Below are positions 1 through 38,388 of a stretch of DNA of 38,388 nt, piece after piece. The DNA is from a candidate division WOR-3 bacterium. GTDB taxonomy: Bacteria > Hydrothermota > Tepidihabitantia > Tepidihabitantales > Tepidihabitantaceae. The stretch is from NCBI GenBank assembly GCA_016867815.1, contig VGIR01000023.1:1-38388 (forward strand). The letters are read 5' to 3'. Both the position numbers and the translations under genes were made by a program. Positions within the stretch are counted from its first letter, which is position 1, and every line of letters starts with the position of its first letter. Below the pieces are notes generated by a model. It was not told the DNA's origin. It was given only the letters and a program-made list of their open reading frames with translations, and ran no database searches.

Positions 1-218
1 TCTACCAGAGGGCGGGGGGGAGAGCCTACCGGAGAGCTGGGGGAAGCATCCCCCCAGGGGAGGAGTGGATAGCCCTCGTATTGCCCCCGTATGGCTTTTA
101 CCGCAATTCTGGATTCGACATCCATCGGCATTGGGGTACTGCTGTATTCCGCCCGGAGTCAAGTCGAGAGCCGCAGCCGTTGTCCGGTTCGGCAGGCGGT
201 AGGAAACTCGTACAGGGC

Positions 219-506
219 CAGATGTCCTCCCAGATGCCGGAGGAGATGCCCTCCCAGATGCTGGGGGACATCCTCTCCCAGATGCCCGGGGAGATTCGGG
301 CAGAGCTCCCCTCCGAGATGCTCAGGGAGATGCCCACCGGGATACGGAGAGAGAACCCCGGCCAGTGCCGGGGCCGGATTCTCAGGGAGATCCCCTCCCG
401 GATGCGGAGAGATAAGCCCGGGCAGTAGCTGGGAGATGGGCCGGCAGAGTAGCCGGGAGATGAGCCCAGGGATAGGCCCGGAGAGCTACCCTCCCGGTAT
501 AGGGGT
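219..506. repeat. Degenerate 24-nt (2 x 12) minisatellite
   Basis: Twelve consecutive 24-nt units can be laid out from 219 to 506, each made of two 12-nt half-units close to GAGATGCCCTCC. The first units are best conserved and later ones drift. Because the period is divisible by three, all frames stay open and give spurious proteins rich in SQMPxEMP or RCPPRC. No start with a ribosome binding site is seen, so I treat it as a repeat and not a gene. The GC-rich text before 80 looks similar in composition, so the array may extend past the window edge. Confidence 0.75.
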
Positions 507-575
507 ATTCGTCGCTGCTCGCAGCTAAGGCGCCCACGGATGGGCAGCTTGCACGATTCCCGGGCTTGATTGCCA

Positions 576-593
576 TTCTACAGCGCTGTAGAA
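576..593. promoter_or_regulatory. Perfect 18-nt palindrome, probable operator
   Basis: TTCTACAGCGCTGTAGAA is a perfect inverted repeat ending 10 nt before the ATG of the broken XRE regulator at 604. Size, symmetry and position fit an autoregulatory operator for that HTH protein. The function is inferred. Confidence 0.5.
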
Positions 594-603
594 TTTGCCT
601 CAG

Positions 604-720
604 ATGAAGAGGTCGCCGGACACGTTCATTTTCACGTCGGAACTGGGCTCCAGGCTTCGGGATTTGCGGCTGAAGGCGGGCCTGACACAGATGGAGTTGG
701 CCCGGGCTATGGGCTGTGTT
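604..720 (+). pseudogene. Truncated XRE-family HTH regulator
   Basis: From ATG 604 the frame gives about 36 residues ending in a recognisable XRE helix-turn-helix core (SRLRDLRLKAGLTQMELA followed by RAMG). Similarity stops where recognition helix 3 and the rest of the domain should continue. The frame runs on through repeat-derived text and overlaps the start of sucC, so it is not a working gene. Small XRE proteins of this kind usually pair with a toxin or nuclease; no partner is visible here. I read it as the remnant of a module eroded or replaced by repeat insertion. Confidence 0.55.
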
Positions 721-775
721 GGAATGCGAGGTGCGGACGCCGAGACCGAAGCGGTAGGCGCGCCCACGGCCGGAT

Positions 776-905
776 TCTGCCACGAAGACACCAGGACACA
801 GGAAGGGGCGAGGATCTCGGGGATGTCGGCCACAGCTGAACACGAATGGCCGGGCAGTTTTTCCGGGAAGGCGAGTCTGTGTTCATCAGTGTCCATCTGT
901 GGTTA
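776..905. repeat. Dispersed CACAGATGAACACAGA-type repeat debris
   Basis: Read on the - strand this stretch carries ACCACAGATGGACACTGATG continuing into AACACAGACT, then TTCGTGTTCAGCTGTGG and GTGTCCTGGTGTCTTCGTGG. These near-repeats of CACAGATG/AACACAGA and GTGTCTTCGTGG are a recurrent intergenic text style in metagenome-derived genomes. Weaker relatives occur at 8101-8220 and 15860-15935. No gene is seen inside. Confidence 0.5.
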
Positions 906-957
906 CTCCTTTGGTGTCATGGTGGCCCAAGCTCGGGTCTTTGGCCCGACCGGTTGC

Positions 958-985
958 TTGACTCTCCGTCTGTTCCTGATAGAGT
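958..985 (+). promoter_or_regulatory. sucC promoter (leaderless type)
   Basis: -35 TTGACT 958-963, 16-nt spacer, -10 TAGAGT 980-985, then 9 nt to the ATG at 995. No Shine-Dalgarno is possible in that space, so a leaderless mRNA is expected. Confidence 0.6.
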
Positions 986-994
986 CTCGCACCT

Positions 995-2134
995 ATGAAA
1001 ATCCACGAGTATCAGGCTAAAGAGGTATTTGCAGCATTCGGGATTCCGGTTCCCCGAGAACGGGTGGCGGCGAGGTCAGACGAGGCAGCGTCGCTGGCCC
1101 GTGAGTTGGGAATGCCGGTGGTGATAAAGGCGCAGGTGCTGGTCGGCGGCCGCGGCAAAGCGGGCGGTGTGAAGAAGGTGGAGAGCCACGACCAGGTCGA
1201 ATCGGTTGCCGGCAGCATCATCGGGATGGACATCAAGGGACTCCGGGTCAACAAGGTGCTCGTCTCGGAGTGCGTGGACATCAGGAGCGAGGCGTACGTC
1301 GGCATAGTTGTCGACCGCGCGACCCGCGCGCCGGTGCTGATGGCGTCGGCGGCCGGCGGGGTGGAGATCGAAGAGGTGGCCAAGGCGACGCCGGAGAAGA
1401 TTCTGAAGACCGCCATCGACCCGGCTGCGGGGCTGCTCGGTTTCCAGGCCCGGAACATCGGCATGGCCCTGTACGGCGACGCGAAGCTGGCACGCGAGTT
1501 CGCCGGTATCGCCCAGAAGCTCTACCGCATCTTCGTGCAGAAGGACTGCTCGCTCATCGAGATCAACCCGCTGGTGAAGCTCGGGTCCGGTTCGTTGCTC
1601 GCGCTGGACGCGAAGATCAACTTCGACGACAATGCGGACTTCCGGCACAAGGAGTGGGAGGAGATGCGCGACCTGTCGGCCGAGGAGCCGACCGAGGTAG
1701 AGGCCAAGGCCGCGGGTCTGACGTACATCAAGCTGGCGGGCAACGTCGGCTGCGTGGTGAACGGGGCCGGGCTGGCGATGGCGACGATGGACCTGATCAA
1801 GCGCTACGGCGGGGAGCCGGCCAATTTCCTCGACGTGGGCGGCTCGTCCTCGCCGGAGAAGATGGTGACGGCGATGCGTATCATCCTCTCCGACCCGAAC
1901 GTGAAGGCCATCCTTATCAACATCTTCGGTGGTATCACCCGCTGCGACGATATCGCCACCGGGCTTCTGCAGGCGCAGAAGCAGGCCGACATCAGGGTGC
2001 CGTTGGTGGCGCGGCTGACAGGGACCAACGCCGAGAAGGCGCGCGAGATACTGAAAGGCAGTGCGGTGACCCCGGCCGATTCGATGGCCGATGCGGTCAA
2101 GAAGGCGGTTGCTCTCGCCGGAGGTGCGAAGTGA
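995..2134 (+). CDS. sucC: Succinyl-CoA synthetase (ADP-forming) beta subunit
   Basis: 379 residues, the normal length for SucC. It opens with the typical [20 protein letters not shown] followed by an ATP-grasp fold ([17 protein letters not shown] near 44-58) and ends with the Rossmann-like ligase part ([13 protein letters not shown] near 308-320). With SucD it interconverts succinyl-CoA, ADP and phosphate with succinate, CoA and ATP in the cytoplasm. The ATG at 995 is set by homology and lies 9 nt after a -10 box. It overlaps sucD by 4 nt (GTGA). The kor operon converges on this pair, so the two together can run the 2-oxoglutarate to succinate segment in either direction. Confidence 0.96.
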
Positions 2135-2991
2135 GTATCATTGTCGACAAGAACACGCGACTGATTGTGCAGGGGATTACCGGTCGCGACGGCGCGTTCC
2201 ACGCCAAGGCGATGAAGGAGTACGGTACGCAGGTTGTCGGCGGAGTGACCCCGGGCAAGGGTGGCCAGACGGTCGAGGGACTGCCGGTGTTCGACTCGGT
2301 TGAGGACGCGGTGAGGAAGACGGCCGCGAACGCGTCCATCATCTTCGTGCCGGCGTCCTTTGCCACCGACGCGATGTACGAGTGCATCGCCTCCGGCCTC
2401 GACCTCGTGGTTTGTATCAGCGAGGGCGTGCCGACGATGGACATGGTGAAGGTGCTCGACTACGCCAAGGGCGCGAAGACGCGGATACTCGGGCCGAACT
2501 GCCCGGGTGTGATATCGCCGGGAAAGGCCAAGGTCGGCATCATGCCCGCGGCCAGCTTCAAGCCGGGCTGCGTGGGCGTGGTTTCGCGGTCAGGAACGCT
2601 GACCTACGAGATGGCGGCCCAGACCGCCGAGTTCGGCCAGTCAACCGTGGTTGGCATCGGCGGCGATCCGGTCATCGGTACCAACTTCATCGACTGTCTC
2701 CGGATGTTCAACGACGACCTTGAGACCAAGGCGATAGTGGTGGTCGGGGAGATCGGCGGCACCGACGAGGAGAAGGCGGCCGAATTCGTCCGGCAGCATG
2801 TGAAGAAGCCCGTCCTCGGGTTCATCGCCGGCCAGACCGCTCCGCCGGGGAAGCGGATGGGGCATGCCGGGGCAATCATCTCCGGTGGGTCCGGGACAGC
2901 GCCCGAGAAGATCAAGGCGTTTGAGGCCGCCGGCATCACGGTTGTCCACGAACCTCAGGAGATCGGGCCGAAGCTGAAAGAGCGCCTGTAG
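2131..2991 (+). CDS. sucD: Succinyl-CoA synthetase (ADP-forming) alpha subunit
   Basis: 286 residues. GTG start at 2131 overlapping the sucC stop, with GGAGGT at 2120-2125 as ribosome binding site. It shows the CoA-binding Rossmann start ([18 protein letters not shown]), the GGVTPGKGG loop, and the active-site His in [14 protein letters not shown] near 247, which is phosphorylated during catalysis. Partner of SucC in an alpha/beta enzyme. The frame is open far upstream inside sucC, but only the part from 2131 is SucD-like. Confidence 0.96.
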
Positions 2992-3017
2992 GCTTCGCAG
3001 CTCTGCGCTTCATGCAT

Positions 3018-3043
3018 GACGCCGGACGCCCGAGTCCGGCGTC
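3018..3043. terminator. Hairpin between convergent sucCD and korDABC
   Basis: Perfect 10-bp stem GACGCCGGAC / GTCCGGCGTC with loop GCCCGA, followed on the + strand by TTGCGTTT. It lies 27 nt after the sucD stop and before the korC stop on the opposite strand; it probably terminates sucCD and may serve both directions. Confidence 0.7.
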
Positions 3044-3075
3044 TTGCGTTTGGCGTCAGGCGTGACGCGTTGTGG

Positions 3076-3621
3076 CTACTTGGACGCAGCGAGCTTCTGC
3101 TCGCCGATGGTGAAGCCCTGTTCCAGGGCGTCGATGTTCTTCTGGAGCAGGCGGTCGGGAACTGTGCCGGGGATGGCGTCGAGCAGGGCCTGTTTCGGCA
3201 CCATCTTCGTGATGGCGACGATGAAGCCGATCATCACAAAGTTGGCATAAAGGCGGTTGCCGAGCTTCTCCGCGATGCGGGTAGCGGGGATGGCGTACTG
3301 CTTGATGTTGCCGCGCACCGGGTGCGGTTTCACCAGGTCTTCCTCGAGGAGCAGGATGCCGTCGTCTTTCAGTTCCGGCTCGAACTTCTCGTACGCCTCC
3401 TGCGACATGGCGATGACTATGTCCGGTACGGTCAGGTACGGGTAGAGAATCTCGGTCTCGGATACCACCAACTGGGCCGAGCAGGCGCCGCCGCGCGCCT
3501 CGGGGCCGAAGCTCTGAGTCAGGGTGGCGCTCTTGTTGTCATTTAGCGCGGCCGCCTTGCCGAGGATCATGCCGATGCGGATAATGCCCTGTCCGCCGAA
3601 GCCGGAAACCTTGATCTCCAT
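3076..3621 (-). CDS. korC: 2-oxoacid:ferredoxin oxidoreductase gamma subunit
   Basis: 181 residues, typical for the gamma domain of 2-oxoglutarate/pyruvate ferredoxin oxidoreductases (MEIKVSGFGGQGIIRIGMIL at the start, then QSFGPEARGGACSAQLVVS near 37-55). It forms part of the KorABCD complex that oxidatively decarboxylates 2-oxoglutarate to succinyl-CoA with ferredoxin, or runs in reverse. Last gene of the operon; its ATG is 2 nt after the korB stop. The assignment to 2-oxoglutarate over other 2-oxoacids rests on the four-subunit layout and the adjacent sucCD. Confidence 0.92.
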   Translation of the reverse strand: MEIKVSGFGGQGIIRIGMILGKAAALNDNKSATLTQSFGPEARGGACSAQLVVSETEILYPYLTVPDIVIAMSQEAYEKFEPELKDDGILLLEEDLVKPHPVRGNIKQYAIPATRIAEKLGNRLYANFVMIGFIVAITKMVPKQALLDAIPGTVPDRLLQKNIDALEQGFTIGEQKLAASK

Positions 3622-3623
3622 GG

Positions 3624-4568
3624 TTACTTGGGCTTTGGGACACGATCCGAATCGTGGGACGATTCGGTCATGTCCCGCGCCGGGTCCATCGGGCCGACGT
3701 AGGGCACGAACTTCGCGCCGAGCGTCTTCTTCATCTGGGCGTCCATCGCGTCGAGAAAGGTCGGCTCGTCTCTCTGTACGAACTTGCCAACGATGATGTC
3801 CTGCTGGAACTTGATGTCACACTCGCGCGTGCTCGCGAAGTTCTTGGTTATGGAGTGGTCATGGTAGAACTTCATCAGGTCGAGGCCGGACCCGAGCCGG
3901 TTGCGCCGGCCGTAGACGGTCGGGCACGGGGAGATGACTTCAATGAACGAGAAGCCGCGGTGGAGCAGGGCCTCCTTGATGGCTATCGTCAACTGGCGGA
4001 CGTGGAGCGCGGTCCAGCGGGCGACATAGGTCGCACCGCACGAGTCCACCAGGAACGGAAAGTTGAACGGCCGCTCGAAGGCGCCGTAGGGCGCCGTGGT
4101 GGCAGACGCACCCTGGGGCGTGGACGGTGCGGCCTGCCCGCCGGTCATGGCGTAGTTGAAGTTGTTCACGCAGATGACGGTCATGTCCATGTTGCGGCGG
4201 GCGGCATGGATGAGGTGGTTGCCGCCGATGGATACGAGGTCGCCGTCGCCCGAGATAACGCACACCTTGAGGCGCGGGCTGGCTACCTTGAGGCCGGTCG
4301 CATAGGGCAGGGCGCGGCCGTGGGTAGTATGGAAGGAGTCGTACTTCAGATAGCCGGCAGCACGTCCGGTACAACCGATGCCGGAGACTACTACGATGTC
4401 TTCGCGCGGGATGGCGCTTTCCTGCGCCGCGGCGATGAACGCGGTCAGGCAGGTGCCAAGGCCGCAGGTTGAGCACCAGATGTGGGGCATCCGGTCCATG
4501 CGGAGGAAACCCTCCATCGGGTGGGAGTCGGTGGTGCCGCGCTTGCCGAGCAGTTGGTTAGGATTCAT
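3624..4568 (-). CDS. korB: 2-oxoacid:ferredoxin oxidoreductase beta subunit (TPP-binding)
   Basis: 314 residues from ATG 4568. It carries the thiamine-diphosphate/Mg motif GDGDLVSIGGNHLIHAARR with a downstream NNFNYAMTGGQAAPSTPQGA loop, and an N-terminal cysteine cluster CSTCGLGTC near 32-40, where many relatives have CPGCG. The frame stays open to 4736, but the extra 56 codons run through heptamer repeats and korA, so I start at MNPNQLLG. A 73-nt repeat-filled gap separates it from korA, unlike the tight joints elsewhere in this operon. Confidence 0.93.
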   Translation of the reverse strand: MNPNQLLGKRGTTDSHPMEGFLRMDRMPHIWCSTCGLGTCLTAFIAAAQESAIPREDIVVVSGIGCTGRAAGYLKYDSFHTTHGRALPYATGLKVASPRLKVCVISGDGDLVSIGGNHLIHAARRNMDMTVICVNNFNYAMTGGQAAPSTPQGASATTAPYGAFERPFNFPFLVDSCGATYVARWTALHVRQLTIAIKEALLHRGFSFIEVISPCPTVYGRRNRLGSGLDLMKFYHDHSITKNFASTRECDIKFQQDIIVGKFVQRDEPTFLDAMDAQMKKTLGAKFVPYVGPMDPARDMTESSHDSDRVPKPK

Positions 4569-4580
4569 ACAGGAAAGCCC

Positions 4581-4647
4581 GAATGACGAAGCTCGAATGA
4601 CGAATGCGAGGATTCGGACTTCGGACTTCGAGCTTCGGACTTCATCT
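4581..4647. repeat. Degenerate heptamer tandem repeats between korA and korB
   Basis: Four 7-nt units near GAATGAC (4581-4608) are followed by five near TTCGGAC (4613-4647), in strict 7-nt phase within each run. The second run overlaps the korA stop codon. They explain the false upstream extension of korB. Confidence 0.75.
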
Positions 4648-5802
4648 TGCCCCTTCCAGGATGGCTTTGAGGATGTCGTTGGGGTCGTGGACCCAGCCGC
4701 CGCAGTGGGGCACCAGCAGGGACTTGCACTGACCATTCGCCGCCCGTTCCATCTCGCGGAACATCTGGCCCATGTTGATCTCCGGCATCACCAGGCTCTT
4801 CACCTTGCCGGCCAGTTCGCGGATCCTCTTCTCCGGGAACGGCCAGACCGTGATGAGCCGCAGGAATCCGACCCTGATGCCCTGCTTGCGGGCATCGGTG
4901 ATCGCCTTGGTCGCCACGCGCGCGCTGATGCCGTAGGCGACGACCACGACGTCCGCGCCCTCCACCTGTTCTTCTTTGACGATCATCAAGTCGTCAAGGT
5001 TGTTGCGAATCTTGTCCACCAGCCGTGACACGCAGACGCGCTGGGTATCGGCGTTGATGATGGGGTAGCCGCGCTGGTCGTGGGTCAGTCCCGTGACGTG
5101 GACGCGGTGGTCATCACCGGCGCGAATCATTAGCGGCACGCCGTCCTTTTCGGGCGCATAGGGCAGATACTTGTCTTTGGGGCCGCGGTACCAGCGGCGG
5201 GGCCAAACCTCAATCGTGTCCGCCTCCGGTATCACGACCTTCTCCGTCATGTGGCCCACGCACTCGTCCATCATGAACATCACCGGGACGCGGTACTTCT
5301 CCGACAGGTTGAAGGCGGTGACGGTCAGGTCGAAGCATTCCTGCGGGGATGAGGGCGAGAGGGCGATGATCTCGTAGTCGCCGTGGGAACCCCAGCGGGC
5401 TTGCATCATGTCCTGCTGTCCGGTCAGGGTCGGCAGGCCGGTTGACGGGCCGCCCCGCTGGACGTTCACAACAACGCAGGGAGTCTCGGTCATTACGCCG
5501 AGGCCTATGTTCTCCACCATCAGTGAGAAGCCGGGGCCCGATGTCACGGTCATGGCCCGAGCGCCGCCCCAGGCTGCTCCGAGTACGGCGGCAATTGATG
5601 CCAGCTCATCTTCCATTTGTATGAAAGTGCCGCCGATCCTGGGGAACCGTTCAGCTAGGCGTTCCGCGACTTCGGTGGAGGGAGTTATCGGGTAGCCGGC
5701 GATGAACCGGCAGCCGGCGGCGATTGCGCCCTCAGCGCAGGCGTGGTCGCCGTCGAGGTAGTGGGCGCCGGTCAGAACCGGTCCGCGCTTCGGCTTGCTC
5801 AC
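4642..5802 (-). CDS. korA: 2-oxoacid:ferredoxin oxidoreductase alpha subunit
   Basis: 386 residues from the GTG at 5802, which overlaps the korD stop (GTGA). It begins with VLTGAHYLDGDHACAEGAIA and the YPITPSTEV motif near 40-48 typical of the pyrimidine-binding domain, followed by QMEDELASIAAVLGAAWGGA and the MTVTSGPGFSLM stretch. Together with KorB it forms the TPP site. Upstream in-frame sequence lies inside korD and has no KorA similarity. The C-terminal domain has the usual conserved INMGQM motif. Confidence 0.94.
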   Translation of the reverse strand: MSKPKRGPVLTGAHYLDGDHACAEGAIAAGCRFIAGYPITPSTEVAERLAERFPRIGGTFIQMEDELASIAAVLGAAWGGARAMTVTSGPGFSLMVENIGLGVMTETPCVVVNVQRGGPSTGLPTLTGQQDMMQARWGSHGDYEIIALSPSSPQECFDLTVTAFNLSEKYRVPVMFMMDECVGHMTEKVVIPEADTIEVWPRRWYRGPKDKYLPYAPEKDGVPLMIRAGDDHRVHVTGLTHDQRGYPIINADTQRVCVSRLVDKIRNNLDDLMIVKEEQVEGADVVVVAYGISARVATKAITDARKQGIRVGFLRLITVWPFPEKRIRELAGKVKSLVMPEINMGQMFREMERAANGQCKSLLVPHCGGWVHDPNDILKAILEGAR

Positions 5803-6077
5803 TTGGCCGCCTCGGTTTCCTGTTCGTCCAGCGTGTTCCAGATGGCGAACTCGGGACAGAGCGCTTCGCACAACCGGCAGTTCACGCACTTCTCCGGATG
5901 CGAGACAACCGGCGGGTGATAGCCCTTGCGGTTGTATTCGGTTGACATCTCGAGTACCTGGCGCGGGCAGTAGGCAATGCAGAATCCGCAACCCTTGCAG
6001 CGTTCGAAGATAACGTGGACGTTGCCGTGTGGGGCCTGCTTGCGTTCGGCGTCGAGTGGTTTGCGCCAGTACTTCAT
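5799..6077 (-). CDS. korD: Kor complex ferredoxin-type delta subunit
   Basis: 92 residues with two [4Fe-4S] motifs: CKGCGFCIAYCP near 27-38 and CVNCRLCEALCP near 63-74. It passes electrons from the TPP site to soluble ferredoxin. First gene of korDABC. Its ATG at 6077 is 17 nt from a consensus TATAAT -10, giving a leader of about 10 nt without a Shine-Dalgarno. The order delta-alpha-beta-gamma is usual for the four-subunit 2-oxoglutarate form. Confidence 0.93.
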   Translation of the reverse strand: MKYWRKPLDAERKQAPHGNVHVIFERCKGCGFCIAYCPRQVLEMSTEYNRKGYHPPVVSHPEKCVNCRLCEALCPEFAIWNTLDEQETEAAK

Positions 6078-6094
6078 CGTGGGTGAGGACGGGA

Positions 6095-6122
6095 ATTATA
6101 GGCCTTGGCTGCCGAGGGTCAA
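6095..6122 (-). promoter_or_regulatory. korDABC promoter
   Basis: On the - strand: -35 TTGACC (6122-6117), 16-nt spacer, perfect -10 TATAAT (6100-6095), then 17 nt to the korD ATG at 6077. The strongest -10 in the window. Confidence 0.7.
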
Positions 6123-6394
6123 GGGATTGTTGCCCCTATCCGGAGCCAGAACAAGGTTAACGCAATTGACTGGACACACGCTTCAGTTCAGGTAGTATTC
6201 AACCAGCAGCCGGGCCGCCGAGGGCGGCATCGCGGGCGGCGCGGATGCTCTGAAGCGCCGCAGTCCGCTCCAGGTCGCACTGGGCGTGGACACCGCCATC
6301 TTCGCCAACCCCGCGTTCCTAGCTGACAGAAACATAGTCCCTTAGACCGCCAGACCCGCAAAGAACCACGCCAGCGGCGCCTCCCCAGTTCGGT
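6123..6394. other. Intergenic region korD - dinB with possible gene remnant
   Basis: About 270 nt between the korD promoter and the dinB stop. One + strand frame ending with TAG at 6343-6345 reads ADALKRRSPLQVALGVDTAI then FANPAFLADRNIVP; it faintly resembles the start of a PIN-type protein (VDTxxFxNP) but has no start codon or ribosome binding site. I see no intact gene, RNA or clear terminator here. Confidence 0.3.
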
Positions 6395-7621
6395 CTAGTG
6401 GCCGACGGGTGTGGGTGCGCCGGGGCGCCAGGAGGGCGAAATGACGCGCGGGCTCGGAGTTCTTTCCTGGAGCCGGGCCCGGGCGACTGAGAACTCGCCG
6501 TACTTGTCATTAACCGCATCAAGGCTGTCGAAGAGCGAGCCGGAGCGGGAGTTCTCGAATGCCGTGGTCTGCTTCAGGTCGCGGACCAGGCCGGAGACGC
6601 TGATTCCCAGCAGCCGCACCAGTCGGGGCGGCTGGTAGAGTTCCTTGAAGAGCTTCATACCGACCTGGTGGATGCGCAGACCGTCGTCGATGTATTGCTT
6701 CAGGCTGTGCTGTTTGATGAAGGTCGAGAAGTCGGCGTAGCGGAGTACGAGCGAGACCGTACGGCCGGCGAAGCTGTCCTTTCGCAGGCGGCGGCCGACC
6801 TGTTCGGACAGTTGCAGCAGATGGCGCTGTATTTCGGTGAGGTCGCGCGTGTCCTTGTCGAGCGTGAATGAATGTCCCATCGACTTGGTGGCGGGCTCGT
6901 GGAAATAGGGGAGAACCGGGTTTTCATCCACGCCCTGACCCATGTGCTTCAGGTGTGAGCCGACGATGCCGAAGGCACCATTCAACTGCTTCTCCGGATA
7001 TCGCCCCAGTTCGCCGCAGGTTCTGATGCCGAGCCGGTTCAGTTTCTCCTGGGTCTTCGGGCCGATGCCGCACAGTTCCTGGACCGGCAGACTTTCCATC
7101 AGGGCCGCGACTTGAGACTGATTGACAATAGTCAGGCCGTCGGGTTTGTGCATCTCTCCGGAGAGCTTGGCTAATAGCTTGTTGGGGGCTATACCGATCG
7201 AGCAGGTCAGGCCGAAGTGCTCTTTGATGTAAGCCTTGATACTGCGGGCGATTACCTCCGGGCCGTGGAAAAGGTGCGCGGTCTGGGTTACGTCGAGGAA
7301 CGCCTCGTCAATCGAGAAGACCTCGACCAAGTCGGTGAAGGTGGCATAGAGTGCAAGAATCCGGGTCGAGGTATCAACGTACTTGGCCGGGTGGCCGGAG
7401 ACGAGGATGATTTCCGGACAGAATCTTTTCGCTTCGGGTATGGTCATCGCGGTCTTGACCCCGCGGCGCTTGGCTTCGTAGGATGCGGCGGCAATGACCG
7501 TGCGGCCGTCCGGGTCCCCGCACACGCCGATGGGCTTGCCGCGCAGGAACGGGAATGTCTGCTGTTCGACCGACGCGAAGAATGCGTCCATATCGACGTG
7601 CAGGATGATACGCTCGCGCAC
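6395..7621 (-). CDS. dinB: Y-family DNA polymerase IV
   Basis: 408 residues from the GTG at 7621. Catalytic acidic residues are visible in DMDAFFASVEQ near the N-terminus and in SIDEAFLD; the helix-hairpin-helix thumb (ELCGIGPKTQEKLNRLGI) and little-finger domain follow. It performs error-prone translesion synthesis. The frame also stays open to an ATG at 7675, but those 18 codons are heptamer repeat text, so I prefer GTG 7621, whose product starts directly at the family's ERIILHVDMD; neither start has a Shine-Dalgarno. It follows a DUF6504-like gene and lexA on the same strand, so it is likely LexA-controlled. Confidence 0.92.
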   Translation of the reverse strand: MRERIILHVDMDAFFASVEQQTFPFLRGKPIGVCGDPDGRTVIAAASYEAKRRGVKTAMTIPEAKRFCPEIILVSGHPAKYVDTSTRILALYATFTDLVEVFSIDEAFLDVTQTAHLFHGPEVIARSIKAYIKEHFGLTCSIGIAPNKLLAKLSGEMHKPDGLTIVNQSQVAALMESLPVQELCGIGPKTQEKLNRLGIRTCGELGRYPEKQLNGAFGIVGSHLKHMGQGVDENPVLPYFHEPATKSMGHSFTLDKDTRDLTEIQRHLLQLSEQVGRRLRKDSFAGRTVSLVLRYADFSTFIKQHSLKQYIDDGLRIHQVGMKLFKELYQPPRLVRLLGISVSGLVRDLKQTTAFENSRSGSLFDSLDAVNDKYGEFSVARARLQERTPSPRVISPSWRPGAPTPVGH

Positions 7622-7655
7622 GATTTCCGATTTCCGATTCTCGATTGCCGATTGA
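7621..7655. repeat. Heptamer tandem repeat at the dinB start
   Basis: Five 7-nt units: CGATTTC, CGATTTC, CGATTCT, CGATTGC, CGATTGA. It ends at the preferred dinB start codon and would encode an implausible N-terminal extension. Confidence 0.8.
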
Positions 7656-7688
7656 CCCAAGTTAGCCGTCGTCATAGGGGACAGCCAT

Positions 7689-7723
7689 TTTGACCTTTGA
7701 CTTTTGCCTTTTGACCTTTGACT
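7689..7723. repeat. Heptamer tandem repeat upstream of dinB
   Basis: Five 7-nt units: TTTGACC, TTTGACT, TTTGCCT, TTTGACC, TTTGACT. It abuts the stop codon of the DUF6504-like gene. The TTGAC content mimics -35 boxes but no -10 follows. Confidence 0.8.
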
Positions 7724-8092
7724 TCACTCCGCATACGTTCCGGTTATCGTCCAATCCAGCGCCTTGGCGTTGTATGAAAGTTCGAACACGCTCGCGCCGT
7801 CGGAAACCGTGAAATGGTACACCTCGGCCTGACCCTGGATTTCGCGCCAGACATAGGTAACGTCCTGGATCCGGTACTCCCGGTTGCGCCAGATGAACAT
7901 AACCGGCCGGAGCTTGTCGTGCGGGAACTTGGTGACAGTCCCCATACCGGGAGAGTCCCCATATATCGCGTAGACCTTTACATTCTCGCTGAGACGGTGA
8001 TGCGTCACCTCGGCCTCCTCCAGTTCAGTCTCTGCGACCGAGCTGTCTTCAGCCGGCCAGAGTGAAGTCTGGAACGCTGCTGACGTACTCAT
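7724..8092 (-). CDS. DUF6504-like small protein linked to dinB
   Basis: 122 residues with a good Shine-Dalgarno (TAAGGAG 8 nt or so before ATG 8092). The N-terminal 40 residues look unstructured. The rest (RPVMFIWRNREYRIQDVTYVW, WREIQ, VYHFTVSDGASVFELSYN) is beta-rich and aromatic, resembling the short DUF6504-type domain found next to Y-family polymerases and DnaE2 in other phyla. That resemblance is from memory and moderate. It sits between lexA (164 nt upstream) and dinB, so a role in translesion synthesis is the natural guess. No catalytic motif is visible. Confidence 0.7.
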   Translation of the reverse strand: MSTSAAFQTSLWPAEDSSVAETELEEAEVTHHRLSENVKVYAIYGDSPGMGTVTKFPHDKLRPVMFIWRNREYRIQDVTYVWREIQGQAEVYHFTVSDGASVFELSYNAKALDWTITGTYAE

Positions 8093-8256
8093 TGTTTCTC
8101 CTTAAAGCCTGAATTCAGAGATAGAGAGCCACGGAAGCACGCACTGTCCGACAGGGGCCGTTGAGGCCAATCCGAATGAAACGAACCGTCGAGACTCTGT
8201 ATTCTTCTGTTTAGTGTCTTTTGTGGCCTTCATGTCGGTTTCCGGGTTCTAATCCG
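8093..8256. other. lexA - DUF6504-like spacer
   Basis: 164 nt with eroded copies of the dispersed repeat style (on the - strand GGCCACAAAAGACACTAAAC and CTTCCGTGGCTCTC). No promoter matching the local grammar and no second copy of the lexA palindrome is visible, so the downstream genes may depend on read-through from lexA. Confidence 0.4.
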
Positions 8257-8847
8257 TTATCTGTAATTGCGGAGCAGGCCGACAACTACACCGATTAGCT
8301 GGAAGTCCTGCCGATCCGGGCTGACCGTAATCGACTCGAACTCAGGGTTCTCCGGTTCGAGCACGACCTGTTCCCGACGCTGGTAGAAGCGCTTGACCGT
8401 GGCCTCATTGCCGAGCAAGGCGGCCACGATTTCGCCGTTCTCAGCGGCAGTCTGCGGCCTGACCACCACCATGTCGTCTTCCATGATGCCGGCGCCCTTC
8501 ATGCTCTCGCCTTTTACCCTGAGCAGGAAGCAATCGCGGAACCGGCTGAGCGATACCTGGGCCTCGACGTTCTCGACCGCGAGCAGAGGAGAGCCGGCGG
8601 CAATCCGGCCGATCAGCGGCAGGGAGTCAGGCTGGTGTGCAGTCGAAAGACCGCGGGCCTGCCTGGGGGTGCGCCTTAGCAGGCCTTCATCTACCAGGAT
8701 GTCGAGATGGTATTTCACCGCCTTCGTGCTCCTGATACCGACCGCCTTGCCGATTTCACGGATGCTCGGGGCACAACCATGCTCATTGGTGTAGGTACGG
8801 ACAAACTCCAGAATCCTACTTCTACGGTCTTTATCTCTAGTAAACAT
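8257..8847 (-). CDS. lexA: LexA repressor
   Basis: 196 residues from ATG 8847. Winged helix-turn-helix N-terminus (ILEFVRTYTNEHGCAPSIRE near 12-31), then the S24 peptidase domain: autocleavage bond Ala84-Gly85 in RIAAGSPLLA, catalytic Ser115 in VKGESMKGAG and Lys152 in EATVKRFY. It represses SOS genes and cleaves itself when RecA is active. A TTG at 8883 would extend the frame by 12 codons, but that TTG is the first base triplet of the TTGACA -35 box, so it cannot be translated from this promoter. No Shine-Dalgarno precedes 8847; the mRNA should be leaderless. Confidence 0.95.
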   Translation of the reverse strand: MFTRDKDRRSRILEFVRTYTNEHGCAPSIREIGKAVGIRSTKAVKYHLDILVDEGLLRRTPRQARGLSTAHQPDSLPLIGRIAAGSPLLAVENVEAQVSLSRFRDCFLLRVKGESMKGAGIMEDDMVVVRPQTAAENGEIVAALLGNEATVKRFYQRREQVVLEPENPEFESITVSPDRQDFQLIGVVVGLLRNYR

Positions 8848-8883
8848 ACGTTTACATAGTAACTGAGGCGTGCCGTTTGTCAA
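8840..8883 (-). promoter_or_regulatory. lexA promoter with palindrome over the start codon
   Basis: On the - strand: TTGACA (8883-8878), 16-nt spacer, TACTAT (8861-8856), immediately followed by the palindrome GTAAACGTATGTTTAC (8855-8840), whose ATG is the lexA start. The palindrome resembles Gram-positive-type LexA boxes (GAACNNNNGTTC) with A for G. LexA bound here would cover the transcription start and start codon. Confidence 0.65.
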
Positions 8884-9155
8884 TCGGCAATCTGTGGTTT
8901 GATTACAGGGATCACTCGCTTTGCAAGGTGTTGTACGTCAATATGTTGCAGCCTGCAACGGTGAATGGTCTGTATGCTGGATCATGTTTATGGCTGTGCG
9001 GGGGTGGTGTCTTGCTGCTACTGTTGAACTAGGAGGGTTTGAGGGTGATGTGGCCATTGATGTGGCAGCCGCCACAGCATCAGAAACGTCAAGCACCGAG
9101 GTCAATGGTTGCGGCCAGCGGCGAGGCGGCATGCTTTGTCTCGTTGCCTCATTTG
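8884..9155. other. Gene-free region lexA - HPr with odd palindrome
   Basis: About 270 nt of lower GC than the genes. It contains the 15-nt inverted repeat GTTGCAG-C-CTGCAAC at 8945-8959, a possible operator or small hairpin. A 90-residue + strand frame (8921-9193) has no family likeness and no ribosome binding site; I do not call it. Confidence 0.4.
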
Positions 9156-9183
9156 TTGACGGTTGTCAGCAAGCGGCTATATT
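9156..9183 (+). promoter_or_regulatory. PTS operon promoter
   Basis: TTGACG 9156-9161, 16-nt spacer, TATATT 9178-9183. The inverted repeat TGAC-GGTT-GTCA overlaps the -35 (9157-9168). The predicted leader to the HPr ATG is about 100 nt. Confidence 0.6.
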
Positions 9184-9290
9184 TAGCGCGTGACTAGAAA
9201 TATCTCGCGGAAGTCAGGTGCCCCGGCGACGGGGTGTGTTCTCACTCCCGCGCTCAAACCCGTTTTCCTTTTGTTCTCCTGTTTCTTTCC

Positions 9291-9560
9291 ATGCTGAAAG
9301 GCAAGGTTATCATCGGCGGCGTGGTTGGGCTTCATGCCCGGCCGGCGTCGAGCTTCGTGCAGTTGTCGGAGCGGTACACGTCTGAAATCCGGCTGGTGAA
9401 GGACGGCATGCGCGTGAACGGGAAATCCATCCTTGCCATTCTGACATTGGCGGCGTCCAAAGGGAGCGTCGTCGTGCTTGAGGTCAATGGTGAGGATGAG
9501 CGCGAGGCGTTCGAAACGCTGAAGCATAAGCTCGAGATACTGGATCGGGATGAAGCGTAA
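9291..9560 (+). CDS. ptsH: HPr-like phosphocarrier protein
   Basis: 89 residues from ATG 9291. GVVGLHARPASSF carries the phosphorylatable His, and NGKSILAILTLAASKG carries the Ser that HPr kinase modifies in many bacteria. It accepts phosphate from enzyme I. An open extension to 9234 is discarded because it lacks HPr similarity. The leader is about 100 nt, pyrimidine-rich before the ATG and without a Shine-Dalgarno, and contains the hairpin CCCCG-GCGA-CGGGG. It overlaps the next gene by 11 nt. No EII gene is present in the window, so the role may be regulatory. Confidence 0.9.
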   Translation: MLKGKVIIGGVVGLHARPASSFVQLSERYTSEIRLVKDGMRVNGKSILAILTLAASKGSVVVLEVNGEDEREAFETLKHKLEILDRDEA

Positions 9561-11325
9561 GCCGGAGAAAAGCTGCCGGGGTATACCGGTGTCGCCGGGG
9601 TTCGCGTTTGGGGCGGTGCGTGTCTACCGTCAGTACGCGCCCGACCCGGTGGAAAGAACGCTTGAACCATCAGAGGTAGCGGACGAGTTGAAGCGGTTCC
9701 GGCAGGCGTTGAGCGCGGCAGGGCACGAGCTACATACCCTTCATACGCAGGTCAAGAGGGATCTCGGGTCCGATTTTGCCGACTTCATCCAGGTCCAGCT
9801 CACGCTGATCAGGGATGAGGAAGTCATCAAAGGCACCGAAGCGCTCATCCGCGAGGCCCGGCGGAACGCCGAATTTGCGTATGCTCAGACCGTGAAGCTT
9901 CTGTCCGAACCCGTAGCGAAGTCGGCGGATCCCCTGTTCAAGGAGCGGATGCTCGACATCGCCGATGTAGCCAACCGGGTCATGCGCAATCTGCTGGGCG
10001 ATGATTCGCGCTCGCTGCTCGAGGTCGAGCCGGGCACCGTGGTGTTCGCTCACGACCTGCCGCCGTCCGAAGCCGCGCTGCTGGACCCGCGCAGGATAGT
10101 CGGGCTCGTACTCGAGGCCGGTGGCAAGACGTCCCATACCGCGATCATGGCCAAGGCCAAGGAGATACCCGCGGTAGCCGGCACCGGTCCGCTCTGCGAG
10201 GTCGTGACTGACGGTCAGAAGGCTTTTGTCGACGGGTACCGGGGGTTGGCGATTCTCAGCCCGAGCGCGAACCGGCTGCGGGCGTACGACGACGAGATAG
10301 AGCGCAGGCGGGTCTACCGTCAGTCACTCAGCGTCCTTCTGACCCGCGATCCCGTCACCGTGGACGGGCGGACCATTGACCTGTCGGCGAACATAGAGTT
10401 TGTGGCTGAGGCCAGAGCCGGGAAGCGATATGGCGCACGAGGCGTGGGGTTGTTCCGAACCGAGTACATGTACTTGGCCAAGCGCCGGCCGCCGACCGAG
10501 GAGGAGCAGTTTCTCGTATACGCCGAAGTCGCCAGGTTGTTCAAACCATACCCGGTCATTATCCGGACGTTTGACCTCGGAGGCGACAAAGTCCTGGCCG
10601 GCTACAGCGAGGCGAATCCTTTTCTGGGTCTGCGTGCCATACGTCTGACGCTGGGTAGGTTGGATCTGTTTGGTGATCAGCTGCGCGCGATCCTGCGGGC
10701 GTCGGCATTCGGGAACGTGAAGGTGATGTTTCCGATGGTCTCGACTATCGAGGAGTTGCGTCGGGCAAAGCTGGAAGTAGGGAAGGCAAAGGGAGCGTTG
10801 AGGGAGAGAGGTCTGGAGTTTGACCCTGACTTCGAGGTCGGGGTGATGGTCGAGACGCCGTCGGCTGCAATCATGGCTGACCGGCTGGCGCACGAGTGCA
10901 GCTTTCTGTCAATAGGTTCGAACGACCTTACCCAGTACACGCTGGCAGTGGACCGAGGCAACGAGCATGTCGCCAGGTTGTATGATCACTTCCACCCGGC
11001 GGTGCTGCGGCTCATCAAGCAAACAATCGACGCTGCGCACCAGCAGGGGATATGGGCAGGAATGTGCGGTGAATTCGCATCCGATCTGCTTGGGATGCTG
11101 CTGCTGCTGGGCATGGGAATCGATGAGATGTCGGTGTCTCCCGGTGTCATTCCGGAAGCCAAGGGGATAATCCGCAACATTGACGCCGGAGCGGCAGCCG
11201 AGGTCGCGGCTCAGGCGCTGAAACTGGGTACCTCGCTGGAGGTGAAACACCTTCTGCGTCGAGCGATGGATCGGAAGTTCCCGAAACTGACCGAATTCCA
11301 GTTTGAGGAGAACAAGGGCAAATGA
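9550..11325 (+). CDS. ptsI: Phosphoenolpyruvate-protein phosphotransferase (PTS enzyme I)
   Basis: 591 residues, near the family norm. N-terminal HPr-binding region, active-site His near 196 in GGKTSHTAIMAKAKEIPAV, then the PEP-binding barrel with GVGLFRTEYMYL, RTFDLGGDK, the ETPSAAIMAD stretch and SIGSNDLTQYTLAVDR with the conserved Cys of GMCGE later on. It transfers phosphate from PEP to HPr. Start ATG lies inside the HPr gene and its stop overlaps the next start (ATGA), so the three are co-translated. Confidence 0.95.
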   Translation: MKRKPEKSCRGIPVSPGFAFGAVRVYRQYAPDPVERTLEPSEVADELKRFRQALSAAGHELHTLHTQVKRDLGSDFADFIQVQLTLIRDEEVIKGTEALIREARRNAEFAYAQTVKLLSEPVAKSADPLFKERMLDIADVANRVMRNLLGDDSRSLLEVEPGTVVFAHDLPPSEAALLDPRRIVGLVLEAGGKTSHTAIMAKAKEIPAVAGTGPLCEVVTDGQKAFVDGYRGLAILSPSANRLRAYDDEIERRRVYRQSLSVLLTRDPVTVDGRTIDLSANIEFVAEARAGKRYGARGVGLFRTEYMYLAKRRPPTEEEQFLVYAEVARLFKPYPVIIRTFDLGGDKVLAGYSEANPFLGLRAIRLTLGRLDLFGDQLRAILRASAFGNVKVMFPMVSTIEELRRAKLEVGKAKGALRERGLEFDPDFEVGVMVETPSAAIMADRLAHECSFLSIGSNDLTQYTLAVDRGNEHVARLYDHFHPAVLRLIKQTIDAAHQQGIWAGMCGEFASDLLGMLLLLGMGIDEMSVSPGVIPEAKGIIRNIDAGAAAEVAAQALKLGTSLEVKHLLRRAMDRKFPKLTEFQFEENKGK

Positions 11326-12350
11326 TGGCGTCTTTGGGCGACGGAACGGGACGGATGGTCCAGCTCGCGATGAGTCTGCCTGAACAGCTTGCGGCCGGGG
11401 CGAAGGCGGCGGGCGCGGCCCGAATCGGCATGGCAGGCGGTTTTGACTCAGTGGTAGCAGCAGGTATGGGCGGGTCAGGTATTGGCGCGAAGATAGTGCA
11501 GGGGTTGCTACTGGCTGAATGTCGACTGCCAGTGTATGTCTGCAATGACTACGACCTTCCAGCCGCTGTGTCCGAGAAGGCCCTGTTCGTGGCGGTCAGC
11601 TACTCAGGGAATACCGAGGAGACGCTGTCCGCCTACGCGCAGGCCCGTAGACGGGGGTGCCGTGTCATCGCCATTACCAGCGGTGGCGAACTGGGTCGGC
11701 TTGCGGCAGCAGCCGGGTACCCGGTTATGGCGGTTCCGGTCGGGATGCCCCCGCGCGCGGCGCTGGGATACCTGTTCTCGACACTGCTGGTGTGCCTGGA
11801 ACGACTCGGCGTGTGTGCGAACCACCAGCGCGATCTCGATATGGCAGTCCGGCTGATGCGGAACAGGCGCAAGTCCTGGTCTGTGCGGGCCCGCACGATA
11901 GCGAAGCACATTGGCGGACGGCTGCCAATCGTCTATTCGACCAGCCGAATGCTCGATGCGGTGGCTGACCGCTGGCGCTGCCAACTCAACGAGAATGCAG
12001 GCGTGCTCTGTCATACCAGCTCGTTTCCTGAGCACAACCACAACGAAATCGTCGGCATCGGTCGTCCCAAACATCCGGGACGGAACGTGGTCGTGATCGC
12101 CCTGTTGGATCGCGAAACCCACCCGCGTACCCGGTATCGACTGGAGTCAGTGCTGGACATTACCGAAGATGCCTACTACCTTGCCATCCGGATTGAGGGC
12201 GAAGGACGGTCGCGCCTCGCCCGGGTCTTCTCGCTGGTGATGCTGGGTGACCTGGTTTCCGTGGAATTGGCTCGACTGGCAGGCAAAGATGCGATGGAGA
12301 TTGATCGGATCGACGAGTTGAAGCGCCGCATGGCGCAGAAGCGAGGTTGA
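11322..12350 (+). CDS. Bifunctional phosphoglucose/phosphomannose isomerase
   Basis: 342 residues with two SIS sugar-isomerase folds. AAGMGGSGIGAKIVQG (about 46-61) and VAVSYSGNTEETLSAY (about 90-105) are diagnostic; EHNHNEIVG near 236-244 carries the catalytic Glu/His region. It interconverts fructose-6-phosphate with glucose-6-phosphate and mannose-6-phosphate. It overlaps enzyme I by 4 nt and is followed after 3 nt by a sugar nucleotidyltransferase, so this part of the operon can route hexose phosphate to nucleotide sugars. Confidence 0.92.
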   Translation: MMASLGDGTGRMVQLAMSLPEQLAAGAKAAGAARIGMAGGFDSVVAAGMGGSGIGAKIVQGLLLAECRLPVYVCNDYDLPAAVSEKALFVAVSYSGNTEETLSAYAQARRRGCRVIAITSGGELGRLAAAAGYPVMAVPVGMPPRAALGYLFSTLLVCLERLGVCANHQRDLDMAVRLMRNRRKSWSVRARTIAKHIGGRLPIVYSTSRMLDAVADRWRCQLNENAGVLCHTSSFPEHNHNEIVGIGRPKHPGRNVVVIALLDRETHPRTRYRLESVLDITEDAYYLAIRIEGEGRSRLARVFSLVMLGDLVSVELARLAGKDAMEIDRIDELKRRMAQKRG

Positions 12351-12353
12351 ACC

Positions 12354-13331
12354 GTGCAGTTCAAGGCAGTGATTCCCGCAGCAGGCGAAGGCAGGCGACT
12401 GAAGCCGCACACCCACACTACTCCCAAAATCCTCCTCGAAGTTGCAGGCAAGCCGATCATCGGCCACATCATGGACCGGCTGCTTCCGGCCCGCCCGGAC
12501 GAAGTGGTTGTCGTTGTCGGCGCCCAGGGCGATCAGGTCAGGAACTACCTAACCAGCGAGTATCGTTGTCCGTTCCGGTTCGTGCAGCAGACCGACCCGA
12601 AGGGCCTGGGCGATGCGATTTACCGGACCAGGGATGTTTTCGCCGGCGAATCGGTCCTTATCCTGCTGGGGGATACGATTGTCGACCTCGATATGTCAAA
12701 CATGGTGGGTCGCGGCAATGTCATCGGCGTGAAGGAAGTCGCCGACCCGCGCCGATTCGGAGTGGTCGAACTAAGGAACGGCTACGTGAGTCGTTTCGTC
12801 GAGAAGCCGGACCGGCCAAAGAGCAATCTTGCTATTGTCGGCGTCTACTTTTTCCGTGAGGCGACCCGCCTCTTCCGGGCGCTTGAACGTCTCATTGCCC
12901 GGGGGCGGACCACCAAGGGTGAATACCAGCTCACCGATGCGCTGCAGCTCATGGTAAACGACGGCCTGAGAATAAGGACGCGCAGCGTAGGACATTGGCT
13001 CGACTGCGGCACGCGTGATTCGGTGCTGGCCACCAACCGGCACTTGCTGTCGCATGACGGATACTACAAGCCGCGGGCGGGTACAGTCATCATACCGCCG
13101 GTGTTCATACACGACCGGGCCAGGGTGCAGTCATCAGTTATCGGGCCCAACGTGTCGGTAGGTGCTGATGCCGACATACACGGTTCCATCATCTGGGACT
13201 CAATCATCAACCGGCACGTGGTAGTCAAACACAGCCTGCTCGAGGGGTCGATACTGGGCGAGAATTCGGTCGTGCGCGAGAGCCCGCGCAAGCTCAACCT
13301 CGGCGGATTCTCCGAGCTCGAAATGGGCTGA
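12354..13331 (+). CDS. Sugar-1-phosphate nucleotidyltransferase with left-handed beta-helix tail
   Basis: 325 residues, GTG start at 12354. The N-terminal Rossmann-like domain has AVIPAAGEGRRLKPHTHTTP and LLEVAGKPIIGHI, and LLGDTIVDLD near 102-111 holds the metal-binding Asp. After about residue 245 hexapeptide-like repeats appear (VIIPPVFIHDRARV, SSVIGPNVSVGADADIHGSI). It should activate a sugar-1-phosphate with an NTP; glucose, mannose or GlcNAc specificity cannot be told. No acetyltransferase signature is obvious in the tail. Confidence 0.88.
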   Translation: MQFKAVIPAAGEGRRLKPHTHTTPKILLEVAGKPIIGHIMDRLLPARPDEVVVVVGAQGDQVRNYLTSEYRCPFRFVQQTDPKGLGDAIYRTRDVFAGESVLILLGDTIVDLDMSNMVGRGNVIGVKEVADPRRFGVVELRNGYVSRFVEKPDRPKSNLAIVGVYFFREATRLFRALERLIARGRTTKGEYQLTDALQLMVNDGLRIRTRSVGHWLDCGTRDSVLATNRHLLSHDGYYKPRAGTVIIPPVFIHDRARVQSSVIGPNVSVGADADIHGSIIWDSIINRHVVVKHSLLEGSILGENSVVRESPRKLNLGGFSELEMG

Positions 13332-13392
13332 GCTCGCTGGGAATGACGGATTCCCCAGTGCGGCCTGCCGAGTGGTCCTGGTACTTCTGACT

Positions 13393-14523
13393 GTGCTGAG
13401 ATTCAGCATTGAGAAGACCGACACCCGTGCCCGGCTGGGTCGCTTGGTGCTTCCCCACGGTACTGTCTGCACGCCCTGTTTCATGCCTGTTGGCACTCAG
13501 GGGTCGGTCAAGACCCTGACCCCGGCCGAGGTGGTTGAGAGCGGTGCGGAGATCATCGTCTGCAACACCTATCACCTCTATCTACGGCCTGGATACAAGC
13601 GGGTTCAGGCAGCCGGTGGGCTGGCGAAGTTCATCGGGTGGAGCCGGCCGATTCTGACCGACTCGGGTGGGTTTCAGGTCTACTCGCTGGCCGCGCTGAC
13701 ACGGGTGACCGACGAAGGCGCCGAGTTCCAATCCCACGTCGACGGCAGCCGGCACCTTTTCACCCCGGAACTGGTGGTGGAGATTCAAGAGGCCCTGGGT
13801 TCGGACATAGCGATGTGCCTCGACGAATGCCCGCCATATTCCGTCAGCCGACCGGTTGCCGAGGCAGCGGTGGCAAGAACCTCGCTTTGGGCTGAGCGGT
13901 GCAGCCGGGCCCGCCAGCCCGACACCAACCTGTTCGGTATAGTGCAGGGCGCCACCTACGCCGACTTGCGGGAGACGAGCGCCAAGTCGCTCGTTGCTCT
14001 TGATCTGCCCGGGTACGCAATCGGCGGCCTGTGTCTGGGTGAAGCGTCGGATGTCACGTACGATATGGTCGGGCGCGTTGTTCCTCTGCTGCCAGTTGAC
14101 CGGCCGCGCTACCTGATGGGCGCGGGCTACCCCGAGGACATCATCGCCGCGGTGCGGCTTGGCATCGACATGTTTGACTGCGTCCTTCCCACCCGCAACG
14201 GCCGAACCGGCACCGCATTCACCAGCGCGGGGCGCGTCGCCATTCGCAACAGCCGGTATGCCGATGACCCCGCAATGCTCGACCTGATGTGCGATTGCTA
14301 CACCTGTCGTGGTTTCACGCGGGCATACCTGCGTCACCTGTTCGTGGTCGGAGAGGCGTTGGGTCCGAAGTTGCTGACGTTGCACAATGTTCGGTTCTAC
14401 CAGAGATTGATGCAGAACATCCGGGCTGCGGTCGAACGAGGCGCGTTTGACAGGTGGTCCAGCGAGTTTCTGGATCGATACCGGCCGGGAGCTGAGCCGG
14501 CCGGGAATGAAAGTGACCGCTAG
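13393..14523 (+). CDS. tgt: tRNA-guanine transglycosylase
   Basis: 376 residues from GTG 13393, chosen because LRFSIEKTDTRARLG is the normal beginning; the frame is open to another GTG at 13372. DSGGFQVYSL carries the general acid/base Asp, FDCVLPTRNGRTG the nucleophilic Asp and the GRTG loop, and CDCYTCRGFTRAYLRHL the zinc ligands (three Cys and one His). It exchanges G34 for a queuosine precursor in tRNAs. No Shine-Dalgarno is seen for either start. Confidence 0.95.
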   Translation: MLRFSIEKTDTRARLGRLVLPHGTVCTPCFMPVGTQGSVKTLTPAEVVESGAEIIVCNTYHLYLRPGYKRVQAAGGLAKFIGWSRPILTDSGGFQVYSLAALTRVTDEGAEFQSHVDGSRHLFTPELVVEIQEALGSDIAMCLDECPPYSVSRPVAEAAVARTSLWAERCSRARQPDTNLFGIVQGATYADLRETSAKSLVALDLPGYAIGGLCLGEASDVTYDMVGRVVPLLPVDRPRYLMGAGYPEDIIAAVRLGIDMFDCVLPTRNGRTGTAFTSAGRVAIRNSRYADDPAMLDLMCDCYTCRGFTRAYLRHLFVVGEALGPKLLTLHNVRFYQRLMQNIRAAVERGAFDRWSSEFLDRYRPGAEPAGNESDR

Positions 14524-14544
14524 CTTCGAACCGAGGAGGCAAGA

Positions 14545-15705
14545 ATGAAGAAGCTGAGTGCAGTGCTGACCGCGGCGGCAGTCATTGCCGTCCTCTCCTG
14601 CGGCGGAAACACCGGCACAACTGGCGCCGGCAGCGGAGTCATCAAGGTCGGCTTGATCGTGCCCCTGACCGGTGACGTGAAGACCTTCGGCGAGTCTACC
14701 CGAAACGGCGCGATGCTCGCTATTGATGAGGTGAACGCCGCAGGCGGTGTCAACGGCCGGAAGATAGGCGTTGTTGCTACCGACGACAAGAATGACCCGA
14801 CGGAAGCGGGGAATGCGGGAGCCAAGTTGATAGACATGGACCGGGTGGTGGCGATTATCGGCTCCGTGTCATCGAAGTGCTCCGCACCGCTTTCCGACAA
14901 GTGTCAGAGCGTGAAGATACCGATGATAACTCCGACCTCCACTGCCCCCAAGGTGACGGTTGGGGAAGACGGCAGGCGCAAAGACTTCGTGTTCCGCGCC
15001 TGCTTCATCGATCCGTTCCAGGGCACGGTCGCGGCCAAGTTCGCGGCGGAGAGTCTGCAGGCGAAGACGGCGGCCGTCATGTACGACGTCGGCAATGACT
15101 ATTCCAAGGGTCTGGCCGACTACTTCAAGGTCGCGTTCGAGAAGACCGGCGGCAAGATCACGGGGTTCGAATCCTACGCAAAGGACGACGTCGATTTCTC
15201 GGCGCTGCTGACCAAGGTAAGGCAGTCCGGGCCGGATGTTCTGTTCATACCGGACTACTACAACAAAGTCGGTCTGATTGCCAAGCAGGCGCGGCAGCTC
15301 GGGGTTGCGGCCAAGTTCCTCGGCGGTGACGGCTGGGATTCACCTGAGATGGCGAAGATTGCGGGTGATGCTATAGTCGGCGGTTGCTTCACGAACCACT
15401 ACTCGCCGGATGACCCGCGGCCAGAAGTCCAGGAGTGGGTTAGGAAGTACCAGGCCAAGTATGGCCAGAAGCCGGATGCACTCGCCACGCTTGGCTACGA
15501 TGCGGCTCTGCTACTCATTCAGGCGTTGAAGAGCGCACCCAACGCGAGGCCGGAGGAAATCAAGGCGGCGCTAGGCGCCATCAAGGACTTTCCCTGTGTT
15601 TCTGGGAAGATCACCTTCGATGAATGGGGCAACCCGATCAAGAGTGCTGCCGTCTTGGCGTATACGAAAGACGGCCAGAGGTATGTGACCACGATCAATC
15701 CCTAG
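14545..15705 (+). CDS. Branched-chain amino acid-type ABC substrate-binding lipoprotein
   Basis: 386 residues with a strong GAGGAGG ribosome binding site. A lipoprotein signal precedes Cys (AVIAVLSCGGNTG); the mature part is a type 1 periplasmic binding fold (IKVGLIVPLTGDVKTFGEST, then IDEVNAAGGVNGRKI, and IGSVSSKCSAP). It likely delivers an amino acid or related small ligand to an ABC permease, but no permease or ATPase genes follow; a palindrome comes directly after. It lies 21 nt after tgt and probably belongs to the same transcript. Confidence 0.9.
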   Translation: MKKLSAVLTAAAVIAVLSCGGNTGTTGAGSGVIKVGLIVPLTGDVKTFGESTRNGAMLAIDEVNAAGGVNGRKIGVVATDDKNDPTEAGNAGAKLIDMDRVVAIIGSVSSKCSAPLSDKCQSVKIPMITPTSTAPKVTVGEDGRRKDFVFRACFIDPFQGTVAAKFAAESLQAKTAAVMYDVGNDYSKGLADYFKVAFEKTGGKITGFESYAKDDVDFSALLTKVRQSGPDVLFIPDYYNKVGLIAKQARQLGVAAKFLGGDGWDSPEMAKIAGDAIVGGCFTNHYSPDDPRPEVQEWVRKYQAKYGQKPDALATLGYDAALLLIQALKSAPNARPEEIKAALGAIKDFPCVSGKITFDEWGNPIKSAAVLAYTKDGQRYVTTINP

Positions 15706-15723
15706 TCCGTAGAGCGAAGCTGG

Positions 15724-15755
15724 ACAGAGGGGCTGCCACGTGGCCGCCCCTCTGT
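15724..15755. terminator. Large hairpin after the PTS-tgt-livK-like operon
   Basis: ACAGAGGGGC and GCCCCTCTGT form a perfect 10-bp stem; inside, GCCAC/GTGGC extends it after one mismatch, so 30 of 32 nt pair. It starts 19 nt after the stop. There is no U-tract on either side, so termination may be Rho-like or the hairpin may protect the mRNA end. Confidence 0.6.
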
Positions 15756-15945
15756 ACGCAAGGGCCGAGACGGCCTGGCGGGCCGGAGGGCGGGCTAGGA
15801 GTTCGGCGACGTCGTTCAGCAGGAACTCCATATTCCTCTGTTGAGACATAGAGAGCGGTCTTACTCCCGGCTCCGTGAAGGACTCCATTGTGTCTTTGCT
15901 CCGTGACACGGTCGCAGTAGCTTCACGGGGAGTCATTGAGGGTGC
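15756..15945. repeat. Eroded dispersed-repeat spacer
   Basis: Between the hairpin and the hydrogenase promoter. On the - strand it reads TCACGGAGCAAAGACACAAT followed by GGAGTCCTTCACGGAGCC, a CACGGAG-type dispersed repeat. An open - strand frame here (MSQQRNMEFLLNDVAELLA) has no ribosome binding site and is not called. Confidence 0.4.
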
Positions 15946-15973
15946 TTGACTTTGAGAGCCGATTGTCTATGCT
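15946..15973 (+). promoter_or_regulatory. Hydrogenase operon promoter
   Basis: TTGACT 15946-15951, 16-nt spacer, TATGCT 15968-15973. The leader of roughly 25 nt includes GGAGGA at 15993-15998, 5 nt before the TTG start. Confidence 0.65.
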
Positions 15974-16003
15974 ACGTTTTCTGGAACACCCCGGAGGACC
16001 CAA

Positions 16004-16981
16004 TTGCCCGATAAGCTGAAGTTCGGTTTCTACTGGGCGGCCTCGTGCGGAGGCTGCGAGATCGCCGTTCTCGATACCAACGAGAAGATCCTCGACGTGA
16101 TTGCGCGGGCCGACATCCTGCTTTGGCCCGTGGCCATCGACACTAAGTACTCGGACGTGAAGACTATGCCGGACCGTCACATGGACGTCTGTTTCTTCAA
16201 CGGGTCGATCCGAAACTCGGAGCAGGAGGAGCTTGCCCACCTGCTGCGGAAGAAATCCAAAGTGATGATTGCGTTCGGTTCGTGCGCCCACCACGGCTGC
16301 ATTCCCGGTCTCGCCAACCTCTCCGGCCGCGAGCAGATTCTCAAGCACGTCTACACTGCGGAACCGTCGGTCGTCAACCCAGATGGCACCAGGCCGCTGG
16401 TGCAGGGCAAGGTCCCGGAGGGCGACGTGACGCTGCCCGAGTTCTACGACAAAGTGTCCCCGCTGAAACACGTGGTCGATGTTGACTACTACCTGCCGGG
16501 ATGCCCGCCCGCGGTGTCGGGAATTCTGGACGCGGTCACGGCCATCTTCCAGGGGACACTCCCGGCCAAAGGCAGCATACTCGCACCGGCCAAGGCATTG
16601 TGCGACGAATGCGACCGGAACCAGCATTTGGCGAAGAAGATGCCGGACGTCAAGAGGGTGTGGGAAGTCCAAGCCGACCCGGCAGTCTGCTTCCTCGAGC
16701 AGGGCATCGTTTGTATGGGGCCGGCGACCCGTGGCGGATGCGGCCAGCGGTGCATCAACGGCAACTGGCCGTGCACGGGTTGCATGGGGCCGACGCCTGA
16801 TGTTTCAGACCAGGGCGGCAAGATGATCTCGGCGCTCGCGTCAGTGCTGAGAGTGGACGACGAGAAGAACATCGCCGGGCCGGAGACCGAGAAGCTGCTG
16901 GCCAAGGTCAAGGATCCGGTCGGCACGTTCTATATGTACGGTTTGGCCGACGCGACCATCGGCAGCCGGAGACAGAGGTGA
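16004..16981 (+). CDS. NiFe hydrogenase small subunit, group 3 (MvhG/HydD-like)
   Basis: 325 residues, TTG start set by GGAGGA 5 nt upstream. Proximal cluster ligands are visible in SCGGCE (near 14-19), GSCAHHGC and PGCPP. A cysteine-rich C-terminal part (CDECDRN; CFLEQGIVCMGP; GGCGQRCINGNWPCTGCMG) should bind two more Fe-S clusters. No twin-arginine signal, so it is cytoplasmic, as in group 3 enzymes. It relays electrons between the NiFe site and an unknown acceptor. Overlaps the large subunit gene by 4 nt. Confidence 0.9.
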   Translation: MPDKLKFGFYWAASCGGCEIAVLDTNEKILDVIARADILLWPVAIDTKYSDVKTMPDRHMDVCFFNGSIRNSEQEELAHLLRKKSKVMIAFGSCAHHGCIPGLANLSGREQILKHVYTAEPSVVNPDGTRPLVQGKVPEGDVTLPEFYDKVSPLKHVVDVDYYLPGCPPAVSGILDAVTAIFQGTLPAKGSILAPAKALCDECDRNQHLAKKMPDVKRVWEVQADPAVCFLEQGIVCMGPATRGGCGQRCINGNWPCTGCMGPTPDVSDQGGKMISALASVLRVDDEKNIAGPETEKLLAKVKDPVGTFYMYGLADATIGSRRQR

Positions 16982-18435
16982 GCACACGGATCACGATTGA
17001 CCCGATTACCCGGCTTGAGGGTCACGGCAAGATAGAGATCTTCCTCGACGACAAGGGGGAGGTTGAGAACGCCTATCTGCAGGTGCCGGAGTTGCGCGGG
17101 TTCGAGCAGTTCTGCGTGGGCCGCAAGGCCGAGGACATGCCGCAACTAACCAGCCGCATCTGCGGCGTCTGCCCGGTTGCGCACCACTACGCCGGGGTGA
17201 AGGCGCTCGACGAAGCCTTCGGGGTCAAGCCTACCGAGACCGCGCTCAAGCTGCGCGAGTTGATCTACTGCGGCTACATTGTCTACGACCACGTTCTGCA
17301 CTTCTACTTCCTGGGCGGGCCGGACTTCGTGGTCGGGCCGGACGCGCCCAAAGCGAAGCGGAACATCCTTGGTGTCATCGAGAAGGTCGGCGTGGACACG
17401 GCCAGGGAGGTCATCAAGCACCGGGCCTACGGCCAGCGGATAACCGAGATTCTCGGGGGCAAGCCGACCCATCCGGTGAGCGGCGTACCCGGCGGCCAGA
17501 CCAAGGTGTTGACCGAGGAGGGCCGCAAAGAGATCGAGACGATGTCGAAGTCCTGCGTGGAATTCGCCAAGTTCACCCTGCAGATGTTCGAGGACGTAGT
17601 CCTGAAGAACCCGGCCTACATGGCGCTGATAACAAACCCGAAGCTCGGTCATGCGGTGTACAACATGGGCATGGTGGATGAGAAGAACCGGGTGGCTTTC
17701 TACGACGGGAAGGTCCGGGTCACCGACCAGAAGGGCAAGGAGTTCGTCAAGTTTGAGGGCCGCGACTACCTGGACCACATCGCCGAGCACGTGCTCGACT
17801 GGAGCTACGTCAAGGCCACCTACCTCAAGGCGATCGGCTACAGGGGCCTGGTTGACGGACCGGACTCGGGTCTCTACCGGGTCGGCCCGCTCGGCCGGCT
17901 CAACGTCGCCGACGGGATGGCAACGCCCGGAGCCGACGCGGCCTACCGGAAGCTGTTCGACACCTTCGGCACTAGGCCGGTCAACTCGACGCTGGCTTAT
18001 CACTGGGCCAGATTGGTGGAACTGCTCTACGCCTCGGAACGGGCGCTGGAACTCGCGACCGACCCCGGGATAACCGGAACCGACATCCGGAACATGAAGT
18101 TCGACATGAAGGCCGAGGGCGTCGGCGTGGTCGAAGCAGCTCGCGGAACGCTTTTCCACCACTACCGTCTGACCGAGGACCGGATGATCGAGAAGGTGAA
18201 CCTGATCGTCGCGACGACCAACAACAAGGGCCCGATCTGCATGTCCGTCCGCGAGGCGGCGAAGGAACTGATTCACAAGGGCAAAGTGGACGACGGGCTG
18301 CTCAACACGGTCGAGATGTTCTTCCGGGCCTACGATCCGTGCTTCGGGTGTGCTTCGCACGTGCTGGGTCGGCCCACGGTCGTGATTGACGTCCGGAACC
18401 AGTATGGTGATCTGGTACAGCAAATGGCCGGCTAG
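16978..18435 (+). CDS. NiFe hydrogenase large subunit, group 3 (MvhA/HydA-like)
   Basis: 485 residues, GTG start overlapping the small-subunit stop (GTGA). The NiFe ligands are RICGVCP near 60-66 and DPCFGCASH near 453-461; TRLEGHGKIEI at the start is also typical. A 24-residue tail follows the last His and would need cleavage by a maturation protease. It oxidises or produces H2 in the cytoplasm. No diaphorase, MvhD, Hdr or maturation genes (hypA-F, protease) are in the window. Confidence 0.93.
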   Translation: MSTRITIDPITRLEGHGKIEIFLDDKGEVENAYLQVPELRGFEQFCVGRKAEDMPQLTSRICGVCPVAHHYAGVKALDEAFGVKPTETALKLRELIYCGYIVYDHVLHFYFLGGPDFVVGPDAPKAKRNILGVIEKVGVDTAREVIKHRAYGQRITEILGGKPTHPVSGVPGGQTKVLTEEGRKEIETMSKSCVEFAKFTLQMFEDVVLKNPAYMALITNPKLGHAVYNMGMVDEKNRVAFYDGKVRVTDQKGKEFVKFEGRDYLDHIAEHVLDWSYVKATYLKAIGYRGLVDGPDSGLYRVGPLGRLNVADGMATPGADAAYRKLFDTFGTRPVNSTLAYHWARLVELLYASERALELATDPGITGTDIRNMKFDMKAEGVGVVEAARGTLFHHYRLTEDRMIEKVNLIVATTNNKGPICMSVREAAKELIHKGKVDDGLLNTVEMFFRAYDPCFGCASHVLGRPTVVIDVRNQYGDLVQQMAG

Positions 18436-18438
18436 GTC

Positions 18439-18466
18439 TTGAAAAGGAGGGCAGCGGCCATAGACT
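18439..18466 (+). promoter_or_regulatory. GT2 gene promoter (leaderless type)
   Basis: TTGAAA 18439-18444, 16-nt spacer, TAGACT 18461-18466, 7 nt to ATG 18474. The AGGAGG at 18445-18450 lies inside the spacer and cannot serve as a ribosome binding site for this transcript. Confidence 0.55.
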
Positions 18467-18473
18467 GTCCTTG

Positions 18474-19361
18474 ATGCCCCCCGACCTGACCGTTATCTTC
18501 ATTAGCTACAACTCAGCCCGATTGCTGGAGCGCGCGCTGTCGACACTGCGTGATGCCGAGCCCCTGCTGCGGTTCGAGGTCCTCGTTGTGGACAACGGTT
18601 CACTCGACCGCGAGCGTCTCTTCTTGGTCTGCCGCGAGAATGGAGCCCGGCTGTTGGCCCTGAACCGGAACATGGGCATAGGGGCTGCAGCAAACAGAGG
18701 TCTCCGTTATGCCCGCGGCAGGTATGTGGCCGTGGGCAACCCCGATCTGGTCTTCACAGAGGGTGCAGTGTCTGCTCTCGTTCGTTTCATGGACATGCAG
18801 CGGGACGCGGGCGTGGTTTCTCCCCAGTTCGTCTACGCCGACGGCTGCATACAGCCCTCGGCGAGACGGCTTCCCAGAATGCGCTACATCTTCGCGGGGC
18901 GCAGGTCGCCGCTGGCACGCATCTCGTCGCACTTGGCGCCGTCAGCCGAGTTTCTCTACTCTGGAGCCGACATGAGCGCGAGCCCTGTGGCGGTCGAGGC
19001 CGTCATCGGCGCCTTCATGGTCTTCAGGCGGGAAGCGTTGGAGCAGGCAGGCGCCTTCGACGAACGTTACTTCATGTACGCCGAGGACATGGACATCTGC
19101 CGAAGGATCGGGAGGGACTGGAGGGTCTTTCTGCTACCAACTTCGCGCATTGTCCACCTCGTGGGCCAGACCCGCCGCCAGTTTGTCAAACTGTCCGAGT
19201 TCCACAGACTTCGATCCCACCGGTTGTTCTTCAGAGACGGAGCACTAGGCCTGAGAGCGATTGCGCTGGACGTCCTATTCTCGTACTACCTTGCATGTCA
19301 GCAGGCCGCGCGCCTAGTCGGAGTCAACGAGTTCGAGTACTCCTGGGCACAACACCGATGA
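18474..19361 (+). CDS. GT2-family glycosyltransferase
   Basis: 295 residues from ATG 18474. GT-A fold start LTVIFISYNSARLLERALST, then VLVVDNGSLD and NRNMGIGAAANRG, the DxD-like GNPDLVF, and the acceptor region AFDERYFMYAEDMDICRRIG typical of rhamnosyltransferase-like GT2 enzymes. It should add a sugar to an envelope glycan on the cytoplasmic side. It overlaps the WecA-like gene by 4 nt (ATGA), pointing to a two-gene glycan unit. Confidence 0.9.
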   Translation: MPPDLTVIFISYNSARLLERALSTLRDAEPLLRFEVLVVDNGSLDRERLFLVCRENGARLLALNRNMGIGAAANRGLRYARGRYVAVGNPDLVFTEGAVSALVRFMDMQRDAGVVSPQFVYADGCIQPSARRLPRMRYIFAGRRSPLARISSHLAPSAEFLYSGADMSASPVAVEAVIGAFMVFRREALEQAGAFDERYFMYAEDMDICRRIGRDWRVFLLPTSRIVHLVGQTRRQFVKLSEFHRLRSHRLFFRDGALGLRAIALDVLFSYYLACQQAARLVGVNEFEYSWAQHR

Positions 19362-20380
19362 ACATCGTTGCTGTAGCGGTAGCCTTCGTGGTGGGAACAG
19401 CCGTCGTGCTCTTGGCTACGCCTCAGGTCATCAGGCTATCGCATCGGCTAGGCCTCTATGACCGGATTGACCACGGCAAGAGCCATCGCGGCCTGAAACC
19501 CCGGCTCGGCGGAGTGGCGATGTTTGTCGGTGCAGTCCTTGCCATGGCGGCCGGTCTGCTGATTGAGGGGCGCTACACCTTTGTGAAGGCTGTGATTTCG
19601 GGCGTGGGTTTCGGTCTTGTCTTCGTGGTTTCGCTTTGGGACGACATTCGTGGGCGCCCCTGGTGGTTGCGGCTAATCGTTCAGGCCATTGGTGCAACGG
19701 CCTTCGCATTGGTCACCGTGCGTCCGTTCGTGTGGTTCAGCGTCCCGTTCTTCGGTACTTTCTCACCCGGACTGTGGTCCTATCCAATCGCCGTCCTCTG
19801 GCTGATGATGACCACGAACGCTCTGAATCTCATAGATGGAACTGATGGTCTAGCGGCTGGTATCGCAGCCATCGCCGGTACCGTTCTTCTTGTGTCGGCC
19901 TGGAAGAACGGGTTGATGGGACCAGCGATGCTCGCGGCGGTCACGGTGGGGGTCTGCGTGGGGTTCCTTCCTTACAACCTGCCGCCAGCTCGGATCTTCA
20001 TGGGAGACGCAGGAGCCACACTCCTTGGATTCACGCTCGGGGCCTCATCGTACACGGGAGGGGGAAAGAACGTCGGGTTCATGAGTCTGCTGATCCCGAT
20101 TCTGGTTCTGGCGGTTCCGCTGTCTGACGTGGTTGGCGCAATCGTGCGTCGGTCCTCGCGCGGAGACAGCATCTTCGAAGCCGATCAGAGGCACATTCAT
20201 CACGTTCTGCTGGCCACCGGGTTGGGTCCTCGAAGAACTCTGATCCTGCTCTATTCTGTGACGGCAGTGCTGGGTGCCACAGGGCTGGTCCTCGCTGGAG
20301 GGCCGAGGAATGTTGTGCTGCTTGTGGCGGTATCGGTCGGGCTTGGGGCTCTTTTCCTGATGCGGAGCCGCGGCGCTTGA
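19358..20380 (+). CDS. Undecaprenyl-phosphate sugar-1-phosphate transferase (WecA/TagO-like)
   Basis: 340 residues from ATG 19358, overlapping the GT2 stop. A polytopic protein of about 10-11 hydrophobic segments. Family motifs: DHGKSHRGLKPRLGG, VVSLWDDIRG, NALNLIDGTDGLAAG, IFMGDAGATLLGF, and ADQRHIHHVLL whose HIHH matches WecA-type enzymes more than MraY. It links a sugar-1-phosphate (probably GlcNAc-1-P) from UDP-sugar to undecaprenyl phosphate, starting an O-antigen or teichoic-like glycan. The open extension to 19295 lies within the GT2 gene. Confidence 0.93.
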   Translation: MNIVAVAVAFVVGTAVVLLATPQVIRLSHRLGLYDRIDHGKSHRGLKPRLGGVAMFVGAVLAMAAGLLIEGRYTFVKAVISGVGFGLVFVVSLWDDIRGRPWWLRLIVQAIGATAFALVTVRPFVWFSVPFFGTFSPGLWSYPIAVLWLMMTTNALNLIDGTDGLAAGIAAIAGTVLLVSAWKNGLMGPAMLAAVTVGVCVGFLPYNLPPARIFMGDAGATLLGFTLGASSYTGGGKNVGFMSLLIPILVLAVPLSDVVGAIVRRSSRGDSIFEADQRHIHHVLLATGLGPRRTLILLYSVTAVLGATGLVLAGGPRNVVLLVAVSVGLGALFLMRSRGA

Positions 20381-20391
20381 CTCTTGCGGGA

Positions 20392-20419
20392 TTGACGTGG
20401 CGTTGAAGCGCGATACAAT
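20392..20419 (+). promoter_or_regulatory. Propeller gene promoter
   Basis: TTGACG 20392-20397, 16-nt spacer, TACAAT 20414-20419. The leader to ATG 20491 is about 65 nt and has no Shine-Dalgarno; a 17-codon frame (ATG 20432, stop 20483-20485) ends 5 nt before the gene. Confidence 0.6.
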
Positions 20420-20490
20420 TCGGTGATCGCCATGTGGCCATACCCTCCAGGATTTCCGTTGACAGAACATGAGCGAAGCTTCTGAGTAGC

Positions 20491-22614
20491 ATGTTCATAC
20501 TGACGGCGCTTGCAGTTCTGCTGTCCGGGACCGCGCAGTGGCGGGCCTATACCAACACCAACTTCATCAACGACATGGTGGGGACCGACTCGGTGCTTTA
20601 CCTTGCCAGCTACGGCGGAGTCGCCGCGCTCGACATCCGGCCTGGTCCGATGCTGCGGCGGACCTTCGTCAACACCGACGGACTGCCGACTATCCGGTGT
20701 CTCTGCATCGGCCGGGATGCGTCCGGCAACCTCTGGGTCGGGACCGACGGCGGTGGACTGACTGTGATTGAGCCGGGCAATGGGCGCGTCTGGCAGTACC
20801 GTCCAAGCGACATCGCGTTGAGAGTAAGGGCTCTGACCTTCGATGGGACCAGAGTGCTTTGCGGTTCTGACCAGGGCCTGTACATGATTGAGACCCGGGG
20901 CACGCTGCTCGACTTCGATGATGACAGCATCGTTCGATTCACCACGACACGGGTCCCGGAACTGCTCAGCGACCAGATACTCTGCATAGGGGCGTTTGAC
21001 CAGTACTGGGTCGGCACCAACCGTGGAGTCGCGGCCGTGGACCGCAACTTCCAGACGTGGACGCCGTACCGCCAGCCATTCGGTGATTCGGTTCGGGCAG
21101 TTGCCGTGTGGCACGACAGCCTGCTCATTGCCACCGATTCCGGGCTGGCCATCCGGGAGAGCGCGGCTTTCCGTCCGGTCGTTGCTTTCGGGGAGCCGAC
21201 CGCCGTCCACGACCTCGCTGTATCGGGAACGAGGATCTATATTGCGACTCAGGTCGGGCTCTATGAAGGAGACGAGGCCGACTCCGCCCGGTTCTCCGTA
21301 ATCCTGAACGAAGACACCCGCGCCCTGCATTTTGCCGATGCCTTGTGGGTGGGGTGCGGTGGCAACGAACTGCAAGGGTCCGGTCTGCGCTATGCGTACT
21401 CGGGTCAGTCCTGGAACTCGTATCACAACAGCGGCATCTGGTCGGCGGCGATTTCCGATTGCGCAGTGGATTCGGCCGGTGGCATCTATCTTTGTCACTA
21501 TGATGCGCCGATATCCGCGATCGATTCGACCGGCAGGGTTTCGCTGCACTGGGGCGTGCTGCCGCGTCCGTTCCAAGTGAGGGTCGATTCCAAGGGACGG
21601 GTCTGGCTCGCCCACTTCGCCAGTGACGGCGGTTTGTCGGTGTACGATCCCTCCTACGGTACTTGGCAGAAGGTGCAGTGGGGCGCATCGTCCAGTTGGA
21701 ACATCATTGATGCATTCGGTCTGGACCAGAACGACACGAAGTGGGTGTTCAACGGTGGGGCTGCAGTGGTGGCGGTCGACTCCACTCTCCGACAGACGGA
21801 GTTCCAGATCCCGGGCCTGGGGCCTCCGCCGGGCGGCCTCTATGAGTTCGCGTTCGACTCGCGTGACCGTGTCTGGTTGGGGCTGAATGTCGGACTGGTG
21901 ATGATCGACTACGCGCGGACGCTGAGCGACCGTTCCGACGATGCGTACGCGATTGTGTCCAGTGGGCTGCCGTCGGCCGAGGTCAGGTCGGTGGCAGTTG
22001 ACGGTCAAGACAACGTCTGGGTCGCTACCTCGAGCGGTGCGGCGGTATGGGATGGCGCATCGTTTCAGGTCTTCTCGACGGTCAACAGCGGCATTGTTGC
22101 GAACAACGTCTACCGCGTCCGGGTAGATGCATCCGACCGGGTCTGGCTGCTGACCGAGGACGGGCTCTCGATCTACGACCAGGTAACCCGGAACTGGACG
22201 AGCTTCACACCCCAGAATAGCGGGCTGATTGCCAATCCGCAGGAAATCGTCGGGTTCTACTCGGCTATGGCGCTGAGCGACGAACTCGGACTGGGACTGA
22301 TCGGGTCGCAGGGCGGGCTCTCGGTCTATGACTACGCGGTGGACCCGGAGAGCACTGCCGAACATCTCCGAGTCTACCCAAACCCGTGTGTTCTCGGTGT
22401 GCATACCGGTGTGGTGATTGACGAGCTTCCCTACGATGCGACCAAGGTAGAGGTGCGGACGCTTTCCGGACGGCCGGTAGCGGAGTTGCGGGTCGAGCGT
22501 GCCCGCCATCAGGCCGTCTGGCGGCCAAGTGGCCAAGCCAGCGGGCTCTACCTGCTGGTTGTGAGCACTCCGCGCGGGGTGCGGGTCGAGCGCGTGGCGC
22601 TGGTCAGACCTTAG
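20491..22614 (+). CDS. Secreted two-component-regulator-type beta-propeller protein with C-terminal sorting domain
   Basis: 707 residues. A short signal peptide (MFILTALAVLLSGTAQW) is followed by repeated propeller blades with the recurring pattern (N/Q)xWVG/ATxxG (NLWVGTDGGGL, QYWVGTNRGVA, NVWVATSSGAA) and VWLG/VWLL variants. From about 624, LRVYPNPCVLG and the following beta strands to ARHQAVWRPSGQASGLYLLV resemble FlgD-Ig-like/type IX secretion sorting domains. No kinase domain is present, so it is a secreted or surface protein of unknown role. The 761-residue antisense frame across it is a shadow. Confidence 0.85.
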   Translation: MFILTALAVLLSGTAQWRAYTNTNFINDMVGTDSVLYLASYGGVAALDIRPGPMLRRTFVNTDGLPTIRCLCIGRDASGNLWVGTDGGGLTVIEPGNGRVWQYRPSDIALRVRALTFDGTRVLCGSDQGLYMIETRGTLLDFDDDSIVRFTTTRVPELLSDQILCIGAFDQYWVGTNRGVAAVDRNFQTWTPYRQPFGDSVRAVAVWHDSLLIATDSGLAIRESAAFRPVVAFGEPTAVHDLAVSGTRIYIATQVGLYEGDEADSARFSVILNEDTRALHFADALWVGCGGNELQGSGLRYAYSGQSWNSYHNSGIWSAAISDCAVDSAGGIYLCHYDAPISAIDSTGRVSLHWGVLPRPFQVRVDSKGRVWLAHFASDGGLSVYDPSYGTWQKVQWGASSSWNIIDAFGLDQNDTKWVFNGGAAVVAVDSTLRQTEFQIPGLGPPPGGLYEFAFDSRDRVWLGLNVGLVMIDYARTLSDRSDDAYAIVSSGLPSAEVRSVAVDGQDNVWVATSSGAAVWDGASFQVFSTVNSGIVANNVYRVRVDASDRVWLLTEDGLSIYDQVTRNWTSFTPQNSGLIANPQEIVGFYSAMALSDELGLGLIGSQGGLSVYDYAVDPESTAEHLRVYPNPCVLGVHTGVVIDELPYDATKVEVRTLSGRPVAELRVERARHQAVWRPSGQASGLYLLVVSTPRGVRVERVALVRP

Positions 22615-22641
22615 GCCCGAACTGCAAGCTGACGGGTTGGA

Positions 22642-22806
22642 CTATGGCCGGGCCGCCCGGTGGTAGGGCGCGGACTTATGCTTCGGTCTCTCCTCGGTCG
22701 GTTCTTCCATGCACGAATCGAAATAGCGGCACTGGGAGCAGCAGTCTTCGGACAGTTTGCTCTTGGCCCGGCAAAGCTCGTAGCCAGAGCAAGCACGACA
22801 ACACAT
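22642..22806 (-). CDS. 54-residue protein with duplicated CC-x2-C-x5-C knuckle
   Basis: Short gene with an excellent ribosome binding site: AGGAGGT (22821-22815) 8 nt before ATG 22806; stop TAG at 22644-22642. The product begins MCCRACSGYELC and continues to CCSQCRYFDSCM. Eight cysteines at 2, 3, 6, 12 and 22, 23, 26, 32 form two identical CC-x2-C-x5-C motifs exactly 20 residues apart; the last 20 residues are charged and Pro-rich. It likely binds zinc or an Fe-S cluster. I do not recognise a named family. It follows the agmatinase-family gene on the same strand after a 116-nt gap and converges with the propeller gene. Confidence 0.8.
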   Translation of the reverse strand: MCCRACSGYELCRAKSKLSEDCCSQCRYFDSCMEEPTEERPKHKSAPYHRAARP

Positions 22807-22846
22807 GGTTGGTGACCTCCTTGGTTAGGTGAAACGGGGAAAGGGG

Positions 22847-22895
22847 GAATGACGAAGTCAGGACTTGGTCATTGCCACTTGTGACTTCCTTGCTT
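22847..22895. repeat. Loose heptamer repeat tract
   Basis: Seven consecutive 7-nt units (GAATGAC, GAAGTCA, GGACTTG, GTCATTG, CCACTTG, TGACTTC, CTTGCTT) upstream of the cysteine-rich gene. Conservation is weak. Confidence 0.4.
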
Positions 22896-22922
22896 TGCCC
22901 GTGAGGGGACATACTGGCCTGA

Positions 22923-23756
22923 TTATTGCGTGGTGGAGAGCAGCAGGCAGAGCTCTCGGGTCAGCTCCGCTGCCGTGGCGGCGCCGGCTGAAGGCTGCAT
23001 CGCTCTCGGGCAGACCTCGACCAGGTCGCAACCGACAACCCTGAGCCCGGCGAGACCGGCGAGAGACAGCGCGAGGTCGCGGTAGGAACATCCGCCGGGT
23101 TGGGGTGTCTGCACGTCCGGCATCGCGCCCGGGTCAAGCACATCAATGTCCAACGTCACATAGACTGGACGGTCCCCGATCGCGGAAAGCACTTGCTTGA
23201 CCGGCGTCAGCACCTCGAATGGGAACACATTCCGTTCGGACATCTCAGCGGCATGGGAGAAGGATCTGATGCCGAGTTGGAAGAGCCGTTCCCTCGGGAT
23301 TGTGTCCAGCACGCGCGCCATAGCGGTGGCATGGCATACACGCTCGCCCAGGAAATCCTGGCGCAGATCGGAATGAGCGTCATACTGGATCACGCACAGG
23401 TCAGGCAGTCCTCTGGCGAGTTCAGCTATGATGGGGGCGGTGATTGTGTGCTCGCCGCCAAGCGCGAGCTGTTTCGCCCCGCTTGCCGTACTCCGCCGGG
23501 TTGTTTCAGCAATGAGGTCCAGCGGAGCAGCGGGGGTCGGGAAAGTGAAGGCAAGGTTGCCGGCATCGTGGATATTGGTTCCCGAAATGTCACGTTTCTG
23601 GAAGGGGCTGAATGACTCGATGTTGTCCGCGGCCGCGCGTATGGCGTCCGGTCCGAACCGCGCACCGGGAACAAAAGAGCTGGTCCGGTCAAGCGGCATT
23701 CCGACAACGATAACGCTCGCGTCGGAAGCGCCCGCCGTCGCGTAGTATAGCGCCAT
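22923..23756 (-). CDS. speB: Agmatinase/arginase-family ureohydrolase
   Basis: 277 residues from ATG 23756. The binuclear Mn site is visible: GGEH (H103), DAHSD (126-130) and LDIDVLDPG further on. SFVPGARFGPDAIRAA near the start matches agmatinase-type proteins. It probably hydrolyses agmatine to putrescine and urea; formiminoglutamase or another guanidine substrate cannot be excluded. The start overlaps the 3' end of the GT39-like gene and lies 11 nt after a -10 box; the longer open frame upstream is GT39-like coding sequence in another frame. Confidence 0.88.
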   Translation of the reverse strand: MALYYATAGASDASVIVVGMPLDRTSSFVPGARFGPDAIRAAADNIESFSPFQKRDISGTNIHDAGNLAFTFPTPAAPLDLIAETTRRSTASGAKQLALGGEHTITAPIIAELARGLPDLCVIQYDAHSDLRQDFLGERVCHATAMARVLDTIPRERLFQLGIRSFSHAAEMSERNVFPFEVLTPVKQVLSAIGDRPVYVTLDIDVLDPGAMPDVQTPQPGGCSYRDLALSLAGLAGLRVVGCDLVEVCPRAMQPSAGAATAAELTRELCLLLSTTQ

Positions 23757-25503
23757 GCGCCTGAGCCAGCTTACAGCTCTGCGCCTCGAAGTCAAGAGAG
23801 CGTGCCGAGTAAGGTGTCCAGTCTGCCCGCGCCAGGATGTATATCCGCTTGATCCCGGAGGGAAGCCATGTCTGCACTGCGTACGACTTGAGCGTTCGAT
23901 ACCCGGGGAGAACACCGAACGCAATCACATACTGATTGTCCTTGACCCACCAGGGACTACTGCCCGGCTTGCGGACATGGTTCTCTGAGTAGGTGTAGAG
24001 GCCGTTGAACTCGAACCCGCCATCGATTCTCTCCGCGGGTACCTCGAGGGTGCGCGTCAAATGCCTGATTGCCTGCCACCGTACCCGGTTCCAGGCCATG
24101 TAGTCGTGGACTGAGCTGACCGAGAACGCGGCGTATGCCAAAGTTGCCACCAGCGATCCCACTAGTGCCAGTCGGCCGGGAGGATGTTCTCGCAGCGCCA
24201 GAGTCGCAGGTGCAAGCAGTAGCGGCAGGTAGAAGACCATGTACCGGTCGAACTGGTGCACGAGCGAGAGCGATACAAGGTACAACCCGGCCAGCGAAAG
24301 ACAGACGGTTGCGGATCGCGACGAGAGTGCGCTCTCTGTCGAACGTACGAGCATCTCGAGCAGGAGCGCACTACCAAGAAGGGTCAGGAGTCCGAGTACG
24401 GCCTTGGCAGCCGGGCTGCCGGAGAAGATGGCGAATTCAGGGGGGCGGGCCAAGGTGAATGGTCCCACACCGCGGTCGGAGAGGATGTTGCCCGGAAGCG
24501 TGACACGGCAGAAGTAAGCAATCCCGATCAGGACCGCCGACATCAACAGAAGCAGCAGGAGGCGTTTCGCGTGAGTGCGAGAGACGAACAGCAGGCCAAA
24601 AGGAAGGGTGAAGATGCCGAGATACATGCAGGTGATTAGGAGAGACCGGGCAGCTTGTCCGGCAATGCCTGATGGCCCAGTTGCGATGATGGCACGGATC
24701 TGAGTCCACTGAGCGAAGTAGCCCGTGGGAAGCCTACCGGTCCGAGCAAGCCACAGGGTGTACACGACATAGGCCACGATGGTGAGCAGGGATAGCCCTA
24801 CGGAGAGCATGACTTCCCGTGCAGTGGCGCGGCCACGGCAAAGAGAGGAGATGCCGAAGGCAACCGGTATCAGCATGCCCGTCTGTCTCAGCAGCGTGGC
24901 CATGATTGCCACACACATGCCCAACCCGAGCAGGAAACGGTTTTCTCGGTCGGCGCCTCTAGACAGCAACAGGATTGAGCCGAGAGTCAAGGCAATGAAC
25001 GGTATGTCGGTCATGAAAGTGTGAGAGAGGTTGAGGAACACGGGGCTGAACAACAGCAGAAGTGGGGCGAGCAGTGCGGGCAGAGGGCGCTCGCCTTCTG
25101 TAAGGCTCAGCAACAGCAGCAACAGCAAGGCGGCCAGCGAGAGAAAGAGCGTAGATACCCGCAAGGCCGTGAAGGAGAACCCGGCGGGGACTGTGAACAG
25201 TGCGCCCCACAGTACCTGTGTGAGCAGCGGCATCGAGGTCCAGTTTGCTAGCCGGTACTCGTGGTTCGAAACCAGGTTCCGGACTGCCTGGCCATACGAC
25301 CAGTCATCGTTGAGTGGGAAGTCGCCCAGCGGGTTTGTCAGTACCACGACGGCCACGAAAAGGCATGAAAGAACAAGGGCAGAACGGGCGGGCTCGCCAA
25401 ATCCGGGGCGCCTGATGTCGTGGACCTCGTTGCCGGATGCGCGAGTTGGCCGATGTCCGCCAGTCTCCGCACCGGCTTCACCCGAGGAAAACGGAGGCGA
25501 CAT
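23689..25503 (-). CDS. GT39/PMT_2-like membrane glycosyltransferase
   Basis: 604 residues from ATG 25503. After a hydrophilic N-terminus of about 40 residues come roughly 11 hydrophobic segments. The first periplasmic loop has PLNDDWSYGQAVRN, with the acidic pair expected in polyprenyl-phosphate-sugar-dependent GT-C enzymes. The C-terminal soluble part (FEFNGLYTYSENHV, PWWVKDNQYVIA) is periplasmic. It likely transfers a sugar from a polyprenyl carrier to lipid or protein. The upstream in-frame codons to 25623 overlap the divergent promoter region and are excluded because a -10 box ends 7 nt before 25503. Confidence 0.85.
   Translation of the reverse strand: MSPPFSSGEAGAETGGHRPTRASGNEVHDIRRPGFGEPARSALVLSCLFVAVVVLTNPLGDFPLNDDWSYGQAVRNLVSNHEYRLANWTSMPLLTQVLWGALFTVPAGFSFTALRVSTLFLSLAALLLLLLLSLTEGERPLPALLAPLLLLFSPVFLNLSHTFMTDIPFIALTLGSILLLSRGADRENRFLLGLGMCVAIMATLLRQTGMLIPVAFGISSLCRGRATAREVMLSVGLSLLTIVAYVVYTLWLARTGRLPTGYFAQWTQIRAIIATGPSGIAGQAARSLLITCMYLGIFTLPFGLLFVSRTHAKRLLLLLLMSAVLIGIAYFCRVTLPGNILSDRGVGPFTLARPPEFAIFSGSPAAKAVLGLLTLLGSALLLEMLVRSTESALSSRSATVCLSLAGLYLVSLSLVHQFDRYMVFYLPLLLAPATLALREHPPGRLALVGSLVATLAYAAFSVSSVHDYMAWNRVRWQAIRHLTRTLEVPAERIDGGFEFNGLYTYSENHVRKPGSSPWWVKDNQYVIAFGVLPGYRTLKSYAVQTWLPSGIKRIYILARADWTPYSARSLDFEAQSCKLAQAHGAILRDGGRFRRERYRCRNAA
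23768..23795 (-). promoter_or_regulatory. speB promoter inside the GT39-like gene (leaderless type)
   Basis: On the - strand: TTGACT (23795-23790), 16-nt spacer, TAAGCT (23773-23768), 11 nt to ATG 23756. It lies within the last codons of the upstream gene. Confidence 0.5.
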
Positions 25504-25510
25504 TCCGGTG

Positions 25511-25539
25511 ATGTTACGTGTCTTGTCAGAGCAAGTCAA
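25511..25539 (-). promoter_or_regulatory. GT39-like gene promoter (leaderless type)
   Basis: On the - strand: TTGACT (25539-25534), 17-nt spacer, TAACAT (25516-25511), 7 nt to ATG 25503. Confidence 0.55.
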
Positions 25540-25601
25540 ATGCGCTACAGGCAGCAAGGTTGCTTGCGGACCTGGACCGTTGGTGGTTCGGCCGCACTGG
25601 A

Positions 25602-25630
25602 TTGACTGGCGACCCTGCGGCAAGTAGGCT
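25602..25630 (+). promoter_or_regulatory. lpxB-like gene promoter (leaderless type)
   Basis: TTGACT 25602-25607, 17-nt spacer, TAGGCT 25625-25630, 7 nt to GTG 25638. Back to back with the GT39-like promoter. Confidence 0.55.
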
Positions 25631-25637
25631 TCGCCCA

Positions 25638-26753
25638 GTGAGAATCGTGGTGTCGGCCGGAGAGGCCTCTGGTCGCGTGCTCCGCGACCTGTTCCGTTTG
25701 GTGATGGACGGGTTCGATCCTGCCTGCGAGGTTGTCTCCCTGCAAGAGTCGGCGGGGCTCGATCCGGTGCTGGGGTTCGCCGAGGGCATCCGCGCCTGGC
25801 CCAGGCTGCGCGGCGTCCTGAGTCGGGCCGAGGCGTCGGTCACCAGGCTGGCGCCGGATGCGGTGGTCCTGGTTTCATACTCCGGTCTGCACCTGCCTTT
25901 GGGCAGAAGGCTGAAACAAAGGGGAGTGCCGGTGCTCTATCTCGGGCCGCCTCAGGTCTGGGCGTGGGGTGGATGGCGCAAGCGGCAGCTCAGAATAGCG
26001 GCGGACAAGACGATATGCCTGTTCCGATTCGAAGAGGAGCTTCTTCGTCGGGCCGGCGTGGACGCGGTGTACTGCGGATATCCGCTGCTCGACGGAGTGG
26101 TCTCGAGACTGAACCGGGAACAGACGCTTGAGAAGCTGGGGTTCGGATCGGATGAGCGCTACGTTGTCTTCCTGCCCGGGTCGAGGCCGGCGGAAACCTC
26201 CCATCATCGACCCTTGTTTGCGGAGGTCCTGGCCGAGTTGCGGCGCGCAGCTGCGGGCGTGCGCGGGGTGGTGGTGACGATGGAGTCAGAAGCAGGCCCA
26301 GAGCCAGAACGGCGTGGCAAAGGGGCTGATGGCGGAATGGTGGTGTCCCGGGAGAACCGCTACGACGTCATGCGCCATGCCGACTGCGCCTGTGCAGTCT
26401 CTGGTACCGTAACTGCGGAGTTGGCGCTTCTCGGGGTGCCGATGGTAGTCTGCTACCACCTGCCGCGGTTGTCTCGCGTACTGGCGCGGGCATTGGTGCG
26501 TGCGCCGTACTTCGCCTTGCCCAACATCCTGTCTGGGACGCGACTGGTCTCCGAGAGCCTGGAGCCAAAGCCTGACGTTCTGGCGCGTGAGCTTGCGTTT
26601 CTGGTGCGCGACTCGGGTGAGCGGCGGCGTCAGTCTGAGGGCCTGGCGAAAGTGGCTGCTGAACTGGGGCCGCCGGGCGGCATGGCACGCGTCTGCGCCG
26701 TGGCCCGGGAATTGGCCCGTGCCGGTCGCGTGCAGGCCGACAGGGACAGTTAG
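25638..26753 (+). CDS. lpxB: Lipid-A-disaccharide synthase-like glycosyltransferase
   Basis: 371 residues from GTG 25638. The GT-B pattern of LpxB is clear: VRIVVSAGEASG at the start, YLGPPQVWAWGGWRKRQLR near 102-120, GYPLLDGV, and VVFLPGSRPAETSHHRPLF near 176-194. It should join UDP-2,3-diacyl-glucosamine and lipid X. Divergences: GEASGR replaces the usual GExSGD, and SYSGLHLPLGRRL replaces the usual DxPxFN region, so it could be a paralogue acting on another lipid. No other lpx genes are nearby. The frame is open to 25518, but that part overlaps the promoter. Confidence 0.78.
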   Translation: MRIVVSAGEASGRVLRDLFRLVMDGFDPACEVVSLQESAGLDPVLGFAEGIRAWPRLRGVLSRAEASVTRLAPDAVVLVSYSGLHLPLGRRLKQRGVPVLYLGPPQVWAWGGWRKRQLRIAADKTICLFRFEEELLRRAGVDAVYCGYPLLDGVVSRLNREQTLEKLGFGSDERYVVFLPGSRPAETSHHRPLFAEVLAELRRAAAGVRGVVVTMESEAGPEPERRGKGADGGMVVSRENRYDVMRHADCACAVSGTVTAELALLGVPMVVCYHLPRLSRVLARALVRAPYFALPNILSGTRLVSESLEPKPDVLARELAFLVRDSGERRRQSEGLAKVAAELGPPGGMARVCAVARELARAGRVQADRDS

Positions 26754-26795
26754 TCTGTCAGGGTCATCGAGTGGTGTCCGGTCGGACCCGTCAGC

Positions 26796-26823
26796 TTGAC
26801 TTCGCCTGAGCTTTGAATATCCT
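26796..26823 (+). promoter_or_regulatory. Promoter of the 373-residue gene (leaderless type)
   Basis: TTGACT 26796-26801, 16-nt spacer, TATCCT 26818-26823, 10 nt to ATG 26834. Confidence 0.6.
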
Positions 26824-26833
26824 TGCTTAGCCT

Positions 26834-27955
26834 ATGGCACATGCATACACGCCCGGTTTGAAAGTCACGGCCCGAACTTTGGTCAAGAAGCAGCGACGGC
26901 TGCCGCTGCCCGGCGAAACCCTGGTTGACAGAGGCCAGCAGGTGAAAGGCGACGACATCGTTGCCCGCACCGCCCTGCCCGGCAACGTGCAGACGGTGAA
27001 CGTGGCCGGTCTTCTAGGCGTGCCGCCCGAGGACGTGCCGAGCCTGATGAGCAAGAAGGCAGGCGACGCCGTCGCCAAGGACGAGGTGATGGCCCTGTCC
27101 AAGGGTTTCTTCGGTCTGTTCAAGTCCGAGGTGAAGGCGCCGGTTGCCGGCACGGTCGAGAACGTCTCGTCCATCACCGGACAGGTCATCCTCCGCGAAC
27201 CGCCTGAGCCAGTGCAGGTTGATGCCTACATCGAGGGCGTGGTTGGCGAAGTGATTCCGCGCGAGGGCGTGGTGGTCGAAACCGAGGCAAGCTTCGTGCA
27301 GGGTATTTTCGGCGTAGGCGGCGAGGTGCGGGGTGTCATCCGGATGATTGTCGACAAGCCCGAGGTCGTCGTGACCGCGGCCCTGATTCCAGACGACTGC
27401 AAGGGCCAGGTGCTTGTCGGCGGCTCTCTGGTCAAGTACGATGCGATTGAGCGGGCGGTGAAGCTCGGAGCCAAGGCAATCGTGGTCGGCGGGATAGAAG
27501 ACTCGACCCTGCGCCAGTTCCTTGGGTACGACATCGGCGTGGCAATAACCGGGTCGGAGAAGAAGGGGCTGACCGTGGTGGCGACCGAAGGGTTTGGCGA
27601 AATGCGGATGGCGCAGCGGACCTTCGATCTTCTCAAGTCGCTCGTGGGCAGGATGGCCTCGGTCAACGGCGCGACCCAAATCAGGGCGGGCGTAATCAGG
27701 CCGGAGGTGATCGTGCCGAGTGACACCAACCTCGGTGAGGTCAAACAGAGCACGGCCGAGGGCGGCCTGGCACTTGGGATGCCCGTGCGTATCATCCGAC
27801 AGCCCAATTTCGGCAAGATCGGCAAGGTGACCAACCTCCCGGTTGAACTGCAGACGATTGAGACCGAGGCCAAGGCCCGCGTGCTTGAGGTCGAACTGGA
27901 AGACGGCCAGCGGGTATTGCTGCCTCGAGCCAACGTCGAGATAATCGAGAGCTGA
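26834..27955 (+). CDS. Conserved-looking protein with hammerhead and KOW-like parts, function unknown
   Basis: 373 residues, not a family I can name. The N-terminal half has hairpin-rich biotinyl/barrel-sandwich-like segments (LPLPGETLVDRGQQVKGDDI near 27-46; KSEVKAPVAGTVENV near 97-111), as in RnfC-type or lipoyl-like domains but with no modifiable Lys motif. The middle (ALIPDDCKGQVLVGGS, KLGAKAIVVGGIEDST) looks alpha/beta. The C-terminus (GMPVRIIRQPNFGKIGKVTN and then QRVLLPRANVEII) reads like a KOW/SH3-type barrel. No signal or membrane segment. It has its own leaderless promoter, and the PorV-like gene follows after 2 nt, hinting at envelope work. Confidence 0.8.
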   Translation: MAHAYTPGLKVTARTLVKKQRRLPLPGETLVDRGQQVKGDDIVARTALPGNVQTVNVAGLLGVPPEDVPSLMSKKAGDAVAKDEVMALSKGFFGLFKSEVKAPVAGTVENVSSITGQVILREPPEPVQVDAYIEGVVGEVIPREGVVVETEASFVQGIFGVGGEVRGVIRMIVDKPEVVVTAALIPDDCKGQVLVGGSLVKYDAIERAVKLGAKAIVVGGIEDSTLRQFLGYDIGVAITGSEKKGLTVVATEGFGEMRMAQRTFDLLKSLVGRMASVNGATQIRAGVIRPEVIVPSDTNLGEVKQSTAEGGLALGMPVRIIRQPNFGKIGKVTNLPVELQTIETEAKARVLEVELEDGQRVLLPRANVEIIES

Positions 27956-27957
27956 GC

Positions 27958-28839
27958 TTGCGCGTCCTGGTTTCCGTGGCCCTGGCTCTGGGCGTGTCCC
28001 TGGGCGCGTCTACCGGGTTTTCTTCGCTGAAGATTCTGCCGGGAGTCCGAGAAGCGGGTATGGCCGGTACCGGCGTTGCCTCGGCGTTCGGGCCGCAGGC
28101 TATTGCTCTCAATCCGGCTGCTGGAGCCACTATTGGAGACTTCGCGGCGACCGCGTCCTATGCGAAGTGGATACTTGATACGCGCCATCAGTCCCTTTTC
28201 GTGACGCGCAACTTCCGGGCACTGAGCATCGGTGCGGGCTTCGCCAGCTTCTCTGCCGGCCAGTTTGAGTATCGTGACAAGCCGACCGAGGAGCCCATCG
28301 GGACTTTCACACCGACTGACTTGACCGCCTACCTGAACCTGGCGAGATCGCTCGGCGACAAGGTGCAGGTGGGCCTAACCGCTCGCTACTTCTACACTCG
28401 GGTGTACAACCATGACGCTGCCGGCCTGGGTGTTGATGGCGGGGTCAGGGTAACGCCGGCAAAGGGCCTGACCCTGGGCGCCTCGGTTGTCGACTTCGGT
28501 AGGACCATGTACTACGTGCGTGAGGTGTTCTGGCTGCCCACGCGGGGCAGGCTGGGCGCGAGCTACGATTTCATTCCCTTTGAGCGCGGCCGGCTGACGG
28601 TGGCCGCCGACGGCTCGTACTTCTTCTATGGCCAGACACCCGGTGCGGCGGCAGGGCTGGAGTTCGCGTGGAACGAGGTCGTCGCACTGCGCGCCGGGTA
28701 CGACTTTCTTTCCGAGGCGAATCACCTGGACTTTGGACTGGGCCTGCAGGCCGGCGTGTTTCGTTTCGACTACTCATACGCGCCGATGGGCTTCGGGCTG
28801 GGTGGCGCGCACCGGGTTTCGGTCGGAATCTCCCGCTAG
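27958..28839 (+). CDS. PorV/PorQ-like outer-membrane barrel protein
   Basis: 293 residues, TTG start 2 nt after the preceding stop. A signal peptide ([17 protein letters not shown]) leads into [20 protein letters not shown] with ALNPAAG, the standard opening of the UPF0164/PorV family. The remainder alternates short amphipathic strands and turns ending in aromatic residues, as in a barrel of about 14 strands. PorV helps release type IX cargo in Bacteroidota; whether this one does is inferred from the sorting-like domain on the propeller protein. Confidence 0.82.
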
Positions 28840-28892
28840 CCGCCCCATGGCCCAGAGCGGGTTCGGAAGCGACCATGGTTTGGAGCTTTTCG

Positions 28893-29840
28893 ATGGCTGA
28901 GGGTTGGCTCGACTTCGAACAACCGCTGGCTGAGCTGGTGACCCGGATGGAAGAGCTTGTCGCCATCGGCGCGAAGGATGAGGTCAAGCGCGTGCAGGAG
29001 CAGATAGACAAACAGAAGGCGAAGATATACGCCGACCTGACGCCCTGGCAGCGGGTCTTGCTCGCGCGCCATCCGCGGCGGCCCTACCCGCTGGACTACA
29101 TCGAGCGCGTCGTGACGGATTTCACTGAACTGCACGGCGACCGGGCCTTTGCCGACGACCCGGCACTCGTCGCCGGTATCGGCCGAATTGACGGCATCGG
29201 CTTTGCTATCGTGGGCCAACAGAAGGGTCGCGACACCAAGGAGAAGCTGCGCCGCAACTTCGGCATGCCTCACCCGGAAGGGTACCGCAAAGCAATGCGC
29301 GTGATGGAACTGGCGGAGCGGTTCGGGCTTCCCATACTGGCGCTGGTGGATACGGCGGGTGCGTATCCGGGTGTCGGTGCGGAAGAGCGGGGGCAGGGCG
29401 AGGCGATAGCGCGGAACCTGCGGGATATGAGCATGCTCGAAGTGCCGATTGTAGTTGTCATCACCGGCGAAGGCGGATCCGGAGGGGCGCTGGCGATTGC
29501 GGTCGGCAACCGTGTGCTGATGCAGGAGAATGCAGTCTACTCGGTGATCACGCCGGAGGGCTGTGCTTCCATCCTCTGGCACGACGGCACAAAGGGCGAC
29601 GAGGCGGCCAACTCGATGCGGATGACTGCGTGCGAGCTGAAGGATTTCGGGATCGTCGACGAAGTCGTACCTGAGCCGCTCGGGGGCGCCCACCAGGACT
29701 GGGATGAGGCGGCGCGGCTGCTCAAGAACGCGGTCATGGCCAACTACGGCGCCCTGGCAGGGCAATCCGGACCGGAGCTGGTAGCAGGCCGCGTCGCCCG
29801 GTTCGGTGCAATCGGCGCCTACGCTCCCGGGCCGGCTTGA
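28893..29840 (+). CDS. accA: Acetyl-CoA carboxylase carboxyltransferase alpha subunit
   Basis: 315 residues from ATG 28893, with GGAG 7 nt upstream; the in-frame ATG at 28875 is less likely because [11 protein letters not shown] is the normal start. The crotonase-fold core is clear: [56 protein letters not shown] and [17 protein letters not shown] (oxyanion region). With AccD it makes malonyl-CoA for fatty acids. accD is not in the window. Confidence 0.95.
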
Positions 29841-29865
29841 ACCGGCTTTCGCACCGGTCAAGACT
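29837..29865 (+). promoter_or_regulatory. Possible era promoter (leaderless type, weak)
   Basis: TTGAAC 29837-29842, 17-nt spacer, AAGACT 29860-29865, then 7 nt to GTG 29873. The -10 is poor (3 of 6), but spacing matches the other leaderless promoters. Confidence 0.3.
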
Positions 29866-29872
29866 AACTGCA

Positions 29873-30778
29873 GTGATCAATCCTGAACAGGCGAACGTCG
29901 GTTTCCGTTCCGGATACGTGGCCATTGTCGGTCTGCCGAACGTCGGGAAGTCCACGCTGCTCAACCGGCTGACCGGTACGCACCTCGCGGCGGTTGCCCC
30001 GAGACCCCAGACCACGCGGCACAGGATCCTCGGCATTCTGAATGGAGCCGGTTTCCAGGCGGTCTTTCTGGACACGCCAGGACTCCTTGAGCCCAGGTAT
30101 GCGCTGCAAGAGCAGATGAGACACCAGATCGACATTGCCCTCCAGGATGCCGACCTCGTGATGCTTGTGCTCGATGCCGCACGGAGCGATCAAGATGCGA
30201 CCTCATACACCCGACTTCTCGGCGGCCGGAAAGTGGTGGTGGTCCTGAACAAGGTGGATTTGGTCAGAGACAAGAAGGAGCTGCTGCCGACAGCGGAGCG
30301 GCTTGCCGACGCCGGATTCCCAGAGGTGTTCATGGTGTCGGCGCTCAAAGGCGGGGGAGTGGAGGACCTGAAGGCTGCCGTCGCCACGGGGCTGCCAGAG
30401 GGGCAGCCATTCTACCCGCCTGATTCCGTTGCCGACCGACCGGAAAAGTTCTTCGCGGCCGAACTGGTTCGTGAGGCGGTGTTCAACCTCTACGGCGCGG
30501 AGATACCATACTCAACCACCGTCGTGATAGACGAGTTCAAAGAGCGGCCCGGACGCAAGGACTACGTGCTCGCCACCATCTTTGTTGAGCGGGAATCACA
30601 GAAGGCGATAGTGATCGGCAGCGGCGGCAAGGCGTTGAAGCGGGTCGGGTCCCGGTCGCGCCGCGAGATCGAAGCTTTCATCGGCCGTCCCGTCTACCTC
30701 GAACTCCGCGTCAAGGTGGCCGAAGCCTGGCGCAAGGACGAGCGTTTCATCCGCGACAACATCTACGGGCGCGACTAG
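29873..30778 (+). CDS. era: GTPase Era
   Basis: 301 residues from GTG 29873. G1 GLPNVGKST near 20-28, G3 DTPG, G4 NKVD, and a C-terminal KH domain (AIVIGSGGKALKRVGSRSRR), the usual architecture. It binds the 3' end of 16S rRNA during 30S assembly. The open frame reaches a TTG at 29837 overlapping the accA stop, but the first 12 codons are not Era-like. Spacing to a weak -10 favours 29873. Confidence 0.94.
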   Translation: MINPEQANVGFRSGYVAIVGLPNVGKSTLLNRLTGTHLAAVAPRPQTTRHRILGILNGAGFQAVFLDTPGLLEPRYALQEQMRHQIDIALQDADLVMLVLDAARSDQDATSYTRLLGGRKVVVVLNKVDLVRDKKELLPTAERLADAGFPEVFMVSALKGGGVEDLKAAVATGLPEGQPFYPPDSVADRPEKFFAAELVREAVFNLYGAEIPYSTTVVIDEFKERPGRKDYVLATIFVERESQKAIVIGSGGKALKRVGSRSRREIEAFIGRPVYLELRVKVAEAWRKDERFIRDNIYGRD

Positions 30779-30931
30779 CCCGGCCGGTCCGATTCTCCAA
30801 GTCCATTGCTGTCCTGCCGTACGCTGCTGCGCGCGGCAACTGACTTGGACTATACGGAAGAGGGTACGCGTGTCGAATCGGGGGCGCAGCTGACTGCCGG
30901 CGGATAATCGTGTTTGCCTCAGCAACAAAGA
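30779..30931. other. Intergenic region era - PKD lipoprotein
   Basis: Between two convergent genes. CCAAGTC near 30798 and GACTTGG near 30843 could pair across about 40 nt. Apart from the hairpin at 30932-30964, nothing else is visible. Confidence 0.35.
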
Positions 30932-30964
30932 GGACGCCGCTCGTTTGGACTTCGAGCGGCGTCC
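30932..30964 (-). terminator. Terminator of the PKD lipoprotein gene
   Basis: Perfect 12-bp stem GGACGCCGCTCG / CGAGCGGCGTCC with a 9-nt loop. On the - strand it is followed by TCTTTGTT, a U-rich tail; on the + strand there is no U-tract. It lies 35 nt after the stop at 30999 and could also block read-through from era. Confidence 0.75.
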
Positions 30965-30998
30965 CCGGGTTTCTGCTAGGCGGGCTCGGCCCCGGCTC

Positions 30999-32336
30999 CT
31001 ATTTACTCAGCCAGCGGAGTCCTCCTACTCGCTGGTAGCCGACCTGCAGTATGATCTGCGTTCCGGATATCTGCAGGACCTTGGCCTTGGCATAGTTGTC
31101 TTCGGCGCTCCAACCGATAGCCCCCCGGTCGAGCCAGAGGTAGTAGACGTTGTCCGCCTCGATCTCATTCTCGATCGCGTAGCCGGTCGTGTCGGCCAGC
31201 TTCGCGTCGGCGTACACCGTTGTCCCGGCATCAACCAGCGCGTTGCGCTTGGTGTTCCATCCATTCTTGCCCGGGTTCACGAGGAACATCTTGGGACTGT
31301 GGGTCACGTCGTCCGCGTAGTAGTCGAGTCTCGGGTAGTTGCCGGCGGCAAGTGAGTAGGCGACCGCCGTACCCGCGCTGTCGAACCCGAAAGCGGGGTA
31401 GTGGGAACTGACTGAGTCGCTCATGCCGTAGATGGTGAGGTTCGGGGTCTCGACCATGCCCACGGGTATCACTGCCGGGTCGCTCTTGATCGTACCTTTG
31501 ACCGCTCTCACCTCAATGAGCGCCGCCGGGACGTTGACGTTGTAGCCCGTGTCCGTTGTCGTCTGGAATGAGCTGTCGATCTTGACCTCGTAGGACTGGG
31601 CGTCGGCGACCGGACGCCAGTTCAGGCGCAGCTTCGCTCCCTGTTCGAGCGGTTGAGTGGTGACTACGGGCTTGGCCGGGGGGGCGACAAAGATGATAGT
31701 CACCGCCAGCGACTCGGACCAAGACGACATCCGGTTGCGGACGTCCCTCGCTCGTACCTTGACGTTGTACGTGCCGGCCGTGTCAAAGACGTGGTCCTCG
31801 CTGAACACGGAGTCGCTCGCCACCGGGCCGCCCCAGACCCCGACTGTATCGCCCCAGTCGAACTGGAACCACACGCTGTCGCCTGTGGGATGGGTGGTCC
31901 TGGCTGAGAACCTCGCGACAACGCCGGTGGTGCAGGATGTCGGGCCGGTCGGCGCCAGCGGCAGGTTCGGCGGCAGGTACCCGATCGAAATCGTGACTCG
32001 CTCCGACCAGCCGGACTCAATCAGCTTCGAGTCGCGGGCTTTCACTTTCACGTTGTAGACGCCGGAATCAGCGAACTTGTGTGCCCGTCTTACCTCTTCT
32101 CCGCTCGCGTATCCCTCGTCCCAATCCTCATCGGTATCGTCGCCCCAGTCCACCATGTAGGCGAGGTATTGGTTCTCGGGATCGGTAGTCGAGAAGGTGA
32201 AGTACAGGGTCTTGGCCGGCTTTCCCTGAGTCGGGCCGCTCAGCTCCGGAGTCGCCGGCGGCTGGTTCTTCTCACAGCCGGCAAACAACGCCAGAACCAG
32301 ACAGCACGCGACAGCCGCTACGATCACGCTCCGCAT
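30999..32336 (-). CDS. Lipoprotein with two PKD-like domains
   Basis: 445 residues with GGGAGGA just before ATG 32336. Lipobox LALFAGC, then two PKD-like repeats (VDWGDDTDEDW with HKFADSGVYNVKVKARD, and FDWGDTVGVW with HVFDTAGTYNVKVRARD), then a fibronectin III-like stretch (LRLNWRPVADAQSYEVKI) and a C-terminal region with no known motif. It should sit on the outer or inner membrane facing the periplasm or surface. The role is unknown; such modules usually mediate protein or glycan contacts. Confidence 0.85.
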   Translation of the reverse strand: MRSVIVAAVACCLVLALFAGCEKNQPPATPELSGPTQGKPAKTLYFTFSTTDPENQYLAYMVDWGDDTDEDWDEGYASGEEVRRAHKFADSGVYNVKVKARDSKLIESGWSERVTISIGYLPPNLPLAPTGPTSCTTGVVARFSARTTHPTGDSVWFQFDWGDTVGVWGGPVASDSVFSEDHVFDTAGTYNVKVRARDVRNRMSSWSESLAVTIIFVAPPAKPVVTTQPLEQGAKLRLNWRPVADAQSYEVKIDSSFQTTTDTGYNVNVPAALIEVRAVKGTIKSDPAVIPVGMVETPNLTIYGMSDSVSSHYPAFGFDSAGTAVAYSLAAGNYPRLDYYADDVTHSPKMFLVNPGKNGWNTKRNALVDAGTTVYADAKLADTTGYAIENEIEADNVYYLWLDRGAIGWSAEDNYAKAKVLQISGTQIILQVGYQRVGGLRWLSK

Positions 32337-32433
32337 GTTTCCTCCCTTTGCGCGTTCATTGGCAGTCCGTCAGACCAATCCACGGGCGTCCGGCATCGAG
32401 CGGCCGGCCCGGGGATGGTGCTTGCACGCCTCG

Positions 32434-32461
32434 ATTGTAAGTCCGTTTGCGCGGGTGTCAA
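32434..32461 (-). promoter_or_regulatory. PKD lipoprotein promoter
   Basis: On the - strand: TTGACA (32461-32456), 16-nt spacer, TACAAT (32439-32434). The leader is about 90 nt and has a Shine-Dalgarno. Confidence 0.7.
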
Positions 32462-32474
32462 TAGGGAATAGAAA

Positions 32475-32495
32475 CCGGGGTGTCCGACACCCCGG
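32475..32495 (-). terminator. Terminator of the TIR gene
   Basis: CCGGGGTGTC / GACACCCCGG, a perfect 10-bp inverted repeat with one central base. On the - strand TTTCTATT follows. It is 105 nt after the TIR stop and 14 nt before the next promoter. Confidence 0.6.
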
Positions 32496-32599
32496 GAAAA
32501 GGGTGAGACCGGGCGACGTGCGCACCATAGTGTAGTCTCCGCACTCCGAGCCGCGGCCGGCGCTGGTGAGAGTGGAGAACGGTAGAGGCGGTCGCTCCG

Positions 32600-33228
32600 C
32601 TACGTCAGACGCGCTGGTCGCGGAAGGCGAAAGGAAGCCGGCGCCACCGGCGCTACGTTCGGGGCGGTGCGTTGGTGGACGGCGACCAGCAGGTCGTCAT
32701 AGGCCACACTCCAGCCGTTGCGGTGGAAGTCGAAGTACGGTCGGGACGCGAGGAGGTCAGGCAGAGCGCAGTCGTCGATTCTCGCCGGCAGCACCCGCAC
32801 GCGCCGTCCGCAGAAACTCCTCGTCATGATCACTCCCAGGTCGTGCGTGACCCAGCCTGACCCGACTGAGACGGTGGAGATAACGGGTACGATGCAGTCC
32901 ACGGGCCGGACCGCCTGCGTTATGCGACTGACCAGGAGCACGCCCGCCGACATGTCGACGTCGTCAATCCAGGGAGTGATTCGGTCGTGGCGCAGCGCCG
33001 CGGTCAGCTTGCTGGCGAACTCATGGTCCGCGTAGTTGTACGGTATGACGACGTGGGGCTGGTAGCCCTCTGACTTGGTGAGATTCGGAGTGCGTGAGCG
33101 CAATTCCACCTCCCCGGAAGGGCGCCAATCAGCCGCATGAGGTCTGTTGGGACCCGGTCCGGCCAACCAGTGGCCTCGGCCGCGTAGTGCGCCATCTGCC
33201 GATCGACATTGGCCGCGGGCCGCCTCAT
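32600..33228 (-). pseudogene. TIR-domain protein gene with a single-base frameshift
   Basis: From ATG 33228, 39 codons in one frame (starting MRRPAANVDRQMAHYAAEAT, with about 80 percent G/C at third positions) run to a GGGG at 33115-33112; the TIR part continues in the -1 frame to 32600. TIR features: PHVVIPYNYADHEFASKLTA, WIDDVDMSAG, VDCIVPVISTVSVGSGWV. The position of the catalytic Glu of TIR NADases (WxxxEL) holds Asp (WVTHDL). TIR proteins of this kind act in NAD cleavage or signalling during defence; no partner defence gene is adjacent. The interruption may be real loss, slippage on GGGG or a consensus error. If the GTG at 33232 were used there would be no frameshift, but its codons look non-coding. 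Confidence 0.65.
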
Positions 33229-33236
33229 TCACCGAG

Positions 33237-33264
33237 ATGGTAACCGACCGGGCCGCGATGTCAA
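33237..33264 (-). promoter_or_regulatory. TIR gene promoter (leaderless type)
   Basis: On the - strand: TTGACA (33264-33259), 16-nt spacer, TACCAT (33242-33237), 8 nt to ATG 33228. The alternative GTG at 33232 would be only 4 nt from the -10. Confidence 0.6.
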
Positions 33265-33304
33265 GCGGGCGGGCGGAGGTGGCCAGGATTCCCGGGACTC
33301 CCGT

Positions 33305-33712
33305 CTAGTGGACAACGCGCAGTACCGGCACGCCCAGGCTGTCATCCAGCAGCAGGAGCGTCCTGCCTGCCACGGTTACGTGCACAGGGTAGTCTATGCT
33401 GAACGTGGTGTCCGCGTCCCTGTCTTCCTCAATCCACCCCCAGAGCCAGAAGGCATACCCGTCGGGATAGTAGCCGAGAAAGAGGCTGTCCGAATCGTCC
33501 ATGAAGTAGAAGACCTCCGTGCACTCGCAGAACTCCTGAGTCTGGCTGATTTCGATGCAGAGACTGTATCCGCTTTGGTTGGCCATGTAGACCGGGCAGG
33601 GCATCGGGTCCTGCGTGTGGCAATTGACGAGTGCCAGCGCGAGGAACGCTGTCCAGATAGGAAGCTTCGCCCTTCCAGTTTTCCGTAGCGACGGGTCCGT
33701 CCGGTTCCTCAT
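33305..33712 (-). CDS. Small lipoprotein, paralogue 1
   Basis: 135 residues from ATG 33712, chosen because AAGGAG lies 7 nt upstream; an in-frame GTG at 33730 would put that site inside the gene. A signal segment WTAFLALALVNC gives a probable lipidated Cys. The mature part includes DPMPCPVYMANQSG, DSLFLGYYPDGYAFWLWGW and ends LLLLDDSLGVPVLRVVH. The same landmarks recur in the next gene. Family unknown. Confidence 0.78.
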   Translation of the reverse strand: MRNRTDPSLRKTGRAKLPIWTAFLALALVNCHTQDPMPCPVYMANQSGYSLCIEISQTQEFCECTEVFYFMDDSDSLFLGYYPDGYAFWLWGWIEEDRDADTTFSIDYPVHVTVAGRTLLLLDDSLGVPVLRVVH

Positions 33713-33750
33713 CCCAGTCTCCTTTCGCACATCCTCGTCGCCGTCGGTGC

Positions 33751-34143
33751 CTACTGTATCACCCGCAGCACGGGATCGCCCAGGCTGTCATCCACGAAGA
33801 GGAAGGTCGTCTTTCTCAGAATCGTGATTGCCACGGGTACTCCTCCAAAGATGGATGTGTTGCTCGCCACGCGGCTATGGTCGGGTTGACCCTCGAGCCA
33901 TAGTACCGTGCCTCGAGGGAAGTATCCGACAAACGCGCTGTCCTGCGGAATCAACAGGAAAGCCTGCCAGTCTGTTTCGAAAAGGCTGTCCTGAGCGACT
34001 TCCAGCAAAGGGGTGTGTGAACTGTGGTTCGTCACGTAGACCGGGCAGGGGTCGTTGTAGCGGCAACCGGCGAGGACCAGCGCCAGCAGCAGAGAGCAAA
34101 TCCCGAGTCTCACCTGCATGGTGAGGCGCAGCATCCTGGCCAT
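33751..34143 (-). CDS. Small lipoprotein, paralogue 2
   Basis: 130 residues. Signal LLLALVLAGC, then NDPCPVYVTNHSS, DSAFVGYFPRGTVLWLEG and the end FLFVDDSLGDPVLRVIQ, aligning along its length with paralogue 1. GAGAGG abuts ATG 34143, so the ATG at 34134 (9 nt further) may be the real start. It lies 21 nt after the 401-residue gene; the trio is probably one transcript. Confidence 0.78.
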   Translation of the reverse strand: MARMLRLTMQVRLGICSLLLALVLAGCRYNDPCPVYVTNHSSHTPLLEVAQDSLFETDWQAFLLIPQDSAFVGYFPRGTVLWLEGQPDHSRVASNTSIFGGVPVAITILRKTTFLFVDDSLGDPVLRVIQ

Positions 34144-34164
34144 CCTCTCGTTCGTCTCTTCGGG

Positions 34165-35370
34165 CTAGATTGCCACCCGGAAGGCCAGGTCGGCTGACGC
34201 TGCGCCGCCGTCATCCTTGCCGTCCGGGCCGACGCTGTAGACCTCGAACCCGTCAGGCAGGACCTTGTAGAGATACGGTTTGCCGCTGAACCGGTCGACC
34301 GGCGCATTCGGGTCGATTGCGGCGAGGTCCGCCGGCAGCCGCCCGGTCTGCTTCTTGATTATGAGCGCCTTCAGGCCGATTGCCGCGACATCCCGCCAGG
34401 CAGTGGTCCGTTCCGACCGCTCATAGAACTTCGCGGTGTTGAATACGTAGATCCCGACGAACCGCCCCAGCAGGCCTTTCTGGGGAAGCTCAATAGCGGC
34501 GAGCCGCGCCTGTCCTTCATACCAGGGCTCGCGGACCACACCGAGCTGGCTGTGAACGGTCTCCAGGAAACGCGCCTGCCCGTACTTCCGGAGCGGCACC
34601 AAGAGGCGCACCAACAACGCGGGCAGACCACTCATCGTCGTCTGCCCGGCGGCGGCCGCAACGCCGGTAAACACCGCCTCGGCCTCGATCGAGCGATACT
34701 CCGCGGCCTTGAAGTCGAGCCGCGCGAACTCGGCAGCGAGCTGCTCGATTGCCGGCACCCCGGCTTTGGGCGCAATCGCCGCCGCGGCGGTGAAGACGCT
34801 ATCCAGCTTGATCATGCTGACGAGGTGGTAGATGATGGGCGGCTCCGCAAAGGCATGCGCCAGCCGCGTCGAGGTCGCCAGCACCGCGAGAGCGGAATCC
34901 GGCTTGCCCCCGGCCGCGAGTTCGAGCGCGTCAACCCGGAGCAGGGTGCGGAACCCGCCGTACTGACGCAGTATCGGGCAGATCCGGGCGGCGAATCCGT
35001 CGCGGACGTTCATGCCGAAATCGGCCGGTCCCATGGCCGCTGCCTGCGCCACCAGGTCCAGCGCGGCCGACTTCTCCTTCAGCAACTCCGCGTTGGCGGG
35101 CCGGCCTGCTTCCCAGCCCAGGCTGTCGATCAGCTTCAGCCGTTCCAGGTCGCCGGTCGAGAGCAACGCGGCCGCGGAGCTGTATGCCCGGGCCGCGCTC
35201 TCGCTACCCGCGCTGAAAGCGGGGTCGATATCCTCGACCGTCACCGGGTGCCCGCCCGCCTTGAGGGCGGCCTCGGCCCGGGCGGCCCGCGCGCCGGCCC
35301 AACTGCCGGCCAGGACGTACGCGACCGCGAGAACGACGACGATGATGAGCGGAATCCGGAGCTTCCTCAT
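34165..35370 (-). CDS. Membrane-anchored protein of unknown function
   Basis: 401 residues with GGAGGT before ATG 35370. One N-terminal membrane segment (IPLIIVVVLAVAYVLAGSW) anchors an Ala/Leu-rich, mostly helical periplasmic domain. The C-terminus has DRFSGKPYLYKVLPDGFEVY followed by SVGPDGKDDGG, a motif also found at the end of many type II pseudopilin-like and uncharacterised planctomycete-type proteins. I see no enzyme motif. First gene of the unit with the two paralogous lipoproteins. Confidence 0.8.
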   Translation of the reverse strand: MRKLRIPLIIVVVLAVAYVLAGSWAGARAARAEAALKAGGHPVTVEDIDPAFSAGSESAARAYSSAAALLSTGDLERLKLIDSLGWEAGRPANAELLKEKSAALDLVAQAAAMGPADFGMNVRDGFAARICPILRQYGGFRTLLRVDALELAAGGKPDSALAVLATSTRLAHAFAEPPIIYHLVSMIKLDSVFTAAAAIAPKAGVPAIEQLAAEFARLDFKAAEYRSIEAEAVFTGVAAAAGQTTMSGLPALLVRLLVPLRKYGQARFLETVHSQLGVVREPWYEGQARLAAIELPQKGLLGRFVGIYVFNTAKFYERSERTTAWRDVAAIGLKALIIKKQTGRLPADLAAIDPNAPVDRFSGKPYLYKVLPDGFEVYSVGPDGKDDGGAASADLAFRVAI

Positions 35371-35455
35371 CGGTCACCTCCACTACGATTGTTCGGTGTT
35401 TTACTGCCGGTCGGAACGCGAAACACGAGCCTGCGCCCGCGCGTAACCATGCACG

Positions 35456-35483
35456 ATTATCCTCCCGCCTCCGCTCGTGTCAA
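35456..35483 (-). promoter_or_regulatory. Promoter of the 401-residue protein/lipoprotein unit
   Basis: On the - strand: TTGACA (35483-35478), 16-nt spacer, GATAAT (35461-35456). Leader about 80 nt with Shine-Dalgarno. Confidence 0.65.
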
Positions 35484-35561
35484 GCCCCGCGCCGCAGGCC
35501 GTCGGCAGTCGATCCGTGACCGCTACCTGCTACCTTCCTAACTGCTAACTCGCTGCCGTTT

Positions 35562-35604
35562 GGGCTTGTGCTTGCGCCTGGGCTAGCTTGATGCTTGTGG
35601 CTGC
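35562..35604. repeat. Heptamer repeat tract
   Basis: Units GGGCTTG, TGCTTGC, GCCTGGG, then TAGCTTG, ATGCTTG, TGGCTGC with one extra base in between. Related to the tracts at 37132 and 38141. Confidence 0.55.
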
Positions 35605-35638
35605 GACTCTAGTCGCCTGCTCGGAATCCGAACCGTCG
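35600..35638 (+). repeat. 39-nt direct repeat, copy 1
   Basis: GCTGCGACTCTAGTCGCCTG continuing to 35638. It matches 36715-36753 at 36 of 39 positions in the same orientation. The pair brackets the bestrophin-like gene and its promoter. Confidence 0.7.
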
Positions 35639-35727
35639 TGGTCGCGGGTGTATCCGGTATGCTCCTGTCCCTTCGGGCTGGAGATCGGGGGAGCGCCGCC
35701 GTTTCCTTGAGGCGGTCTGCCCGCCGC

Positions 35728-36534
35728 CTACTCCTTCAATCCCTGGTAGTACGAGACGAGCCGTTTCCGGCTGTCCAGTAGCGGCTTCAGGGCAACTTCG
35801 TCATCCGGGGCCGTCTCCGCGTCCCCGTATCCGAACGGGTCGTCCAGATCCCGGATGAGACGAATCATGTATATCATCATGAAGCTGACAAACGATACGA
35901 AGAAGATGCTCTCGTAGAAAGGGTCCATCTTGATGAAGATGAGGCCGACGATGAGCGTGAACGTGATGATCTCGGCGATGGTGTAGCCGGTTCCCAGAAA
36001 GGAAGTCTCCCGGATGCAGTGAATACGGTTTATCATCCGTCGGACCGCGTGCTGTTCCTGTTTCAGACGCACGATGAAGTTGGCTTGGGTCTGTCCCTCG
36101 AGGGCAAGGAAGTCATCGTTGAACGAGACCAGACTCGCCATCAACGCGCTGGTTCTTTCCTTCCTGTAAAACCAGTCAACCAGGGACTGGCTGAACTGCG
36201 CCAGCTTTTGCAGGAAGGCCTTTGCCTCCGGGCTCTTCCGGTGCTGATAGATGATCAACGCTTCATCGGCCATCGTTTCCAGGCTCGCGGACAGGTCGAC
36301 GGGCAGCCTCTCGCTTTCCTTGTAGTCGGACAAGGTGCCGGACAGCAGAAAGCCGATGAGGAAAATGTTGGCGGAAATGATCGCCGTGAACAGCGAACTC
36401 AGGCCCAGGAACTCGAAGCCGAGATAGTGGGCGCCGAACTTCAGGATGACGACGGCCGCGACAAGAGGAAACGTGGCCAGCGCCAGCTTCCAACGGGAGG
36501 CTACGGGAATACGGTGGATGATCTTCTTGAACAT
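35728..36534 (-). CDS. Bestrophin-like (DUF4239-type) membrane protein
   Basis: 268 residues. Two hydrophobic segments near 18-65 (FPLVAAVVILKFGAHYL; LFTAIISANIFLIGFLLSG), a helical cytoplasmic middle, and two more near 180-225 (IAEIITFTLIVGLIF; IFFVSFVSFMMIYMI), followed by IRLIRDLDDPFGYGD, the conserved tail motif of bestrophin-like proteins. It may form an ion channel. Its ATG is 2 nt after the stop of a 29-residue small ORF, so translation is probably coupled; only a weak GGGGA lies upstream. Confidence 0.78.
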   Translation of the reverse strand: MFKKIIHRIPVASRWKLALATFPLVAAVVILKFGAHYLGFEFLGLSSLFTAIISANIFLIGFLLSGTLSDYKESERLPVDLSASLETMADEALIIYQHRKSPEAKAFLQKLAQFSQSLVDWFYRKERTSALMASLVSFNDDFLALEGQTQANFIVRLKQEQHAVRRMINRIHCIRETSFLGTGYTIAEIITFTLIVGLIFIKMDPFYESIFFVSFVSFMMIYMIRLIRDLDDPFGYGDAETAPDDEVALKPLLDSRKRLVSYYQGLKE

Positions 36535-36536
36535 CG

Positions 36537-36626
36537 CTAGGCGTTCCCCATGACTACCGGACAGGAGAGCTGCGGCCGGTCCGGGCGGCCGTGCGGCAGC
36601 GGCAGCGAGTCGAGTTCGTGGTCCAT
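36537..36626 (-). CDS. 29-residue leaderless small ORF coupled to the bestrophin-like gene
   Basis: ATG 36626 lies 8 nt after a TATACT -10; TAG ends at 36537, and after 2 nt the next ATG begins (TAGCGATG). Third codon positions are G or C in 26 of 29 codons, as in the window's real genes. The peptide (MDHELDSLPLPHGRPDRPQ, then LSCPVVMGNA) is Pro-rich with no known motif. It may act as a leader that loads ribosomes for the downstream gene. Confidence 0.6.
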   Translation of the reverse strand: MDHELDSLPLPHGRPDRPQLSCPVVMGNA

Positions 36627-36634
36627 GGCCGGCT

Positions 36635-36662
36635 AGTATATGCGGATCGGACGACTAGTCAA
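36635..36662 (-). promoter_or_regulatory. Promoter of the small ORF and bestrophin-like gene (leaderless type)
   Basis: On the - strand: TTGACT (36662-36657), 16-nt spacer, TATACT (36640-36635), 8 nt to ATG 36626. Confidence 0.65.
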
Positions 36663-36714
36663 AGGTAGAGGGCCGGTGGACTCAGGCAGAGCAGTCGTGT
36701 GAGCCTGTGCCTGC

Positions 36715-36753
36715 GCTGCGACGCTGGTCGCCTGCTCGGAGTCCGAACCGTCG
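36715..36753 (+). repeat. 39-nt direct repeat, copy 2
   Basis: Begins GCTGCGACGCTGGTCGCCTG; differs from copy 1 (35600-35638) at three positions. No other feature is visible between 36663 and 36792. Confidence 0.7.
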
Positions 36754-36792
36754 CTGCACAGCCGCTAGCAGCCAAGTGCGGGTCGGAGGCGG

Positions 36793-37032
36793 CTACTTTC
36801 GCGGAGTCGGCTGTATCTGCGCTACAGCCTGTCGGAGACCGTCCAGCGACAGCGACAGGTGTTTCAACTCGGAGCCGATCTGCTCGAGAGAACCGATACC
36901 TCTCAGGAGGCAGTACCCGGCCGACGAGTTTGGCACTTCCTCATACATCATGCACTTCGTGGCTATGCAGGTGATATGTGGTGGTCCACCCATCAGCGGG
37001 CATATCCGGGCTTCGGGTCTGCGGTGCTTCAT
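36793..37032 (-). CDS. 79-residue four-cysteine protein
   Basis: Own strong promoter and AAGGAG about 9 nt before ATG 37032. Cysteines at 11, 22, 27 and 41 (ICPLMGGPPHITC, KCMMY, GYC) form C-x10-C-x4-C-x13-C, followed by a helical tail (LEQIGSELKHLSLSLDGLRQ). The spacing and the GGP/MMY motifs suggest a small metal- or Fe-S-binding protein; I recall similar short anaerobe proteins with CPLMxG...C....C but cannot name a family. Confidence 0.75.
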   Translation of the reverse strand: MKHRRPEARICPLMGGPPHITCIATKCMMYEEVPNSSAGYCLLRGIGSLEQIGSELKHLSLSLDGLRQAVAQIQPTPRK

Positions 37033-37080
37033 CGTGACTCTCCTTTCGTCTCGTCCACGGCTTCGCGTGCAGTCAGGGAT

Positions 37081-37108
37081 ATGATAGACTCGCGGGCAGA
37101 CGTGTCAA
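37081..37108 (-). promoter_or_regulatory. Promoter of the 79-residue protein
   Basis: On the - strand: TTGACA (37108-37103), 16-nt spacer, TATCAT (37086-37081). Leader about 45 nt with Shine-Dalgarno. Confidence 0.7.
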
Positions 37109-37131
37109 ATTGGCGGGGAATACCAGCTTCT

Positions 37132-37180
37132 GGCTCACGGCTGACAGCTTGCGGCTTGCGGCTTGGGCTAGCGGGCTACG
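37132..37180. repeat. Heptamer repeat tract, seven units
   Basis: GGCTCAC, GGCTGAC, AGCTTGC, GGCTTGC, GGCTTGG, GCTAGCG, GGCTACG in strict 7-nt phase, running into the hairpin GCGGGC-TAC-GCCCGC. Confidence 0.7.
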
Positions 37181-37233
37181 CCCGCGCTGATCTGCAATGC
37201 CTCGTGGGAGCTTCCCGAAATGGGATGGCTGTT
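37171..37233 (+). repeat. 63-nt REP-like repeat, copy 1
   Basis: Contains the hairpin GCGGGCTACGCCCGC and, further on, GGGAGCTTCCC. It matches 38177-38239 at 56 of 63 positions in the same orientation. The two copies bracket the toxin-antitoxin pair. Confidence 0.75.
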
Positions 37234-37309
37234 CCCGGTCCCCTTTCGGCTGCTGCCCAATCAGCAGGGCCTTACGTGGCGCGGCGGGGGAGGTCGGGTC
37301 GAGCGTGCC

Positions 37310-37690
37310 TCAGCGTTTGCGGGCGCGTCTGGTCGGGGTGGGTTTTCCGGCGGGGCGGTCGGACACCCGGAACTCGCTGCCCTGTCCCTCGTCTTCCGTA
37401 CCGAGCCTGTCGATCCAGTAGCGCGGTCGGCGATGCAGGTGCGCCACTGCCACGACGACAATCGAGTCGGCGTCGATGCCGTATACGAGGCCATAGGGGA
37501 AGCGACTGAAGAGAGCCCTCCGCAGGCCCTGAGTCAACTCGGCGTTTGATTGCGGATGGGCACTGATGCGACGGACCACACGGTCCAGCTCATCCAGGAA
37601 CTCGTAGCCAAGGCCGGGTGATTGACGTTCGTACCACGCGACGGCACCGTCGAGTTCCTGCCGCGCGACGGCCAGGAAGCGGATTGTCAC
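37310..37690 (-). CDS. parE: ParE/RelE-type toxin
   Basis: 126 residues from GTG 37690, overlapping the antitoxin stop (GTGA). VTIRFLAVARQELDGAVAWY, ERQSPGLGYEFLDELDRVV, RFPYGLVYGIDADSIVVVAV and AHLHRRPRYWIDRL match the ParE/RelE fold along its length. A 30-residue basic tail follows the core, longer than usual. ParE proteins poison gyrase and RelE proteins cleave mRNA; the target here is not readable. The upstream in-frame codons to 37786 overlap the antitoxin and are excluded. Confidence 0.88.
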   Translation of the reverse strand: MTIRFLAVARQELDGAVAWYERQSPGLGYEFLDELDRVVRRISAHPQSNAELTQGLRRALFSRFPYGLVYGIDADSIVVVAVAHLHRRPRYWIDRLGTEDEGQGSEFRVSDRPAGKPTPTRRARKR

Positions 37691-37908
37691 TTGCGACGGT
37701 ACTGGGCCATGGCCTCGGAGTAGGAGACGTGTTCGGCGCGGCCTTCGCGGTATGCCCGCCATCTGGCTCTCGCCTCGTCCGCCCATACTCGGTCCAGCTC
37801 CGGGTCAGGCCTGTCCAGTTCGACCAGGATGCTGTCGAGCACTTCGAGCTTCTCTGCGTCGGGCAAAGCTCTGATCTCTGCCAGAACGCTTCGTACACGT
37901 CGGGTCAT
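37687..37908 (-). CDS. Addiction-module antitoxin (TIGR02574-type)
   Basis: 73 residues with AAGGAG 6 nt before ATG 37908. VLAEIRALPDAEKLEVLDSI and LVELDRPDP, then WADEARARWRAYREG, match the short helical 'putative addiction module component' family that precedes ParE-like toxins. It should bind the toxin and its own promoter. Stop overlaps the toxin start. Confidence 0.88.
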   Translation of the reverse strand: MTRRVRSVLAEIRALPDAEKLEVLDSILVELDRPDPELDRVWADEARARWRAYREGRAEHVSYSEAMAQYRRK

Positions 37909-37936
37909 CGTGTTCTCCTTGATACGGCTGTGAGTC

Positions 37937-37965
37937 ATCATAGTCGGAGCGCAGTTGGTCGTCAA
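37937..37965 (-). promoter_or_regulatory. Toxin-antitoxin promoter
   Basis: On the - strand: TTGACG (37965-37960), 17-nt spacer, TATGAT (37942-37937). Short leader with Shine-Dalgarno. ATGATGACTCA around the -10 has partial symmetry. Confidence 0.65.
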
Positions 37966-38086
37966 GGAATCTGCCCGGACGGCTCTTCGTCCGGCGGGGC
38001 GGGTCGTCGTCAGGGAAGGCCTCGTAGCAGGAATCGGATGTGGCGCGGCGAATGGGACGGGGACGAACGACCAGCCCCTCCTTGGT

Positions 38087-38122
38087 CTCGGCCTCAACCT
38101 CAGCCTTGACCTCAACCTCGCG
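38087..38122. repeat. Hexamer repeat tract
   Basis: Six 6-nt units: CTCGGC, CTCAAC, CTCAGC, CTTGAC, CTCAAC, CTCGCG. The open - strand frame through it (Glu/Lys-rich) is a by-product of the period. Confidence 0.65.
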
Positions 38123-38176
38123 GCGCAGTCGCGCTGCCTGCGCTTGCGCGAGCTTGATGCTTGCGGCTTGAAGTCC

Positions 38177-38239
38177 GCGGGCTACGCCCGCGCCAATCTG
38201 CAATGCCTCGTGGGAGCCTCCCGAAATAGGGTGACTGTG
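38177..38239 (+). repeat. 63-nt REP-like repeat, copy 2, cut by the IS element
   Basis: Same hairpins as copy 1 (GCGGGCTACGCCCGC and GGGAGCCTCCC). Similarity ends at 38239, where the IS terminus begins. Confidence 0.75.
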
Positions 38240-38388
38240 GGGCTGTTGAAAAACCCTCTTTTGATGCAACCATGTAAGTATGTCAGCCGTCTGAAGGTTG
38301 GATGCCACCGAAAGGAGCCCGACCTTGATTGGACATCAAGACCGCTGGCAAGAGGACCTGTTTGTAGCCTGTCCTCTACGCGACCTTG
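38239..38388 (+). mobile_element. Left end of an IS1182-like insertion sequence
   Basis: GGGGCTGTTGAAAAACCCT at 38239-38257 resembles the terminal inverted repeat of IS1182-type elements, and a transposase reading frame starts 86 nt inside. The element continues past the window edge. Confidence 0.6.
38325..38388 (+). CDS. IS1182-family transposase, N-terminal fragment
   Basis: TTG start at 38325 with AAAGGAG 7 nt upstream. The 21 visible codons begin IGHQDRWQEDLFVACPLRDL, like the opening of IS1182-family transposases (KDRxQxELF...LRDL). Truncated by the window end. The family call rests on this short stretch plus the terminal repeat. Confidence 0.6.
   Translation, partial: MIGHQDRWQEDLFVACPLRDL

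Follow-up and report, generated by a model that had tools for sequence, protein, structure and literature searches.

The window analysed here, a 38,388-nucleotide stretch of a candidate division WOR-3 genome (contig VGIR01000023.1), contains on its minus strand a 54-codon open reading frame that is a real, selected protein-coding gene. Our best explanation, held tentatively and at a little less than an even chance, is that the product is a small protein with two four-cysteine sites, each perhaps occupied by a [4Fe-4S] cluster, and that it would partner, in a metal- or redox-dependent manner, the protein that is made along with it, here agmatinase.

Coding evidence and properties of the product

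The features that bear on this gene are the following.

22806..22642, stop included, minus strand: CDS of the 54-residue double-knuckle protein, recognized by its ATG start, its orthologues and dN/dS
22816-22822, minus strand: Shine-Dalgarno sequence AAGGAGG, 9 nt ahead of the ATG, invariant in five congeners
22771..22803, minus strand: knuckle 1, CCRACSGYELC (C2, C3, C6, C12), cysteines invariant
22711..22743, minus strand: knuckle 2, CCSQCRYFDSC (C22, C23, C26, C32), cysteines invariant
22645..22710, minus strand: variable tail, net charge +1 here and net basic across most of the type A family
22923..23756, minus strand: agmatinase (arginase family), the 5' neighbor, 116 nt upstream of the 54-residue gene, start set from relatives
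20491..22614, plus strand: Regulator-propeller (Reg_prop) protein, a convergent neighbor in most related loci

The translation, MCCRACSGYELCRAKSKLSEDCCSQCRYFDSCMEEPTEERPKHKSAPYHRAARP, has its cysteines at positions 2, 3, 6, 12, 22, 23, 26, and 32, the repeated arrangement of eight that the initial annotation had described for a 54-residue frame; that annotation omitted the minus strand, the invariant agmatinase neighbor, a tandem paralogue with an acidic tail, and the fusions to an ATPase considered below. In a multiple alignment of five congeners, AAGGAGGT is without any change, the stretch ahead of the Shine-Dalgarno sequence is divergent, identity jumps at the Shine-Dalgarno sequence and the ATG, and high conservation then extends through the coding part to a point just short of the stop codon. 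A spurious frame or a conserved noncoding element might be suspected, given that the frame is short and that the alternative frames here are partly open too, but this reading is contradicted by pairwise dN/dS ratios of 0.05 to 0.26 over the gene among congeners, by distant homologues that share its start, motif, and Shine-Dalgarno sequence, and by the fusion of the knuckle domain to a larger protein; we regard it as virtually discounted.

The protein has no hydrophobic signal or segment, and the sequence points to a small, soluble, probably cytosolic product. No Pfam or NCBIfam model matched above chance, PHROGs gave chance-level matches alone, and among PDB sequences no solved structure matched above chance, so that the description of the protein as new looking holds; that so short a frame would usually be missed is plausible. 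Two AlphaFold2 models were of low confidence (mean pLDDT of 65 and 59), and a Foldseek search with the first returned no match. The low-confidence prediction contains short helices at residues 9 to 14 and 29 to 32, and this bears on the possibility of a disulfide-locked helical hairpin resembling the twin-CX9C (CHCH) proteins. The spacing C2-x9-C12-x9-C22-x9-C32 is that of a twin CX9C motif, and chance-level matches were obtained to complex I subunits (E values of 1.6 and 4.6), which we take to be of the CHCH type, and to UPF0203 (E value of 1.3). Such a hairpin is nevertheless highly improbable: the predicted helices are short, a proline directly follows the third cysteine in about half of the type A and B knuckles of the 98-core set described below, the four additional cysteines are as invariant as those of the CX9C register, and an export signal is lacking.

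Agmatinase and the local gene order

The upstream gene encodes an agmatinase, with a PF00491 score of 213 bits, a TIGR01230 score of 221 bits against a cutoff of 174, a conserved start, and the metal-site motifs GGEH, DAHSD, and DIDVLD. At all 22 loci, the knuckle gene lies directly 3' of the agmatinase gene on the same strand, and the other flanks vary between families; the gap between the two genes is 0 to 1 nt in three genomes, about 5 to 55 nt in most, and about 100 to 200 nt in the genus of the window and in genome G020. The convergent Reg_prop gene is not part of this unit. Conserved synteny inside a single order or phylum may in part have been inherited rather than selected. Two further observations were made at these loci. 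In two genomes of the WOR-3 order, genes for a UVR-motif protein and an ATP:guanido phosphotransferase (McsA/McsB-like) stand ahead of the agmatinase and knuckle genes (L040:2064-4614 and L051:7140-9644); in the window itself, positions 16004-18435 hold two genes that by eye resemble those for [NiFe]-hydrogenase small and large subunits, and many relatives have such genes close to their knuckle locus as well.

We rejected the candidate role of obligate subunit, cofactor, or chaperone of agmatinase because four genomes (G007, G010, G011, and G015) keep the enzyme, show no knuckle gene in the downstream sequence read, and have no profile match elsewhere; in G015 that sequence amounts to 184 nt up to the contig end. 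Neither gene was found in G014 and G018, both of which are incomplete assemblies. A direct part in agmatinase catalysis is thus unlikely from the distribution of the genes, and the different neighbors seen in Omnitrophota count against an agmatinase-specific role.

Family signature and distribution in the WOR-3 order

When 61 genomes were searched at the protein level, orthologues turned up in each of the six congeners sampled and in relatives from the same family and order. A profile search placed the knuckle gene in 22 of 28 genomes from the order, whereas the 119 further genomes searched in the phylum gave no match. Both knuckles are kept by homologues, with an intact frame in close relatives, and all aligned order-level members retain the eight cysteines. 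A second copy (B) often directly follows the first (A) in these relatives; A and B stand in tandem in six genomes, and B occurs alone in two (G025 and G026). Copy B, exemplified by MCCDICPYYDEC..CCPECPDYKDC, is strongly acidic in both core and tail, whereas the tail of copy A is mostly basic.

Across 98 distinct cores, the double knuckle conforms to the consensus CCxxCxx[YF]xxC, a spacer of 6, 9, 10, or 14 residues, and CCxxCxx[YF]xxC again, and in both knuckles position 8 is aromatic in 97% of cases. The 20-residue offset between knuckles reported in the initial annotation is thus exact in the window protein but is not a property of the family. The eight cysteines are retained in all 98 cores, a result that the scan itself demands, and independent support for their retention comes from the profile matches and the members read: the cysteines are invariant in alignments of all four architectures (types A, B, C, and D), the sole loss among the profile-found members read is a change of C23 to Y (L123/L198, one assembly), and no cysteine-to-histidine exchange, and no histidine at a ligand position, was seen among the members read or aligned. 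The common CCxxCxx[YF]xxC pattern supports the proposal that the knuckle pair arose by internal duplication; at the other positions, however, identity between knuckles 1 and 2 is weakly above that of a shuffled register (38 of 1,000 shuffles were as good), and the two may for this reason have converged instead.

The four architectures can be summarized as follows.

Type A: basic tail, agmatinase linked
Type B: acidic tail, in WOR-3, Omnitrophota, and Auribacterota
Type C: WTCETKWYRG linker and basic tail, in Omnitrophota and Auribacterota, mostly divergent from rnfC
Type D: fused to the C terminus of an ExeA/TIGR03015-like ATPase

Relatives in Omnitrophota and Auribacterota

A cysteine-spacing scan of 84,980 species, which demands an ATG immediately before CC and which types C and D consequently escape, matched 32 contigs. 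The true proteins among them belong to Omnitrophota, to genomes of the WOR-3 type, and to a single Auribacterota genome; low-complexity cysteine runs or truncated frames account for the remaining contigs. The Omnitrophota copies recovered in this way are of type B, and at all 12 Omnitrophota loci with a readable upstream gene they lie 3' of a gene for a small secreted DUF5666-like protein (L060, L061, L062, L064, L065, L069, L071, L074, L088, L122, L123, and L124). At several of these loci the type B gene is followed by a DUF4912 gene or by one for a lysine 2,3-aminomutase-like radical SAM protein, and at some loci an ArsR-family regulator gene stands upstream. The last arrangement, together with the presence of eight cysteines inside the first 32 residues, would suit a protein that stores thiols or buffers metal in the manner of a metallothionein and has no defined partner. 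The fixed spacing, the invariant aromatic residues, and the conserved neighbors exceed the needs of a store, the window protein contains no CxC motif and does not match the bacterial metallothionein family PF02069 (E values of up to 10), and the ArsR-type regulator need not be a metal sensor; we accordingly consider a simple store improbable.

Type C (CCETCQVYWTCETKWYRGEKGEENICCPVCNYYKTC, with a basic tail) is found in Omnitrophota and in 1 of 44 Auribacterota genomes. At 30 Omnitrophota loci (L140-L169), in which the CETKWYRG linker is conserved, rnfC is divergent in 22 and a gene for an MFS transporter is convergent in 27. Type D occurs in eight Omnitrophota genomes (L170-L177), where the knuckle domain forms the C terminus of an AAA_22/TIGR03015-like ATPase; these versions of the XrtA/PEP-CTERM-associated, ExeA-like ATPase thus add a double knuckle beyond the TIGR03015 match, which covers residues 1 to 265 and scores 306.5 against a cutoff of 324.5. 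A divergent double-knuckle variant, CCVQCKMFWDCSTRPDNLAREGESHCCSSCGNFELC, with another linker was also noted at three Omnitrophota loci (L178-L180). In raw counts, uncorrected for relatedness, seven of the eight sampled Omnitrophota genomes with type B also carry type C, whereas the profile search matched C or D in 56 of all 285 Omnitrophota genomes, and the sole Auribacterota genome with type C likewise has type B. With the A-B pairs of the WOR-3 order and the C-B pairs of Omnitrophota, these raw counts are suggestive of a tendency of basic-tailed and acidic-tailed members to co-occur.

Beyond these groups, a sample of 297 genomes from the phylum to which a Desulfovibrio metagenome-assembled genome (G440) belongs gave no match, and 294 from the phylum of an Isosphaeraceae metagenome-assembled genome (G439) gave one weak match (L215) without a knuckle pair; both results are weak evidence of absence. 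A viral origin was rejected, as all 13 IMG/VR pattern matches were low-complexity cysteine runs, and tblastn searches of phage and plasmid sequences gave chance-level matches.

The metal-binding hypothesis

The invariance of the cysteines makes the proposed two-site metal scaffold well supported, and metal sites are favored because eight thiols are invariant at fixed spacing in short, probably cytosolic proteins. We suggest that each CCx2Cx5C knuckle constitutes one metal site, in which C3, C6, and C12 (C23, C26, and C32 in the second knuckle) would bind metal in the manner known for CX2CX5C elsewhere, with the neighboring C2 (C22) as the fourth thiolate; our preferred guess is that each knuckle carries one [4Fe-4S] cluster, with zinc a close second. 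Two structural Zn(Cys)4 sites, in a miniature zinc adaptor for protein or nucleic acid whose tail charge would choose the partner, are a serious possibility, if one that we think will probably not prevail. The inclination toward zinc stems from the small size of the protein, which fits zinc knuckles, and from the modular fusion to the ATPase; CxxC pairs are present, and the oppositely charged tails of types A and B would suit such an adaptor. Against zinc, vicinal cysteines such as those of each knuckle are unusual on a single zinc ion; cysteine is not exchanged for histidine among the members read, and the pattern of the CCHC zinc knuckle, CX2CX4HX4C, is not found. Moreover, the uses of CX2CX5C found in the literature are as [4Fe-4S] ligands.

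The [4Fe-4S] reading is placed slightly ahead of zinc on the basis of the absence of cysteine-to-histidine exchange and of the Rnf neighborhood of type C. Precedents for the core motif exist. In SPASM enzymes, CX2CX5C ligates an auxiliary [4Fe-4S] cluster (PMC5715301, PMC10452713), in AhbD it is a [4Fe-4S] motif (PMC10452713), and the isolated N-terminal domain of RseC, which contains it, binds an oxygen-sensitive [4Fe-4S] cluster (PMC11729352). The core is common to the knuckle protein and the SPASM domain of radical SAM enzymes (CX2CX5CX3C as part of a seven-cysteine pattern), but the knuckle protein is free-standing, has no radical SAM domain, repeats the core twice and invariantly, places its fourth cysteine adjacent to the first (CC) rather than in a CX3C after the last, and has no Pfam SPASM match (E values of up to 10); one Omnitrophota member gave a weak, suggestive match to the radical SAM maturase AmcB (E value of 0.09). 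RseC/RnfF has a link to Rnf, as does the type C neighborhood, but is a membrane protein with two transmembrane helices and one motif, in contrast to the 54 residues, two motifs, vicinal cysteines, and absent membrane segment of the knuckle protein. The 2[4Fe-4S] ferredoxins are likewise about 55 residues long with two repeat-related four-cysteine motifs, but their classical CX2CX2CX3CP spacing is replaced here by CCX2CX5C, and no Pfam ferredoxin model matched. Known 2[4Fe-4S] ferredoxins devote more protein to their two clusters than the roughly 34 residues available here, and this counts against the Fe-S reading.

Under the Fe-S reading that we prefer, the double-knuckle core would be a compact docking module and the charged tail would set partner specificity, and the protein would pair, in a metal- or redox-dependent manner, with the protein it is made alongside, here agmatinase. 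We infer metal binding, cluster type, and partner role alike from these comparisons. The double knuckle is used in a modular fashion, both free-standing and as an ATPase C terminus, and since the neighbors of types A, B, C, and D differ, a general docking or redox module is indicated in preference to catalysis in polyamine metabolism. A bolder form of this proposal, which we think unlikely though worth stating, is that the family represents a novel minimal two-cluster Fe-S fold with vicinal-cysteine [4Fe-4S] knuckles, a redox module for agmatinase, the Rnf neighborhood, and the ExeA-like ATPase whose basic and acidic versions are paired.

In summary, the 54-residue protein belongs to an unannotated small-protein family that current family models do not capture and that extends over three bacterial phyla, most of whose members are uncultured. 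Concrete candidate partners are provided by its link to agmatinase and by its fusions to an ATPase, and if each knuckle does hold an Fe-S cluster, few natural proteins with two clusters would be as small.
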